This document shows, one piece after another, positions 1 to 64,000 of a stretch of 64,000 nt of DNA. The DNA is from Phyllobacteriaceae bacterium. Its GTDB lineage: Bacteria; Pseudomonadota; Alphaproteobacteria; Rhizobiales; Rhizobiaceae. Positions within the stretch are counted from its first letter, which is position 1; each line of letters begins with the position of its first letter. The translations under genes were made by a program, and so were the position numbers. The stretch lies in assembly GCA_024742765.1 (NCBI GenBank), contig JANSXT010000014.1, forward strand, positions 1-64,000. Direction: 5' to 3'. A model generated the notes under the pieces. That model made no database searches. It was not told where the DNA came from and saw nothing but the letters and a program-made list of their open reading frames with translations.

Positions 1-216
1 CATCAAAGATGCTGCGGGGCCAAACGCGCTTGGGGGTTCATCACCCAGCCGGACACCTCTGCCCGGCCAGCCAGGCCGCCGTCCCTTTCCCCGGATGGTC
101 GGTTCTAGACCCGAGGTTCCGCGAAAGGGATGGCCGGGAGTGTAAGGGCGGTTGGGCAAAGGGGGATAAGTTTTTTTGGATTCTAGGGATCATATACAAC
201 AGAATTTCTATATTGC

Positions 217-3200
217 TTACTGCCGAGAAACTGTTACCGCGACTGGTCCTTTTCGATTGAAACGAATCTTGAATATTACAGGAGTTCCCGCCTGTAATTC
301 ATCGAAGTTCAGATCTACCAAAGAGGACATATGTGCGAACACTGCTGCTGGATAGCCACCGAAACGCACGAAGAAGAAGCGATCTTTGACGGTTTCTATC
401 GTCCCAGCATACTCTCCGAGCTTTGAAGTGATTACGTCGTCTGATGCGGGTGCAGACCTCCGGAAGCTCTCTGGCGCTTTGGCGTCGATCTCATCGAACA
501 AATCCCTAGCCTCGGTCGACTTGCCCATCCAGAACAAAAACTCGGCGAAAAGGAACCGGGCATCGAAATGGTGGTCGCCTGGCCCGAAGCTCGAACGGAA
601 GTGGAACTCGGCTTCCGGAGCGACATCGCTCCCCAAGCCGACCTTCAAGAGCGCCAATTGCATATGGACGTTCTTGTCCTGAGGGAAACGTTCCAGTGCC
701 TTTTCGAGTGTCGAAGCAGCTTCTTGATGCGAGCCGCCCGCCTTCTGAATTCGCGACAATCGGGCGAACGCGCCTGTGTTTCGTGGCCGCACGCCAATCG
801 CCTTCTTGAACGCGTTGGACGCCTTTTCGCTTTGTCCAAGGCGTTGCCACAGCTGTCCCTCAGCGAGCGGAAACTCAGCTTCACCGGGGAAGTCCTGTTG
901 CGCCCGCTTCAGTCTTTCGACTGCTTCGGCAACTTTGTCATCGAATTCGATAAGCTCGTGGTCTTTCGCCTCGTCGGGAAGGCCCTTCAGAAGTTCGACC
1001 GCTTCATCAATCAGCAGACGGCAATAGCTGAGGTCTTTGCGCGCGTCTTTCAGCCAGATCTCGTTCAAGTAAGACCTAGATTGGGCCCTTAGCTTTTCGC
1101 TCAGAACTCTGGAGTCGGCTGCATTCGCTTTACGTCGCGCGACCTCGGCCAGTGTGTGGATGTAGATGTGGTTGTTATCATCAATCTCGCGAGCAGTCTC
1201 GGCCAATTCCTGAGCCCTATCGAGCGATCCACCGCTATGAAGGTATTCGAGAATTGCCGCCTGCTGGTAAAGGAAGGCGGATTTGGGCAAAGCCCTTATC
1301 GCGGTTTCGAATATCTCCCTAGCAGCTTCTATAGACGAAAAATCCTGCGCGAGCACCCGACCCTTGCAGGTATTTTCTATAACTCGTTTATCCGATGAAA
1401 AACCGGCATCCAATCCTGTTATAATTCTCGAAAGTTGTCGCGCTTTGTCCTCATCTTTTGGGCAAGCCACTCCGAAGAGAATTCTTGATACACGTGTGTG
1501 CCTAGCTTCGTAACCTTTATCACCAGTATAAGGGTCGCTGACGATACTTACGATATCTCGCAACGGTTCAAAAAACTCCTCTTCGAAATCCCGAAAGCGA
1601 ATCCCGCTTATCCTCGAGATTGCGCCTGCCCGGGCAACGACTCCAAACTGGTGGAAAGTCGCAATGTCCAGATAGAGTTGCCGAGCCGCATCCCGCAAAA
1701 TCCGATCAAATTCTTCGAGGATGATGCGTTCGAACGGTTTCCCTTGAGTCAATTCATGAAGTGCGACCAACAGTTGTCGATCTGCTCGATCTTCATCCAA
1801 AAAAGCAGCAACTCGGTCTGCTTTGCTTCTGCGTTGTAGTTGTCCGAGACAATCATAGCGCTCTAGAAGCCCGACTAGGTCCTCGGCTTCCCTCTCATTG
1901 AGCCTTCTCAGCGTGAACAGGTCAGGGGTGTACGCCTCCTCAAGCTCAGTACAGTAGCTTCCCCAGTCAGCCTCGCGCTCAGACCCAATGATTGTGATCG
2001 GTATGGCCTTGTCGGCGAGCCGCCTCAGGAGCACGAGGATCGCGTCCGAATGAAGTGATATTTGGTCGACGAAAAGCAGAACGTGCTTGCCGGTCAAGCC
2101 GTAAAGCTCTTCGAACACTTCAGCTCTTGGTTGTCCCGTGTCTCTTAGCCAAACAACGAGTTCGTCAAGGACAGTCGCTGCGTCATAGGCCGCCCGACGG
2201 AGTGCGATTGTCTTACCGGAACCAGCAGATCCCTGAAGGACGAATAGTTTTTGTACGCGTTCATCTAGCTCATCCAACGCCGAGTATAGTAAATTCTCAG
2301 CAGTTTTTCTGCGGAAGTCGTAATCCCTTACGATACAGCACCAACCTTTGTCATGACCTGAGAAAAATTTCTCGGGGGTAACCTCCTCAAACGAAACACC
2401 AGAGTGAATGTACTCAATATCCACTTGAAGACTGTGTCGCAAAAGGTCAGAACCCGCGTCGTTGGAGCGGAAGTGACGTCTGTATGGTGCATCAATCGCA
2501 TCTTCTGGGAGGTTTAATGCCCTGAACAATTCGGGGACTTCGACATTAAGCGCGCTGACGAAATCCGCAAAAGTACCATCAATCACATCCACGCTTTTCG
2601 TTGCCCAGAAGCGTCGATCATGGTCGTCTCCACCGGGGGATACAATGTACCATTGCGGCCGCTTGCCCGGATCGATGTCGTAAATGAGGGACCGCAAGTG
2701 AGCGTCCGCCAGACGATACCCAACGAATATCAAGGGCGATGCCTGTGCCCATTGCTTTAGCCTGCCGAATAGCTGTTCTCTATTGTCCCGGTATCGATGA
2801 TAATGCTCGTTTGAGAGCACCAACGGGATTTCTGGGTCCAGCCTGTGGTTAATGCACCCGTGAAGTTTTAACAGTGCAACAGGGTCCTCCCAGTGTCGCA
2901 GACGGTCATCGTAAGGCTCAGCATCCTTTACGAATGGCAGACAGGTTTGTTTCTTGGCAGGGTTTTTTGCGTATCCCTGCTCGATGAGTGTGTAATAGTT
3001 CGTGGTGGCAAGGCCTCGCCATCGGAAATCCGCCAAAATCTGATGCGCCTCTGAAGGCTCGAAACCCGATAGCTGGTTGGCGATTTCTTCGAACACCATT
3101 GTCTGCCCGGCACCGTTGGCTATTGCCATCTCCGCGACTGTCGCGAGATCGCGCTCTTCCTTTTCCACCCCAAGGAATTTCTTTGCCAGATGATCTCGGA

Positions 3201-3351
3201 GTTGATCACCATTTGGCGGTGTTGAGCCGGCAGGGTTTCTGCACTCCTTGGAAGCTCCCGCGCCGAAGACAATTACTGCTCTTTGATCTTTGATTGCCTC
3301 AACAAGTATGTGCGGCAACGCGAGGGCTGAATCATTCTTCCGTTTCCGCAT
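217..3351 (-). CDS. SIR2-like / P-loop (STAND-type) NTPase / TPR / C-terminal cold-shock-like OB-fold protein, putative anti-phage defence
   Basis: SIR2 motifs VFGAGASK, TTNYYTLIEQ, KLHGCIN, LIFVGYRLADAHLRSLI; Walker A GSAGSGKT and Walker B-like HVLLFVDQ; TPR-like helices; C-term GTIETVKDRFFFVRFGG..VFAHMSSL..GPVAVTV resembles CSD. Start set at MRKRKND (3351) rather than the ORF start at 3600. Confidence 0.85.
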   Translation of the reverse strand: MRKRKNDSALALPHILVEAIKDQRAVIVFGAGASKECRNPAGSTPPNGDQLRDHLAKKFLGVEKEERDLATVAEMAIANGAGQTMVFEEIANQLSGFEPSEAHQILADFRWRGLATTNYYTLIEQGYAKNPAKKQTCLPFVKDAEPYDDRLRHWEDPVALLKLHGCINHRLDPEIPLVLSNEHYHRYRDNREQLFGRLKQWAQASPLIFVGYRLADAHLRSLIYDIDPGKRPQWYIVSPGGDDHDRRFWATKSVDVIDGTFADFVSALNVEVPELFRALNLPEDAIDAPYRRHFRSNDAGSDLLRHSLQVDIEYIHSGVSFEEVTPEKFFSGHDKGWCCIVRDYDFRRKTAENLLYSALDELDERVQKLFVLQGSAGSGKTIALRRAAYDAATVLDELVVWLRDTGQPRAEVFEELYGLTGKHVLLFVDQISLHSDAILVLLRRLADKAIPITIIGSEREADWGSYCTELEEAYTPDLFTLRRLNEREAEDLVGLLERYDCLGQLQRRSKADRVAAFLDEDRADRQLLVALHELTQGKPFERIILEEFDRILRDAARQLYLDIATFHQFGVVARAGAISRISGIRFRDFEEEFFEPLRDIVSIVSDPYTGDKGYEARHTRVSRILFGVACPKDEDKARQLSRIITGLDAGFSSDKRVIENTCKGRVLAQDFSSIEAAREIFETAIRALPKSAFLYQQAAILEYLHSGGSLDRAQELAETAREIDDNNHIYIHTLAEVARRKANAADSRVLSEKLRAQSRSYLNEIWLKDARKDLSYCRLLIDEAVELLKGLPDEAKDHELIEFDDKVAEAVERLKRAQQDFPGEAEFPLAEGQLWQRLGQSEKASNAFKKAIGVRPRNTGAFARLSRIQKAGGSHQEAASTLEKALERFPQDKNVHMQLALLKVGLGSDVAPEAEFHFRSSFGPGDHHFDARFLFAEFLFWMGKSTEARDLFDEIDAKAPESFRRSAPASDDVITSKLGEYAGTIETVKDRFFFVRFGGYPAAVFAHMSSLVDLNFDELQAGTPVIFKIRFNRKGPVAVTVSRQ

Positions 3352-3547
3352 TTTGCGATTGTCTCTCGATAGGTCTGCACAAGACGTCTTTGAACAATTC
3401 ACAAATATTGACGTCTCACAAGACCGAGCAACTTCATTCGGCAGGCCGAAAGCGCGGGGCACGCGCGAAGAATGCTCGGATTCTGCACGCAGCCCACCCC
3501 TTCCCCTCCACCCCGTCCTGTGCCACCAAACTCGCATGGGCGCAGGC

Positions 3548-5314
3548 ATGACCAACGACCAGATTTTTCTCTTCGGCCTGTTCGGCCTCCTGTTCGCCAT
3601 GCTGGTCTGGGGCCGGGTGCGCTATGATCTGGTGGCGTTCGCAGCGCTCCTGGTCGCCGTCTTTGCCGGCCATGTGGACCCCGACGCCGCCTTTGCCGGC
3701 TTCGGCCATCCCGCCGTCGTCATCATCGCGCTGGTGCTGATCGTCTCAAGGGGCCTTGTCAATTCCGGCGCGGTCGAACTGATCGCGCGCTTTGTCGTCG
3801 CGCCCGACCGGGCGCTGCCGGTCCATATTTCCGTCATGGCCGTGGCCGGCGCGGCGCTGTCGGCGGTGATCAACAATGTCGCCGCGCTCGCCCTTTTGAT
3901 GACGCTCGACATGGATGTCGCCAAGAAAGCCAAGCGCGCCGTGTCGCTCACCCTGATGCCGCTGTCGTTTGCGACCATCCTTGGCGGCATGATCACGCTG
4001 ATCGGCACGCCGCCCAACATCGTCATCGCGCAATACAGGCAGGACGCGCTGGGCGCGCCCTTTTCCATGTTCGATTTCACGCCCGTCGGGCTGATCGTCT
4101 CCGTGGTGGGCATCGCGTTCGTCGCGCTGGTCGGCTGGCGGCTGATCCCGGCGCGCGAGGGCACGCCGTCGCTCGAGGGCGATGCGGGGCTTTACGTGGC
4201 CGAGGCGCGGGCGCCCGAAGGGTCGCGGTCGATCGGCCGGATGGTGCGCGATCTCTATCCCGAGGCGACCGACAAGGATGTGCAGATCATCGGGCTGGTG
4301 CGGCGCGGCAAAAGGCTGGCCGGCTTTGCGCGCACCGAGGCGATCCGCAAGGGCGATTTTCTGGTGCTCGAGGGCGATCCGAAATCGATCGAGGCGTTCA
4401 TGGGCACGGCCGATCTCGATTTCGCCGGCTCGGAAAAGCATGGCGGCCTGCGCGGCAACAATCTGACGCTGATCGAGGCGATCGTGCCGGACACCGCGCG
4501 GATCGTCGGCCGGTCGGCGATGGATGTGCGGCTGCTCTACCGGCACGGCGTGACGCTTTTGGGCGTCTCGCGCGGCGGCAGGCGCTTCCGGGACCGGGTG
4601 CGCAAGCTGACGATCCGGCCCGGCGACGTCCTCCTGCTGCTCGGCCCGGACGACCGGATGGACCAGGTGGCCGGCTGGCTCGGCGTCTATCCGCTGGCCG
4701 ACCGCAAGACCGCGCTCCTGCAGCGGCGCAAGGCGCTGGCGGCGATTGCCGCGTTCGGCGTCGCCATCGCACTGGCGGTGACGGGCATCACAACGCTCGC
4801 CATCGGGCTGGGCGCGTGCGTCGTCGCCTACATTGCGATGGGGCTTCTGGGCGGCGAGGATTTCTACGCGATGATCGAGTGGAAGGTGATCGTGCTGCTC
4901 GCTTCCTTGATCCCGCTGTCGGCGGCGCTGGAAGCCTCGGGCGGCACCGAACTGATCGCCGGCGCCATCGTCGGCGGCACCGATGGCTGGCCGGCCTGGG
5001 CGATCCTGCTGGTCCTGATGGTCGTCACCATGACGATGAGCGACTTTCTGAACAATGTCGCCACCGCGCTGATCGCCGCGCCGATCGGCGTCTCGGTGGC
5101 GCAATCGATCGGCGCCAGCCCCGATCCGTTCCTGATGGGGGTGGCGGTGGCCGCGTCGTGTGCGTTCCTGACGCCGATCGGCCACAAGAACAACACGATC
5201 ATCATGGGGCCGGGCGGTTATCAGTTCGGTGATTATTGGCGCATGGGGCTGGCGCTGGAGGTGATCGTCATCGCCGTGGCGGTGCCGGCGATCCTGTGGG
5301 TCTGGCCGTTGTAG
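3548..5314 (+). CDS. SLC13/DASS-type permease with TrkA-C (RCK_C) domains
   Basis: Multi-TM protein; IGTPPNIVIA and LNNVATALIAAPIG transporter motifs; central RCK_C-like repeats; start at MTNDQIF. Confidence 0.85.
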   Translation: MTNDQIFLFGLFGLLFAMLVWGRVRYDLVAFAALLVAVFAGHVDPDAAFAGFGHPAVVIIALVLIVSRGLVNSGAVELIARFVVAPDRALPVHISVMAVAGAALSAVINNVAALALLMTLDMDVAKKAKRAVSLTLMPLSFATILGGMITLIGTPPNIVIAQYRQDALGAPFSMFDFTPVGLIVSVVGIAFVALVGWRLIPAREGTPSLEGDAGLYVAEARAPEGSRSIGRMVRDLYPEATDKDVQIIGLVRRGKRLAGFARTEAIRKGDFLVLEGDPKSIEAFMGTADLDFAGSEKHGGLRGNNLTLIEAIVPDTARIVGRSAMDVRLLYRHGVTLLGVSRGGRRFRDRVRKLTIRPGDVLLLLGPDDRMDQVAGWLGVYPLADRKTALLQRRKALAAIAAFGVAIALAVTGITTLAIGLGACVVAYIAMGLLGGEDFYAMIEWKVIVLLASLIPLSAALEASGGTELIAGAIVGGTDGWPAWAILLVLMVVTMTMSDFLNNVATALIAAPIGVSVAQSIGASPDPFLMGVAVAASCAFLTPIGHKNNTIIMGPGGYQFGDYWRMGLALEVIVIAVAVPAILWVWPL

Positions 5315-5348
5315 GGCGCGGCACCCGTCGCTTCACATCGGATGCAAA

Positions 5349-6023
5349 CTATCCCAGGACCATTTCGCTGACCTGCGCCTGAACGCGGATGCCGGAATTC
5401 TCGCTGTTGGATGATACGGCCAGTGCCACCAGATTGCGCATTTCGACACCGAACACCCGCTGGAAATCGCCCGCCAGATCGACGCTTTCCCGGAACTCGC
5501 CCGGTGCGGGACGCCGCTGCACGATGTTGCGCAAGCGGTCTGATGCCTGGGGGCTCGGAATGACGGTGCCCTGCGGGTTGTCGCCGCCCCAAGTGTACAT
5601 CAGCACATGCACATTGCGATTGCGCATCAGGCGGGAGATGCCGGTGCCCGGGCGGATGCGCGAGGCGACGTCATCGGAGGCGTTGACAAAGAACACACCC
5701 AAATTGCGGTCATCATTGTCCGTGTCGGACAGGTCGGACGGCGGGACGGAGCTGTCCACGCGCCATGTCCATTCCGCGCGTCGGCTGCCAAACAGGGCGG
5801 ACGGCAAAATGCGATAGAGGATCGAGGATGTCCCCTCGGCAATAACGGTCACCGCATTGCCCGCGGTGTTGAACGTGTTGGGCGGCAGGCTGCGAAATTT
5901 CAGATGCTCCCAGCCGCTGGCGAAGGAGACGGTACTGGAATGGGCTGCGTGAGGAATGGCGGCAGCGGCCAGCGTTCCAAGGCCAAGAGAAAGGGCCGTG
6001 CGGCGGGTCAAGTCAAAAGACAT
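5349..6023 (-). CDS. DUF3047-like protein with N-terminal Tat-like signal
   Basis: MSFDLTRRTALSLGLGTLAAAA signal; WTWRVD...DRNLGVFFVN pattern of DUF3047-type proteins. Confidence 0.65.
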   Translation of the reverse strand: MSFDLTRRTALSLGLGTLAAAAIPHAAHSSTVSFASGWEHLKFRSLPPNTFNTAGNAVTVIAEGTSSILYRILPSALFGSRRAEWTWRVDSSVPPSDLSDTDNDDRNLGVFFVNASDDVASRIRPGTGISRLMRNRNVHVLMYTWGGDNPQGTVIPSPQASDRLRNIVQRRPAPGEFRESVDLAGDFQRVFGVEMRNLVALAVSSNSENSGIRVQAQVSEMVLG

Positions 6024-6143
6024 ATCAGCTCCGTTTGGCAGATGTGACAGCTCCGTTATCCGGAGAAAATGTGCCGAAACCACCATCTTTGCGCTCACTC
6101 TTCCGTGACCATGTGAAGGCCAATGCCCGAAAGTCTCGAGCGA

Positions 6144-6220
6144 GCTCGGAGCGAGCCTGGCGGCCTGCGCGGCAACAATCTGACGCCGATCGCCGCGCCG
6201 ATCGGCGTGTCGGTGGCGCA
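6144..6220 (+). pseudogene. Remnant of an SLC13-type transporter gene (two non-adjacent segments fused)
   Basis: 6159-6185 is identical to 4442-4468; 6188-6220 matches 5071-5103 with one mismatch; weaker similarity extends left to 6144. Confidence 0.7.
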
Positions 6221-6234
6221 GGCGAGGAGGCCCA

Positions 6235-6867
6235 TCAGGTTTCAGGAAGATCGGCGGCATTGGTCGCTTCCAGCCCGCGCACGAACATGGTGACCAGCAT
6301 GTCGATCTGGCCGCGGGCGGTCGTCTCCAGGAGGTGATCGGCCCGGCCGACGAATGTGTTGGTAACAATGCCGTGCACCGCCGACCACAGCGCCCGCGCG
6401 GCGACCGTGCGCCGCGCCGCGTCTTCGCCGAGCACGGTGTGCTTCAACTCGTCGCCGATAATGTCGAACAGCATTTCGAGCCGCGCCATATAACCTTCGG
6501 GCGTGTCGGCCGACGCGATCGACCGGTTGTAGGCGAGAAGCGCGTTCCACTGGACCGCATGGGCGGTGACGAAGCGCAAATAGGCGTCCGCCAGGGCCAG
6601 AAGCCGCCGCCGCACATCGTGCTCGCCGCGCGCTTCAAGCTCATGCATTGCGATGGTGCCGGCGGCGCCCAACTCGTCCAGAAGCTCGCTGTTGACCGCG
6701 CGGTGCAGCGCATCCATGTCGCCGACCAGATTGTAGATCGAGCCGACCGATATGCCGGCCCTTTTGGCGATCGTGCGCGCCTGCAGCGCATCGCCCCCGC
6801 CCTCGGCGATCAGAGCTGCCGCGATGTCCATCACGCGGCGTTTCACATCGCCCCTGTCGAGCGCCAT
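6235..6867 (-). CDS. TetR/AcrR family transcriptional regulator
   Basis: N-terminal HTH: MDIAAALIAEGGGDALQARTIAKRAGISVGSIYNLVGDMDALHRAV. Confidence 0.9.
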   Translation of the reverse strand: MALDRGDVKRRVMDIAAALIAEGGGDALQARTIAKRAGISVGSIYNLVGDMDALHRAVNSELLDELGAAGTIAMHELEARGEHDVRRRLLALADAYLRFVTAHAVQWNALLAYNRSIASADTPEGYMARLEMLFDIIGDELKHTVLGEDAARRTVAARALWSAVHGIVTNTFVGRADHLLETTARGQIDMLVTMFVRGLEATNAADLPET

Positions 6868-6950
6868 GGCGATCCCCCTTGTCTTGACCGCGCAGCGGCA
6901 CGCGCCCGGCGCGGCGAATCATGGTTTGGGCACAGCATGGCACAGCCTTA

Positions 6951-7022
6951 TTGAACATTGTTCAAAAAAGTTCTTGAACATCGTTCAAATCTGTGTAACC
7001 TGCATTCATGAACGGTGTTCAA
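6951..7022. promoter_or_regulatory. Three copies of a TTGAAC-N3-GTTCAA operator between tetR and pspA
   Basis: TTGAACATTGTTCAA (6951-6965), TTGAACATCGTTCAA (6974-6988), ATGAACGGTGTTCAA (7008-7022). Confidence 0.85.
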
Positions 7023-7061
7023 TTCTTGGGCGACGTTCACGGCCAAACAGAGGAGAAAGCG

Positions 7062-7745
7062 ATGTTTGCCATGGTCAAGACCCTCGTTACCGGGGCCGGT
7101 GCCCGCGCCGAGGACACGCTGCGCGATCACTTCGCAATCGATCTGCTGGAGCAGAAAATCCGCGAATCGGAGGCCGCGCTTGGCGCCGCCAAGGAGACGC
7201 TCGCCGCCCTGATCATTCGGGAGCGCAATGAACGGCGCGCGCTCGAGGCAGTCAAGTCGCGCATCGCCGATCTGGAAGAGCGAACCCGCCAGGCGCTGGC
7301 TGCGCAAAAGCAGTCGCTTGCGCAGGATGCGGCGCAGGCGATCGCCGAACTGGAGAACGAGGCCACAGTGCGCGAAGCCACGGTCGCCAAACTGTCGGAG
7401 CGGGTCGCCCGCATGCGGCTCTCCGTCGAAAAGACGCATCGCCGTATCGTCGATCTCAAACAGGGCTCGATCCAGGCCCGCGCGATCGATGCCGAAGCCA
7501 GGGCGCAACGAAAGATGAACCGTGCCGTCGGAACCAACACGTCGATGCGGGAGGCGCAGGACCTGCTCGACCGGATCCTCGAGCGTGACGATCCGTTCGA
7601 AGAAGCCGGTGTGCTGGACGAAATCGACGCCGGGCTGAACCATGTGGCGATCCGCGACCGCATGGCAGCGGCCGGCCTTGGCCAGAAGACCAAATCGACG
7701 GCCGACGATGTTCTCGAACGGCTCCGGCAAGGTGATGCCGACTGA
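7062..7745 (+). CDS. PspA/IM30 family protein
   Basis: Long coiled coil, 228 aa, starting MFAMVKTLVTGAGARAEDTLRDHFAIDLLEQKIRE; PspA-like. Confidence 0.8.
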   Translation: MFAMVKTLVTGAGARAEDTLRDHFAIDLLEQKIRESEAALGAAKETLAALIIRERNERRALEAVKSRIADLEERTRQALAAQKQSLAQDAAQAIAELENEATVREATVAKLSERVARMRLSVEKTHRRIVDLKQGSIQARAIDAEARAQRKMNRAVGTNTSMREAQDLLDRILERDDPFEEAGVLDEIDAGLNHVAIRDRMAAAGLGQKTKSTADDVLERLRQGDAD

Positions 7746-7807
7746 CACCACCCAACCGCTGGCCCGCGCCACGCATGCCGGCCGCCTGTCAAGCAAGGAG
7801 ACATTCC

Positions 7808-8071
7808 ATGAAAGCCACCCAGACCTACATCACGTTCAACGCCGCCTGCGCCGCTGCCGCCTATTTCATGATGGGGCTGTCGCTCTGGCTGGCGCCCGTC
7901 AATCTGGCGACCAAGGGCTATTGGGCGATGGCCATCCTGCTACTCACCGGCAGCCTGGTGAACCTGGTCAAATACCGGATGGACCAGCGCCTTGAGGAAG
8001 AGGTGACGACCAAGATCGAGAAGGCCAAGAACGACAAGCTGATCAGCGAATATGTGGCGCGCGAGCCCTGA
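7808..8071 (+). CDS. YiaA/YiaB family inner membrane protein
   Basis: Two TM segments; KGYWAMAILLLTGSLVNLVKYRMDQ. Confidence 0.75.
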   Translation: MKATQTYITFNAACAAAAYFMMGLSLWLAPVNLATKGYWAMAILLLTGSLVNLVKYRMDQRLEEEVTTKIEKAKNDKLISEYVAREP

Positions 8072-8215
8072 TCCCCGCTGACCGGACTCATATTCGAGCG
8101 TCGCCTTGGCCTGCAAGGCGGCGTTCGGCCCGTTTCGTGTGCGCAACAGCGCATGCCGGCCGAACTGGACGCACGGCCAGAATCGGTTCAAACAGTCCAA
8201 AAAGGGGCGAAAAGC

Positions 8216-9343
<1,128 letters not shown>

Positions 9344-10060
9344 TCAGCCACCGGGCGGATCGGGCCATACGTCCATGTCGCCGGCTTCGGTCGGAATTGG
9401 CCGTTCGTTGGGCCTGCCGTTGATGTCAATGGAGTCCGGGCGCCGCCACTGATCACAAAGCCAGCACAGATTTTCATAAGCGAGCGGCGACCGGACGCGT
9501 AGGCCGCCGATCAGATAACGGCAGTCATCGACCAGATTGCACATGATGCCGCGCACGCTACGCCTCAGCATCTGTTGATCCAGATCGCCCTTGCGGACGC
9601 CCAGCGCCACGAACTCATAGAAGTTAAGCAACTCGATCAGCGACCGCGCTGATTCATGCGGAAGTACGGTTTTTGCTCCGCCCGGGGTCGGGACATTGCC
9701 ATATCGGAGCGCAAACGAGTCCTTGTAATGGACGTCCTGATATTCTCGAAAATAGGCCTCCCGGCGCTCCTTGTGTAGGCGGAATTCGGCAGAGAGCCGC
9801 GATTGCAGGAGCGTGTTGACCGTATGCTGACGGCGTTGCTGGTCTTCAGCGGCGTTGGCGTTGTAGATCAATGTGCACACGGCGACGATGACACCGAACG
9901 ATGCCGCCACTGCCGGCAAAATGCCCGGCGCTATCGTATCAAGGAAAGCAGCCCATCCATCGACCTCCCGCCAAAGGGTCGAGACCACCATTGTCAGGAT
10001 CGAAAGAGCGATCAGAAAGACCGTTACGATCGTCGAGAGCAGTCCGGGGCGGTTCGGCAT
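9344..10060 (-). CDS. Small membrane protein, DUF4760-like
   Basis: Two N-terminal TM helices, then a soluble helical domain (SLIELLNFYEFVALGVRKGDLDQQML); family call tentative. Confidence 0.55.
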   Translation of the reverse strand: MPNRPGLLSTIVTVFLIALSILTMVVSTLWREVDGWAAFLDTIAPGILPAVAASFGVIVAVCTLIYNANAAEDQQRRQHTVNTLLQSRLSAEFRLHKERREAYFREYQDVHYKDSFALRYGNVPTPGGAKTVLPHESARSLIELLNFYEFVALGVRKGDLDQQMLRRSVRGIMCNLVDDCRYLIGGLRVRSPLAYENLCWLCDQWRRPDSIDINGRPNERPIPTEAGDMDVWPDPPGG

Positions 10061-10071
10061 AAAAAAGGGCC

Positions 10072-10155
10072 TCAGCCGTTGCCGAAGCCCTCTTTGGATA
10101 TTCCGTTGCCGAAGCCCTCGCGGAGGACCCCGTTGCCGAAACCTTCAGCACGCAT
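10072..10155 (-). CDS. 27-aa micro-ORF MRAEGFGNGVLREGFGNGISKEGFGNG
   Basis: ATG at 10153-10155, AGGAG 7 nt upstream, three EGFGNG copies differing only at synonymous positions, TGA 11 nt before the next CDS start. Confidence 0.6.
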   Translation of the reverse strand: MRAEGFGNGVLREGFGNGISKEGFGNG

Positions 10156-10341
10156 GGGAATGCTCCTTCTGCTCTGATGGATGTCTTTTATCATCTGACG
10201 GCCCGATGATCAATGAAAGGCCCGCCACCGGCAAAAACCATCTCCGTTACAACGGTTGTATAGGTGGCCCCGGATGCGGCGATTTCAAGGTGACGCGGCC
10301 CTCGGAGCGGGCCGCATCATGGCGCTATCAAATGATTGGCC

Positions 10342-11979
<1,638 letters not shown>

Positions 11980-12028
11980 GGCGCTGTGCTCCCGTTTGTT
12001 GTGTCCTTGTCGCTTCGGGTCCGGCGCG

Positions 12029-12451
12029 TCAGCGCACCAGAAACACCGAAGCCTTGGCCTGTTTGGCCATGGCGCCACCATGGGAAGGCCAGATGTGCCA
12101 GAAATGGTCGGCGATGCCCGGCGCGTGCGTGGCCATGACGACCAGATCGGCTCCGATCTCCTCGACGGCCTTGAGCAGGCTCCGGTCGAGATCGGCCGCC
12201 GGGTCGTGGCTGACAACCGCGTGCGTTCCGACGCCGATTCCAAGCGCCTTGGCCTGCTCGGCGGCGAAAGCGTCGAGATGGGCCCGATATTCGTCGGGAT
12301 TGTGCCCGCCCGGTCCCGGCGTGGCCGCAGTGACGCCGACATAGGTCACCTGTGCGCCATGCAGCCGGGCCAGATCGGCGGCGACCGCAATGGCCTTTTT
12401 AAGCTTGTCACTGTGTGCCAGGTCCACCGGCACGGCGATGTTCTTGTACAC
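12029..12451 (-). CDS. Universal stress protein (UspA family)
   Basis: MYKNIAVPVDLAHSDK...DLVVMATHAPG Usp fold motifs. Confidence 0.85.
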   Translation of the reverse strand: MYKNIAVPVDLAHSDKLKKAIAVAADLARLHGAQVTYVGVTAATPGPGGHNPDEYRAHLDAFAAEQAKALGIGVGTHAVVSHDPAADLDRSLLKAVEEIGADLVVMATHAPGIADHFWHIWPSHGGAMAKQAKASVFLVR

Positions 12452-12763
12452 GCTGCCCTCCCATGATGTTGGCGTCCGGCGTGCTCCGGCACCCGGACAT
12501 ATTGAACCGATTGTGACCGTCTGCCGCAGGCAAGATCATCCCTGCTGCGCAATGACGGGGCGCATTTGGGACAAAAGCGGTCGGATTTCGTGCGTCGCCC
12601 GGTTGGCGCGCGCCTGTCGCGCGCGGGCCTTCAGCATATGGCAATGCGTCACGAACAGCATCCAAGGGCTAACGCGTTCAAGGTTTGCGCGCAACCGCAC
12701 GCTGCCCAAAAAACAGGCAACGTTCCGGCTTGCACAGAAATTCCAATGGCCTAAGCTGGCCCG

Positions 12764-14197
12764 ATGTCGGAGGGCGCAGCGAAACATTTCGACGAGATGA
12801 CGGGCCGGGGCGATGGCGTCCGTTCACCTTATTTCGCCTATCGGAGCTGGTTCGAGGCCGAAGACCCCGCCCGGCTCAAGCACAAGGCGGCCGAGGCGGA
12901 GACCTTCTTCCGCCGCATGGGGATCACCTTCAACGTCTATGGCGAGGCGGACGCGACCGAACGGCTGATTCCGTTCGACGTGGTCCCGCGCATCATTTCC
13001 GGCCGCGAATGGGCGCGGCTGTCGCGCGGCATCGAACAGCGCGTCACCGCCATCAATGCCTTTCTGCACGATCTCTACCACCGCCAGGAGATCCTGCGCG
13101 CCGGCCGCATCCCGGTCGAACTGATCGCGCAGAACGACGCGTTCCTGCCGCAGATGATCGGCGTCAAGCCGCCCGGCGGCGTCTACACCCACATTGTCGG
13201 CACCGATCTGGTGCGCACCGGCGAGAACGATTTCTACGTGCTGGAGGACAATGCACGCACGCCATCGGGCGTTTCCTACATGTTGGAAAACCGCGAGACG
13301 ATGCTGCACATGTTCCCCGAACTGTTCTCGTCGGTGGCGGTGCAGCCGGTCAGCACCTATCCGCGCAATCTGCGCCGCTCGCTGGCGGCCTGCGCGCCCG
13401 CCAACCGCGCCAACGGCACGCCGACGATCGCGGTTCTGACGCCGGGCATCCACAATTCGGCCTATTATGAGCATGCGTTCCTGGCCGACCAGATGGGTGC
13501 CGAACTGGTCGAGGGCCACGATCTGCAGGTCGTTGACGGGCGTGTGGCGATGCGCACGACGCGCGGCTACCAGCCGATCGACGTGATCTACCGGCGTGTC
13601 GACGACGATTTCCTCGATCCGCTCAACTTCAACCCGTCCTCCATGCTCGGCGTGCCGGGCATTCTGGACGTCTACCGGGCCGGCAACATCACGATCGCCA
13701 ATGCGCCGGGCACCGGCATTGCCGACGACAAGGCGATCTATTCCTACATGCCCGAGATCGTCGAATTCTACACCGGCGAAAAGGCGATCCTGAAGAATGT
13801 GCCGACCTGGCGCTGTTCGGAAAAGGACGCGCTGGCCCATGTGCTCGACAATCTGGACCAGCTCGTCGTCAAGGAGGTGCACGGTTCGGGCGGCTACGGC
13901 ATGCTTGTCGGGCCGGCGGCCTCGAAAAAGGAGATCGCCGCCTTCCGCAAGAAGCTGGAAGCAAGGCCCGGCAATTATATCGCGCAGCCGACGCTTTCGC
14001 TGTCGACCGTACCGATCCTGACCAAGGCGGGGCTGGCGCCGCGCCATGTCGATCTGAGACCGTTCGTGCTGGTCTCGCCGAACGGCATCAAGATCACGCC
14101 CGGCGGACTGACGCGGGTGGCGCTCAAAAAGGGGTCGCTGGTCGTCAACTCGTCGCAGGGCGGCGGCACCAAGGACACATGGGTGCTCGATGAGTAG
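12764..14197 (+). CDS. Circularly permuted type 2 ATP-grasp protein
   Basis: DNARTPSGVSYMLENRETM, YRRVDDDFLDPLNF, GYGMLVGP...RPGNYIAQPTLSLSTVP. Confidence 0.92.
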   Translation: MSEGAAKHFDEMTGRGDGVRSPYFAYRSWFEAEDPARLKHKAAEAETFFRRMGITFNVYGEADATERLIPFDVVPRIISGREWARLSRGIEQRVTAINAFLHDLYHRQEILRAGRIPVELIAQNDAFLPQMIGVKPPGGVYTHIVGTDLVRTGENDFYVLEDNARTPSGVSYMLENRETMLHMFPELFSSVAVQPVSTYPRNLRRSLAACAPANRANGTPTIAVLTPGIHNSAYYEHAFLADQMGAELVEGHDLQVVDGRVAMRTTRGYQPIDVIYRRVDDDFLDPLNFNPSSMLGVPGILDVYRAGNITIANAPGTGIADDKAIYSYMPEIVEFYTGEKAILKNVPTWRCSEKDALAHVLDNLDQLVVKEVHGSGGYGMLVGPAASKKEIAAFRKKLEARPGNYIAQPTLSLSTVPILTKAGLAPRHVDLRPFVLVSPNGIKITPGGLTRVALKKGSLVVNSSQGGGTKDTWVLDE

Positions 14198-14234
14198 GGC
14201 GCCTTGCATCGAAAACGTATCGCAGCAGGCAATA

Positions 14235-14396
14235 CACCCCCCTCTGTCCCTGCGGGACATCTCCCCCACAAGGGGGGAGAGCGGCGCAAGCCTTGATCAT
14301 TGCGCCTTTGCTTCAGAACCGGGCGATGGTGTTGGTGTAGGGCCGCCACTCTCCCCCCTTGTGGGGGAGATGTCGCGTAGTCGACAGAGGGGGGTG
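14235..14396. repeat. RIME-like palindromic intergenic element: two ~52-bp arms in inverted orientation
   Basis: 14235-14286 CACCCCCCTCTGTC...GACATCTCCCCCACAAGGGGGGAGAGCGGCG; reverse complement at 14344-14396. Confidence 0.85.
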
Positions 14397-14421
14397 CTCC
14401 GGCGACCCGGAGGCACTTCCG

Positions 14422-15363
14422 ATGCTCGGTAAGACCGCAGGCGGCATATTCTGGATGTTCCGCTATCTCGAGCGGTCGGAAAACACCGCGCGGCTGGTCG
14501 ATGCGGGGTTCCGCATCGCGCTGACCCGGTCGGCGACCGCAGAGAAGGAATGGGAATCGGTGGTCGCGACCGCCGGCGTGCGCGATTCCTATGTCGAGCG
14601 CCACGGCCAATTCGAGGCCTCGGCCGTCATTGATTTCCTGCTGCGTGACCGCACCAATCCCTCAAGCGTGTTGTCGGTGATCGCCCAGGCGCGCGACAAT
14701 GGCCGGATGGTGCGCACCGCGCTGACCCGCGAGGTCTGGGAGGCGGTCAACGAGTGCTGGATGACGCTCAACGAGGTCCTGTCGCGGCCGGTGCGCGACC
14801 GCGACCTGCCGGCCGTGCTCGCCGCCATCCGCCAGCAGAGCGCGCTGGTGCGCGGCGCGCTGCACGGCACGATGCTGCGCAACGAGATTTTCGATTTCGC
14901 GCGGCTGGGCACCTTCCTCGAACGGGCCGACAACACGGCGCGCATTCTCGACGTCAAATATTACGTGCTGTTGCCGTCCCTGTCGCTGGTCGGCTCGACC
15001 ATGGACAATGTGCAGTGGGAGACGATCCTGCGCTCGGTGTCGGCCTACCAGTCCTATCGCTGGGTGACGCGCGGCGATCCCAATCCGCGCGACATCGCCC
15101 ATTTCCTCATTCTCGACCGGCGGCTGCCGCGCAGCCTGGCCTTCTGCTATGCCAAGATCAGCAACAATCTGGGCTATCTGGAAGCCGATCACGGCACACG
15201 GCCGCAATCGCACACCATGGCCGATGCGCGCTTTCACAGCTTCCAGAACAAGCCGATCGATGCGATCCTCGACGAGGGCCTGCACGAGTTCCTCAGCGGC
15301 TTCATCGCCGACAATCAGGCGCTCGGCGCGCAGATCGAGCGCGATTACCGGTTCCATGAGTGA
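14422..15363 (+). CDS. Alpha-E domain-containing protein
   Basis: MLGKTAGGIFWMFRYLERSENTARLVDAGFR and FLERADNTARILDVKYY. Confidence 0.92.
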   Translation: MLGKTAGGIFWMFRYLERSENTARLVDAGFRIALTRSATAEKEWESVVATAGVRDSYVERHGQFEASAVIDFLLRDRTNPSSVLSVIAQARDNGRMVRTALTREVWEAVNECWMTLNEVLSRPVRDRDLPAVLAAIRQQSALVRGALHGTMLRNEIFDFARLGTFLERADNTARILDVKYYVLLPSLSLVGSTMDNVQWETILRSVSAYQSYRWVTRGDPNPRDIAHFLILDRRLPRSLAFCYAKISNNLGYLEADHGTRPQSHTMADARFHSFQNKPIDAILDEGLHEFLSGFIADNQALGAQIERDYRFHE

Positions 15364-15366
15364 CCC

Positions 15367-16170
15367 ATGCTGCTGACCATCTCCCACACAACCCGCTACC
15401 AGTATGACCGGCCGGCGCGGCATGCGCTGCAACAGGTGCGGCTGACGCCCAAGTCGCGCGCGGGCCAGACCGTGCAGCAATGGCAGACCGAGATCACCGG
15501 CGGCCAGAAGCAGCTTTCCTATGACGACCAGCACAACAATCATGTCGAACTGGTCAGCTTCGAGCCCGACGCGACCGAGGTGGTGATCCATTCGCACGGC
15601 ACGGTGGAATCGACCAACGGCACCGGCATTGTCGGCCCGCAGGGCGGCTTTGCGCCGCTATGGTATTTCCGGAGGCCGACGCCGCTGACCAGGCCGGGCG
15701 CCGGCCTGCGCAAGATGGCGCGCGAGATGGCGCAGGCGGGCGCGGGCGACGATGTCGCCAACATGCACGCGCTGATGAACGCGATCGAAGCCGTCGTGCG
15801 CTACGAAGTCGGCACGACCGATGCGGAGACCAGCGCCGAACAGGCGCTCGAGGCCGGTCATGGCGTGTGCCAGGACCATGCGCACATTTTCATCGCCATC
15901 GCCCGCATGCTCGGCTATCCGGCGCGTTATGTTTCGGGCTATCTGATGATGAACGACCGCGTCGAACAGGACGCCACCCATGCCTGGGCCGAAGCGCATA
16001 TTGAAGGGCTCGGGTGGGTCGGCTTCGACGTGTCCAACGCGATTTCGCCGGACGAACGCTATGTCAGGGTGGCGACGGGGCTCGATTATCGCGAGGCGGC
16101 GCCGATTTCCGGGCTTCTTGTGGGCGCGGGAACCGAAGAGATGGCCGTGACGTTACAAGTGCAGCAATGA
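15367..16170 (+). CDS. Transglutaminase-like family protein
   Basis: GVCQDHAHIFIAIARMLGYPARYVSGYL and DATHAWAEAHIEGLGWVGFDVSN (Cys/His/Asp triad). Confidence 0.93.
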   Translation: MLLTISHTTRYQYDRPARHALQQVRLTPKSRAGQTVQQWQTEITGGQKQLSYDDQHNNHVELVSFEPDATEVVIHSHGTVESTNGTGIVGPQGGFAPLWYFRRPTPLTRPGAGLRKMAREMAQAGAGDDVANMHALMNAIEAVVRYEVGTTDAETSAEQALEAGHGVCQDHAHIFIAIARMLGYPARYVSGYLMMNDRVEQDATHAWAEAHIEGLGWVGFDVSNAISPDERYVRVATGLDYREAAPISGLLVGAGTEEMAVTLQVQQ

Positions 16171-16204
16171 TCGCTGCGGCGGCAAGCGATTCGGAGATCC
16201 TCAC

Positions 16205-16945
16205 ATGACCTACTGCGTCGGACTGACCCTGAACAAGGGGCTGGTCTTCATGTCCGACACGCGCACCAATGCGGGCGTCGACAACATCTCCGTCTTCAAG
16301 AAGATGTTCAACTGGCAGACCAAGGGCGACCGGGCCATCGTGATGATGACCGCCGGCAACCTTGCGACGACGCAGGCCGTCGTCAGCCTGCTGGACGAAC
16401 GCTCCAAGGCGCCCGGCGATCGCCAGCCGACCATCCTTGAAGCGCCATCCATGTTCCAGGTGGCGCGCATGGTGGCCGACACGCTGCGCGAGGTGGTTCA
16501 AAGCCACGCGCCGGCCGGCCAGAGCGCCGATGCCGCCTTCAACGCGACGATCATTCTGGGCGGGCAGATCAAGGGCTCCGAGCCGCGCCTGTTCCTGATC
16601 TATCCGGAGGGCAATTTCGTCGAGGCGAGCGGCGACACGCCCTTCTTCCAGATCGGCGAGACCAAATATGGCAAGCCGATCCTGGTGCGGGCCTACGATC
16701 CCGACATGAGCTTCGAGGATGCGATCAAGCTGCTGCTCGTCTCGTTCGATTCGACCGTCAAGGCGAACCTGTCGGTCGGCCTGCCGCTCGACTTCCAGAT
16801 CTATGAACGCGACAGTTTCGAACTGGGCGCGTGGGGGCGCATCGAACAGAGCGACGCCTATTACGCGACGATTTCCGAAGGCTGGAGCGAGGCGCTGCGC
16901 AGCGCGTTCAACTCGCTGCCCGACTTTTCCTTCAACGGGCGCTGA
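16205..16945 (+). CDS. Anbu-type bacterial proteasome homologue peptidase
   Basis: MTYCVGLTLNKGLVFMSDTRTNAGVDNISVFKKMF; Ntn-hydrolase family, conserved neighbourhood. Confidence 0.9.
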   Translation: MTYCVGLTLNKGLVFMSDTRTNAGVDNISVFKKMFNWQTKGDRAIVMMTAGNLATTQAVVSLLDERSKAPGDRQPTILEAPSMFQVARMVADTLREVVQSHAPAGQSADAAFNATIILGGQIKGSEPRLFLIYPEGNFVEASGDTPFFQIGETKYGKPILVRAYDPDMSFEDAIKLLLVSFDSTVKANLSVGLPLDFQIYERDSFELGAWGRIEQSDAYYATISEGWSEALRSAFNSLPDFSFNGR

Positions 16946-17096
16946 CCGGCGCCGGACGCGGCCGGCACGTTCACCATTCGGTAACGGTTTGGCTTGTCTT
17001 GCGCCCGCCGTTGCGATTAACTCCGGCCACGTTGCCCGGGCCCCAAACGATGGGCGCTGCCGGGCGGACGGAGTTCAACAGGGAGTTTACTCAGTC

Positions 17097-18281
17097 ATGA
17101 AGAAAACGCTTCTCGCCGCAGCCAGCGTGCTGGCACTGACGGCGGCCGCACAGGCCGAAGATGTCAAGATGGGCATCATTCTGGGCTTCACCGGCCCGAT
17201 CGAATCGCTGACGCCCGACATGGCCGCCGGCGCGGAAATGGCCATCAGCGAAGTCAACGAATCCGGCCAGTTCCTGGGCGGCATGACGATCGAACCCGTG
17301 CGCGCCGACTCGACCTGTGTCGATGCCGCCGCCGCGACCGCTGCGGCCGAACGGCTGATCACCTCGGACGGTGTCGTGTCGATCATGGGCGCCGACTGCT
17401 CGGGCGTGACGACCGCTGTCGCCAACAATGCGGCCATCCCCAACGGTGTGGTGATGATCTCGCCGTCGGCCACCTCGCCGGCGCTGACCACCATCGAGGA
17501 CAATGGCCTGTTCTTCCGCACCGCGCCGTCCGATGCGCGTCAGGGCGAAGTGCTCGCCGAAGTCGTGATGGGCAACGGCGTGGAATCGATCGCCATCACC
17601 TACACCAACAACGACTATGGCAAGGGCCTGGCGGATTCCTTCCAGTCGGCGTTCGAGGCGATGGGCGGCGCGGTGACGATCACCGCAGCCCATGAAGACG
17701 GTCGCGGCGACTATTCGGCCGAAGTGGGCGCGCTGGCGTCCGCCGGCGGCGACGCGCTGGCCGTGCTCGGCTATGTCGACCAGGGCGGCCGCGGCATCAT
17801 GGAAGGCGCGATCGACACCGGCGCGTTCGAGACCTTCTATCTGGGCGACGGCATGATCGGCGACTCGCTGCTCGACCTGCCGGGTCTTGGCGACGTGACG
17901 ACGATCGGCACCGCGCCGGGCGCCGAAGGCGATTTCGTCGACACGTTCAACGCCATGTTTGCCGATGCCGTCGGCGACGGTTCGGGCCCCTACCGCGGCG
18001 AGAGCTATGATGCGGCCGCGCTGATGATCCTCGCCATGCAGAAGGCCGGCGAAGCCGACCGCGGCGCGATCGCCGGCAACATCATGGATCTGGCCAACGC
18101 GCCGGGCGAACAGATCGGCCCCGGCGAACTGGCCAAGGCGCTCGAACTGGTCGCCGCCGGCACCGACATCGACTATGTCGGCGCCACCAATGTCGAGTTC
18201 ACCGATGTGGGCGAAGCGGCCGGCACCTATCGGGTGCTGCAGGTCGGCGACGGCGCCTGGGACACGCTCGAAGTCAAATGA
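17097..18281 (+). CDS. ABC transporter substrate-binding protein (branched-chain amino acid type)
   Basis: Signal peptide then EDVKMGIILGFTGPIESLTPDMAAGAEMAISEVN; periplasmic binding protein type 1 fold. Confidence 0.9.
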   Translation: MKKTLLAAASVLALTAAAQAEDVKMGIILGFTGPIESLTPDMAAGAEMAISEVNESGQFLGGMTIEPVRADSTCVDAAAATAAAERLITSDGVVSIMGADCSGVTTAVANNAAIPNGVVMISPSATSPALTTIEDNGLFFRTAPSDARQGEVLAEVVMGNGVESIAITYTNNDYGKGLADSFQSAFEAMGGAVTITAAHEDGRGDYSAEVGALASAGGDALAVLGYVDQGGRGIMEGAIDTGAFETFYLGDGMIGDSLLDLPGLGDVTTIGTAPGAEGDFVDTFNAMFADAVGDGSGPYRGESYDAAALMILAMQKAGEADRGAIAGNIMDLANAPGEQIGPGELAKALELVAAGTDIDYVGATNVEFTDVGEAAGTYRVLQVGDGAWDTLEVK

Positions 18282-18313
18282 CGGAACGCGCCAAACGGCG
18301 CACCACCGAACGG

Positions 18314-18343
18314 AAAACCCCGGCCTTGGCGCCGGGGTTTTTT
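18314..18343 (+). terminator. Rho-independent terminator (possibly bidirectional)
   Basis: AAAACCCCGGCCTTGGCGCCGGGGTTTTTT. Confidence 0.85.
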
Positions 18344-18371
18344 GTTGGCGTCACCGATGGCCGACCCACGA

Positions 18372-19271
18372 TCAGGGCGCGTCGCGGCGGATGAAGCTGC
18401 CATAGACATAGCCGCTCTGGCCTTCATAGACGGCGGCGCACCAATGTTCGCATCCCGCCTCGGCGGCAAAGGCCGCATTGCCGGGAATGATGGCGAGCAC
18501 GGTCGCGTCATTGTCCGGCCCGGCGCGCAGATTGACATGTTCGCTCGCCCAGGCCGGCGGCAGGTCGGCCGGCTGGACCGATTGGGCGGCGGTTTCGGTC
18601 ACCGGTTGCGGCGCGCCGCCCGGACCGGCTGCCGAGGCGCTGGCCGCATCGGTTCCGGTTTCCGGCGGCAGGACGAAGTTCGGATCGCCCTGGGCGGCCA
18701 GCCGCTCTTCGATGGCCAGCACCTCCGCTTCGGTCGCCGCGACCTCGACGGGTTCGGCCTCGGCAGACAAGGGCGCGGGGACCGGTGCATCGTCGTCGGC
18801 AAAGGCGGCAAGGGTCGGATCGCTCCGCTCGGCATCCGATGCGGCCATCGCAAATGGCGGTGCGGTCTCCGATGAGCCGGCTGTGCCGCCGAACCGTGCG
18901 GCGACCGGCGCATCGACGGTGGGTGCGGCAGGGGTCGTGATCGCGGCCGTGGCGGCTTCGGCGATGCGGTCATCGGTTTCGGTCGCTGCCGCGATGGCGG
19001 CCGGTTCGTCCAGGATTTCGTCGGGACGTTCGGCGGGCGCAGGCAGGGTCTCGGCGGCGGGCATCGACGCGGCATGGAGGGCACCGAGATCGGGTTGGCG
19101 TGCCAGTCCCGCGGCGATCAGCATGGCGCCGGCGGCAAGGCCGAGCCCGGCGATGCCGGTATAGAGCGCTGTGGGCGGCGGAGCCCAGCTTTCGGTGGCG
19201 ATGGCGGCGCGGGCGCGGTTTGCCCGTGGCGGCTGGCCACCCCAGTGAATCTTCGCTTGACGCATAATCAT
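18372..19271 (-). CDS. SH3-domain (SH3b) containing membrane-anchored protein
   Basis: One N-terminal TM, low-complexity Ala/Glu/Pro linker, C-terminal VNLRAGPDNDATVLAIIPGNAAFAAEAGCEHWCAAVYEGQSGYVYGSFI. Confidence 0.8.
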   Translation of the reverse strand: MIMRQAKIHWGGQPPRANRARAAIATESWAPPPTALYTGIAGLGLAAGAMLIAAGLARQPDLGALHAASMPAAETLPAPAERPDEILDEPAAIAAATETDDRIAEAATAAITTPAAPTVDAPVAARFGGTAGSSETAPPFAMAASDAERSDPTLAAFADDDAPVPAPLSAEAEPVEVAATEAEVLAIEERLAAQGDPNFVLPPETGTDAASASAAGPGGAPQPVTETAAQSVQPADLPPAWASEHVNLRAGPDNDATVLAIIPGNAAFAAEAGCEHWCAAVYEGQSGYVYGSFIRRDAP

Positions 19272-19417
19272 ACTCCCATTGCCCGGCGAGCGGATGCTGG
19301 CGGACAAATGGCGCGAAAATCCGGCACCGGGAGCGGGCGCCGATCACGTTTCGTGTCAGTTGGAAGGGCGTGGCCGCGCGATCATATTGCGGCGCGGCCC
19401 GCAAACGAATGGGCGGT

Positions 19418-20053
19418 TCAGCGCCGGTCCTTCAGCAGCGGCAGGCCGAACATGGACGAGAACGGCGTCGTGTTCTGTGTCATCAATTGCGACCGGCCCG
19501 AATTGCGCGCCAAAAGGCTCATGCCGAAAAAGGAAGAGAAGGGCGTCGTCCGCTTGGTGATCAGGCGAGCCTTGCCGGTGCGCCCGCTCGACAGAAGCGG
19601 AATGCCGAACAGCGAGGAGAAGGGCGTGCCGGAACGGATCAGCCCGTCATTGGTCATGATTTTGGCTTCATTGGGCAGCAGCGGCGGCAGATGGCGCTGG
19701 CGTGCCAGGCGCGCGCTCGATGTGCCGGTGCCCTTGTAGACTTCGGTATATTTGACGCCGGCATCGATCGAGCCGACCTCGTCGACGACCGCCTTTGCCT
19801 TGATCGCCTGGCCGATCGGGGCGCGCACGACGACCAGCACATCGCCGTCGGCGACCCGCTCGGCATAGGTGGCGGCGGCATTGGGATAGACGCCGGCGGC
19901 GGAAATGTCGGCCTTCAGCGTCTTGAGGCTGCCCTTGCGGCCCTTTGCGATCACGTCGACGTCCCGGTCGAGATACTCCTCGGCCTTCAGCCGCGCCGCC
20001 ACGATCTTCGCCTTGTCCGCGCTCGAATAGAGCCTGGTGATGATGGTGCTCAT
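19418..20053 (-). CDS. Uncharacterised protein with three C-terminal TPFSSxFGxxLL repeats, divergent from pucBAC
   Basis: MSTIITRLYSSADKAKIVAARLKAEEYLDRDV...; TPFSSLFGIPLL, TPFSSFFGMSLL, TPFSSMFGLPLL with 26-27 aa period; GGAGG just upstream of ATG. Confidence 0.8.
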   Translation of the reverse strand: MSTIITRLYSSADKAKIVAARLKAEEYLDRDVDVIAKGRKGSLKTLKADISAAGVYPNAAATYAERVADGDVLVVVRAPIGQAIKAKAVVDEVGSIDAGVKYTEVYKGTGTSSARLARQRHLPPLLPNEAKIMTNDGLIRSGTPFSSLFGIPLLSSGRTGKARLITKRTTPFSSFFGMSLLARNSGRSQLMTQNTTPFSSMFGLPLLKDRR

Positions 20054-20201
20054 GATGCCTCCATGCGCCGCGGCCGGACACCCGGTTCCGCCGTCCCCAA
20101 AAAGTGCGCTCTCGTCCCATTGTAGGGCGATGAGCCAGACCAGCAAGAGGCACGATGCCGCCTGCCTTGCCCGACCACCGCGGGCGGGATCGAGGCCAGT
20201 C

Positions 20202-20245
20202 TGTAAAATGCAATTTACATTTGCATCTGTCAATAATATGTGACA
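20202..20245. promoter_or_regulatory. Tandem PpsR/CrtJ-type palindromes (TGT-N12-ACA), 8 bp apart
   Basis: TGTAAAATGCAATTTACA (20202-20219) and TGTCAATAATATGTGACA (20228-20245). Confidence 0.85.
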
Positions 20246-20380
20246 GTTTATCGGTTGGTCGCGCCGACTTGACCTTTCCGGCCTCTGTCCGGCGCCTCCG
20301 GCCGTCGATGCTTCCGCCCGTTTTCGGGCGGTGGGGGGAAGCGGTCTTCGCTGTCCATTGAAACAGGAAGGAACAGATCA

Positions 20381-20536
20381 ATGGAGTATGATCCCGAAAA
20401 GGTCTGGCCGACCGGCCTGACCGTTCCCGAGGCGGAGGAGCTGCACAAGCACATCATTGATGGCACGCGCGTGTTCGGCTTCATCGCTCTTCTTGCGCAC
20501 CTGCTGGTGGCCGTCACCACGCCCTGGCTCGGATAA
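20381..20536 (+). CDS. pucB: LH2 antenna beta subunit
   Basis: [51 protein letters not shown] (51 aa; below the ORF-track cutoff). Confidence 0.93.
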
Positions 20537-20547
20537 GGGGGCTCACC

Positions 20548-20889
20548 ATGAACAATTCGAAAATCTGGCTCGTCGTGAAACCCACCGTCGGCGTTCCGCT
20601 GTTTCTCAGCGCGGTTGCCGTCGGCTCGTTTGCCGTCCACGTCGCCGTTCTGAGCAACACGACCTGGGTCTCGGACTTCCTGTCCGGCGAACCGCTGGGC
20701 ACGGGCATGGCCGCTGTCAACGCACCGGTGGCGACCGGTGGCGAGACCGCGTCGGTCTATTTCGACCAGCGCGCGAGCGACACGCAGACCGCGACCGTGG
20801 TGTTGCCCGACGGGCGCAGCGCGACCGTGACGTTCGATGACCCGGCCCAGGCCGCGATGGTCACCGACCGGCGTCAAACGGTCGAGTAG
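20548..20889 (+). CDS. pucA: LH2 antenna alpha subunit with C-terminal extension
   Basis: MNNSKIWLVVKPTVGVPLFLSAVAVGSFAVHVAVLSNTTWVSDFLSG aligns without gaps to LH2 alpha (His31); roughly 65 extra residues. Confidence 0.92.
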   Translation: MNNSKIWLVVKPTVGVPLFLSAVAVGSFAVHVAVLSNTTWVSDFLSGEPLGTGMAAVNAPVATGGETASVYFDQRASDTQTATVVLPDGRSATVTFDDPAQAAMVTDRRQTVE

Positions 20890-21023
20890 CATCCCGCGCG
20901 CGGGACCAACCCGTCGGTGGCCGAGGACGACCTCCCCCGGCTCCCTTCGGTGTCGGCCGGCGCGAAACCGGCTTGCGGCCGATGCGACCGGCCGGTCGAC
21001 GTGACGATGCCGGGGGCCATGGC

Positions 21024-22442
21024 ATGAACCGTCTCAAGCAAACCGCTGTCAGAACCCTGTCGGGCCTTGCGCCCCGCTTTCTGCCGTTCGCCGATGCGGC
21101 GAGCGATGACCTGCCGCTGGGCCGATTGCTGCGGCTGTCCCTCTTCCAGGTGTCCGTCGGCATGGCGCTGGTGCTGCTCGTCGGCACCCTCAACCGCGTG
21201 ATGATCGTCGAACTGGCGGTGCCGGCCTCGCTGGTGGCGATCATGCTGGCCCTGCCGCTCGTGTTCGCGCCCTTTCGCGCGCTGATCGGCTTCCGCTCCG
21301 ACATTCACACATCGGCGCTCGGATGGCGCCGCGTGCCCTATATCTGGAAGGGCACGATGCTACAGTTCGGTGGATTTGCGATCATGCCGTTCGCGCTGCT
21401 GGTCCTGTCCGGCTATGCCGAAGCGGCCGACGCACCGGCCTGGATCGGGCTCGGGGGCGCGGCCATCGCCTTCCTTCTTGTCGGCGCCGGTGTGCACATG
21501 GTGCAGACCGTCGGCCTTGCGCTCGCCACCGATCTGGCACCGCCCGAGGCGCAGCCGCGCGTCGTCGGGCTGATGTATGTGATGCTTTTGGCCGGCATGG
21601 GTGTCAGCGCGCTGGTCTTCGGCTGGCTGCTGCACGATTACACGCCCGGCAAGCTGATCCGCGTGGTGCAGGGCGCCGCCGTCGTCACCATCATCCTGAA
21701 CGTTCTGGCGCTGTGGAAACAGGAGCCGCGCGACCGCAAGCGTGCCATGGCGCCGGCGGTCAAACCCGATTTCGGCGAAAGCTGGCGCGCCTTCGTCGCC
21801 GGCCATCAGGTGCGGCGGCGCTTGGTCGTCATCGCGCTGGGCACGATGGGCTTCGGCATGGCCGAGGTGCTGCTCGAACCGTTCGGCGGCCAGGTGCTCG
21901 GCATGAGCGTCGCCGACACGACCAAGCTGACCGCGGTCTTTGCGGTCGGCGGGCTGATCGGCTTTGCGCTCGCCTCGCGGGTGCTGAGCCGCAGCTACGA
22001 TCCGATGCTGCTCGCCGGCCATGGCGCGCTGGCCGGTCTGCCCGCCTTCGCGGCCATCATCATCGCCGCGCCGGGCAATTCGCCCGCATTGCTGGTTGCC
22101 GGCATCGTGCTTCTGGGCTTCGGTGCGGGCCTGTTCGGCCATGGCACGCTGACCGCGACGATGCGCGCGGCGCCACGCGAACAGGTCGGTCTGGCGCTCG
22201 GCGCCTGGGGCGCGGTGCAGGCGACAGCGGCCGGCCTTGCGATCTCGATTGGCGGCATCATCCGCGATGTGATTGTCGCCATGCCGGTCACCGGCACCTA
22301 TGGCGCGGCAACGCCCTATCTTCCCGTGTTCGTGCTGGAGATGGTGTTCCTCCTGCTGGCGCTGGCGGTGCTCTATCCGCTGGTTGCGGGCAAGTCCGCC
22401 GGCAAGACGACTCTGCCCGCCGGGCGCACCGCCGCGCGCTGA
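21024..22442 (+). CDS. pucC: PucC family MFS protein (LH assembly)
   Basis: LRLSLFQVSVGMALVLLVGTLNRVMIVEL, RALIGFRSDIHTSALGWRRVPYIWKGTMLQFGGFAIMPFAL. Confidence 0.93.
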   Translation: MNRLKQTAVRTLSGLAPRFLPFADAASDDLPLGRLLRLSLFQVSVGMALVLLVGTLNRVMIVELAVPASLVAIMLALPLVFAPFRALIGFRSDIHTSALGWRRVPYIWKGTMLQFGGFAIMPFALLVLSGYAEAADAPAWIGLGGAAIAFLLVGAGVHMVQTVGLALATDLAPPEAQPRVVGLMYVMLLAGMGVSALVFGWLLHDYTPGKLIRVVQGAAVVTIILNVLALWKQEPRDRKRAMAPAVKPDFGESWRAFVAGHQVRRRLVVIALGTMGFGMAEVLLEPFGGQVLGMSVADTTKLTAVFAVGGLIGFALASRVLSRSYDPMLLAGHGALAGLPAFAAIIIAAPGNSPALLVAGIVLLGFGAGLFGHGTLTATMRAAPREQVGLALGAWGAVQATAAGLAISIGGIIRDVIVAMPVTGTYGAATPYLPVFVLEMVFLLLALAVLYPLVAGKSAGKTTLPAGRTAAR

Positions 22443-22487
22443 ACGGAACTGTTTCCATCTGATCGTCAAACGCTTTATCAGGCGGGC

Positions 22488-23222
22488 ATGAAGCCGTTTC
22501 TCATCCTGCAATTGCGCCCGGAAACCGACGCCTCGGACGGCGAATATGAGGCGCTGATCGACAAGGGCGGGCTGGAGCGCAGCCAGACGCACCGCATCCG
22601 GCTCGACTGCGAACCGATCCCGGCCGATCTCGACCTTGCCGACTATGCCGGCGTGATCGTCGGCGGCGGACCGGGCTGCGTCAGCGATGCCGAGGACACC
22701 AAGTCCGACATGGACAAGCGCATCGAGGACGCGATCTTCGGCCTGATGCCCGAGATCACCGACCGCGACATCCCCTATATGGGCTGCTGCTACGGCATCG
22801 GCATTCTCGCCGCGCATCTGGGCGCGCCGGTCAGCAAGGTGCGCTATTCCGAACCGATCAGCGCGGTCGCGTGCCACGTCACCGATGCCGGCCAGGCCGA
22901 TCCGCTGCTCGACGGACTGCCGGACGAATTTCTCGCCTTTGTCGGCCATAAGGAGGCGGTGCAGGCGCTGCCGGACGATTGCGCGCATCTTCTGGCGTCG
23001 GACACCTGCCCGTTCCAGATGATCCGCCACAAGCACAATGTCTATGCGACGCAGTTCCACCCCGAGGCCGATGGCGCGGTCTTCGAGCAGCGCATCCGCA
23101 TCTACAAGGATCACGGCTATTTCGACCCGGCCGATGCCGACCGGCTGATCGCGGCATGCCACGCGCAAAGCGTCACGATGCCCGAAGAGATCCTCAGACG
23201 GTTCGTCGAACGCTACCGCTGA
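22488..23222 (+). CDS. Class I glutamine amidotransferase (GMP synthase-like)
   Basis: GCCYGIGILAAHLG nucleophile region and ATQFHPEAD. Confidence 0.88.
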   Translation: MKPFLILQLRPETDASDGEYEALIDKGGLERSQTHRIRLDCEPIPADLDLADYAGVIVGGGPGCVSDAEDTKSDMDKRIEDAIFGLMPEITDRDIPYMGCCYGIGILAAHLGAPVSKVRYSEPISAVACHVTDAGQADPLLDGLPDEFLAFVGHKEAVQALPDDCAHLLASDTCPFQMIRHKHNVYATQFHPEADGAVFEQRIRIYKDHGYFDPADADRLIAACHAQSVTMPEEILRRFVERYR

Positions 23223-23228
23223 CGCCGT

Positions 23229-24191
23229 CTAGGCCGGCACGGGGCGCTTGCGGGCGTCGGCGAGGATCAGCCCGTAAATGCTCACCGCGACAATGGTGAA
23301 GGCGACGATCTGGTAGGCGGCGACAGGCTCGCCCAGAAAGACGATGGCAAGCACCATGGTCAGCGCCGGCCATGGCACGGTGATCGAACTGGCGAGCGAC
23401 ACGTCGATCGTGCGCACCGCGTGGAACCAGAGGATCAGTTCGACATAGTAGACAAGACCCATGGCCAGCGCGAAGGTCTGGAACGGCAAATTGGCCAGAT
23501 CGTCCATCACGGTCCGCGCCTCGGTGGTGACGAAGAGGACGATACCGAGAAAGACGCTGGAGACCAGAACGCGGATGAAGGTGATCTGCGCCGGCGTGAT
23601 CGGTGTGCGGCCGAGCATTTCCTTGATGATCACATGGGCGACGCTCCACAGGAAGGGCACGGAGAGCGCAAAAAGGAACCAAGCGGAAAAGCCGGCAATC
23701 CGCCACGTCCCGCCGGTGGCCAGATAGAAAAGCGCGATGACGAGAAGCCCGGTCAAGCCCAGTTCGAACGCCGTCTTGCGGCGGCCAAGGAACAGGGTCT
23801 CCCACAATATTGCGAACAGCGGATAGGAGACGATGGCGATCGCCGCGCTGACCGCACCGGCCTTTTCGACGGCCAGCACATAGGCATAGGTCGAAAGGCC
23901 GAAAATGATGCCGGTCGAGACGAGAACCGTCAGGGTTCGCCGCTTGGTCGCCTGATCGATTGCGGCGCCGAAAATGCCCTTGTCCGGGGCAGCGAGCCCG
24001 CGCAGCAGCAGCGGCAGCGAAAAGATCAGCTGCCAGACCGACAGGAAGAAGGCGAAGGAGAGCGCGCCGAAACCGCCGGGCCGGCTGTTGGCGATGATCG
24101 GCATCACGCCCAGGATCAGGAGGCAGGTGCCGGCCAGCATGACGCCGGTTCTCGAACTGTCAGAGTGCGCGCGCACGGCAGGTTCTCCCAT
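23229..24191 (-). CDS. EamA/DMT family transporter
   Basis: Ten-TM pattern, internal repeat, PFLWSVAHVIIKEMLGR. Confidence 0.8.
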   Translation of the reverse strand: MGEPAVRAHSDSSRTGVMLAGTCLLILGVMPIIANSRPGGFGALSFAFFLSVWQLIFSLPLLLRGLAAPDKGIFGAAIDQATKRRTLTVLVSTGIIFGLSTYAYVLAVEKAGAVSAAIAIVSYPLFAILWETLFLGRRKTAFELGLTGLLVIALFYLATGGTWRIAGFSAWFLFALSVPFLWSVAHVIIKEMLGRTPITPAQITFIRVLVSSVFLGIVLFVTTEARTVMDDLANLPFQTFALAMGLVYYVELILWFHAVRTIDVSLASSITVPWPALTMVLAIVFLGEPVAAYQIVAFTIVAVSIYGLILADARKRPVPA

Positions 24192-24286
24192 CCGGAGCGA
24201 TGGTCATCGCACCGGGCGGGCGCGCCCCTCAAGGCGAAACTTGTCCCCGTGACAATCGGAGCCCCAAACGCGGGGCGGGCCGAGCG

Positions 24287-25735
24287 TCAGCTGTGGCGCA
24301 CCTTTTCGGGCAGGATGCCCTTGGGCGAAAAGCGCAGGAACAGGAGCAGCACGAAGCCCATCACGAACAGGCGGAACGGGGCGGCGATATCCTGCAGATG
24401 CTGGTAGAGCGGCGCGGAGGGGTCCATGTCGCGGGTGATCTGCTCGATGATCCACGCGCCGGCGGGTTCGGCCTGCACCCAGGTGAACCAGATGACGAAA
24501 CCGCCCAGCACGGCGCCCAGATTGTTGCCCGAGCCGCCGACGATCACCATCACCCAGATCAGGAAGGTAAAGCGCAGCGGATTGTAGGTGCCCGGCGTAA
24601 ACTGGCCGTCGAGCGTCGTCATCATCGCGCCGGCAATGCCGATGATCGCCGAGCCCAGGATGAAAATCTGCAAATGGCGCCGCGTGACATCCTTGCCCAT
24701 CGCCGCGGCCGCTTCTTCATTGTCGCGGATGGCGCGCATCATGCGGCCCCAGGGCGAATTGAGCGCGCGCACGCAAAGCGCAAGCAAAATGAGCAGCACG
24801 ACCGTGAACAGGCCGGCATAGGCGATCTTGACGAAATGGCCCGAGCCCTCGACGATGAACTGGCGCAGCGCATCCTCGCGCGCCGCCGCATCGGAGATCG
24901 CCGCGAGCTGACCCGCATAGACCTGTTCGACCAGATCGGCGAACCAGGCCTGCTGCTGCAACTCGATCTCATAGGGCACCGGGCGCGGCAGGCCGGTGAC
25001 GTTCTTGACGCCGCGCACCAGCCAGTCCTCGTTTTTAAGGACCGAGACGACGATCTCGGAAATGCCGAGCGTGGCGATCGCCAGATAGTCGGTCCTCAGG
25101 CCCAGCGCGACCTTGCCGATGATCCACGCGACGCCCGCCGCAACCACGCCGCCGGCAACCCAGGACAGGGTGATCGGCAGGCCAAGCCCGCCGATGAAGC
25201 CGGTGCGGGCCGGGTCGACCGCTTCAACCGCGCCGACCGCGGCGCCGAAGATCGGGCGCAGCGCGATATAGCCGGCGATCACGATCACGAAGATGAGGAA
25301 GGAGCGGAAGCGTCCGCGCGTTGCCGAGGCGATGAAAACGACTGTCGCGATGATCGCAACGACGATCAGCGCCGACAGGGCCAGCCCGCGTCCGCCGGCG
25401 CCGAGCGCCTCCATGACGGGCGGGTGGGAAATGACCACGGCGGTGGCGCCGCCAAGCGCGGTGAAGCCCATCACGCCGGCATTGAACAGGCCCGCATAGC
25501 CCCATTGCAGGTTCAGCCCCATCGCCATGATGGCGGACACAAGGCTCATATTGAGGATTGTCAGCGCGACGGCGGGCGACTGGAAAAGGCCGGTGGCGAT
25601 GAGCGCCAGGCCCATGGCGGTGAAGGCGAGCGGCGCGCGCCAGGGCGACGCCGTGCGCTCGACGATCGCGTGGACCGGCGTGTCCGCATCGTCCGATGTC
25701 GCCTTATCGGCGGTGTCGACGGTCGTGTCGGTCAT
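24287..25735 (-). CDS. Branched-chain amino acid ABC transporter permease (LivM type)
   Basis: GYAGLFNAGVMGFTALGG, GLRTDYLAIATLGISEIV, SPWGRMMRAIRDNEEAA. Confidence 0.9.
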   Translation of the reverse strand: MTDTTVDTADKATSDDADTPVHAIVERTASPWRAPLAFTAMGLALIATGLFQSPAVALTILNMSLVSAIMAMGLNLQWGYAGLFNAGVMGFTALGGATAVVISHPPVMEALGAGGRGLALSALIVVAIIATVVFIASATRGRFRSFLIFVIVIAGYIALRPIFGAAVGAVEAVDPARTGFIGGLGLPITLSWVAGGVVAAGVAWIIGKVALGLRTDYLAIATLGISEIVVSVLKNEDWLVRGVKNVTGLPRPVPYEIELQQQAWFADLVEQVYAGQLAAISDAAAREDALRQFIVEGSGHFVKIAYAGLFTVVLLILLALCVRALNSPWGRMMRAIRDNEEAAAAMGKDVTRRHLQIFILGSAIIGIAGAMMTTLDGQFTPGTYNPLRFTFLIWVMVIVGGSGNNLGAVLGGFVIWFTWVQAEPAGAWIIEQITRDMDPSAPLYQHLQDIAAPFRLFVMGFVLLLFLRFSPKGILPEKVRHS

Positions 25736-26757
25736 TTGATCACCGCCCCCCTGAAGATGCCGGTCGGCCGGATCAGCAGGACGACCACCAGAATGATGAA
25801 CGAGACGGCGAACTTGTAGTCCGTGCCCAGGAATTGCAGCAGCCCCTCGGGCGCCCAGGTCTCCGGCACCAGATAGGTGACGAAACGCTTATAGGCATAG
25901 GTCATCATCACCTCGGAAAAAGCGACGATATAGCCGCCGACCACCGCGCCGATAGGCTGGCCGATGCCGCCCAGGATCGCCGCGGCGAAGATCGGCAGCA
26001 GAAGCTGGAAATAGGTGAACGGCTTGAAACTCTTGTCGAGCCCGTAGAGCGCCCCGGCGATGGTGGCGAGCGCAGCGGCGATGATCCAGGTGATCAGGAC
26101 GACGCGGTCGGGATTGATGCCCGACAGGAGCGCCAGATCCTCATTGTCCGAATAGGCGCGCATCGCCTTGCCGGTGCGCGAGCGGCGCAGGAAGATGAAA
26201 AGCGCCGTCACCGTGACGATGGCGACGATCACGGTCAACGCCTGGGTGGTCTGGATCGCCAGACCCTCGTTAAGGCCCGTCATGTCGCGGAACTCGCGCG
26301 CCCGGATGATGAAGCGCTCGCCATCGGAAAAGCGGCGGTCATCGGTGCCCATGATGAAGCGGACGATGGCCGACAGCATGAACATCACGCCGACCGAGGC
26401 GATGACGAGCACGACCGGCGCGGCGCGGCGCTTGCGGTAAAAGCCGAAGACCGACCGGTCGATCAAAATCGCGGCGATGGCGGTGACCAGGATCGCCGGC
26501 ACCAGGGCGATCAGCGCGGTCGGCACGGGGCCGGCGGTGATGCCCTGTGCCTGCAGCCCCCATGTCATCAGGATGACCATGGTCGTGCCGAACGCCATCA
26601 AATCGCCATGGGCAAAGTTGGCAAAGCGCAGAATGCCGAAGACCAGCGTCACGCCCAGCGCGCCCAGCGCCAGCTGGCTGCCATAGGCAAGCGCCGGCAC
26701 GAAGACGAAGTTGCTCATCAGGACGAGGGCATTGAGAATGTCGGTCGCGTCCGGCAT
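25732..26757 (-). CDS. Branched-chain amino acid ABC transporter permease (LivH type)
   Basis: GALGVTLVFGILRFANFAHGDLMAFG, GKAMRAYSDNEDLA; start at MPDATDI. Confidence 0.9.
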   Translation of the reverse strand: MPDATDILNALVLMSNFVFVPALAYGSQLALGALGVTLVFGILRFANFAHGDLMAFGTTMVILMTWGLQAQGITAGPVPTALIALVPAILVTAIAAILIDRSVFGFYRKRRAAPVVLVIASVGVMFMLSAIVRFIMGTDDRRFSDGERFIIRAREFRDMTGLNEGLAIQTTQALTVIVAIVTVTALFIFLRRSRTGKAMRAYSDNEDLALLSGINPDRVVLITWIIAAALATIAGALYGLDKSFKPFTYFQLLLPIFAAAILGGIGQPIGAVVGGYIVAFSEVMMTYAYKRFVTYLVPETWAPEGLLQFLGTDYKFAVSFIILVVVLLIRPTGIFRGAVIK

Positions 26758-26758
26758 G

Positions 26759-27460
26759 TCAGCCCCCCAGAAACGATTTGCGCACTTCGGGATCGGCGAG
26801 CAGTTCCTCGCCGGTGCCGTCGCGCCAGTTGACGCCGCCGACCAGCACGTAGCCGCGGTCGGCGATCTCCAGCGCTTGGCGTGCATTCTGCTCGACCATC
26901 AGCACGGCAAGGCCGGTGTCGCGCACCTCGATGATCCGGTCGAACAGTTCGCCCATGACGATCGGTGAGACGCCGGCGGTCGGCTCGTCCAGCATCAGGA
27001 CGGACGGCCGTGTCATCAGCGCGCGCCCGACGGCCACTTGCTGGCGCTGGCCGCCGGACAGTTCGCCCGCGTTCTGGCGGCGCTTTTCTTTCAAGATGGG
27101 GAACAGGTCGTAGACCTGGTCCATGGTCTGCCGGATGTCGTCGCGGCGCAGATAGGCGCCCATTTCGAGATTTTCCTCGACGCTCATCCCGGTGAAGACA
27201 TTGTTGGTCTGCGGCACGAAGGCGATGCCTTCGCCGACCCGTGCCTGCGGCGTCAGCGCCGTGATGTCGGTGTCGCCCAGGCGCACATGGCCCTTGCGGA
27301 TCGTCAGCATGCCGAGCATCGCCTTCATGGCGGTCGACTTGCCGGCGCCGTTGGGGCCGACGATGACGGCGATCTCGCCCTTTTCGACGCCGATCGTGCA
27401 ATCCTTGATGATGTCGGCGCCGCCATAGCCGCCGGTCATGCCCTGTCCGACCAGATACAT
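26759..27460 (-). CDS. Branched-chain amino acid ABC transporter ATP-binding protein (LivF type)
   Basis: GPNGAGKST, LSGGQRQQVAVGRALM, MLDEPTAG. Confidence 0.93.
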   Translation of the reverse strand: MYLVGQGMTGGYGGADIIKDCTIGVEKGEIAVIVGPNGAGKSTAMKAMLGMLTIRKGHVRLGDTDITALTPQARVGEGIAFVPQTNNVFTGMSVEENLEMGAYLRRDDIRQTMDQVYDLFPILKEKRRQNAGELSGGQRQQVAVGRALMTRPSVLMLDEPTAGVSPIVMGELFDRIIEVRDTGLAVLMVEQNARQALEIADRGYVLVGGVNWRDGTGEELLADPEVRKSFLGG

Positions 27461-28266
27461 CAGGCGCCTTCCCCGGCCTGTTCGGCGTGTTTCTTGCGCG
27501 GCGCGTTCTTAAGGCCGCGCCCCAGATAGGCCTCGATCACCTGTTCGTCGTTGCGCACCTCCTCGGCGGTGCCGCGTGCCAGGACCGAACCTTCGGCCAT
27601 GACGATCACCGGATCGCACAGCCGGCCGATGAAATCCATGTCATGCTCGATCATGCAGAATGTGTAACCACGCTCGCGATTGAGCCGGATGATCGCATCG
27701 CCGATCTCGTTGAGGAGCGTGCGGTTGACGCCGGCGCCGACCTCGTCGAGCAGCACAACCTTGGCGTCGACCATCATGGTGCGGCCCAGTTCGACCAGCT
27801 TCTTCTGGCCGCCGGACAGATTGCCCGCCAGTTCCTGCGTCAGATGGGTCAGGTTGAGAAAGTCGATGACTTCCATCGCCCGCTCGCGGATCGCCTTTTC
27901 CTGCTGGCGCACCTCGCCAAAGGAAAACCATGCGCTCATCAGGTTTTCGCCGGCCTGGTCGCCGGGGACCATCATGAGGTTCTCAAGCACGGTCAGCGTC
28001 GAGAATTCATGGGCGATCTGGAATGTGCGCAGCAGCCCCTTGGCGAACAGTTCGTGCGGCGGCAGGCCGGTCACATCATCGCCGTCGAGCCGGATCGTGC
28101 CGCTTGTGGGGGCGATGTTGCCGGCGATGATGTTGAAGAGCGTCGTCTTGCCGGCGCCGTTCGGGCCGATCAGCCCGGTGATCGACCCTTTGGCGATGTT
28201 CAGCGAGGCATCCTGCACCGCGTGCACGCCGCCAAACTGCTTGGAAACGGATTCGACTGTGATCAT
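27460..28266 (-). CDS. Branched-chain amino acid ABC transporter ATP-binding protein (LivG type)
   Basis: GPNGAGKTTLFNIIAG, LSGGQKKLVELGRTMM, LLDEVGAGVN. Confidence 0.93.
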   Translation of the reverse strand: MITVESVSKQFGGVHAVQDASLNIAKGSITGLIGPNGAGKTTLFNIIAGNIAPTSGTIRLDGDDVTGLPPHELFAKGLLRTFQIAHEFSTLTVLENLMMVPGDQAGENLMSAWFSFGEVRQQEKAIRERAMEVIDFLNLTHLTQELAGNLSGGQKKLVELGRTMMVDAKVVLLDEVGAGVNRTLLNEIGDAIIRLNRERGYTFCMIEHDMDFIGRLCDPVIVMAEGSVLARGTAEEVRNDEQVIEAYLGRGLKNAPRKKHAEQAGEGA

Positions 28267-28376
28267 GCGGCGCTGTGCCCGGCCCTTATTGTATCAATTG
28301 TCTTCATTTGCGGCCAATTTGCGCGCTTGTGCAATGGCTGAATGGGTGCGTCAAGCGGTTCGGGACACCGTCATTG

Positions 28377-29003
28377 TCAGCTTTCAGGACCGGTCCGGGC
28401 CGCCAGCGCCTCTTCGGCGGCGACCGCGCGCGCATAGGCCGGCCGCGCCAGAACGCGCTCGAAATAAGCCGCGACCCGTTCGCTGTCGATCGGAAACTTC
28501 GCATACATCGCCCAGCGCCCGCAGTGGCCCAGGATCACGTCGACACAGGTGAAGCGGTCGCCCATCGCATAGTCATTGTCATCAAGGCGCCGGTGCAAGG
28601 ACTTGAGTTCACGCGCAAATTCCGCCTTGAGCCACGGCCCGACGTCGAGCCGCATCTCCTTGGGCAAAAGCACGCGATGCTTGATCTTGGTCCACATCAC
28701 CGCCTCGAACTCGGCCAGGGCGAAGAACAGCCAGCTTTCCATCTGCGCCCGCTCGCGCGCGTCGCGCGGCCCGAAACCGGCGTCGCCATGCTTGTCGGCG
28801 AGATAGAGGCAGATGGCCGCGCTGTCGGTCAGGACGAAATCGTCATCCACAAGCACCGGCCCCTTGTTGGAGGGCGACAGGCCGACCAGATCGTGCGTGC
28901 CGAGCCGGGCATGGACCAGCTCATAGGGTTGGCCCAATTCCTCCAGCATCCAGGTGACTCGCGTCATGCGCGAGATCGGCGAGCCGTGCACACGGTAGGT
29001 CAC
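28377..29003 (-). CDS. Glutathione S-transferase family protein (GTG start)
   Basis: VTYRVHGSPISRMTRVTWMLEELGQPYELVHARL...LTDSAAICLYLADKHG. Confidence 0.85.
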   Translation of the reverse strand: MTYRVHGSPISRMTRVTWMLEELGQPYELVHARLGTHDLVGLSPSNKGPVLVDDDFVLTDSAAICLYLADKHGDAGFGPRDARERAQMESWLFFALAEFEAVMWTKIKHRVLLPKEMRLDVGPWLKAEFARELKSLHRRLDDNDYAMGDRFTCVDVILGHCGRWAMYAKFPIDSERVAAYFERVLARPAYARAVAAEEALAARTGPES

Positions 29004-29815
29004 CGGCCGAGCTCCACGGCACGGTCGCGCGCGGCCCTGACCGCTTCTTCGATCAGTGTGGCGAGCCCGCCGGGACGCATCAGGACATCGAGCGCAGCGG
29101 CGGTGGTGCCGTTGGGGCTGGTGACCTGTTCGCGCAGCGTGCCCGGATCGTCGGCGCTTTCGCGGGCATAGGCGGCCGCGCCAAAGACGGTCTGCATCGC
29201 CAGCCGGCCGGCGGTTTCTTCGGGCAGTCCGACGGCCCGGCCCGCTTCGCTCAGCGCCTCGATCAGATGAAACACATAGGCCGGCCCGGATCCCGACACG
29301 GCGGTCACCGCATCCATCAGCGCTTCGTCGGCGATCTCGGTGACCTCGCCGCTCGCTTCCATCAGTTGCCGCACGGCAGCCAGTTGCCGGTCGGTGACCG
29401 AGGGGTTGGCGCACATGACCATCGCGCCATGGCCGACCGCGGCGGGCGTGTTGGGCATGACGCGCACGACCGGCGCGCCGGGGGCGAGCGCATGTTCGAG
29501 CCGGTCGATCCGCACGCCGGCCGCCACGGAGACGAAAATCGTGTCGCTGCCGGGCTGGGCATAGCGGCCATAGTCGGCCAGCACGTCGCCGATCACCTGC
29601 GGCTTGACGGCGATGATGATGATCGCCGGCGCCAGGCCGGCAGGCAGCGTGGCGGCCGTGGAATGGACATTGACGCCCTGGGTTTCGGCACGCAGACGCA
29701 GCGTGTCGAGCCGTTCCACCACATGGACATGGTCCGGCGCCAGCGTCTCCGTTCCGGTCCAGCCGCGCAGCATGGCAAAGCCCATATTGCCGCATCCGAC
29801 GAGCACGACGCTCAT
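29000..29815 (-). CDS. proC: Pyrroline-5-carboxylate reductase
   Basis: MSVVLVGCGNMGFAMLRGW, VRVMPNTPAAVGHGA, SGSGPAYVFHLIEAL. Confidence 0.92.
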   Translation of the reverse strand: MSVVLVGCGNMGFAMLRGWTGTETLAPDHVHVVERLDTLRLRAETQGVNVHSTAATLPAGLAPAIIIIAVKPQVIGDVLADYGRYAQPGSDTIFVSVAAGVRIDRLEHALAPGAPVVRVMPNTPAAVGHGAMVMCANPSVTDRQLAAVRQLMEASGEVTEIADEALMDAVTAVSGSGPAYVFHLIEALSEAGRAVGLPEETAGRLAMQTVFGAAAYARESADDPGTLREQVTSPNGTTAAALDVLMRPGGLATLIEEAVRAARDRAVELGR

Positions 29816-29917
29816 GTCCCTTGCAAGCACCCGCTGTTCTCCCCTGTCGGTTCCGGCGCGCAAACCTGCAATGGCCGGCAGCGCAAGGCAAGCCTTCAGA
29901 GCGGGATCGGGCCCCGA

Positions 29918-31234
29918 TCAGCCACGCAGCGGCAGTCGTGCGCTCAGGCGCAGGCCGGCAAGGGCGATCACCATGGTCAGCCAGATCGGATCGGCGCGGC
30001 GGAAGAAGAAGCTTTCGAGCGCGGAGACCAGAACGGCGAAGACGATGACCATGAAGAACAGGTCGGCCAGCGCGCCGTCGCGCGACCGTGCTCCGGCGCG
30101 CAGATAGTCCACCGCCGGGGCGAGGACGGTCAGCCAGACCGTCAGGATCAGGCCCGGCACACCCAGGAACAACAGGATGTCGATGAAGCCGTTATGGCCG
30201 TGGACGATGCCGCGCGGATCCCATGACCGGTCGAAGGGCTGTTCCGTCGAGCGCAGGAAATCGTTGCCCCAGAACCCGTCAAGACCGAAGCCGGTCCAGG
30301 GGCGGGCGAGGACATAATCGCCGGCGAAATCCCAGATCGCCGTGCGTCCGGTGAAGGTGGTGGTCTCGTGGAACGCGCGCAGGACCGCGTCGAAGGCCGG
30401 CACGAACACCGTGCCGACGGTCAGCGCATGGGTGGCGATAATCGCGACGATCGCAGCCATGGCGCCGATGAAGCGCAGGCCGAACAGCGCCGGCAGCAGC
30501 ACCAGCGCCATGGTGACCGGCGCCAGCGCCAGCGCGGTCTTGGAGCCGGCATTATAGGCAAAGAAGAAGGCCAGCAGCACGATCAGCCCGCCCCACAGCC
30601 AATGCCGGCGCCGCATCAGGAAGATGCCGCCGAAGCCGACCATGACCATGACCGGACCGGCAATGTTCTTGTGGGTGAAGACGCCGCGCCAGAGGCCGGC
30701 ATGCTGGGCTTCGAGGTCCGTCGCCTGATGCATGGCGGCGCCCGGATCGAGCACGAGACCGGCATAGCAAAGGGCGAGAAGCGCAAGCGATACGGTCTTG
30801 AGGACGGTTTCGAAATCGCCGCGCGTTGCCGGCAGCAGCGGCAGGGCCGACGCCATGCCAAGCGCAATCAGCGTGAAGGTGACCGAGCGCCAGGCGCCCG
30901 GCACGTCCGTCGTGAAGGCGGACGCGGCGACGATGACGGCCATGATCAGCCAGGGCACCGAGACAAAGCGTGCCAGGACGCGCCGGTCGACGAATGACAG
31001 GATCGCGGCCAGCGTCAATCCCGCCATCGCCGAATAGCCGAGCTGGTTGATCAGCCGGCCCTGGTCGAAAAGGCTCGCTTCGTCGCCTTCGAACAGGCTG
31101 CCGGCGGCGAACGGGTCGAGCGAGATCCAGATCAGCGCAAGGACAGCCGTCGCCAGGACGAGCCGCAGCGTCTCGGTGGTGACGCGGACAGGCCCGCGAA
31201 ACCCGTCAGTCCGTGGGGTTGCGATACTGCTCAT
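29918..31234 (-). CDS. O-antigen ligase family protein
   Basis: Multi-TM; FTGRTAIWDFAGDYVLARPWTGFGLDGFW...GHNGFIDILLFLGVPGL. Confidence 0.85.
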   Translation of the reverse strand: MSSIATPRTDGFRGPVRVTTETLRLVLATAVLALIWISLDPFAAGSLFEGDEASLFDQGRLINQLGYSAMAGLTLAAILSFVDRRVLARFVSVPWLIMAVIVAASAFTTDVPGAWRSVTFTLIALGMASALPLLPATRGDFETVLKTVSLALLALCYAGLVLDPGAAMHQATDLEAQHAGLWRGVFTHKNIAGPVMVMVGFGGIFLMRRRHWLWGGLIVLLAFFFAYNAGSKTALALAPVTMALVLLPALFGLRFIGAMAAIVAIIATHALTVGTVFVPAFDAVLRAFHETTTFTGRTAIWDFAGDYVLARPWTGFGLDGFWGNDFLRSTEQPFDRSWDPRGIVHGHNGFIDILLFLGVPGLILTVWLTVLAPAVDYLRAGARSRDGALADLFFMVIVFAVLVSALESFFFRRADPIWLTMVIALAGLRLSARLPLRG

Positions 31235-32198
31235 TGGCGTGACCGAACTCGGATTGGATCCGGCCGAGCGCGATATGCACCGGATAGAGCGCGTTGAGCA
31301 CCGACCCGGTGCGCGCGAAATTCAGCGCGGCGCGCAGCGGCGATGCGCCGGCGAGCGCCAGACTGTGGGCGATGGTCTTCCACCAGCCCAGCGGTTTGGA
31401 GGCGTTGCGCCGATGGGCGATGCGCGCCGAGAGCTGGCCGTTGCGCAGCGAGCGCTTCTGGATCCAGTCCCAGGTGACGCGGCTTTCGGGGATGGTCTCG
31501 TAGACTGGCGCTTCTTGGCACCAGCCGGTCTGGAAACCGGCATCGCGCGCCCGGCGCAGAAAGTCCGCATCGCCACCGCCGGTGAAGTTGAACTGCAAAT
31601 CCATGAAGGGCTGCGGCTGGGTCTTCAGCACGTCGTTGCGGATCAGGAGGTTGCCGGACGAAAAGATGATCTTGACCGGGCCGGTCTCGCCATAGTGCGG
31701 TGTGAAGACCGGATGGGTCTTCCAGTTCTCCACCGGGCTGCCCTCGAAGACCGGCCATTGCGGACCGCCCACCAGCGCACAGTCATGGCGCTCGGAGGTG
31801 GCGCACAGATTTTCGACCCAGTGCGGATCGGCGATCTCGTCATCATCGATCACGCAGACATATTTGAGGTTCGGGAACTGGGTGAAGGCGGTGAACCAGC
31901 CGGCATTGTAGGCGTGGCAATTGCCCCGGTCGTGGGCGATGATCAGAAGGCCCTGATAGGTTCCGTCCTCGAATTTCGGCGCAGCGACCGTCGCGCCCTC
32001 GCGCTTTTCGGCTTCGTTTTCCATGACGATGACGGCAACGCGCCGGTCGGTCTTCTGCGCTGCGATGCTGTCGAGCGTGCGGATCAGATGGTCGGGCCGG
32101 CGGAAGGTCGGGATGGTGACCGCCACTTTGACGGCCTCCATGTCGAGGCCGGGAGACCGGGCGACATGCGAGATGTTGTTGGTAAGACTCTGGTTCAT
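31206..32198 (-). CDS. Family 2 glycosyltransferase
   Basis: VAVTIPTFRRPDHLIRTLDSIAAQ...YVCVIDDDEIADPHWVENL; start at MNQSLTNN. Confidence 0.85.
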   Translation of the reverse strand: MNQSLTNNISHVARSPGLDMEAVKVAVTIPTFRRPDHLIRTLDSIAAQKTDRRVAVIVMENEAEKREGATVAAPKFEDGTYQGLLIIAHDRGNCHAYNAGWFTAFTQFPNLKYVCVIDDDEIADPHWVENLCATSERHDCALVGGPQWPVFEGSPVENWKTHPVFTPHYGETGPVKIIFSSGNLLIRNDVLKTQPQPFMDLQFNFTGGGDADFLRRARDAGFQTGWCQEAPVYETIPESRVTWDWIQKRSLRNGQLSARIAHRRNASKPLGWWKTIAHSLALAGASPLRAALNFARTGSVLNALYPVHIALGRIQSEFGHANEQYRNPTD

Positions 32199-32346
32199 CG
32201 ACCCGTCTGCTCCTTTGACCGACCCGCCCGCGTTGTCGTGCATAGATCACGAAAGCCGTTAAGGATGGGTTCATGGATTGCACCGTTAAGGCCGCTTTCA
32301 GACCTGCGTGCCCATAAGGGTTCTTTTGCAACCGGGCCGCTCATCG

Positions 32347-33522
32347 ATGCATTTGGTCTTTGCCTCTTCCCTTGTGCCGTGCGGCGCGCCCGAAAGCGGG
32401 TTCGAGATCGCCAATGCGGCGATCATTGACGGTCTCGAACGCGCCGGCGCGACGGTCAGCCATATCGGCTTTCAATGGCCGGGCAGCAGCCTGGCCGCAC
32501 CGGACCGGACCAGGAGCCTGGGAGAACTCGACGTCAAGACCGACACGGCGTCGGCTAGCCAAAAGCTGGCATGGCTCGGCAAGGCGGTGGCGGGCGGGCT
32601 GCCGTTCGCCTCGGCCAAGCTCCGCGTGCTGGACGACACCGGTTTTCGCGCCGCGCTGGACGCGATCGGGGCCCATGATGCCGTCATCATCAACGGGGTC
32701 GGCCTTGCGGGCGCCTTTGAAAAGGTGCTGACCGAAAAGCCCTATTTCTATGTCGCGCACAATGTGGAGCATCAAAGCGCGGCCGAAGCCGCCCGGCAGG
32801 CCAACAGCCCGGTCGAGCGGTTCATGTATCGCCGCGAGGCGCGCCATCTGCGCGCGCTGGAGGATCGGCTTGTCGCCGGCGCGCGGCATGTCTGGACGCT
32901 GACACAAGAGGACCGCGCGACCCTCGGGCTCAACGTCTCGGAGCGCGCCTCGGTGCTGCCGCTGGTCACGCCCCTTTCGGCGGCGGCCATGCCCGCCGGC
33001 CAGCGGGTGCCGGCCTTCGATGCGGGCATGATCGGCACCTGGACATGGACGCCCAACAGGATCGGGCTTGAATGGTTCCTTCAGGAGGTGATGCCGCATC
33101 TGCCCGAGCAGCTGACGATCGCCATTGCCGGCGCCCTGCCCGCCGGTTTCCCGCAGCGCGACAAGCGCGTGACGTTTCTCGGCCGGGTGGTCGATGCCAA
33201 GCAGTTCATCCGCCAGTGCCGGATCGTGACTCTGACCGCCCGCGCGGGCACCGGCGTCCAGCTCAAGACCATCGAGGCATTGGAGATGGGGCTGCCGGCG
33301 GTCGCAACGCCGTCATCGCTGCGCGGCATCGCCGATGTGCCGGCCAATGTGCGCACCGCCGACACCGGGCGCGCGTTTGCCGAGGTTCTGACCAAGCAGA
33401 TCGTCGATCACCGCACCGGATCGATGACCGATCTGGACGCGGGCGCGTTTCGCGACACGCAAATTGCCGGAATGGACGCGGCGATCGGTGAGGCGTTGGG
33501 CGCATTTCGACCAGGCCATTAA
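32347..33522 (+). CDS. Glycosyltransferase, GT4-like
   Basis: MHLVFASSLVPCGAPESGFEIANAAIIDGLERAG...GTGVQLKTIEALEMGLPAVAT. Confidence 0.8.
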   Translation: MHLVFASSLVPCGAPESGFEIANAAIIDGLERAGATVSHIGFQWPGSSLAAPDRTRSLGELDVKTDTASASQKLAWLGKAVAGGLPFASAKLRVLDDTGFRAALDAIGAHDAVIINGVGLAGAFEKVLTEKPYFYVAHNVEHQSAAEAARQANSPVERFMYRREARHLRALEDRLVAGARHVWTLTQEDRATLGLNVSERASVLPLVTPLSAAAMPAGQRVPAFDAGMIGTWTWTPNRIGLEWFLQEVMPHLPEQLTIAIAGALPAGFPQRDKRVTFLGRVVDAKQFIRQCRIVTLTARAGTGVQLKTIEALEMGLPAVATPSSLRGIADVPANVRTADTGRAFAEVLTKQIVDHRTGSMTDLDAGAFRDTQIAGMDAAIGEALGAFRPGH

Positions 33523-33589
33523 CGCAAACACAAGGCCGGAGCGCTAGGATCACCCGCATTGCCGATGATCAAACCGTTACAGACTGGCC

Positions 33590-34363
33590 ATGACCGACAT
33601 TGTCGCGACCCATTTTGACGAGCCCGCCGGCCAGCGTGACATTCTGGGCGTCGCGGTGGCCGATTTCTCCGAGGAAGAGGCGCTGGACATGGTCCACGCC
33701 GCCATCGACCATAAGACATACCGCCCGATCGCCTTCCTGAACGCCAACAACGCCAATATCGGTGTCGAGGACGCCGCATTTCGCACCGCGCTTGCGCGGT
33801 TCACCGTGCTGTCGGACGGCGTTGGCGTCGATGTGGCCGCCAAGATGCTCCATGGGGCGGCGTTCCGCGCCAATCTGAACGGCACCGATTTCGTGCCGGC
33901 GCTTTTCCGCTCGGCCAAAAGGCCGCTGAAGGTCGGACTTTTCGGTGCGCGCCCGGGCGTTGCCGAACTGGCTGCGGGCCATTTCGGAACGGTCGATCCG
34001 CGGCACGACTACCGCGCCCTTGCCGACGGGTTCATCGATGCGGACGGCGAGGCCGCGCTTCTCGACACGCTGACGCAATGGCGGCCCGACATCCTTCTGG
34101 TGGCGCTCGGCGTGCCCCGGCAGGAAAAATGGATCGTCGAACGGCTGACGCCCGATCATTGCACGGTTCCGATCGCCGTGGGCGCGCTGTTCGACCTGAG
34201 TACCGGCGAAGTGCCGCGCGCGCCGATGTGGCTGCGGCGGCTGCGCAGCGAATGGATCTATCGCCTGTGGCAGGAGCCGCGCCGCCTGTGGCGCCGCTAC
34301 ATTGTCGGCAACCCGGTCTTTCTGGCCCGTGTCTTGCGCCAGCGCCTGACGGGGAACGGCTGA
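33590..34363 (+). CDS. WecG/TagA/CpsF family glycosyltransferase
   Basis: FLNANNANIGVEDAAFRTALARFTVLSDGVGVDVAAKML...VALGVPRQEKWI. Confidence 0.9.
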   Translation: MTDIVATHFDEPAGQRDILGVAVADFSEEEALDMVHAAIDHKTYRPIAFLNANNANIGVEDAAFRTALARFTVLSDGVGVDVAAKMLHGAAFRANLNGTDFVPALFRSAKRPLKVGLFGARPGVAELAAGHFGTVDPRHDYRALADGFIDADGEAALLDTLTQWRPDILLVALGVPRQEKWIVERLTPDHCTVPIAVGALFDLSTGEVPRAPMWLRRLRSEWIYRLWQEPRRLWRRYIVGNPVFLARVLRQRLTGNG

Positions 34364-34365
34364 CC

Positions 34366-35253
34366 ATGGCAAGGACGAACGCCATCGTCACGCCGTCCCA
34401 CGCGCCCGATTTCGAGCGCTGCGCGATCCTGTGCGAGAGCATCGACCGATTTGTGACCGGCTATTCGACGCATTATCTTTTGGTCGACACGATCGACGCG
34501 CCGCTGTTCCGCCGGCTCGAAGGCCCGCGCCGGCGCATCATCACCGAGACCGAATTGCTGCCCTGGTGGCTTCGGCGCGTTCCAAGCCGCCTGTCGCCGG
34601 GCGGCCGGCGCGTATGGGTCGGCCCGCGCACACTGCCGCTGGTCGGCTGGCACGTCCAGCAGATCAAGCGCATCGCCATCGCCGGCCTGATCAACGATGA
34701 CGGCCTTCTTTATTGCGATTCCGACACGGCCTTCGTGCGCCGCTTTGACCTTGCCGACATGTGGGTCGGTGACGCGATGCGCTTTTACCGCCACGATCAT
34801 GGCGCGCGGGAAGTGCGCGCCGGCGACCATATGGATTGGGCGGCCCACGCCGCCGACGCGCTCGGCATCGATGAGGCGCGCCGCCAGGACCATGACTATG
34901 TCGGCCAGTTCACGCACTGGAAGCGCAAGACGGTGCTCGACATGTGCGCGCGGATGGAACAGGTGCATGGGCGCCATTGGGTCGCGGTGATCGGCCGCAG
35001 GCGCAAATTCTCCGAATGCATGCTGTACGGCGCCTATGTCGATGGCGTTCTGGGCGGGGCGGACCACCATGTGGTCGACCGGCTGACATGCGAAGTGCGC
35101 TGGTTCGACCCGGCGCCGTCCGATGCCGAGCTCGATGCGATGATCGCCGGCCTGAAGCCGGGCCAAGTCGGCATCGGTGTCCAGTCGTTCGTGGACATGG
35201 CGCCCGAGCGCTTCCGCGCGGCGGTGCTCGGCCGGCACGTCGAAGCGGCCTGA
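34366..35253 (+). CDS. DUF6492-like glycosyltransferase-type protein
   Basis: MARTNAIVTPSHAPDFERCAILCESID...YCDSDTAFVRRFDL (DxD); family call tentative. Confidence 0.65.
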   Translation: MARTNAIVTPSHAPDFERCAILCESIDRFVTGYSTHYLLVDTIDAPLFRRLEGPRRRIITETELLPWWLRRVPSRLSPGGRRVWVGPRTLPLVGWHVQQIKRIAIAGLINDDGLLYCDSDTAFVRRFDLADMWVGDAMRFYRHDHGAREVRAGDHMDWAAHAADALGIDEARRQDHDYVGQFTHWKRKTVLDMCARMEQVHGRHWVAVIGRRRKFSECMLYGAYVDGVLGGADHHVVDRLTCEVRWFDPAPSDAELDAMIAGLKPGQVGIGVQSFVDMAPERFRAAVLGRHVEAA

Positions 35254-35259
35254 CCGGCG

Positions 35260-36549
35260 TCAGACGCGGATGGCGGGCCGCGCGAGCGCGCGGTAGGTGA
35301 CGGCGAACGATACCGCATAGAGCGCGGCGAAGGCCCCGTTGAGCCAGACCAGCCATTGGCCGCCGGCCCAATCGTGCGACAGAAGCAGCACCATCAGCGC
35401 CGCCTTGAGCGTGCCGACCAGCGCGTAGAGCACAAGGCGCGTCACCGTCTGGCCGCGGCCATAGAGCAGTTCGGCCTGATATTCGATCAGGTTGCGCAGC
35501 GCCGGCACGAACAGGACCGCGATGATCAACGGCGCCGCCTGGGCGACATTGGCACCCAATATGTCCGGCTTGACGGCGAAGACCGCGGCAATCGCCAGAA
35601 GGCCCAGTGTCGAGAGCAGGAAAATGCCGGCTTCCAAGAGGGCCCGCATGCGCACGCTTTCGAGCAGTTGCGGGCGGCGCATCAGCCGCTGGGTAAGCAA
35701 CGTCGAAAAGGTCCGCACCGGCATCGCCGTCAGATCGACCAGCCGCATGACGATCGCATAGAGTCCGGCGAGGGTCGGCCCGCCGAGGGCCAGGACAATC
35801 AGCTTGTCGAGTTCGTTTTGCAGATAGAACAGGATCTCCGCGCCGCTGACCGACAGCGCATCGCGGATGCGGCGCCCGAACAGGTGCAGCGGCAGGCGCA
35901 ACCGCACCTTGGGATAGAAGAGGACCACGGCCGCCAGCGCCATCAGCGCCTGGCTGACGATATAGATCTGAGCCCAGACCATCAGATCAGGCGCGGGCGA
36001 CAGCGCCAGGGCAAGCGCAGCGGCCGCCTTGGCCGAAAAGCCGAACACGATGACGATCGATGCGCGGCCGAACCGTTCCAGACCCTTGTTGACGATGATC
36101 ACCACTTCCAGCGTCCGCCAGAACAGCACCTCGGTGGCAACGATCATCGCAAAGGCGGCAAGCGGCATGACCCCTGCGAACAGCGCCCAATGGACACCCG
36201 ATCCGACCGCCGCCACCAGCGGCAGCGACAAGAAGAGCGCCGCCATGTAGCCGCCCGTATAGGCGCCGATCAGATGCGGCTTGACGGTCGCGACCCGGTA
36301 GAGCGGCGACACGAACCCGAAGCCCGCCAGCCGCGACAGCACGATGCCGACCGACGAGGCGGTGGCGAATAGGCCGAACTCGGCGATCGTCAGCGTGTTG
36401 GCGACCAGATAGAAATAGAAGAGCTGGATGAAGACCCGCGCGCCGTCTCCGGAGAATGCGCGCGCATATTTGCCCGCAAGCTGGGCTGCGGTCTCCGGTC
36501 CCCCATGCGCCATGACGGGGGGTGCGCTCTGTGCGACGGCTTGTTTCAC
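35260..36549 (-). CDS. Oligosaccharide flippase / polysaccharide biosynthesis membrane protein
   Basis: Twelve-TM Wzx-like topology in an EPS context. Confidence 0.75.
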   Translation of the reverse strand: MKQAVAQSAPPVMAHGGPETAAQLAGKYARAFSGDGARVFIQLFYFYLVANTLTIAEFGLFATASSVGIVLSRLAGFGFVSPLYRVATVKPHLIGAYTGGYMAALFLSLPLVAAVGSGVHWALFAGVMPLAAFAMIVATEVLFWRTLEVVIIVNKGLERFGRASIVIVFGFSAKAAAALALALSPAPDLMVWAQIYIVSQALMALAAVVLFYPKVRLRLPLHLFGRRIRDALSVSGAEILFYLQNELDKLIVLALGGPTLAGLYAIVMRLVDLTAMPVRTFSTLLTQRLMRRPQLLESVRMRALLEAGIFLLSTLGLLAIAAVFAVKPDILGANVAQAAPLIIAVLFVPALRNLIEYQAELLYGRGQTVTRLVLYALVGTLKAALMVLLLSHDWAGGQWLVWLNGAFAALYAVSFAVTYRALARPAIRV

Positions 36550-36737
36550 GGGCGTTAGTCTCGCAAAAAACCTTTAAGATCGGGTTGTTTGGCAGGGATC
36601 GGGACCCGCTCAAGCTGCCGTTGCGGAAAGTGGCCGCTGGTTACGAAAATTAACTTTTTGTTTTCCATGGCTCTTTAGCCTGCGTTTACCAATTCGGCCG
36701 GAATGGGCTGGCCGAGTTTTCTCGGCTCGCGGGCACC

Positions 36738-38756
36738 ATGTTCGATCCACCTTCAAACGGCGCAAGGCGATCGCTGCTGATGGCCGCCCGTGCCGACGCA
36801 GCCGAACCGGCCGGACGCGCGCCGCAACAGGACACGGCCGAGACATTTCGGACGGCACGCGCCCGCCGCGCCGCGCAAAGGCCGAACCCGTTGCTCTCGG
36901 CGCTGGCGCGTGAGCCCGAAAAGACATCCGAAGACGCCGTGCCGACGGGCGAACAAGGCGACCGGCCGGATTTCGCTGGCGAGCCGCAGACGCGGCCACC
37001 GATGCCGACGGCCGAGACCGACGATCGGCGTCTTGACGCCGCTGCTCCCGCCGCGCGCTATCCGCCTGCCGGCCAGCCGATGGATGGCGCGTTGATCGAT
37101 CCGATCGCGATGATCGCCACGATCTGGCGCTGGCGTTTCATCATTGCCGGCCTGACGCTTGTCGGCGCGATCCTTGGCGTTCTCGTCGCGCTGTCGACAC
37201 CGCACCGTTACACCGCCTATTCGGAAGTGCTGATCGACCCGCGCGAGGTGCAGCTCGTCGGCCGCGACCTGGAGCGCGAATTCCTCGCCAATGAAGCCGC
37301 TTTGGCCATTGTCGACAGCCGGCTGTCGCTGGTCTATTCGCGTCCGGTGCTGGAGCGGGTGATCGAGGCCACCAATCTCGATCAGGACCCCGAATTCAAC
37401 GGCGACGCCGGCGGGGGCATCGGGCTGCGCGACGGCATAAGGGTCATCCTGTCGCTGTTCGGCGGCGAGACGCCCGTCGAAACGACCAACCGCGAGACGC
37501 TGCAGAACTTGCGCGACGCGATCAGCATCAACCGTTCGACGCGGACCTTCGTCGTCAATATCGGCGTCGAGGCCCGGACGGCGCAGAAGGCGGCGATGCT
37601 GGCCAATGAGGTCACCCAGGCCTTCGTCGAGGAGCAGGGATCGATCAGTTCCGACAAGGCGCGCGACGCAAACGAGGCGCTGACCGGCCGGCTGGGCGAA
37701 CTGCAGTCCAATGTGGAAGCGGCGGAGCGGCGCATCGAACAATACCGGCTCGAAAACGGGCTGATGACCACGCAGGGCCGGCTTTTGAGCGAAGACGAAC
37801 TGGCGACGGCCAGCGCGCAACTCGCCGAAGCCCGCGCATTGACGATCAACGCCCGCACCAAGGCCGAACAGGCCAGCGAGATCAGCGTCGATGCGGCCAT
37901 ATCCGGTTCGGTTCCGGCGGACCTGATCACCTCGTCGCTGGAGACGTTTCGCGCGCAGCATTCGGCGCTGCGCCAGAGCGCGGCACAGTTGCAGAACCAG
38001 CTCGGCCCGCGCCACCCGCGGCTTGAAGCGGCCAATGCGGCGATCGAGGCCGCCCGCCAGGACATTGCCGGCGAATTGCAGCGCATCGTGCAAAGTGCGC
38101 AGTCGGAACTGCGCCGCACCGTGCAGACCGAGCAGGAACTGGCCGCCCAGGTCGCCCGCGCCAAGGCGGCGGTCAGCGAGCAGACCGAGGCGCTGGTGGC
38201 GCTGCGCGACCTGCAGGCCGAGGCTGAAGCTGCCCGCGCGATCTACAATGGCGCGCTGCTGCGCGCACGCGAGACCGGCGAGATCGGCGCTCTTGGCACG
38301 GTCAACGCCGCCGTGCTCGCCGAGGCCGAACCGCCACGCAGCGCCTCCTCCATGTCGCGCAAGACGATCGCCATCGCCTTCACAATCGGACTTTTCCTGC
38401 TCGGCCTCGGCCTTGCGGCCGCATCGGGTCTGCGCAAGGCGATCCGCCTCGATGCGTTCACCGATGCCGCCGGCCGAGCCCCTGACACCGACCCCGACAG
38501 CCCCGCCCCGACACACAACCGCACCAAGGACACCAGCACCATGTATCCCGGCTATCCCCACGCGCCGTATGCGACGCAGCCCGCCGCAGCCCAGCCCCAA
38601 CCGGCCGCACAGGCAGCAACCGGCTGGCCGCAACAGCCGGCCGCGCCCTCGCGCGACGCCGAAGAGATGGCCGAACTGCGCAAGTCGATCGGAGAAATCC
38701 GTGACGTGGTCGAGGAACTGGCCGCCCGGCGCAGCAATGTGCGCCGCTTCGGCTAG
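36738..38756 (+). CDS. Wzz/GumC-type exopolysaccharide chain-length protein
   Basis: IDPIAMIATIWRWRFIIAGLTLVGAILGVLVALSTPHRYTAYSEVLIDPREVQL, coiled coil, C-terminal TM. Confidence 0.88.
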   Translation: MFDPPSNGARRSLLMAARADAAEPAGRAPQQDTAETFRTARARRAAQRPNPLLSALAREPEKTSEDAVPTGEQGDRPDFAGEPQTRPPMPTAETDDRRLDAAAPAARYPPAGQPMDGALIDPIAMIATIWRWRFIIAGLTLVGAILGVLVALSTPHRYTAYSEVLIDPREVQLVGRDLEREFLANEAALAIVDSRLSLVYSRPVLERVIEATNLDQDPEFNGDAGGGIGLRDGIRVILSLFGGETPVETTNRETLQNLRDAISINRSTRTFVVNIGVEARTAQKAAMLANEVTQAFVEEQGSISSDKARDANEALTGRLGELQSNVEAAERRIEQYRLENGLMTTQGRLLSEDELATASAQLAEARALTINARTKAEQASEISVDAAISGSVPADLITSSLETFRAQHSALRQSAAQLQNQLGPRHPRLEAANAAIEAARQDIAGELQRIVQSAQSELRRTVQTEQELAAQVARAKAAVSEQTEALVALRDLQAEAEAARAIYNGALLRARETGEIGALGTVNAAVLAEAEPPRSASSMSRKTIAIAFTIGLFLLGLGLAAASGLRKAIRLDAFTDAAGRAPDTDPDSPAPTHNRTKDTSTMYPGYPHAPYATQPAAAQPQPAAQAATGWPQQPAAPSRDAEEMAELRKSIGEIRDVVEELAARRSNVRRFG

Positions 38757-38876
38757 GGTCAGGACCCCGGACCCGGCACGCCGCCTTTCCAAAAACGCCA
38801 CCTTAGGGCGTGAAAATGGTGTCGCTCGCGGCTCCTTCTTTGCTTTATGCCGGTCGAACAGGATTGGGGGTTCGAC

Positions 38877-39776
38877 ATGGCAGAGATCATCGACGGCAAG
38901 GCAGTCGCGGCGGACGTTACCGAGAAGGTCGCGGCAGCAGCTGAAACACTGAAGGCCGATACAGGCGTGCAGCCGGGCCTGGCCGTGGTCATCGTCGGCG
39001 AAGACCCGGCCTCCAAGGTCTATGTCGCCAACAAGGGTCGCACGGCGCGCGCCTGCGGCTTCCTGTCGGTCGAGCACACGCTGCCCGACGATACCGGTCA
39101 AGAGGCGCTGATCGGGCTGATCGACGAACTGAACGGCGATCCGGCCATCCACGGTATCCTCGTGCAACTGCCGCTGCCCGGCCATATCGACGAGGGTGCG
39201 GTGATCCAGGCGATCGCGCCGGAAAAGGATGTCGACGGGTTCCACTTCATCAATGTGGGCAAGCTCGGCACAGGCGTGACCGACAGCGCGTTCGTGCCAT
39301 GCACGCCGGCGGGCTCGATGCTGCTGATCGAAAGCGTGCTCGGCAAGGACCTGTCCGGCAGGAACGCGGTCGTCGTCGGCCGTTCCAACATTGTCGGCAA
39401 GCCGATGTTCAACCTGCTTCTGGCCGCGAACGCGACGGTGACCGTCGCCCATTCGCGCACCAAGGATCTGCCGGCGCTGTGCCGGACGGCCGACATTCTG
39501 GTCGCCGCCGTCGGCCGGCCGCAGATGATCGGCGGCGACTGGATCAAGCCGGGCGCGACGGTGATCGATGTGGGCATCAACCGCATCCCGGCGCCCGAAA
39601 AAGGCGAAGGCAAGACGCGGCTCGTCGGCGATGTGGATTTTGAAAGTGCGGCCGAAACCGCCGGCGCGATCACGCCGGTTCCCGGCGGTGTCGGGCCGAT
39701 GACCATCGCCATGCTGATGGTCAACACGATCGTTGCGGCATACCGCTCGGCCGGCCGTACGCCACCGGTCTTCTGA
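38877..39776 (+). CDS. folD: Bifunctional methylenetetrahydrofolate dehydrogenase/cyclohydrolase
   Basis: [49 protein letters not shown]. Confidence 0.95.
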
Positions 39777-39857
39777 CCACATGATCTGGGCTTGCGCGGC
39801 TCCGGCTTTGGCGTCAGTGTCGCGGGCTGTCCAGCCTGTGTGACAGTGGAAACAGTC

Positions 39858-40817
39858 ATGACGACCGACCTTCCATCGCGGCATTTCGCTTTCATTCTCG
39901 CCGACGAATTTTCGATGTTCTGCGTGTCGGCGGTGATCGACGTGCTGCGCACGGCAAACCTTGTGTCGGGCACCGACTATTATCGCTGGTCGACCGTGTC
40001 GCATGATGGCGAGCCGGTGTGCGCCTCCAACGGGCTGACGCTGAAGCCGGCTTATTCGGTCGAGACGATCCCGCCCGCAGACCTGACGTTCATGGTCGCC
40101 TCGCTGACGCTCGATTTCCCCGGCCGGCAGAAGATCGTCAACACGCTGCGCACGCTGGGTCGGCGCGGGGCGAGCCTTGGCGCGCTGTCGGTCGGCAGCC
40201 ACATCCTTGCCCAGGCCGGCCAGCTCGAAGGCCATCGCTGCACCATCCACTGGGAGAACCGCGCCGGTTTCCGCGAGGCGTTCCCGCACATCGAATGCAC
40301 CTCCAATGTCTATGAGATCGACCGCAAGCGCTACACCGCTGCGGGCGGCACGACCGGCATCGATTTGATGCTGGAAATCGTGCGCGCCGATTTCGGTGCC
40401 GAGATCACCAACAAGGTGGCCAACAATTTCCAGTATGAGCGCATCCGCAGCCATGAAGACCGCCAGCGCGTCGGCCGTGAGCCGGACCTGACGGGCAAGT
40501 CGGAAAAGCTGCGGCGGCTGACCGAACTGATGGCCGACAATCTGGAGGAGCCGCTGTCGGCCGGGGTTCTTGCCCAGTCGGTCGAACTGTCGGTGCGGCA
40601 GGTGGAACGGCTGTTCCTCAAGCACCTCGAATCGACCCCCGGCCGCTACTACATGACGCTGCGGCTGGAGCGCGCGCGGCAATTGCTGCGCCAGACCAAC
40701 ATCCCCATTTTGGAGGTGGCGCTGTCGACGGGCTTTACCTCGCACTCCTATTTCGCGCAGAGTTATCGCATGCAGTTCGGCCGGGCGCCGAGCGATGAAA
40801 GGCGCAAGAGTTTTTGA
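39858..40817 (+). CDS. GlxA family AraC-type transcriptional regulator
   Basis: DJ-1/PfpI-like N-term plus AraC HTH SVRQVERLFLKHLESTPGRYYMTLRLERARQLL. Confidence 0.92.
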   Translation: MTTDLPSRHFAFILADEFSMFCVSAVIDVLRTANLVSGTDYYRWSTVSHDGEPVCASNGLTLKPAYSVETIPPADLTFMVASLTLDFPGRQKIVNTLRTLGRRGASLGALSVGSHILAQAGQLEGHRCTIHWENRAGFREAFPHIECTSNVYEIDRKRYTAAGGTTGIDLMLEIVRADFGAEITNKVANNFQYERIRSHEDRQRVGREPDLTGKSEKLRRLTELMADNLEEPLSAGVLAQSVELSVRQVERLFLKHLESTPGRYYMTLRLERARQLLRQTNIPILEVALSTGFTSHSYFAQSYRMQFGRAPSDERRKSF

Positions 40818-41335
40818 CGACCATGGACCATAAGCCCACGCCGGGCGTGGCGCGCCGCGACCTGATCGCGCGTGGCTTCCAGCTGATCGGCTGGCGCGAA
40901 AAGCTGGCGCTGCCGGACCTCGGCGTCGATCGCATCCGCGCCAAGATCGACACCGGCGCGCTGACATCGGCGCTGCATGTCGACAATCTGGAACTGTTCA
41001 CGCGCAACGAACGTCGCTGGGTGCGCTTCCACCCGCCCGGTGCCGGCGGCGCACCGACGCCGGAGCCCGCCGAAGCGCGGATGCGCGAATTCCGCGAGAT
41101 CAAGTCGAGCAGCGGCCAGGTGGAGCGGCGCTGCGTGATCGCGACCCGCTTTGTCATCGGCGAAGAGACGTTTCGCGCCGAAGTGACGCTGACCGACCGC
41201 ACCGACATGGTCTACAACATGCTCGTGGGCCGCAGCGCCATGCGCATCGGCCGCCTGATCGTCGATCCGACCCGGTCCTGGATGGCCGGTGATCCCGCCT
41301 GGCCCGATCCGCCAAAAGCGAAGGAAACGCCATGA
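40814..41335 (+). CDS. RimK-associated retropepsin-like ATP-dependent zinc protease family protein
   Basis: [26 protein letters not shown]...[21 protein letters not shown]. Confidence 0.88.
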
Positions 41336-42255
41336 AGATCGTCATGCTCGCGCGCAATCCGGACCTTTATTCGCATCGTCGCATGAAGGAGGTTGCCGAA
41401 AAGCGGGGGCATACGCTCGACATCGTCAACACGCTGCACTGCTACATGAACATCACCTCGCGGCGGCCGTCGGTCTACTACAATGGCGAGAAGATGGAGG
41501 GCTATGACGCGGTGATCCCGCGCATTGGCGCCTCGATCACCTTTTACGGCATGGCGGTGTTGCGCCAGTTCGAAATGATGGGCGTCTATCCGCTCAACGA
41601 ATCGGTAGCGATCGGCCGCTCGCGCGACAAGCTGCGCTCGATGCAGCTTCTTGCCCGCGACGGCGTCGGCCTGCCGGTCACCGCCTTTGCGCACGATTCA
41701 AAGCGCGCCGAGGACATCATCAAGATGACCGGCGGGCCGCCGACGGTGGTCAAGCTTCTGGAAGGCACGCAAGGGATCGGCGTCGTCCTTGCCGAGACGA
41801 TGCAGTCGGCCAAGTCGGTGATCGAGGCGTTTCGCGGCGCCAAGGTGCACATCATGGCGCAGGAATTCATCAAGGAGGCCGGCGGCACCGACATTCGGGC
41901 GCTGGTCGTCGGCGGAAAGGTTGTTGCGGCGATGCAGCGATCGGGCAAGGCCGGCGAGTTCCGCTCCAACCTGCATCGTGGCGGCGCGGCGGCGACCATC
42001 CGCATCACGCCGGTCGAGCGGGCGACGGCCCTGCAGGCCGCCAAGACGATGGGGCTGAATGTGTGCGGCGTCGACATGTTGCGCTCCAACCACGGCCCCG
42101 TGGTGATGGAAGTCAACTCCTCGCCGGGGCTCGAAGGCGTCGAACTCGCCACCGGCAAGGATGTCGCCGGCAAGATCATCGAACTGCTGGAGACCAATGT
42201 CGAGCGGGCGCAGACGACCCGGCGCAGCAAGACCAGGACGCGCGGCCAGGGCTGA
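41332..42255 (+). CDS. rimK: RimK family alpha-L-glutamate ligase
   Basis: [66 protein letters not shown]. Confidence 0.93.
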
Positions 42256-42376
42256 TATCGCGCCGGACGCGCGGGGATCGCGATTTTTCCGGTCGGGAGC
42301 GGAATAGGAACCGCCCACCGCCCGTTTATCCTCCATGTAACCGAGCGGCCATGGCCGCACGAGATGGAGGCAGGCA

Positions 42377-43270
42377 ATGAAGATCGCGGTTCTGGCGCGC
42401 AAGGGCGGCCATTATTCACACAGGAGAATCAGCCAGGCGGGCGAAGCGCGCGGGCACAGTGTCGAGATCGTCAATGTGCTGCGCTGTCACATGGCGATCA
42501 ATGCCGATGGCATGTCGGTCTTTTGCGACGACCGGCCGATGAACGATGTCGACGCGGTGATCCCGCTGCTCAACCCGGCGACCGCAGAACACGGCATGAC
42601 CATCCTGCGCCAGTTCGAGGCGATGGGCGTCTTTCCGCTCAACCATTCAGCCGCCGTCGCCTGCGCCCGCGACAAGCTGCACTGCCTGCAGGTGTTGGCG
42701 GGCAACGGCGTTGCCGTTCCGGCCACCGCGTTCGCCCGGCAACGCGACAAGACTGAGGACCTGATCCGGCTGACGGGCGGTGCGCCGACGGTGATCAAGG
42801 TGATGGAAGGGCGGCAGGGGATCGGGGTGGCGCTGGCCGACAGCGCCCGGTCGGCCCGGTCGGTGATCGAGGCGTTCTCCGCCGTCAGGCAGAAGGTGAT
42901 GACGCAGCAATTCATCGCCGAGGCCCGGGGCAGCGACATTCGTGTCATCGTCATCGGCGATGAGGTGGTCGCCAGCATGAAGCGCACCGGCGTGCCGGGC
43001 GATTTCCGCTCGAACCTGCATCGTGGCGGTCAGCCCGAAGCGGTGGACATCACTCCGCACGAACGCGCCATGGCCATCGCGGCCACGCGGGCCGTCGGCC
43101 TGAATGTCTGCGGCGTCGACATTTTGCGGTCCAAGCAGGGGCCGGTGGTGATCGAGGTCAACTCGACGCCGGGCCTTGAAGGCGTCGAAAGCGTCAGCGG
43201 CCGGGACATTGCCGGCGCCATCATCGCATTTCTGGAACAGCGCCTTGCGACGGGGCTGGCGGCCGCCTGA
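42377..43270 (+). CDS. RimK-like ATP-grasp paralogue
   Basis: About half identical to its neighbour by eye; VIPLLNPATAEHG replaces [18 protein letters not shown] replaces AQEFI; EVNSTPGLEG kept. Confidence 0.9.
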   Translation: MKIAVLARKGGHYSHRRISQAGEARGHSVEIVNVLRCHMAINADGMSVFCDDRPMNDVDAVIPLLNPATAEHGMTILRQFEAMGVFPLNHSAAVACARDKLHCLQVLAGNGVAVPATAFARQRDKTEDLIRLTGGAPTVIKVMEGRQGIGVALADSARSARSVIEAFSAVRQKVMTQQFIAEARGSDIRVIVIGDEVVASMKRTGVPGDFRSNLHRGGQPEAVDITPHERAMAIAATRAVGLNVCGVDILRSKQGPVVIEVNSTPGLEGVESVSGRDIAGAIIAFLEQRLATGLAAA

Positions 43271-43348
43271 ACCGCCGTCCGTGCGGTGCGCTGCCACAGT
43301 TCCCGCTTGCCGCTTGCGCGGGCGCCGCATTCGCGCCAAACAGCGTCC

Positions 43349-43741
43349 ATGACGGCCCTGGCCCGCAACCGACACCGAAACAGGCGCGCCATCGCGGTGC
43401 GGCTGGCGCTGATCGCGGCGCTGGTCATGGCCGCGTTTGCGCATCGGCCTGCCGCCCCCACACCGACCGGCATGAGCGCGCTGGAAATGGCGCAATATGT
43501 GCTGCCGGACGGTTCCCTGCCGGTGCTGTGCCTGCCCGGAGAGGAGGGCGGCATCTCCGGCAGCTTGTGCGAATTCTGCCTGATCACGGGCGGCACCGCG
43601 CCGCCGGCACCCGGAGCCTTGCTGCCGGCCATGCGGTTGCGGGCGGAGACCGGCTCGCCGCTTGTCACCCGCACCGGCCCGCCGATCGCAACGGCGCATC
43701 TTGAAACCGCGCCGCTGCGCGGCCCGCCGTCCGTCGCCTGA
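43349..43741 (+). CDS. DUF2946-like hypothetical protein
   Basis: N-terminal TM, CEFCLITGG motif, next to a PCu(A)C gene. Confidence 0.55.
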   Translation: MTALARNRHRNRRAIAVRLALIAALVMAAFAHRPAAPTPTGMSALEMAQYVLPDGSLPVLCLPGEEGGISGSLCEFCLITGGTAPPAPGALLPAMRLRAETGSPLVTRTGPPIATAHLETAPLRGPPSVA

Positions 43742-43820
43742 CACGCGATACTTCCCAAATCCCGATCCTTTTGCCGGTGCCACCCGAGGGTGGACCGCAC
43801 ACAATCCGTGAGAGACCAAA

Positions 43821-44330
43821 ATGACCAAACTGATCCTGACCGCCGCTGCCGCGCTTCTGGCAACGGGCACCGCGCTCGCCCACGACTACAGCGTCGGCGA
43901 TCTCGTCATCGACCATCCCGTGGCGCGCGCCACGCCCGCCAACGCGCCCGTTTCGGGCGGCTACATGACCATCCGCAACAATGGCGAGGAAGCCGACCGG
44001 CTGGTCGCCGGCACGGCCGATTTCGCCGGCAAGGTGGAAATCCACGAAATGGTGATGGATGGCGACGTGATGAAGATGCGCGAGATCGAGGGCGGCATCG
44101 AAATCCCCGCCGGCGGCGAAGTCGTGCTCAAGCCCGGCGGGCTGCATGTGATGTTCATGCAGCTTGAACAGCAGCTTGAGGAAGGCGCCGAACTGCCCGC
44201 CACGCTGACCTTCGAAAAGGCGGGCGATGTCACCGTCACCTTCAATGTGGAGAGCCTGACACAGATCCGCGAGCATATGGCTGGCGGCATGGATCACGGA
44301 TCCATGGACCATTCGGGCCATTCCAACTGA
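43821..44330 (+). CDS. PCu(A)C family copper chaperone
   Basis: Signal peptide; EIHEMVMDGDVMKM...GGLHVMFM; Met/His-rich tail. Confidence 0.9.
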   Translation: MTKLILTAAAALLATGTALAHDYSVGDLVIDHPVARATPANAPVSGGYMTIRNNGEEADRLVAGTADFAGKVEIHEMVMDGDVMKMREIEGGIEIPAGGEVVLKPGGLHVMFMQLEQQLEEGAELPATLTFEKAGDVTVTFNVESLTQIREHMAGGMDHGSMDHSGHSN

Positions 44331-44352
44331 CGGCACCGGCGCGCGGCGGGGC

Positions 44353-44985
44353 CTACTCCGCCGCGACGCCCGCCTCACGGCGTTTTTCGTCCATCGCCTG
44401 TCGGATGATCTGGACAGCCGAGGTCAGGAACAGGCCCGCCATGATCGCTGCGACGATCAGGTCTGGCCAGCCGGTCGCCGTGCCCCAGACGCCGAGCGCG
44501 GCGACCATGACGGCGACATTGCCGATCGCATCGTTGCGCGAGCACAGCCACACCGAGCGCACATTGGCATCGCCGTCCTTGTAGGCGACCAAAAGCAGGA
44601 CGCTGGCCATGTTCGCCGCAAGCGCCAAAATGCCAATCACGCCCATCACTGGCGCAGACGGGACGCCGGCAATAAGGACCGCATGGAATGTCGAGCCGAA
44701 CACCCAGACGCCCATCGCCACCAGGCTGATACCCTTGAACAGCGCGGCATTGGCCCGCACCGAAAGCGATGATCCGATCACCGCCAGCGAAACACCATAG
44801 ATCAGGGCATCGCCGAAAAAGTCCAGCGCATCGGCCTTGAGCGCCTGCGAACCGGCCCAGTGGCCGGCGCCCATCTCGACGGCGAACATCACCGCATTGA
44901 TGGCGATGACCGCCCAAAGACGGCGCTTGTAATCGGCGGACATGCCGTCGAATGCGGCGGTCTCGGTGTTGCAGCAACCGGCCAT
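44353..44985 (-). CDS. CDF-like cation transporter
   Basis: MAGCCNTETAAFD; VEMGAGHWAGSQALKADALDFFGDALIYG metal-site motif. Confidence 0.85.
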   Translation of the reverse strand: MAGCCNTETAAFDGMSADYKRRLWAVIAINAVMFAVEMGAGHWAGSQALKADALDFFGDALIYGVSLAVIGSSLSVRANAALFKGISLVAMGVWVFGSTFHAVLIAGVPSAPVMGVIGILALAANMASVLLLVAYKDGDANVRSVWLCSRNDAIGNVAVMVAALGVWGTATGWPDLIVAAIMAGLFLTSAVQIIRQAMDEKRREAGVAAE

Positions 44986-45022
44986 GACTGGCTCCTTGAT
45001 CCCTGTACCGGCGCAGCCTAAT

Positions 45023-45045
45023 CTCTCTAGTCGCTATAGGTTCAA
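45023..45045 (-). promoter_or_regulatory. Putative MerR-family operator/promoter between CDF and merR genes
   Basis: Minus strand TTGAACCTATAGCGACTAGAGAG: dyad CTATAG-CGA-CTAGAG following a TTGAAC -35-like element. Confidence 0.6.
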
Positions 45046-45057
45046 GAGGAATTTTCG

Positions 45058-45471
45058 ATGTTCTCGATCGGTGATCTTTCGCGGCGCACCGGCGTCAAGG
45101 TGCCGACCATCCGCTATTACGAGCAGATGGGCCTGATCGCCGCCGCGGGACGGACCGGGGGCAATCAGCGGCGCTATGACCGCGACGGGCTGGAGCGGCT
45201 ATCGTTCATCCGGCACGCGCGCGATCTGGGCCTGTCCATCGATGCGATCCGCGAACTGACCGAACTGTCCACTCATCCCGACCGGCCTTGCGCGGACGCC
45301 CACCGGATCGCCCGTGATCATCGCGCCCAGGTGCGTGCGAAGATCGCGCGCCTGAAGCGGCTCGAAGCCGAACTCGGCCGGATCGAGACCATGTGTGATG
45401 CCGATACGGTCGGCGACTGCCGGATCATCGAGGCGCTGGCCGATCACGGCCTGTGTTCGGGCGAGCACTGA
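45058..45471 (+). CDS. MerR family metal-responsive regulator
   Basis: MFSIGDLSRRTGVKVPTIRYYEQMGLI; C-terminal MCDADTVGDCRIIEAL (C-x7-C). Confidence 0.9.
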   Translation: MFSIGDLSRRTGVKVPTIRYYEQMGLIAAAGRTGGNQRRYDRDGLERLSFIRHARDLGLSIDAIRELTELSTHPDRPCADAHRIARDHRAQVRAKIARLKRLEAELGRIETMCDADTVGDCRIIEALADHGLCSGEH

Positions 45472-45522
45472 CGCCAATGCACGCGCCTTGGCCGCGCAGT
45501 TCGGCATTGGAGCTGCGCAGCA

Positions 45523-46227
45523 TCAGTCCGCGCGACTGGCCATGATCGATTTGGGCAGGCCGGCGACCCGTTCCATGGCGATGTCGGCATCGGGGAACAG
45601 ATGGGCCATGTCGTGGCGGGTCAAAAGCTTGACCTCCTCGACGACCGACCGTGCCTTCCGGTAATCGGGTTCGCGGTCGTAAAAACCGAGCCTGCGCATC
45701 TGCAGAAGGTGCGTGCGCAAGCGGGCCGGCAGCCACTGATAGCCCGGCACGCGGAAGTGCGGTTCGAGCGGAAACCAGAAATTGGGCGTCTGGACGAAAT
45801 AGCGCGGCGCCAGACGGCGAACATTGTCGGCAAACTGGCCGATCCGGTCCCATCCGCCGACATGTTCGATCACCGAATTGGAGTGGACCAGATCAAAGGC
45901 GTTTGCCTTGTAACTCTGCGTGTCGCAGGCATCGCCGGCCCGGGCCTCGAACAGGCCGGTATCCTTGACCGGTACGAGATCGCTTTCAAGGTTGACCAGA
46001 TGGATCCTGATGCGTCCGCGATGGCGCGCCAGGAACTCGGTGGCGATCGTCCAGTAGACCTCGCGCCCGCCGAGATCGATGATGTCGATCGTCTTGCGAC
46101 CATCGAGCGCCTGTTCGATCAGCGCCTCGACCCGGGCAAAACGGGCGCGGCGAAAACGGCTCTCGATGGATGTCGGGTTGGAATAGGGATCGGCAATGGG
46201 TTGGGCGGCAAGTGTTTGGCTGGTCAT
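45523..46227 (-). CDS. Class I SAM-dependent methyltransferase
   Basis: TIDIIDLGGREVYW...FDLVHSNSVIEHVGGW. Confidence 0.8.
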   Translation of the reverse strand: MTSQTLAAQPIADPYSNPTSIESRFRRARFARVEALIEQALDGRKTIDIIDLGGREVYWTIATEFLARHRGRIRIHLVNLESDLVPVKDTGLFEARAGDACDTQSYKANAFDLVHSNSVIEHVGGWDRIGQFADNVRRLAPRYFVQTPNFWFPLEPHFRVPGYQWLPARLRTHLLQMRRLGFYDREPDYRKARSVVEEVKLLTRHDMAHLFPDADIAMERVAGLPKSIMASRAD

Positions 46228-46444
46228 CGGATATCGCTTCTTCAAAAAATGCATATGTGCCGAGCCGGACGGCTCGACGCCAAGAGCGGTCTATATGCCC
46301 GCGGAGAAAGCCGTTGTGAAACAAGACCTTCATATTGGGTTAACGCTTGTGTCCCGCAATGACGCGCCCGCCGGAGCGATCACGTTTGATTGCCCTTGGG
46401 TCAGTTTGCGCTAACTCCCATGCTTTGAAGCGGAGGAAAACGAC

Positions 46445-46873
46445 ATGCGCAGGATTTCGGCCGCCACGGCGGCGCTCTTCACACTGATTTCAACCGCGGC
46501 GCTGGCGCAGGGAACGCCATCGCCGGACGGTGCGGAGGTCTATATCGTCAATCTGGACGACGGGGCGGCCGTGCAGAGCCCGGTCACGATCGTGTTCGGC
46601 ATGCGCGGCATGGGTGTCGCACCGGCAGGCGTTGAGATGGAGGGAACGGGCCACCATCACCTGTTCCTCAACCGGGCGCCGTTCGGCGAAGCGGATGCAG
46701 CGGTCAACATCCCGGCCGACGACAACCACATCCATTTCGGCGGCGGACAGACGGAAGTGACGCTTGAATTACCCGCCGGCGAGCACACGCTGCAGCTTGT
46801 CACCGGCGATCACAATCACATTCCGCACGACCCGCCGGTTGTCTCGGAGGTGATCACCATTACCGTTGAGTAA
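46445..46873 (+). CDS. DUF4399 domain periplasmic protein
   Basis: Signal peptide, MRGMGVAPAG...GHHHLFLN...HIHFGGGQTEVTLELPAGEHTLQLVTGDHNHIPH. Confidence 0.85.
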   Translation: MRRISAATAALFTLISTAALAQGTPSPDGAEVYIVNLDDGAAVQSPVTIVFGMRGMGVAPAGVEMEGTGHHHLFLNRAPFGEADAAVNIPADDNHIHFGGGQTEVTLELPAGEHTLQLVTGDHNHIPHDPPVVSEVITITVE

Positions 46874-46881
46874 GTCAAGGC

Positions 46882-48792
<1,911 letters not shown>

Positions 48793-48837
48793 GGCGTGAT
48801 CTCCGGATCGGGCATTGAGGTCCAGTCTATGCGGCGC

Positions 48838-49557
48838 TCATGGCGCCCAGAAGACATGGACCGGCGTTGCAGTCTGGTGCAGCACCGCGCGAACGGGCAT
48901 GGCGTCGACATCGGTGCCGCCGAGCGCGCTTTCAAGGACGGCCTTCTTTTCGGCGCCCTCAATGTGCAGCGCGACGAAACGGGCATCGAGGATCGGCGGA
49001 AGCGTCAGCGTCAGGCGCGGTTCGCCCGCCCCTTCGGCAAAGATGGGAACGACCTTGTCACCGCCGTCCGGATCGAGCGCCTCGGCCAGCCGGTCGCCGC
49101 CTGGGAAAAAGGAGGCGGTGTGGCCGTCCGTGCCCATGCCCAGAATGCAGGCGTCCAGGCGGTGGCCGTCCTGTTCGAAGGCGGCCTGCGACAGGCGCGC
49201 ACATTCGGCCGGCGTGTGCGCGTCGACCACATAGGGCACGAAGCGCGCGTCAGCCGCCCGGTTTTGCAAAAGATGCCGCCGCACCAGCCCGGCATTGGCA
49301 CGCTCATGGTCCGGCGGCACCAGACGCTCATCGACCAGAAGCACCATCACCGACCCCCAGTCCAGTTCGGCCTGTGACAGAACCTCGAAGAAGCGCTTGG
49401 GCGTCGATCCGCCGGAGACGGCCACGGACGCATGCCCGCGCGTCGCGATCCCGCCGGCCAGCTTGGCGGCCACGCCAGCGGCCAGCGCCTCGGCAAGCTG
49501 GTCGCGCGTCTCGTAATCGTGCCGGCTGAGCCCGGCCGGCGTCTCAGTCGCTCTCAT
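48838..49557 (-). CDS. pgl: 6-phosphogluconolactonase
   Basis: VAVSGGSTPKRFFEVLSQAELDWGSVMVLLVDERLVPPDHERAN, ILGMGTDGHTASFFPG. Confidence 0.92.
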   Translation of the reverse strand: MRATETPAGLSRHDYETRDQLAEALAAGVAAKLAGGIATRGHASVAVSGGSTPKRFFEVLSQAELDWGSVMVLLVDERLVPPDHERANAGLVRRHLLQNRAADARFVPYVVDAHTPAECARLSQAAFEQDGHRLDACILGMGTDGHTASFFPGGDRLAEALDPDGGDKVVPIFAEGAGEPRLTLTLPPILDARFVALHIEGAEKKAVLESALGGTDVDAMPVRAVLHQTATPVHVFWAP

Positions 49558-51016
49558 GCCAGGTTCGTCCGTCCCGTTCGATGAGCGCGATCGACGCCGA
49601 CGGCCCCCAGGTGCCGGCCGTGTAGCGCTGGCATTGCTGGCCGGTCTCCTCCCAGGCCGACAGGATGGGATCGACCCACCGCCATGCGGCCTCCACTTCG
49701 TCGCGGCGCATGAACAAGGTCTGGTTGCCGCGGATGACATCCATGATCAGCCGCTCATAGGCATCCGGATTGCGCACATTGAAGGCCGAGGCGAAACTCA
49801 TGTCGAGCGGCACATGGCGAAGCCGCATGCCGCCTGGTCCCGGATCCTTGATCATGATCCACTGCTTGACGCCTTCATCCGGCTGCAGGCGGATGACCAG
49901 ATTGTTGGCCGCCATGCGCCCGCCGGCCTGGCCGAAGATCGAGTGCGGCACCGGTTTGAAGGCGATGACGATCTCCGAGACGCGCGTCGTCATGCGCTTG
50001 CCGGTGCGCAGATAGAAGGGCACGCCGGCCCAGCGCCAATTGCCGATCTCGGCCTTCAGCGCAACGAAGGTCTCGGTGTTGCTTTCGCCGTTTTCGAGTT
50101 CCTCAAGATAGCCCTTGACCGGCCCGCCCGCCGACGCCCCGGCACCATATTGGCCACGCACGGTGAGCTTCTCGACATTGTGCTCGCCCACCGGTTCGAG
50201 CGCCCGCAGGACTTTCAGCTTTTCGTCGCGCACCGCATTGGCGTCCATCGACGAGGGCGGCTCCATGGCGACCAGGCACAAAAGCTGAAGGAGATGGTTC
50301 TGCACCATGTCGCGCAGCGCGCCGGCCTTGTCGTAATAGCCCGCACGGCCTTCAAGCCCGACGGATTCGGCGACCGTAATCTGCACATGATCGATATGGG
50401 CCGAGTTCCACAGCGGCTCGTAGAGCGCGTTGGCAAAGCGCAGTGCCATCAGGTTCTGCACCGTCTCCTTGCCGAGATAATGGTCGATGCGGAAGATCTG
50501 GTCCTCGCGAAAGACCTCGCCGATCGTATCGTTCAGCGCGCGGGCCGATTGCAGGTCGCGGCCGATCGGCTTTTCGACGATGATCCGCGTTTCGGGCGTG
50601 ATCAGCCCGTTGTCGCGCAGGCGCGTGGCAATGTCGCCGAACAGGGAGGGGCTGACTGCCAGATAACAGGCGCGCTTCTTGCCCGCATCGGTTTCAAGCG
50701 TCTTGGCCAGCGTTGACCAGCCGCGCTCCGATTTGACGTCGACCGACACATAATCGAGTTTGGCGAGAAACTTCTCCACTTCTTCGGCGTCGAGATCGTC
50801 CTTGATATGGGTCTTCAGCGCGGTGTGCGCGAAGTCGCGATAGTCTTTGGCCGACAGGTCGGACCGCGAGGCGCCGATGATGCGCGTCGGCTCGGTCATC
50901 TGGCCGTCCTTCTGGCGGTGATAAAGGGCAGGCAGGAGCTTGCGTTCGGCGAGGTCGCCGGTGCCGCCGAAGATGATGCAGTCAAACGGATCGACGGGGA
51001 TGATCTGGCTCGACAT
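49544..51016 (-). CDS. zwf: Glucose-6-phosphate 1-dehydrogenase
   Basis: [40 protein letters not shown]. Confidence 0.95.
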
Positions 51017-51056
51017 CGGAAAAGTCCGGTTGCGGGGAGAATGTCGCAAACAGCAT

Positions 51057-51075
51057 ATTCTAATCGATTTAGAAT
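51057..51075. promoter_or_regulatory. 19-bp near-perfect dyad in the zwf / aldehyde dehydrogenase divergent intergenic region
   Basis: ATTCTAATCGATTTAGAAT. Confidence 0.55.
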
Positions 51076-51141
51076 TGCCAGTACCCAGATTGACCGCGCA
51101 GCCGAAATCGCCGAGTCTGGTGGGTCGAAGGGGAGGCCGCC

Positions 51142-52629
51142 ATGCTGACGAAACCGGACAATGCCTACACACGCACCGTCGGCGACGGGCGCCGTGCGAC
51201 GAACATCATTGGCGGCAAGCCGGTCCCGGCGCGATCGGGCGCGACGATCGATGTGGCATCACCCTCGGACGGCGCGGTGTTCGCCTCGATCCCGCGTTCG
51301 GACGGCGCCGATGTCGACGCCGCGGTGGCCGCCGCCCGCGCCGCGTTCGAGACCGGGCCTTGGGCGCGAATGAGCGCGCTCGAACGCGGCCGGCTCCTGT
51401 TCGCGCTGCATGACAAGATCGGCGAGAACGCTGGCGAGCTGGCCGCGCTGGAAAGCCGCGATGCGGGCAAGCCCGCACGGCAGGGCGTCGCCGATGTCAA
51501 TGGCGCGATGCGCTATTTCGAGTTCAATGCCGGCGCCGCCGACAAGCTCAACGGCGATCAGATTCCGTTTCTCGACGGCTACACCGCGCTTGCCATGCGC
51601 GAGCCGCATGGGGTCGTCGCAGGCATCATCCCTTGGAACTATCCGCTGCAGATTCTTGGCCGTGTCGCTGGCGCGGCGCTCGCCATGGGCAACACGCTGG
51701 TGATCAAGCCAGCCGAGGACGCTTCGCTGACGACCATCCGCGTTGCCGAATTGGCGCTGGAGGCCGGCTTCCCCGAAGGCGTGTTCAACGTCGTCACAGG
51801 TTACGGTGCCGAGGCCGGCGCGCCGCTTTCGGCGCACCCGGATGTCGACTATGTCACCTTCACCGGCTCGCCGGTTACCGGAACCGCCATCCAGGCGGCG
51901 GCGGCCATCAACAATCGCGGCGTCACCATGGAGCTTGGCGGCAAGTCGCCGCAGATCCTTTTTGCGGACGCCGATCTCGAAGCGGCGATGCCGGTTCTGG
52001 TCAACGCGATCATCCAGAATGGCGGCCAGACGTGTTCGGCCGGCAGCCGCATCTTGGTCGAACGCTCCATCCACGACACGGTGGCCGCGCAGCTTGCCGA
52101 GCGCTTTTCCGCGCTGGTCGCCGAACCGCACTGGGCCGATGGCGATCTGGGTCCGCTGGTCAATGCGGTCCAGGCCGACCGGGTCGCCGGCTTTGTCGAT
52201 GCTGCCAAGGCCGCTGGCACGCCGGTTCTCGCCGAAGGTCAGGTCTCCGGCGACGCGCCAGCGGGCGGGCATTATGTGGCGCCGGTCCTGTTCGGCGGCG
52301 TCGACCCGGAAAGCGATCTGGCCCGCCAGGAGGTGTTCGGGCCGGTCCTGTCCATGCTCGCCTTCGATGGCGAAGACGAGGCGATCCGGCTCGCCAACGC
52401 CACCGATTTCGGGCTGGTCGCCGCGGTCTGGACCCGCGATGGCGGGCGCCAGTTCCGCGTCGCCCGCGCGATCCGGTCCGGTCAGGTCTTCGTCAATTGC
52501 TATGGCGCCGGCGGCGGCGTTGAACTGCCCTTTGGCGGCTTCAAGAAGTCCGGCCATGGCCGCGAAAAGGGGCTTGAGGCGCTGCGCGACATGAGCGCCA
52601 CCAAGGCCATCATCTTCAATCACGGATAG
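51142..52629 (+). CDS. Aldehyde dehydrogenase family protein
   Basis: IIPWNYPLQI, TFTGSPVTGTAIQ, MELGGKSPQIL, NGGQTCSAGSRILV. Confidence 0.93.
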   Translation: MLTKPDNAYTRTVGDGRRATNIIGGKPVPARSGATIDVASPSDGAVFASIPRSDGADVDAAVAAARAAFETGPWARMSALERGRLLFALHDKIGENAGELAALESRDAGKPARQGVADVNGAMRYFEFNAGAADKLNGDQIPFLDGYTALAMREPHGVVAGIIPWNYPLQILGRVAGAALAMGNTLVIKPAEDASLTTIRVAELALEAGFPEGVFNVVTGYGAEAGAPLSAHPDVDYVTFTGSPVTGTAIQAAAAINNRGVTMELGGKSPQILFADADLEAAMPVLVNAIIQNGGQTCSAGSRILVERSIHDTVAAQLAERFSALVAEPHWADGDLGPLVNAVQADRVAGFVDAAKAAGTPVLAEGQVSGDAPAGGHYVAPVLFGGVDPESDLARQEVFGPVLSMLAFDGEDEAIRLANATDFGLVAAVWTRDGGRQFRVARAIRSGQVFVNCYGAGGGVELPFGGFKKSGHGREKGLEALRDMSATKAIIFNHG

Positions 52630-52638
52630 CGAGCGCTC

Positions 52639-53394
52639 TTGAACATGGGCAGACTGGACGGCAAGGCCGCCATCATCACCGGCGGCGCCGGCGGCTTCGG
52701 CGCCGGCATGACACGGCGCTTCATCGAGGAGGGCGCGCGCGTCCTGATCGCCGACATGAACGCCAAGCGGGCCGAGACGCTCGCCGCCGAACTGGGCGAG
52801 GCGGCGGTGCCGCTGACGGTCGATGTGTCGCTGGGCAACGATATCGAGCGCATGGTGCAAACGGCCTACGATGCATTCGGCCGGGTCGACATCATGATCA
52901 ACAATGCCGGCTACAGCCACCGCAACGGCGATCTGCTCGGTGTCGACGAGCACGATTTCGACCTGATTTTTTCGGTCAACATGAAGGCGATCTACCACGC
53001 CACCCGCGCCGTGGTGCCGATCATGGAGGGCCAGGGGGGCGGCGCGATCATCACCACCGCATCGACGGCGGGGCTGAGGCCGCGGCCGGGCCTGACCTGG
53101 TACAACGCGTCCAAGGGCTGGGCGATCACCGCAACGAAATCAATGGCGGTGGAACTGGCGCCGAAAAACATCCGCGTCAATTGCCTGTGCCCGGTTGCCG
53201 GCGAGACCGGCATGCTGGCGACCTTCATGGGCACCGACACGCCCGAGATCCGCGAAAAGTTCAAGTCGGTGATCCCGCTTGGCCGCTTTTCGACGCCCGC
53301 CGACATCGCCAATGCGGCGCTCTATCTGGCGTCCGACGAAGCCGCCTTCATCACAGGCGTCGCGCTGGAGGTCGATGGCGGGCGGTGCGTGTGA
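52639..53394 (+). CDS. SDR family oxidoreductase
   Basis: TGGAGGFGAGMTRRF, NNAGYSHR, YNASKGWAITATKSMAVELAPKNIRVNCL. Confidence 0.93.
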   Translation: MNMGRLDGKAAIITGGAGGFGAGMTRRFIEEGARVLIADMNAKRAETLAAELGEAAVPLTVDVSLGNDIERMVQTAYDAFGRVDIMINNAGYSHRNGDLLGVDEHDFDLIFSVNMKAIYHATRAVVPIMEGQGGGAIITTASTAGLRPRPGLTWYNASKGWAITATKSMAVELAPKNIRVNCLCPVAGETGMLATFMGTDTPEIREKFKSVIPLGRFSTPADIANAALYLASDEAAFITGVALEVDGGRCV

Positions 53395-53497
53395 CCAGAT
53401 CGTAACCCGATCGCCGCCTTGTCGCCCGATTTGCGCCGCGCCGGCGCCATGAGCGCGCGTTAGCGCTGTCACCGATTGGATGAAGCGAGGTCGGGTG

Positions 53498-53911
53498 ATG
53501 AAGGAACTGGTTGTCGTGCTGACGCTGATGGGCTGCGACGATGCGGGCGCCCATTGCGATTACATCGATTCGCCCGACGGGCGCTGGCCGTCGATCGCGG
53601 CCTGTCAGGAGGCAGGCGAGGCGCTGCTGACGCGCATCGAGGCCGACTATCCCTCGACGGCGGCGCAGTGCGAAGTGCTCGATGCCGGTGCGATCGCCGT
53701 CGCCGGCGAAACGGTTCCCGCCGACCGACCGGCCGGCGAGATCACCGATGAGACGGCCATCGCGGTCACCCTCTCGCCGCCCACGCGGCGCGGCATGGTG
53801 CGGCGCTGGGTGGCGGTGCCGGTGCGGGCCGTTGCCGGCCAGCCGGCGCGGATTGCGGGCCTTGCCCGGACGACGGCAGACCGCGTCACGGCGCTGCCGC
53901 CGGCCTGGTAG
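53498..53911 (+). CDS. Hypothetical protein
   Basis: Intact ORF in a gene-sized gap; Cys-containing N-terminal region; no recognised family. Confidence 0.5.
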   Translation: MKELVVVLTLMGCDDAGAHCDYIDSPDGRWPSIAACQEAGEALLTRIEADYPSTAAQCEVLDAGAIAVAGETVPADRPAGEITDETAIAVTLSPPTRRGMVRRWVAVPVRAVAGQPARIAGLARTTADRVTALPPAW

Positions 53912-53914
53912 GCG

Positions 53915-54271
53915 TCAAGCCGCGCCGCGCTTGCCGCCGATGACCGCCTGCACCGTGTAGGCGAGAAAGGTCAGGCCGACGGCGCCCGCGAGCCCGATCA
54001 GGATCAGCGCGATCACGTCGATCGGCCCGCCAACATCGCCGAGCCCCGAACGGGTGATGACGAAGACGAACCAGATGGCGGCAATGGCGCCGATGGGGGC
54101 AAGCAGTTCGGCGCGCAGGAACCAGCGGCTGCGCAGCGAGCGGTCGCGCACGATCACATAGACGAAGGCGATGGTGACCAATACGGCGATAACGACAAGT
54201 CCCCAGAACAGGGCCTGGCCGAACATCTCCTCGAGCACGGCGATCAGCGTTCCAAATGTCAGTTCTTCCAT
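53915..54271 (-). CDS. DUF5368-like small membrane protein
   Basis: MEELTFGTLIAVLEEMFGQALFWGLVVIAVLV; three TM; next to sqr. Confidence 0.65.
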   Translation of the reverse strand: MEELTFGTLIAVLEEMFGQALFWGLVVIAVLVTIAFVYVIVRDRSLRSRWFLRAELLAPIGAIAAIWFVFVITRSGLGDVGGPIDVIALILIGLAGAVGLTFLAYTVQAVIGGKRGAA

Positions 54272-54283
54272 GATGGTTCCTCC

Positions 54284-55585
54284 TTACGCCCGGCCGCGCA
54301 ACATGGCGTTGTAGGTCGCTTTCAGCGCGATTTCCTTCATCAGCCACGAGACCCACAATTCTTCCAGCGGCGCGATCACGCCGGGGAAGGAGGGCACCAG
54401 ATTGTTGCCATAGTCGAACTCGATCAGCATCGCCCGGCCGACACGGGTAATCAGCGGACAGGACGTATAGCCATTGTAGGTCTCGGTGCCTTCCCGTCCC
54501 GCGATCTGCGCGACGATCTGGTCCTCGACCACCGGCACCTGCCATTTGGCCGACGCAGCCGTCTTGCCCTTGGGCACGCCGGCCACATCGCCGGCGGCGA
54601 ACACGTCCGGATAGCGGTTGTGGCGCAGCGTGTACTGGTCCACCTCGACATAGCCCTGGCCAACCCATTTGTCGGCCCATGGCAGCGGCGAGTTGCGCAC
54701 CACATCCGGCGCGCTCATCGGCGGAATGACGTTGATGAAGTCGAACGGGATCTCCTGATCGCCCTCGGGCGTTGCGAAGGTGGCCACCTTCCGGCCCGGG
54801 TCGATCGCCTTCATCACGTGCTCGTAGCGCGTGTCGAAGCCGCGCTCGCCATAGAGCATGCGGACCTTCTCGTTGACGATCGGCACGCCGAACAGCGATT
54901 TGGAATGGGCCGCATAGATGATCTCGGTCTTGCCGCGATTGCCTTTCCGACGCGCATAATCGTCGGTCAGGAAGGTGTATTTGAGCGGCGCGCCGGCGCA
55001 TTTCATCTCAGTTGCCGGGCGGGTGAAGAGGCCCACGCCGCCTTCGTCGGTGAACCGGTCCATCTCGCGCCAGGTGGCTTCGGCTGCTTCGGGGCTCGCA
55101 TAGACCGAGCCGATGCCGTCCTTGCCGATCAGGCTGACATCCATGCCCTCGATCTGGTCGTAATTGAGCTTCAGACCCGCCGCGACGACGAGATAGTCAT
55201 AGCCGACCGTGGTGCCGCTGTCGGTCGTCACGGTCTTGGCCTCGGGATCGATCTCGGCGGCGCCTTCCTCGATCCAGTTGACCGCGCGCGGCAGCCAGCC
55301 GCTTGTATCACTGACCGAATAGTTCGCGGGTTTCAAACCTGCAGCGATCAGCGTGAAGCCGGGCTGGTAGAGATGGCGCCTGCGCGCATCGATGATGGTG
55401 ATCTCGGCGCCGTCGAGCCGCGCGGCGAGCCGGTTGGCAAGCGACGATCCGGCCGCTCCCGCGCCGATGATGACGATTTTGGCCGATGTCGCCACGCTTT
55501 GCGCGCGCGCCGGACGCGCGGCACCCAGCGCCGTGGCACCGAGCGCGGCCGCCAGAAAGGCGCGTCGGTCGAGATCGAGTGACAT
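54284..55585 (-). CDS. sqr: Sulfide:quinone oxidoreductase-like FAD oxidoreductase (Tat signal)
   Basis: DRRAFLAAALGATALG; IIGAGAAGSSLANRLAARL; VVAAGLKLNYDQIEGM; FAAGDVAGVPKGKTAAS. Confidence 0.82.
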   Translation of the reverse strand: MSLDLDRRAFLAAALGATALGAARPARAQSVATSAKIVIIGAGAAGSSLANRLAARLDGAEITIIDARRRHLYQPGFTLIAAGLKPANYSVSDTSGWLPRAVNWIEEGAAEIDPEAKTVTTDSGTTVGYDYLVVAAGLKLNYDQIEGMDVSLIGKDGIGSVYASPEAAEATWREMDRFTDEGGVGLFTRPATEMKCAGAPLKYTFLTDDYARRKGNRGKTEIIYAAHSKSLFGVPIVNEKVRMLYGERGFDTRYEHVMKAIDPGRKVATFATPEGDQEIPFDFINVIPPMSAPDVVRNSPLPWADKWVGQGYVEVDQYTLRHNRYPDVFAAGDVAGVPKGKTAASAKWQVPVVEDQIVAQIAGREGTETYNGYTSCPLITRVGRAMLIEFDYGNNLVPSFPGVIAPLEELWVSWLMKEIALKATYNAMLRGRA

Positions 55586-55648
55586 GTGGAACCTCCCGAT
55601 GGTCATGAACAATCGGGCGGACCCTAATGCCGCCGGACGGCCGGCGGC

Positions 55649-55662
55649 ATGATCTATATCAA
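55649..55662. promoter_or_regulatory. FNR/FixK-type box upstream of sqr
   Basis: ATGAT-CTAT-ATCAA (minus strand TTGAT-ATAG-ATCAT), 9/10 to TTGAT-N4-ATCAA. Confidence 0.6.
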
Positions 55663-55701
55663 ATTTTTCTTATATAAGAGACATCCGCTATGCGGCGCCG
55701 G

Positions 55702-56478
55702 TCATTTCCCGCCGGCGACGAGGTTGCGCCAATTGCGCATCGAGATCAGGTGGCAATAGATCAGCGCCAGCGCGCCGTTCTTGCGCAGCGACAGGAAGGT
55801 CTCATCGTCCAGTTGCGCCAGCTTCTCCTCGTCCACCACCTGAAAACCGGTGATCCGCCGCTTGCTTTCGTCGGGCAGCGTCACATCGGCATTGCGGTCG
55901 ACCAGAAGGCCGGTTTCGGCAATCGCGGCCAAGAGCTTGTCGGTTTCCAGAAGCTGGTTGTGATAGGTCTGGCAGAAGCTCATCGCGTTCTGCGCTGCTT
56001 GGCTCGGCTTGCCGTCCTCGAACAGCGGTTCGCCCTTCTTGGCGTCGAAACAGCGGCTCTTGAGATCGGCGGCCAGCGTCAGCCTGTCCTGCGCCTTGTC
56101 CTCGATAAGGATGAACGGATAGCGCCTGACATAGGCAGGGACGTAGCTGCCGGCGCGCCATTTGCCGCTTTTTTCGACGAACCTGTTTTCACCGGCCGAA
56201 TGGCCGGTGATCACATGCGCCGTGCGGCGGCCGTCCTGCTCGCTGAACACCAGCGGATAATGCAGCGCCGCCTCGGGGAACTCCGCCGCCGCAATGATGA
56301 TCGCGTTCATAGCCGCCGCGCCGCCAAACCGGTTGGGCGCGGTGAAGCGCAGACTGCCATGCAGCCCCGCCGACAGCACCGCCACCGTCTCGTACATGGC
56401 CGGAAGCGCGTTGCCGCCGGTCCCGTTTGCATCGGTGTCCGCGGCGGAGTTGTCGCTGGTCATCGTCTCGGTCATCAC
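55702..56478 (-). CDS. SapC family protein
   Basis: FPEAALHYPLVFSE, WRAGSYVPAYVRRYPFIL, ITGFQVVDEEKLAQLDDETFLSLRKNGALALIYCHLISM. Confidence 0.88.
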   Translation of the reverse strand: MMTETMTSDNSAADTDANGTGGNALPAMYETVAVLSAGLHGSLRFTAPNRFGGAAAMNAIIIAAAEFPEAALHYPLVFSEQDGRRTAHVITGHSAGENRFVEKSGKWRAGSYVPAYVRRYPFILIEDKAQDRLTLAADLKSRCFDAKKGEPLFEDGKPSQAAQNAMSFCQTYHNQLLETDKLLAAIAETGLLVDRNADVTLPDESKRRITGFQVVDEEKLAQLDDETFLSLRKNGALALIYCHLISMRNWRNLVAGGK

Positions 56479-56496
56479 GTTCCCAACCGGTGCGGA

Positions 56497-57063
56497 TTAC
56501 TGGCTGCGCGCTTCAAGCGTTTCGAGCGCTTCGGTCAGCCCGTCCGTCGACACGCCGATCGTCAGGACCTGGCCGCTGGAAACGGGATAGCGGATAGTCG
56601 GGTTCTCGGCGCCAAGCAGGAGCTGGGCAACGTCCTCGCCGCTTTCGAACTGGGCAAAGCAGAAGCCGCCGGTGCAGCGCGTGATGCTGCCGGCGAGCAA
56701 TGCCGAGGTACCATCGGCCAGTTCCGGTGCGCTGCCGAAGGACACATCGGCGATGAAGCGCATGGCGACGACGATGGCGCCGTCCTCGGCATCGCGGCCG
56801 AAGGCCAGGCGCGCGATCTCGGCACGGTTGTTGGTGCTCGAATAGACCTGGACCGCCTCGCACACGCGCCGCGGCGCATCCTGCGGGCCGTCATCCTGGG
56901 CGGGCGTGACAGCCAGCGTGCAGTCGACGCTCCAGTCGCCAAACGACTCCGACGACCGGCTCGGCGTGGGCGAGGCCTCCTGCGCCGTGGCCGGCAGGGC
57001 GGTTGCCGCCATGGTGCCGATGCAGATCGCGGCGACCAATGCCGTCAGATTTCGAACAAGCAT
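56497..57063 (-). CDS. Invasion-associated locus B (IalB) family protein
   Basis: Signal peptide; FGDWSVDCTL...CEAVQVY...TRCTGGFCFAQFESG. Confidence 0.85.
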   Translation of the reverse strand: MLVRNLTALVAAICIGTMAATALPATAQEASPTPSRSSESFGDWSVDCTLAVTPAQDDGPQDAPRRVCEAVQVYSSTNNRAEIARLAFGRDAEDGAIVVAMRFIADVSFGSAPELADGTSALLAGSITRCTGGFCFAQFESGEDVAQLLLGAENPTIRYPVSSGQVLTIGVSTDGLTEALETLEARSQ

Positions 57064-57185
57064 TTCTTCCCCCTCGTCTTGCCGGCCGGTGCGATTCCCT
57101 TTCCGGCCAGTGTTTTCCATACCCTGACTAGCCGATGGACAGGGGGATGACCAGTGATCGGTAGCCGTTCGTCTTGCCCGCATCA

Positions 57186-57220
57186 AACAAAAAGGCCGGA
57201 CGCGTGCATCGCGCCCGGCC
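57186..57220 (-). terminator. Rho-independent terminator of the cox operon
   Basis: Minus strand GGCCGGGCGCG-ATGCA-CGCGTCCGGCC followed by TTTTTGTTTG. Confidence 0.85.
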
Positions 57221-57262
57221 AATCTTCGGCCCATTACCGCAATTGGGGAAAGCCGCTGTCCG

Positions 57263-58060
57263 TCAGCCGGCGGCCGCCACGGCGCGTTTGGCCATCACCT
57301 TGATCAGATGGGCGCGATAGTCCGCCGAGGCGTGGATGTCGCTCATCAGTCCGTCGGCGGACATCTCCACCGCATCCACGGCATCGGGCGACCAATTGCC
57401 GGCAAGCGCCGCTTCCAGGCCGGCATGGCGGAAGACGCCGTCCTCGCCCGCGCCTGTCACGGCAACGCGCACGCCATTGCCGGTCTTGGCGACAAAAACG
57501 CCGACCATGGCGTAGCGCGAGGCCGGGTTGCGGAACTTGGCATAGCCCGCTCTGTCCGGCTTGCTGACACTGACGGCCGTGATGATCTCGCCATCCTCCA
57601 GTGCCGTTGAGAACATGCCGGTGAAGAAATCGTCCGCCGCGATCTCGCGCTGGTTGGTGACGATCGTCGCGCCAAGACCCAGAAGACCCGCCGGATAGTC
57701 GGCGGCCGGATCATTGTTGGCGATCGATCCGCCGATCGTGCCCATATGGCGCACGGCCGGATCGCCGATGCCGGCCGCCAGCGCGGCGAGCGCCGGGCAG
57801 ATCGAACCGACCTCGTTGCTGCCGGCCACGGCGGCATGGGTGGCCGCCGCGCCGATGGTGACGGTGTCGCCGCGCACGGCGATATCGGTCATGCCGCCAA
57901 TGCCGCGAATGTCGACAACATCGGACGGCGCGGCCAGATGCTGCTTCATGGTCGGCAGAAGCGTCTGGCCGCCGGCGAGGATCTTGGCCTCGTCGGCACC
58001 GCCAATGGCGGCCACCGCGTCCTCGATGCTGGCGGGCTTGTGATAGTTGACTGCATACAT
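57263..58060 (-). CDS. coxM: Molybdenum hydroxylase FAD-binding subunit (CoxM-like)
   Basis: MYAVNYHKPASIEDAVA, ILAGGQTLLPTMKQHLA, GTIGGSIANNDPAADYPA. Confidence 0.92.
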   Translation of the reverse strand: MYAVNYHKPASIEDAVAAIGGADEAKILAGGQTLLPTMKQHLAAPSDVVDIRGIGGMTDIAVRGDTVTIGAAATHAAVAGSNEVGSICPALAALAAGIGDPAVRHMGTIGGSIANNDPAADYPAGLLGLGATIVTNQREIAADDFFTGMFSTALEDGEIITAVSVSKPDRAGYAKFRNPASRYAMVGVFVAKTGNGVRVAVTGAGEDGVFRHAGLEAALAGNWSPDAVDAVEMSADGLMSDIHASADYRAHLIKVMAKRAVAAAG

Positions 58061-58073
58061 CGATCGATCCTCC

Positions 58074-60434
58074 CTATTCGGCCGCCTGCGGCAGGCCGAC
58101 TTCCTGAATGGCGGCCCACACCTTTTGCGGGGTGGCCGGCATGGTCAGATTGTTGTTTCCGATCGCATCGGTGATCGCATTGATGACCGCAGGCGGCGAG
58201 CCGATCGCGCCGGCCTCGCCGCAGCCCTTGACGCCAAGCGGGTTGGACGGGGCGACCGTGGTCGAATGTTCGAGCACATAGGACGGCACATCGTCGGCGC
58301 GCGGCATGCAATAATCCATGTAGGAGCCGGTGATGAGCTGGCCGTCCTCGTCATAGACGACATTTTCCAGAAGCGCCTGGCCGATGCCCTGGGTGACGCC
58401 GCCATGCACCTGTCCCTCGACGATCATCGGGTTGATCACCGTGCCGAAATCGTCGGCCGCGGTGAACTGCACGATTTCGACGACACCGGTCTCGGGATCC
58501 ACTTCCACTTCGCAAATGTATGTGCCGGACGGGAAGGTGAAGTTGGTCGGATCGTAGAAGGCGCCTTCCTTGAGGCCCGGCTCCATGCCGTCGGGAAGAT
58601 TGTGCGCGGTGTAGGCGGCAAGGCCCACCTCGTGCCAAGCCATCTTCTTGTCGGTGCCGGCGACCTTGACCTCGCCATCCTCGATGACGATGTCGTCCTC
58701 GCTGGCCTCCAGCGTGTGCGCGGCGATCTTCTTGACCTTGGCCTCCACCTTGTCCATCGCCTTGACGATCGCGTTCATGCCGACCGCGCCCGAGCGCGAG
58801 CCATATGTGCCCATGCCCATTTGCACCTTGTCGGTGTCGCCATGGACGATGGTGATGTTGTCCATCGGCAGGCCGAACCGGTCGGACACGACTTGCGCGA
58901 AGGTCGTTTCATGACCTTGGCCGTGGGCGTGCGAGCCGGTCAGGATCTCGATCGTCCCGACCGGATTGACGCGCACCTCGGCCGATTCCCAAAGCCCGAC
59001 GCCGGCGCCGAGCGAGCCGACCGCCTTGGAGGGCGCGATGCCGCAGGCTTCGATGTAGCACGAGTAGCCGATGCCGCGCAGCTTACCGCGCGAGGCGGCT
59101 TCCGACTTGCGGGCCGCAAAGCCGGCGACATCGGCCGCCGCCTGGCCCTTTTCGAGCAGGGCGTGGAAGTCACCCGCATCATAGGTCATGATCACCGGCG
59201 TCTGATGCGGGAACTCGGTGATGAAGTTGCGGCGGCGCAGTTCGGCCGGGTCCATGCCCATCTCGCGCGCCGCGGTCTCCATCAGCCGTTCCATCACATA
59301 GGTCGCCTCCGGGCGGCCGGCGCCGCGATAGGCGTCGACCGGCACGGTGTTGGTGTGCACCGCTTTGACGTCGCAATAGACGTTGGCGATGTTGTACTGG
59401 CCCGACAGGAGCGTGCCGTAGAGATAGGTCGGCGTGGCGGTCGCAAACAGCGACGCATAGGCACCGATATTGGCGACCGTGTTGACCTTCAGCCCGACGA
59501 TCTTGCCGTCGGCATCAAAACCCATGCGGGCCTTGGTGACGTGGTCGCGCGCATGCGCATCGGTCATGAAGGCTTCCGAACGGTCCGACGTCCATTTGAC
59601 CGAGCGGCCGGTCTTCATCGATGCCCAGAGGCAGGTGATCTCCTCGGGATAGATGTAGATCTTCGAGCCGAAGCCGCCGCCGACATCGGGGGCGATGACA
59701 CGCAGCTTGTGTTCGGGCGCCACATTGTAGAAGGCCGACAGGACCAGCCGCGCCACGTGCGGATTCTGGCTGGTGGTGTAGAGCGTATAGTGATCGTCGA
59801 TGTCGTTATAGACGGCAATCGCCGAGCGCGGCTCGATGGCGTTAGGCGCCAGCCGGTTGTTGACGATGTCGAGTTCGGTGACATGGGATGCGCCGGCAAG
59901 GCCCGCATCGGCGGCGGCCTCGTCGCCGATCTCCCAGTCGAAGATCAGATTGCCGGGCACATTGTCGTGCAACAGCGGCGCGCCGTCCTCGAGCGCGGTT
60001 GTCGCGGCGGCGACGGCGGGAAGTTCCTCATAGTCCACTTCGACCGCCTCGGCGGCAAGGCGCGCCTGCGCCTGGCTTTCGGCGATGACGATGGCGACCG
60101 GTTCGCCCACATGGCGCACGCGAGCGGTGGCCATCGGGTTCCATGCGCCGACATTCATCGGGTTGCCATCCTTGGAATGGATCGCCCAGCCCGTGATGAT
60201 GTCGCCGATCGCGTCATCCTTGAGCTGCTTGCCGTTGAGCACCGCGATGACACCGTCCATCGCCTCGGCGGCACTGGTGTCGATGCCCTTGATCTCGGCA
60301 TGGGCATGCGGGCTGCGCACGAACGCACCATAGGCCTGGTTTTCCATGCGGATATCGTCGGTGTATTTGCCCCGGCCCGTGATGAACCGCTTGTCCTCCT
60401 TGCGCTTGACCGCAGCGCCGATGCCTTCGCTCAT
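58074..60434 (-). CDS. coxL: Molybdopterin-binding large subunit (CoxL-like, form II signature)
   Basis: [33 protein letters not shown]-like [32 protein letters not shown]. Confidence 0.92.
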
Positions 60435-60490
60435 ATGCTCGTTCCTCCCAAATGCCTCATGATGCCGTCCCGATGGTCACCGGCGCCTGC

Positions 60491-60961
<471 letters not shown>

Positions 60962-61027
60962 CTATTTCCTCCCTTGCCGGCTGGCCTGTTCCTCCGGGCG
61001 GCCGGTGCTTGCTGTCATGCGGCCTTG

Positions 61028-61537
61028 TCAGGCCCGTTCGGATTGCGCGTCCTTTGCCTCGGGCGTGCCGGAAGCGGACTGTTCGCCGTCCTTGTCCGAA
61101 CCGCCCAGATGGTCGTGAAAATTCTCGAAGAACTTGTCGGCGAGCTTCTTGGCCGTCGAATTGATCAGCCGGCTGCCGAGCCGGGCCAGCTTGCCGCCCA
61201 CCGTCGCCTGCGCTTCGTAGGTCAAAAGCGTGTGGCCGTCGCCATCGGTCAGGCGCACATCGGCGCCGCCCTTGGCAAAGCCGGCCACGCCGCCCTTGCC
61301 CTCGCCCTGGATCGTGTAGCTTTCCTCGACGACGATGTTGACCAGTTCCACTTCGCCGGCGAATTTCGCCTTCACCGGGCCGATCTTCTGGACCACCTTG
61401 GCGGTCATCGTCGTGTCGGAAGTCATCTCCAGCTCTTCACAGCCGGGGATGCACGCGCGCAACACGTCGGGATCGTTCAGTGCCTGCCAGACATCGGCGC
61501 GCGGCGCCGCGATCTGGTATTCACCCGTCATGTCCAT
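61028..61537 (-). CDS. coxG: CoxG family (SRPBCC) protein
   Basis: MDMTGEYQIAAPRADVWQALNDPDVLRACIPGCEELE. Confidence 0.92.
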   Translation of the reverse strand: MDMTGEYQIAAPRADVWQALNDPDVLRACIPGCEELEMTSDTTMTAKVVQKIGPVKAKFAGEVELVNIVVEESYTIQGEGKGGVAGFAKGGADVRLTDGDGHTLLTYEAQATVGGKLARLGSRLINSTAKKLADKFFENFHDHLGGSDKDGEQSASGTPEAKDAQSERA

Positions 61538-61594
61538 GACGCTCCTCCGGTGAATGCCTGTTGTTGTTATGGATCGATGATGGCGCGGCCCAAT

Positions 61595-61615
61595 TTGGAA
61601 TGCAACTCATTCTAA
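61595..61615. promoter_or_regulatory. 21-bp dyad upstream of coxG
   Basis: TTGGAATG-CAACT-CATTCTAA. Confidence 0.5.
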
Positions 61616-61645
61616 TGTCGCGGTTTGCGCTTTTTCCATGCGGCC

Positions 61646-62866
61646 TCACGCTGCGCGCATGGTCGGCCGGCCTTCGGTCAGCGCCCGCGTCAGATCGGCC
61701 AGGCTGTCGAGCGAATGGCAGGCGTGGAACCGGTCGACATGGGGCATCATCGCGCGGATACCGCCGGCCAGCGGCGCAAACCCGTCATAGCGCAGGAGCG
61801 GGTTGAGCCAGATGAGCTGGCGGCAGGACAGGTGCAGACGTTCCATCTGCGCGGACAAAAGGTCCGCGTCGCCGCGTTCCAGCCCGTCGGTGATCAGCAG
61901 CACCACCGCGCCCTGGCCGAGCACGCGGCGTGACCAGTTCCGGTTGAAGCTCTCGATCGCCGCGCCGATGCGCGTGCCGCCCTCCCAGTCGGTCGCGTCA
62001 TGGCCGACGGCGGCCATCGCGCGGTCGGGGTCCTTCAGATGCAGCGCGCGGGTGATGTTGGTCAGATGGGTGCCGAAGGTGAAGGCGTGGACATGACGCC
62101 AGTCGCGCACCCGCGCCCATGCCAAGGCGTGCAGGAAATGCATCATCATGCGCGAATAGGTGCTCATCGATCCGGAAATGTCGCACAGGGCGACAAGGTC
62201 CGGCGGCCGGTCGCGCGGCACAATGGTGACGACCCGCTCGATCTCGCCGGCCCGGCGCAGCGATCCGCGCATGGTGGCGCGAAAATCGGGGCGTGTGCCG
62301 ACCGGCGAGCGGCGGGCGCGACGCGTGCGCACAGGGCGGACGGGCAGGCGCATCGCCTCGATGGCGCGCGCGGCCTGCGCGAGTTCGGCAGCGCTCATCT
62401 GCTCGAAATCCATCGCCCGCAGCGTCTCGGTCTCCGACCAGGACAGTTGCGCGTCGATCTCCACCTCGGTGCGCACCGGCGCGTCGGCCGCCGCCTTGGG
62501 GGAATCCCCCAACGCCTCGGAGGCGCGCCGTTCGGCGGCCTTTTTCTTCTTCTCCTCGGTTTCGCCACGGATCATCGGCGACAGGAGGCGGATCATCTTT
62601 TCGAGATATTCCGGATCGCGCCAGAACATGGTGAATACCTGGTGAAAGACGTCCAGATGCTCGGCGCGGGTGATCAGCGTCGCACGCAGCAGATGATAGA
62701 AATCGTCGCGCCGCGAAAAGCCGGCGGCCGCCGCCGCCCGCACCGCATCGCGCACCTGGCTGGTGCCCACGGGCACGCCGGCCTTGCGCAGCGCGCGCGC
62801 GAAATGAACGATATTGTCGGCCAGACGGCCTTCGGCGGGCGTGTCGGCGGTGGTGGCACCGGCCAT
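61646..62866 (-). CDS. coxE: VWA domain protein (CoxE-like)
   Basis: LVALCDISGSMSTYSRMMMHFLHAL MIDAS motif; ends ...IRAMMPHVDRFHACHSLDSLADLTRAL. Confidence 0.9.
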   Translation of the reverse strand: MAGATTADTPAEGRLADNIVHFARALRKAGVPVGTSQVRDAVRAAAAAGFSRRDDFYHLLRATLITRAEHLDVFHQVFTMFWRDPEYLEKMIRLLSPMIRGETEEKKKKAAERRASEALGDSPKAAADAPVRTEVEIDAQLSWSETETLRAMDFEQMSAAELAQAARAIEAMRLPVRPVRTRRARRSPVGTRPDFRATMRGSLRRAGEIERVVTIVPRDRPPDLVALCDISGSMSTYSRMMMHFLHALAWARVRDWRHVHAFTFGTHLTNITRALHLKDPDRAMAAVGHDATDWEGGTRIGAAIESFNRNWSRRVLGQGAVVLLITDGLERGDADLLSAQMERLHLSCRQLIWLNPLLRYDGFAPLAGGIRAMMPHVDRFHACHSLDSLADLTRALTEGRPTMRAA

Positions 62867-63807
62867 CAGCTTTCGGCGTCGGCGAGCTTGGCCCGCGCCT
62901 CATCGAGAATGCGGGAGACCTCCGAGCCGGCCATGCGGGCAATGTCGTCCTGATATTTGAGGATTGCACCGAGCGTATCGGAAATCACCTCGGGCGACAG
63001 CGCGACCGTGTCGAGCGCGACGAGGCACTTGGCCCAGTCGATCGTTTCGGCGACGCCCGGGTTCTTGAACAGGTCCGCGCCGCGCAGCCCTTGGGCGAAG
63101 GCGACGATCTCCGCCGACAGCTTTTCCGTCGCCTCGGGAACGCGGGCGCGCAAAATGTCCATCTCGCGGTCGAAATCGGGATAATCGACCCAGTGATACA
63201 GACAGCGGCGCTTGAGCGCGTCATGCACTTCGCGCGTCCGGTTCGACGTCAAGATCACCAAGGGCGGCTCGTCGGCGCGGATCGTGCCGAGTTCGGGGAT
63301 CGTCACCTGATAGTCCGACAGCGCTTCGAGCAGGAACGCCTCGAACGGCTCGTCGGTGCGGTCGACCTCGTCGATCAGAAGGACCGGCGGGCCTTCCGCA
63401 TGCGGCTCCATCGCGTCAAGCAGCGGCCGGCGGATCAGGAAATCGCCGGTGAAGAGCTCCTTCTGCAACATCTCCCGATCTGCATTGCCGGCGGCCTCGG
63501 CGGTGCGGATGGCCACCATCTGGGCGGTGAAGTTCCACTCATAGATCGCGGACGACGCATCGAGCCCTTCATAACATTGCAGGCGGATCAGCCGCCGCCC
63601 CAGGCCCGAGGCCAGCGCCTTGGCGATCTCGGTCTTGCCGACGCCGGCCTCGCCTTCGAGAAAGAGCGGCTTGTCGAGCGTCATCGACAGGAAGGCGACG
63701 GTGGCAAGGCCGCGCCCGCAGACATAGTTCTCGCCGGCCAGAAGCGCGATTGTTGCGTCGATCGAGGCCGGGGCGGGCGCCGCGGCCCTGTTGGATGCAT
63801 CCATCAT
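62866..63807 (-). CDS. coxD: MoxR-type AAA+ ATPase (CoxD-like)
   Basis: LEGEAGVGKTEIAKALA, LLIDEVDRTDEPFEAFLLE, LTSNRTREVHDALKRRCLYHWVDYP. Confidence 0.92.
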   Translation of the reverse strand: MMDASNRAAAPAPASIDATIALLAGENYVCGRGLATVAFLSMTLDKPLFLEGEAGVGKTEIAKALASGLGRRLIRLQCYEGLDASSAIYEWNFTAQMVAIRTAEAAGNADREMLQKELFTGDFLIRRPLLDAMEPHAEGPPVLLIDEVDRTDEPFEAFLLEALSDYQVTIPELGTIRADEPPLVILTSNRTREVHDALKRRCLYHWVDYPDFDREMDILRARVPEATEKLSAEIVAFAQGLRGADLFKNPGVAETIDWAKCLVALDTVALSPEVISDTLGAILKYQDDIARMAGSEVSRILDEARAKLADAES

Positions 63808-63904
63808 GGCGACAAGAGTTAGCGGGCATGCCCGCGCCTGTCCATTGCGCCAAGGACGCAAACGCCTTGCCGCCCGATGTCAAAGCGATACAATCGCCGC
63901 CACC

Positions 63905-64000
63905 ATGCTGACACGCACACAAACCGTTCCGCCGCTTGATTTCGGCCCCAACCGCGCCCCGCTGGCCGCGCTGGCAAACGCGACCGCCGATGGTGTATTG
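63905..64000 (+). CDS. Start of a CDS truncated by the window edge
   Basis: ATG opens a frame to the end: MLTRTQTVPPLDFGPNRAPLAALANATADGVL; divergent from coxD. Confidence 0.4.
   Translation, partial: MLTRTQTVPPLDFGPNRAPLAALANATADGVL

Follow-up and report, generated by a model that had tools for sequence, protein, structure and literature searches.

A repeat protein encoded beside the puc genes accompanies the LH2 antenna across Alphaproteobacteria

The puc locus and gene X

The window, the whole stretch of 64,000 nucleotides that was analysed, carries an LH2 antenna locus on the plus strand, composed of pucB, encoding the LH2 beta subunit (20381..20536, PF00556), pucA, encoding an LH2 alpha subunit that ends in a long C-terminal extension (20548..20889, PF00556), and pucC, encoding a membrane protein of the LH2 assembly and bacteriochlorophyll-delivery family (21024..22442, PF03209, E 4e-153). 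Divergent from pucBAC, as the original prediction had stated, lies a gene on the minus strand, here called X, which encodes an LH2-linked repeat protein of 211 aa (19418..20053). Its ORF opens with an ATG at 20053, closes with a TGA at 19418-19420 and has a GGAGG immediately 5' of the start codon. These coordinates and the translation, the upstream GGAGG and a dN/dS of 0.14, measured against a Roseitalea MAG copy with 87% identity, identify the ORF as real, and it belongs to a family of 30 relatives. Over the repeats alone dN/dS is 0.15, so the selection previously proposed for the repeat motif is borne out, as purifying selection on both the whole protein and its repeats.

The protein of the window had zero matches in Pfam, NCBIfam and PDB, and in the X region neither an Rfam family nor a sigma-70-type promoter or terminator was matched. 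Matches obtained by tblastn on Sulfitobacter plasmids (~31%, E 0.01-0.08) coincide with genes for acyl-CoA dehydrogenase and appear to be chance matches. The gene adjoining X (18372-19268, minus strand) encodes a C-terminal bacterial SH3 domain (PF06347), and a similar SH3-domain gene adjoins X in the Roseitalea MAG (L005).

X and pucB share an upstream region in which two TGTN12ACA sites of the PpsR/CrtJ type stand 8 bp apart (TGTAAAATGCAATTTACA-N8-TGTCAATAATATGTGACA; 20202..20245, unstranded); the two such sites announced for this region are therefore there at the sequence level. With 15 occurrences in the window, a single TGTN12ACA site is unremarkable; the double site with 8-bp spacing is the sole one in the window and appeared in 0 of 100 shuffles. 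The same arrangement was found upstream of pucB in four other loci (L005, L075, L076, L089) and in the crtF-bchC interval of Roseobacter litoralis, and a PpsR homologue (33% identity) is encoded in the same genome on contig C9. Having both paired sites and a PpsR in its genome, the X/puc region qualifies as a putative member of the PpsR/CrtJ-regulated genes.

Comparison of contigs C9 and C32 places the puc locus of the window on a separate contig from the photosynthesis gene cluster. The cluster on C9 is large and comprises bch, crt, puf, puh and ppsR; its antenna genes are those of LH1 only, and puc is absent from it. The C-terminal extension of the window PucA is hydrophilic and 113 aa long. 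Long extensions also occur among the pucA products of L066 and L074-L085, reaching up to 133 aa in L081-L083, and the extension measures 48-50 aa in L073, L088 and L091-L093.

Architecture of the X protein

The C-terminal tail of X (residues 97-211; 19421..19765, minus strand) has no predicted fold, with AlphaFold2 (AF2) pLDDT values below 50, and a net charge of +13 from residue 106 on. It contains three A units, all on the minus strand: TPFSSLFGIPLL (residues 143-154, 19592..19627), TPFSSFFGMSLL (residues 170-181, 19511..19546) and TPFSSMFGLPLL (residues 196-207, 19433..19468). With starts at residues 143, 170 and 196, they reproduce the three repeats with a period of 26-27 aa described earlier, and the synonymous Ser-Ser codons then listed (TCC TCG, TCT TCC and TCG TCC) are read from the sequence as well. 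The A unit of X follows the pattern [TA]P[FL]SSxFGxPLL, and in the family alignment conservation reaches 90% or more at the first Ser of the third unit (residue 199). The translation and this alignment also point to three candidate short B units on the same strand, namely KIMT (residues 131-134, 19652..19663), RLIT (residues 163-166, 19556..19567) and QLMT (residues 189-192, 19478..19489).

Under a relaxed definition, the motif is present three times in the tail of the window protein, where shuffled tails give 0.8 (p 0.03); over the family the mean is 3.4 against 0.75, a far stronger signal than that of the window protein alone. The family tails show a sharp autocorrelation peak at lag 16 and a second, harmonic one at lag 32, and the N-terminal domains across the family show no peak at all. 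Since lag 32 exceeds lag 16 in some members (L073, L077, L088 and L092), the tail appears to alternate between two types of unit. The clade of the window has a period of 26-27, unlike the 16 of the family average and of many members, and this longer spacing may combine a complete A unit with a B unit that has been shortened. The lead-in [LI][IM]T that the original prediction saw as shared by the repeats looks like this shortened second kind of unit, alternating with full A. Members with period 16 occur with short alpha tails and others with long ones.

The highest 19-residue mean hydropathy among all members is 1.61, so X has no clear transmembrane helix. The N-terminus of PucA (20548-20620 in the window; pucA of L065-L145) mostly reads [KN]PTVG[LV]PLF[LI], which resembles the G-x-P-L-L core of the X units. 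Mimicry of the alpha N-terminus (P-T-V-G-L-P-L-F-L) by the X units was considered, but the same motif is present in the LH2 alpha subunit of R. sphaeroides (7PBW) and is therefore not specific to X-bearing genomes.

Residues 1-96 (19766..20053, minus strand) are predicted to form an alpha/beta domain, which appears as a block of pLDDT 82-88 over residues 1-90 in an AF2 model built from two sequences. Family members range from 183 to 250 aa, and the alignment together with AF2 predicts a folded N-terminal domain among them. A Foldseek search with the model returned nothing at E 0.001; the likeness of the domain to the PII/CutA/PstA fold is weak and insignificant (best E 0.07), and so are the PDB profile matches of X to aspartokinase and eL19. 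A sub-threshold similarity to YflT (PF11181) was seen in 6 of 30 relatives (best E 0.0014), with scores of 12-13.5 bits among the matches listed with a score, against a curated cut-off of 26.2 bits, and no match for the window protein.

Several repeat-less proteins were matched through the N-terminal domain. One of them (L098) combines YflT-like and DUF2382 parts, and two others (L090 and L096) carry glycine-rich zipper-like segments; no puc gene lies near the mapped matches of this kind (L090, L095-L098). Four of these proteins (L090, L096-L098) give a hint of the origin of the N-terminal domain of X. L004, L084 and the weak profile matches were rejected as family members, being chance matches or N-domain-only proteins.

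Linkage to puc and co-occurrence with LH2

A first profile, made from three sequences, served to search 398 genomes from the order and 387 from the class. Matches with a repeat tail were aligned, giving 30 sequences with the window protein included, and a second search of the class sample with this alignment added G612 and G674; the X-bearing genomes cover 19 GTDB family labels. Although relatives were chosen by protein profile and tail before any neighbours were mapped, all 30 repeat-bearing relatives, located in whole genomes, lie within ~0.5 kb of pucB, pucA or pucC. Fourteen follow pucC, eight stand between pucA and pucC, five diverge from pucB, two sit between two pucBA pairs and one faces pucA. 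Five arrangements under a constant linkage argue that the association of X with puc is kept by selection. Moreover, X and PucC distances correlate over 29 loci (Mantel r 0.75, p 1e-4). The two loci with X between pucBA pairs (L087 and L089) have both pairs ahead of pucC, an apparent duplication of pucBA around X. On the evidence of sequence, X is a member of a widespread LH2-linked family that is nameless in the libraries searched; the passages of open-access literature covered describe no puc-linked family like it.

Reaction-centre genes occur in 27 of the 387 alphaproteobacterial genomes. Full-length X (E <1e-40) was found in 11 of the 387, all among those 27 (Fisher 2e-14), and the next-best match below them is partial, at 4e-10. 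Genomes were assigned by their count of LHC domains, four or more being taken as LH1 plus LH2 (12/27) and two as LH1 only (15/27). X is present in 11 of the 12 LH2 genomes versus none of the 15 with LH1 only (Fisher 9e-7), a count that covers only twelve LH2 genomes and treats genomes of shared ancestry, which are not independent. This split marks X as an LH2 protein rather than a general photosynthesis protein, and its dedication to LH2 is almost certain.

These distributions bear on two points raised with the original prediction. It had asked whether profile matches co-occur with puc/puf: X follows puc and LH2, being absent from the 15 LH1-only genomes. It had also named homologues widespread in non-phototrophs as the observation that would count against it, and the search for them yielded, in such organisms, nothing beyond partial matches that lack the repeats and cover the N-terminal domain. 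G712 is the sole LH2 genome without X in the class sample; next to its pucBAC no X could be recognised. The alpha subunit at that locus (L143, G712:C27:30000-49500) has an unusual N-terminus, KPSVGIPMGAVG, and both alpha and beta are diverged.

Proposed role and comparison with known systems

The closest analogue for an LH2-tied repeat chain is LH2-gamma of Rhodopseudomonas palustris, a ribbon-like, extended polypeptide lying close to the cytoplasmic side and enclosing six of the nine alpha/beta pairs, with one repeat per pair, each of the six ligating an extra bacteriochlorophyll via a serine (PMC9618040). By analogy, X could be a subunit specific to LH2, its tail passing from one alpha/beta pair to the next as a gamma-like ribbon, a proposal to which we give an even chance. 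The N-terminal alpha/beta domain would be a small soluble module and the tail an array of short A and B units, which would bind successive alpha/beta pairs in turn on the cytoplasmic side of the LH2 ring, a single chain thereby spanning several pairs. A tail that is unfolded in the model and a sequence with no hydrophobic transmembrane stretch fit the extended surface ribbon expected from such a role. We infer LH2 binding, ribbon geometry, cytoplasmic location and presence in the mature complex; binding of the alpha/beta pairs by the tail is probable. X might, like gamma, also hold extra B800-type bacteriochlorophylls via serines. Pigment ligation by the units is speculative and rather unlikely, mainly because the serines of the A units lie 3-4 residues before the glycine instead of adjacent to it as in gamma. 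LH2 of R. sphaeroides is reported without gamma (PMC9618040), and together with G712, which has no X, this means that LH2 can form without such a chain. An X chain is also absent from PDB and hence from every solved LH2 structure there.

The strongest rival is a transient LH2 assembly factor, perhaps working with PucC, whose tail would gather alpha/beta pairs and which would be absent from the finished complex. X is always in the puc locus and often adjoins pucC, an ordered N-terminal domain with a multivalent disordered tail suits a scaffold, and published LH2 structures other than that of Rps. palustris are described without an extra chain (PMC9618040). Against this, the 16-residue period and the G-x-P-L core match a ribbon subunit of a mature complex, so that a pure assembly role is possible and yet somewhat unlikely. 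To our knowledge, no assembly factor with X-like anatomy is known. A multivalent tail next to a separate folded domain would also suit a linker or docking protein, in which N-terminal domains associate, as their weak and insignificant likeness to trimeric PII/CutA-type proteins might suggest, and tails join LH2 rings, or LH2 and the RC-LH1 core, in the membrane; the constant period, however, favours a tail that binds along a single regular surface over one that bridges complexes, which leaves this role improbable. Least probable is a stress-type protein that shares puc regulation only and makes no contact with LH2. It would account for the sub-threshold YflT similarity and for the glycine-zipper and DUF2382 proteins among the repeat-less relatives of the domain away from puc, but the repeat-bearing form is found only beside puc and tracks LH2, and its tail is under purifying selection.

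The original reading, a photosynthesis-linked multivalent assembly or docking factor, thus stands in part. Its link to photosynthesis, narrowed to the antenna, has strong support in the proximity of all 30 relatives to puc and in a presence that tracks LH2. Assembly or docking fits the anatomy; with LH2-gamma as the analogue, the balance tilts slightly towards a ribbon-like LH2 subunit and away from a transient assembly or docking factor.

Textbooks describe LH2 as an antenna ring of two small subunits. Should X be a further component in most LH2-bearing alphaproteobacterial lineages, ring symmetry, the number of B800 pigments and LH2 assembly would need re-examination, and the gamma ribbon would no longer be the curiosity of one genus. 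A bolder and doubtful extension holds that many alphaproteobacterial LH2 complexes contain an overlooked, symmetry-breaking ribbon, X, with serine-liganded B800-type bacteriochlorophylls, gamma being a reduced or convergent version of a widespread design. If X were instead an assembly factor, the puc locus would still contain a conserved gene that has no name.

Among known systems, PucC (PF03209) resembles X as a product of the same locus and a possible partner in LH2 assembly; it differs as a multi-pass MFS-type membrane protein, whereas no segment of X is hydrophobic enough for a transmembrane helix. Proteins with the YflT/general stress protein 17M domain (PF11181) share with some family members the weak N-terminal similarity described above and differ from X in having neither repeats nor puc linkage.

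LH2-gamma, whose sequence is UniProt Q6N9P5 (PMC9897067), is present as a chain in PDB 7ZCU, 7ZDI, 7ZE3 and 7ZE8. Its discoverers, searching with BLASTp, detected it in no genus but Rhodopseudomonas (PMC9618040), while X is widespread, and no true gamma was found in 109 genomes of the family of G313. When gamma was searched against 36 genomes, its best match was an X tail at E 0.0065, with unrelated matches at 0.01-0.02, and hhalign of gamma with X gave a probability of 13%. Alignment of gamma with the X-unit profile prefers the register that superimposes G-x-P-L-[LI] (p 0.0076 by column permutation), at a negative absolute score. That core is the only common part, since X A units are devoid of the bacteriochlorophyll-ligand motif [HYF]SGxPLI of gamma; in the gamma repeat, EYKG[HYF]SGxPLILKQ, Ser directly precedes Gly. 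Gamma is also a ribbon alone, of 97 aa (about 10 kDa), whereas X has a folded N-terminal domain, and the autocorrelation period of gamma, 16, differs from the 26-27 of the window's own X copy. Sequence homology between X and gamma is accordingly not established. Both proteins are nevertheless tied to LH2, both are built, X on the average of the family and in many members, from 16-residue tandem repeats with a G-x-P-L-[LI] core and a serine in every full unit, and both appear extended and free of transmembrane helices, a set of likenesses in which functional analogy is better supported than homology.
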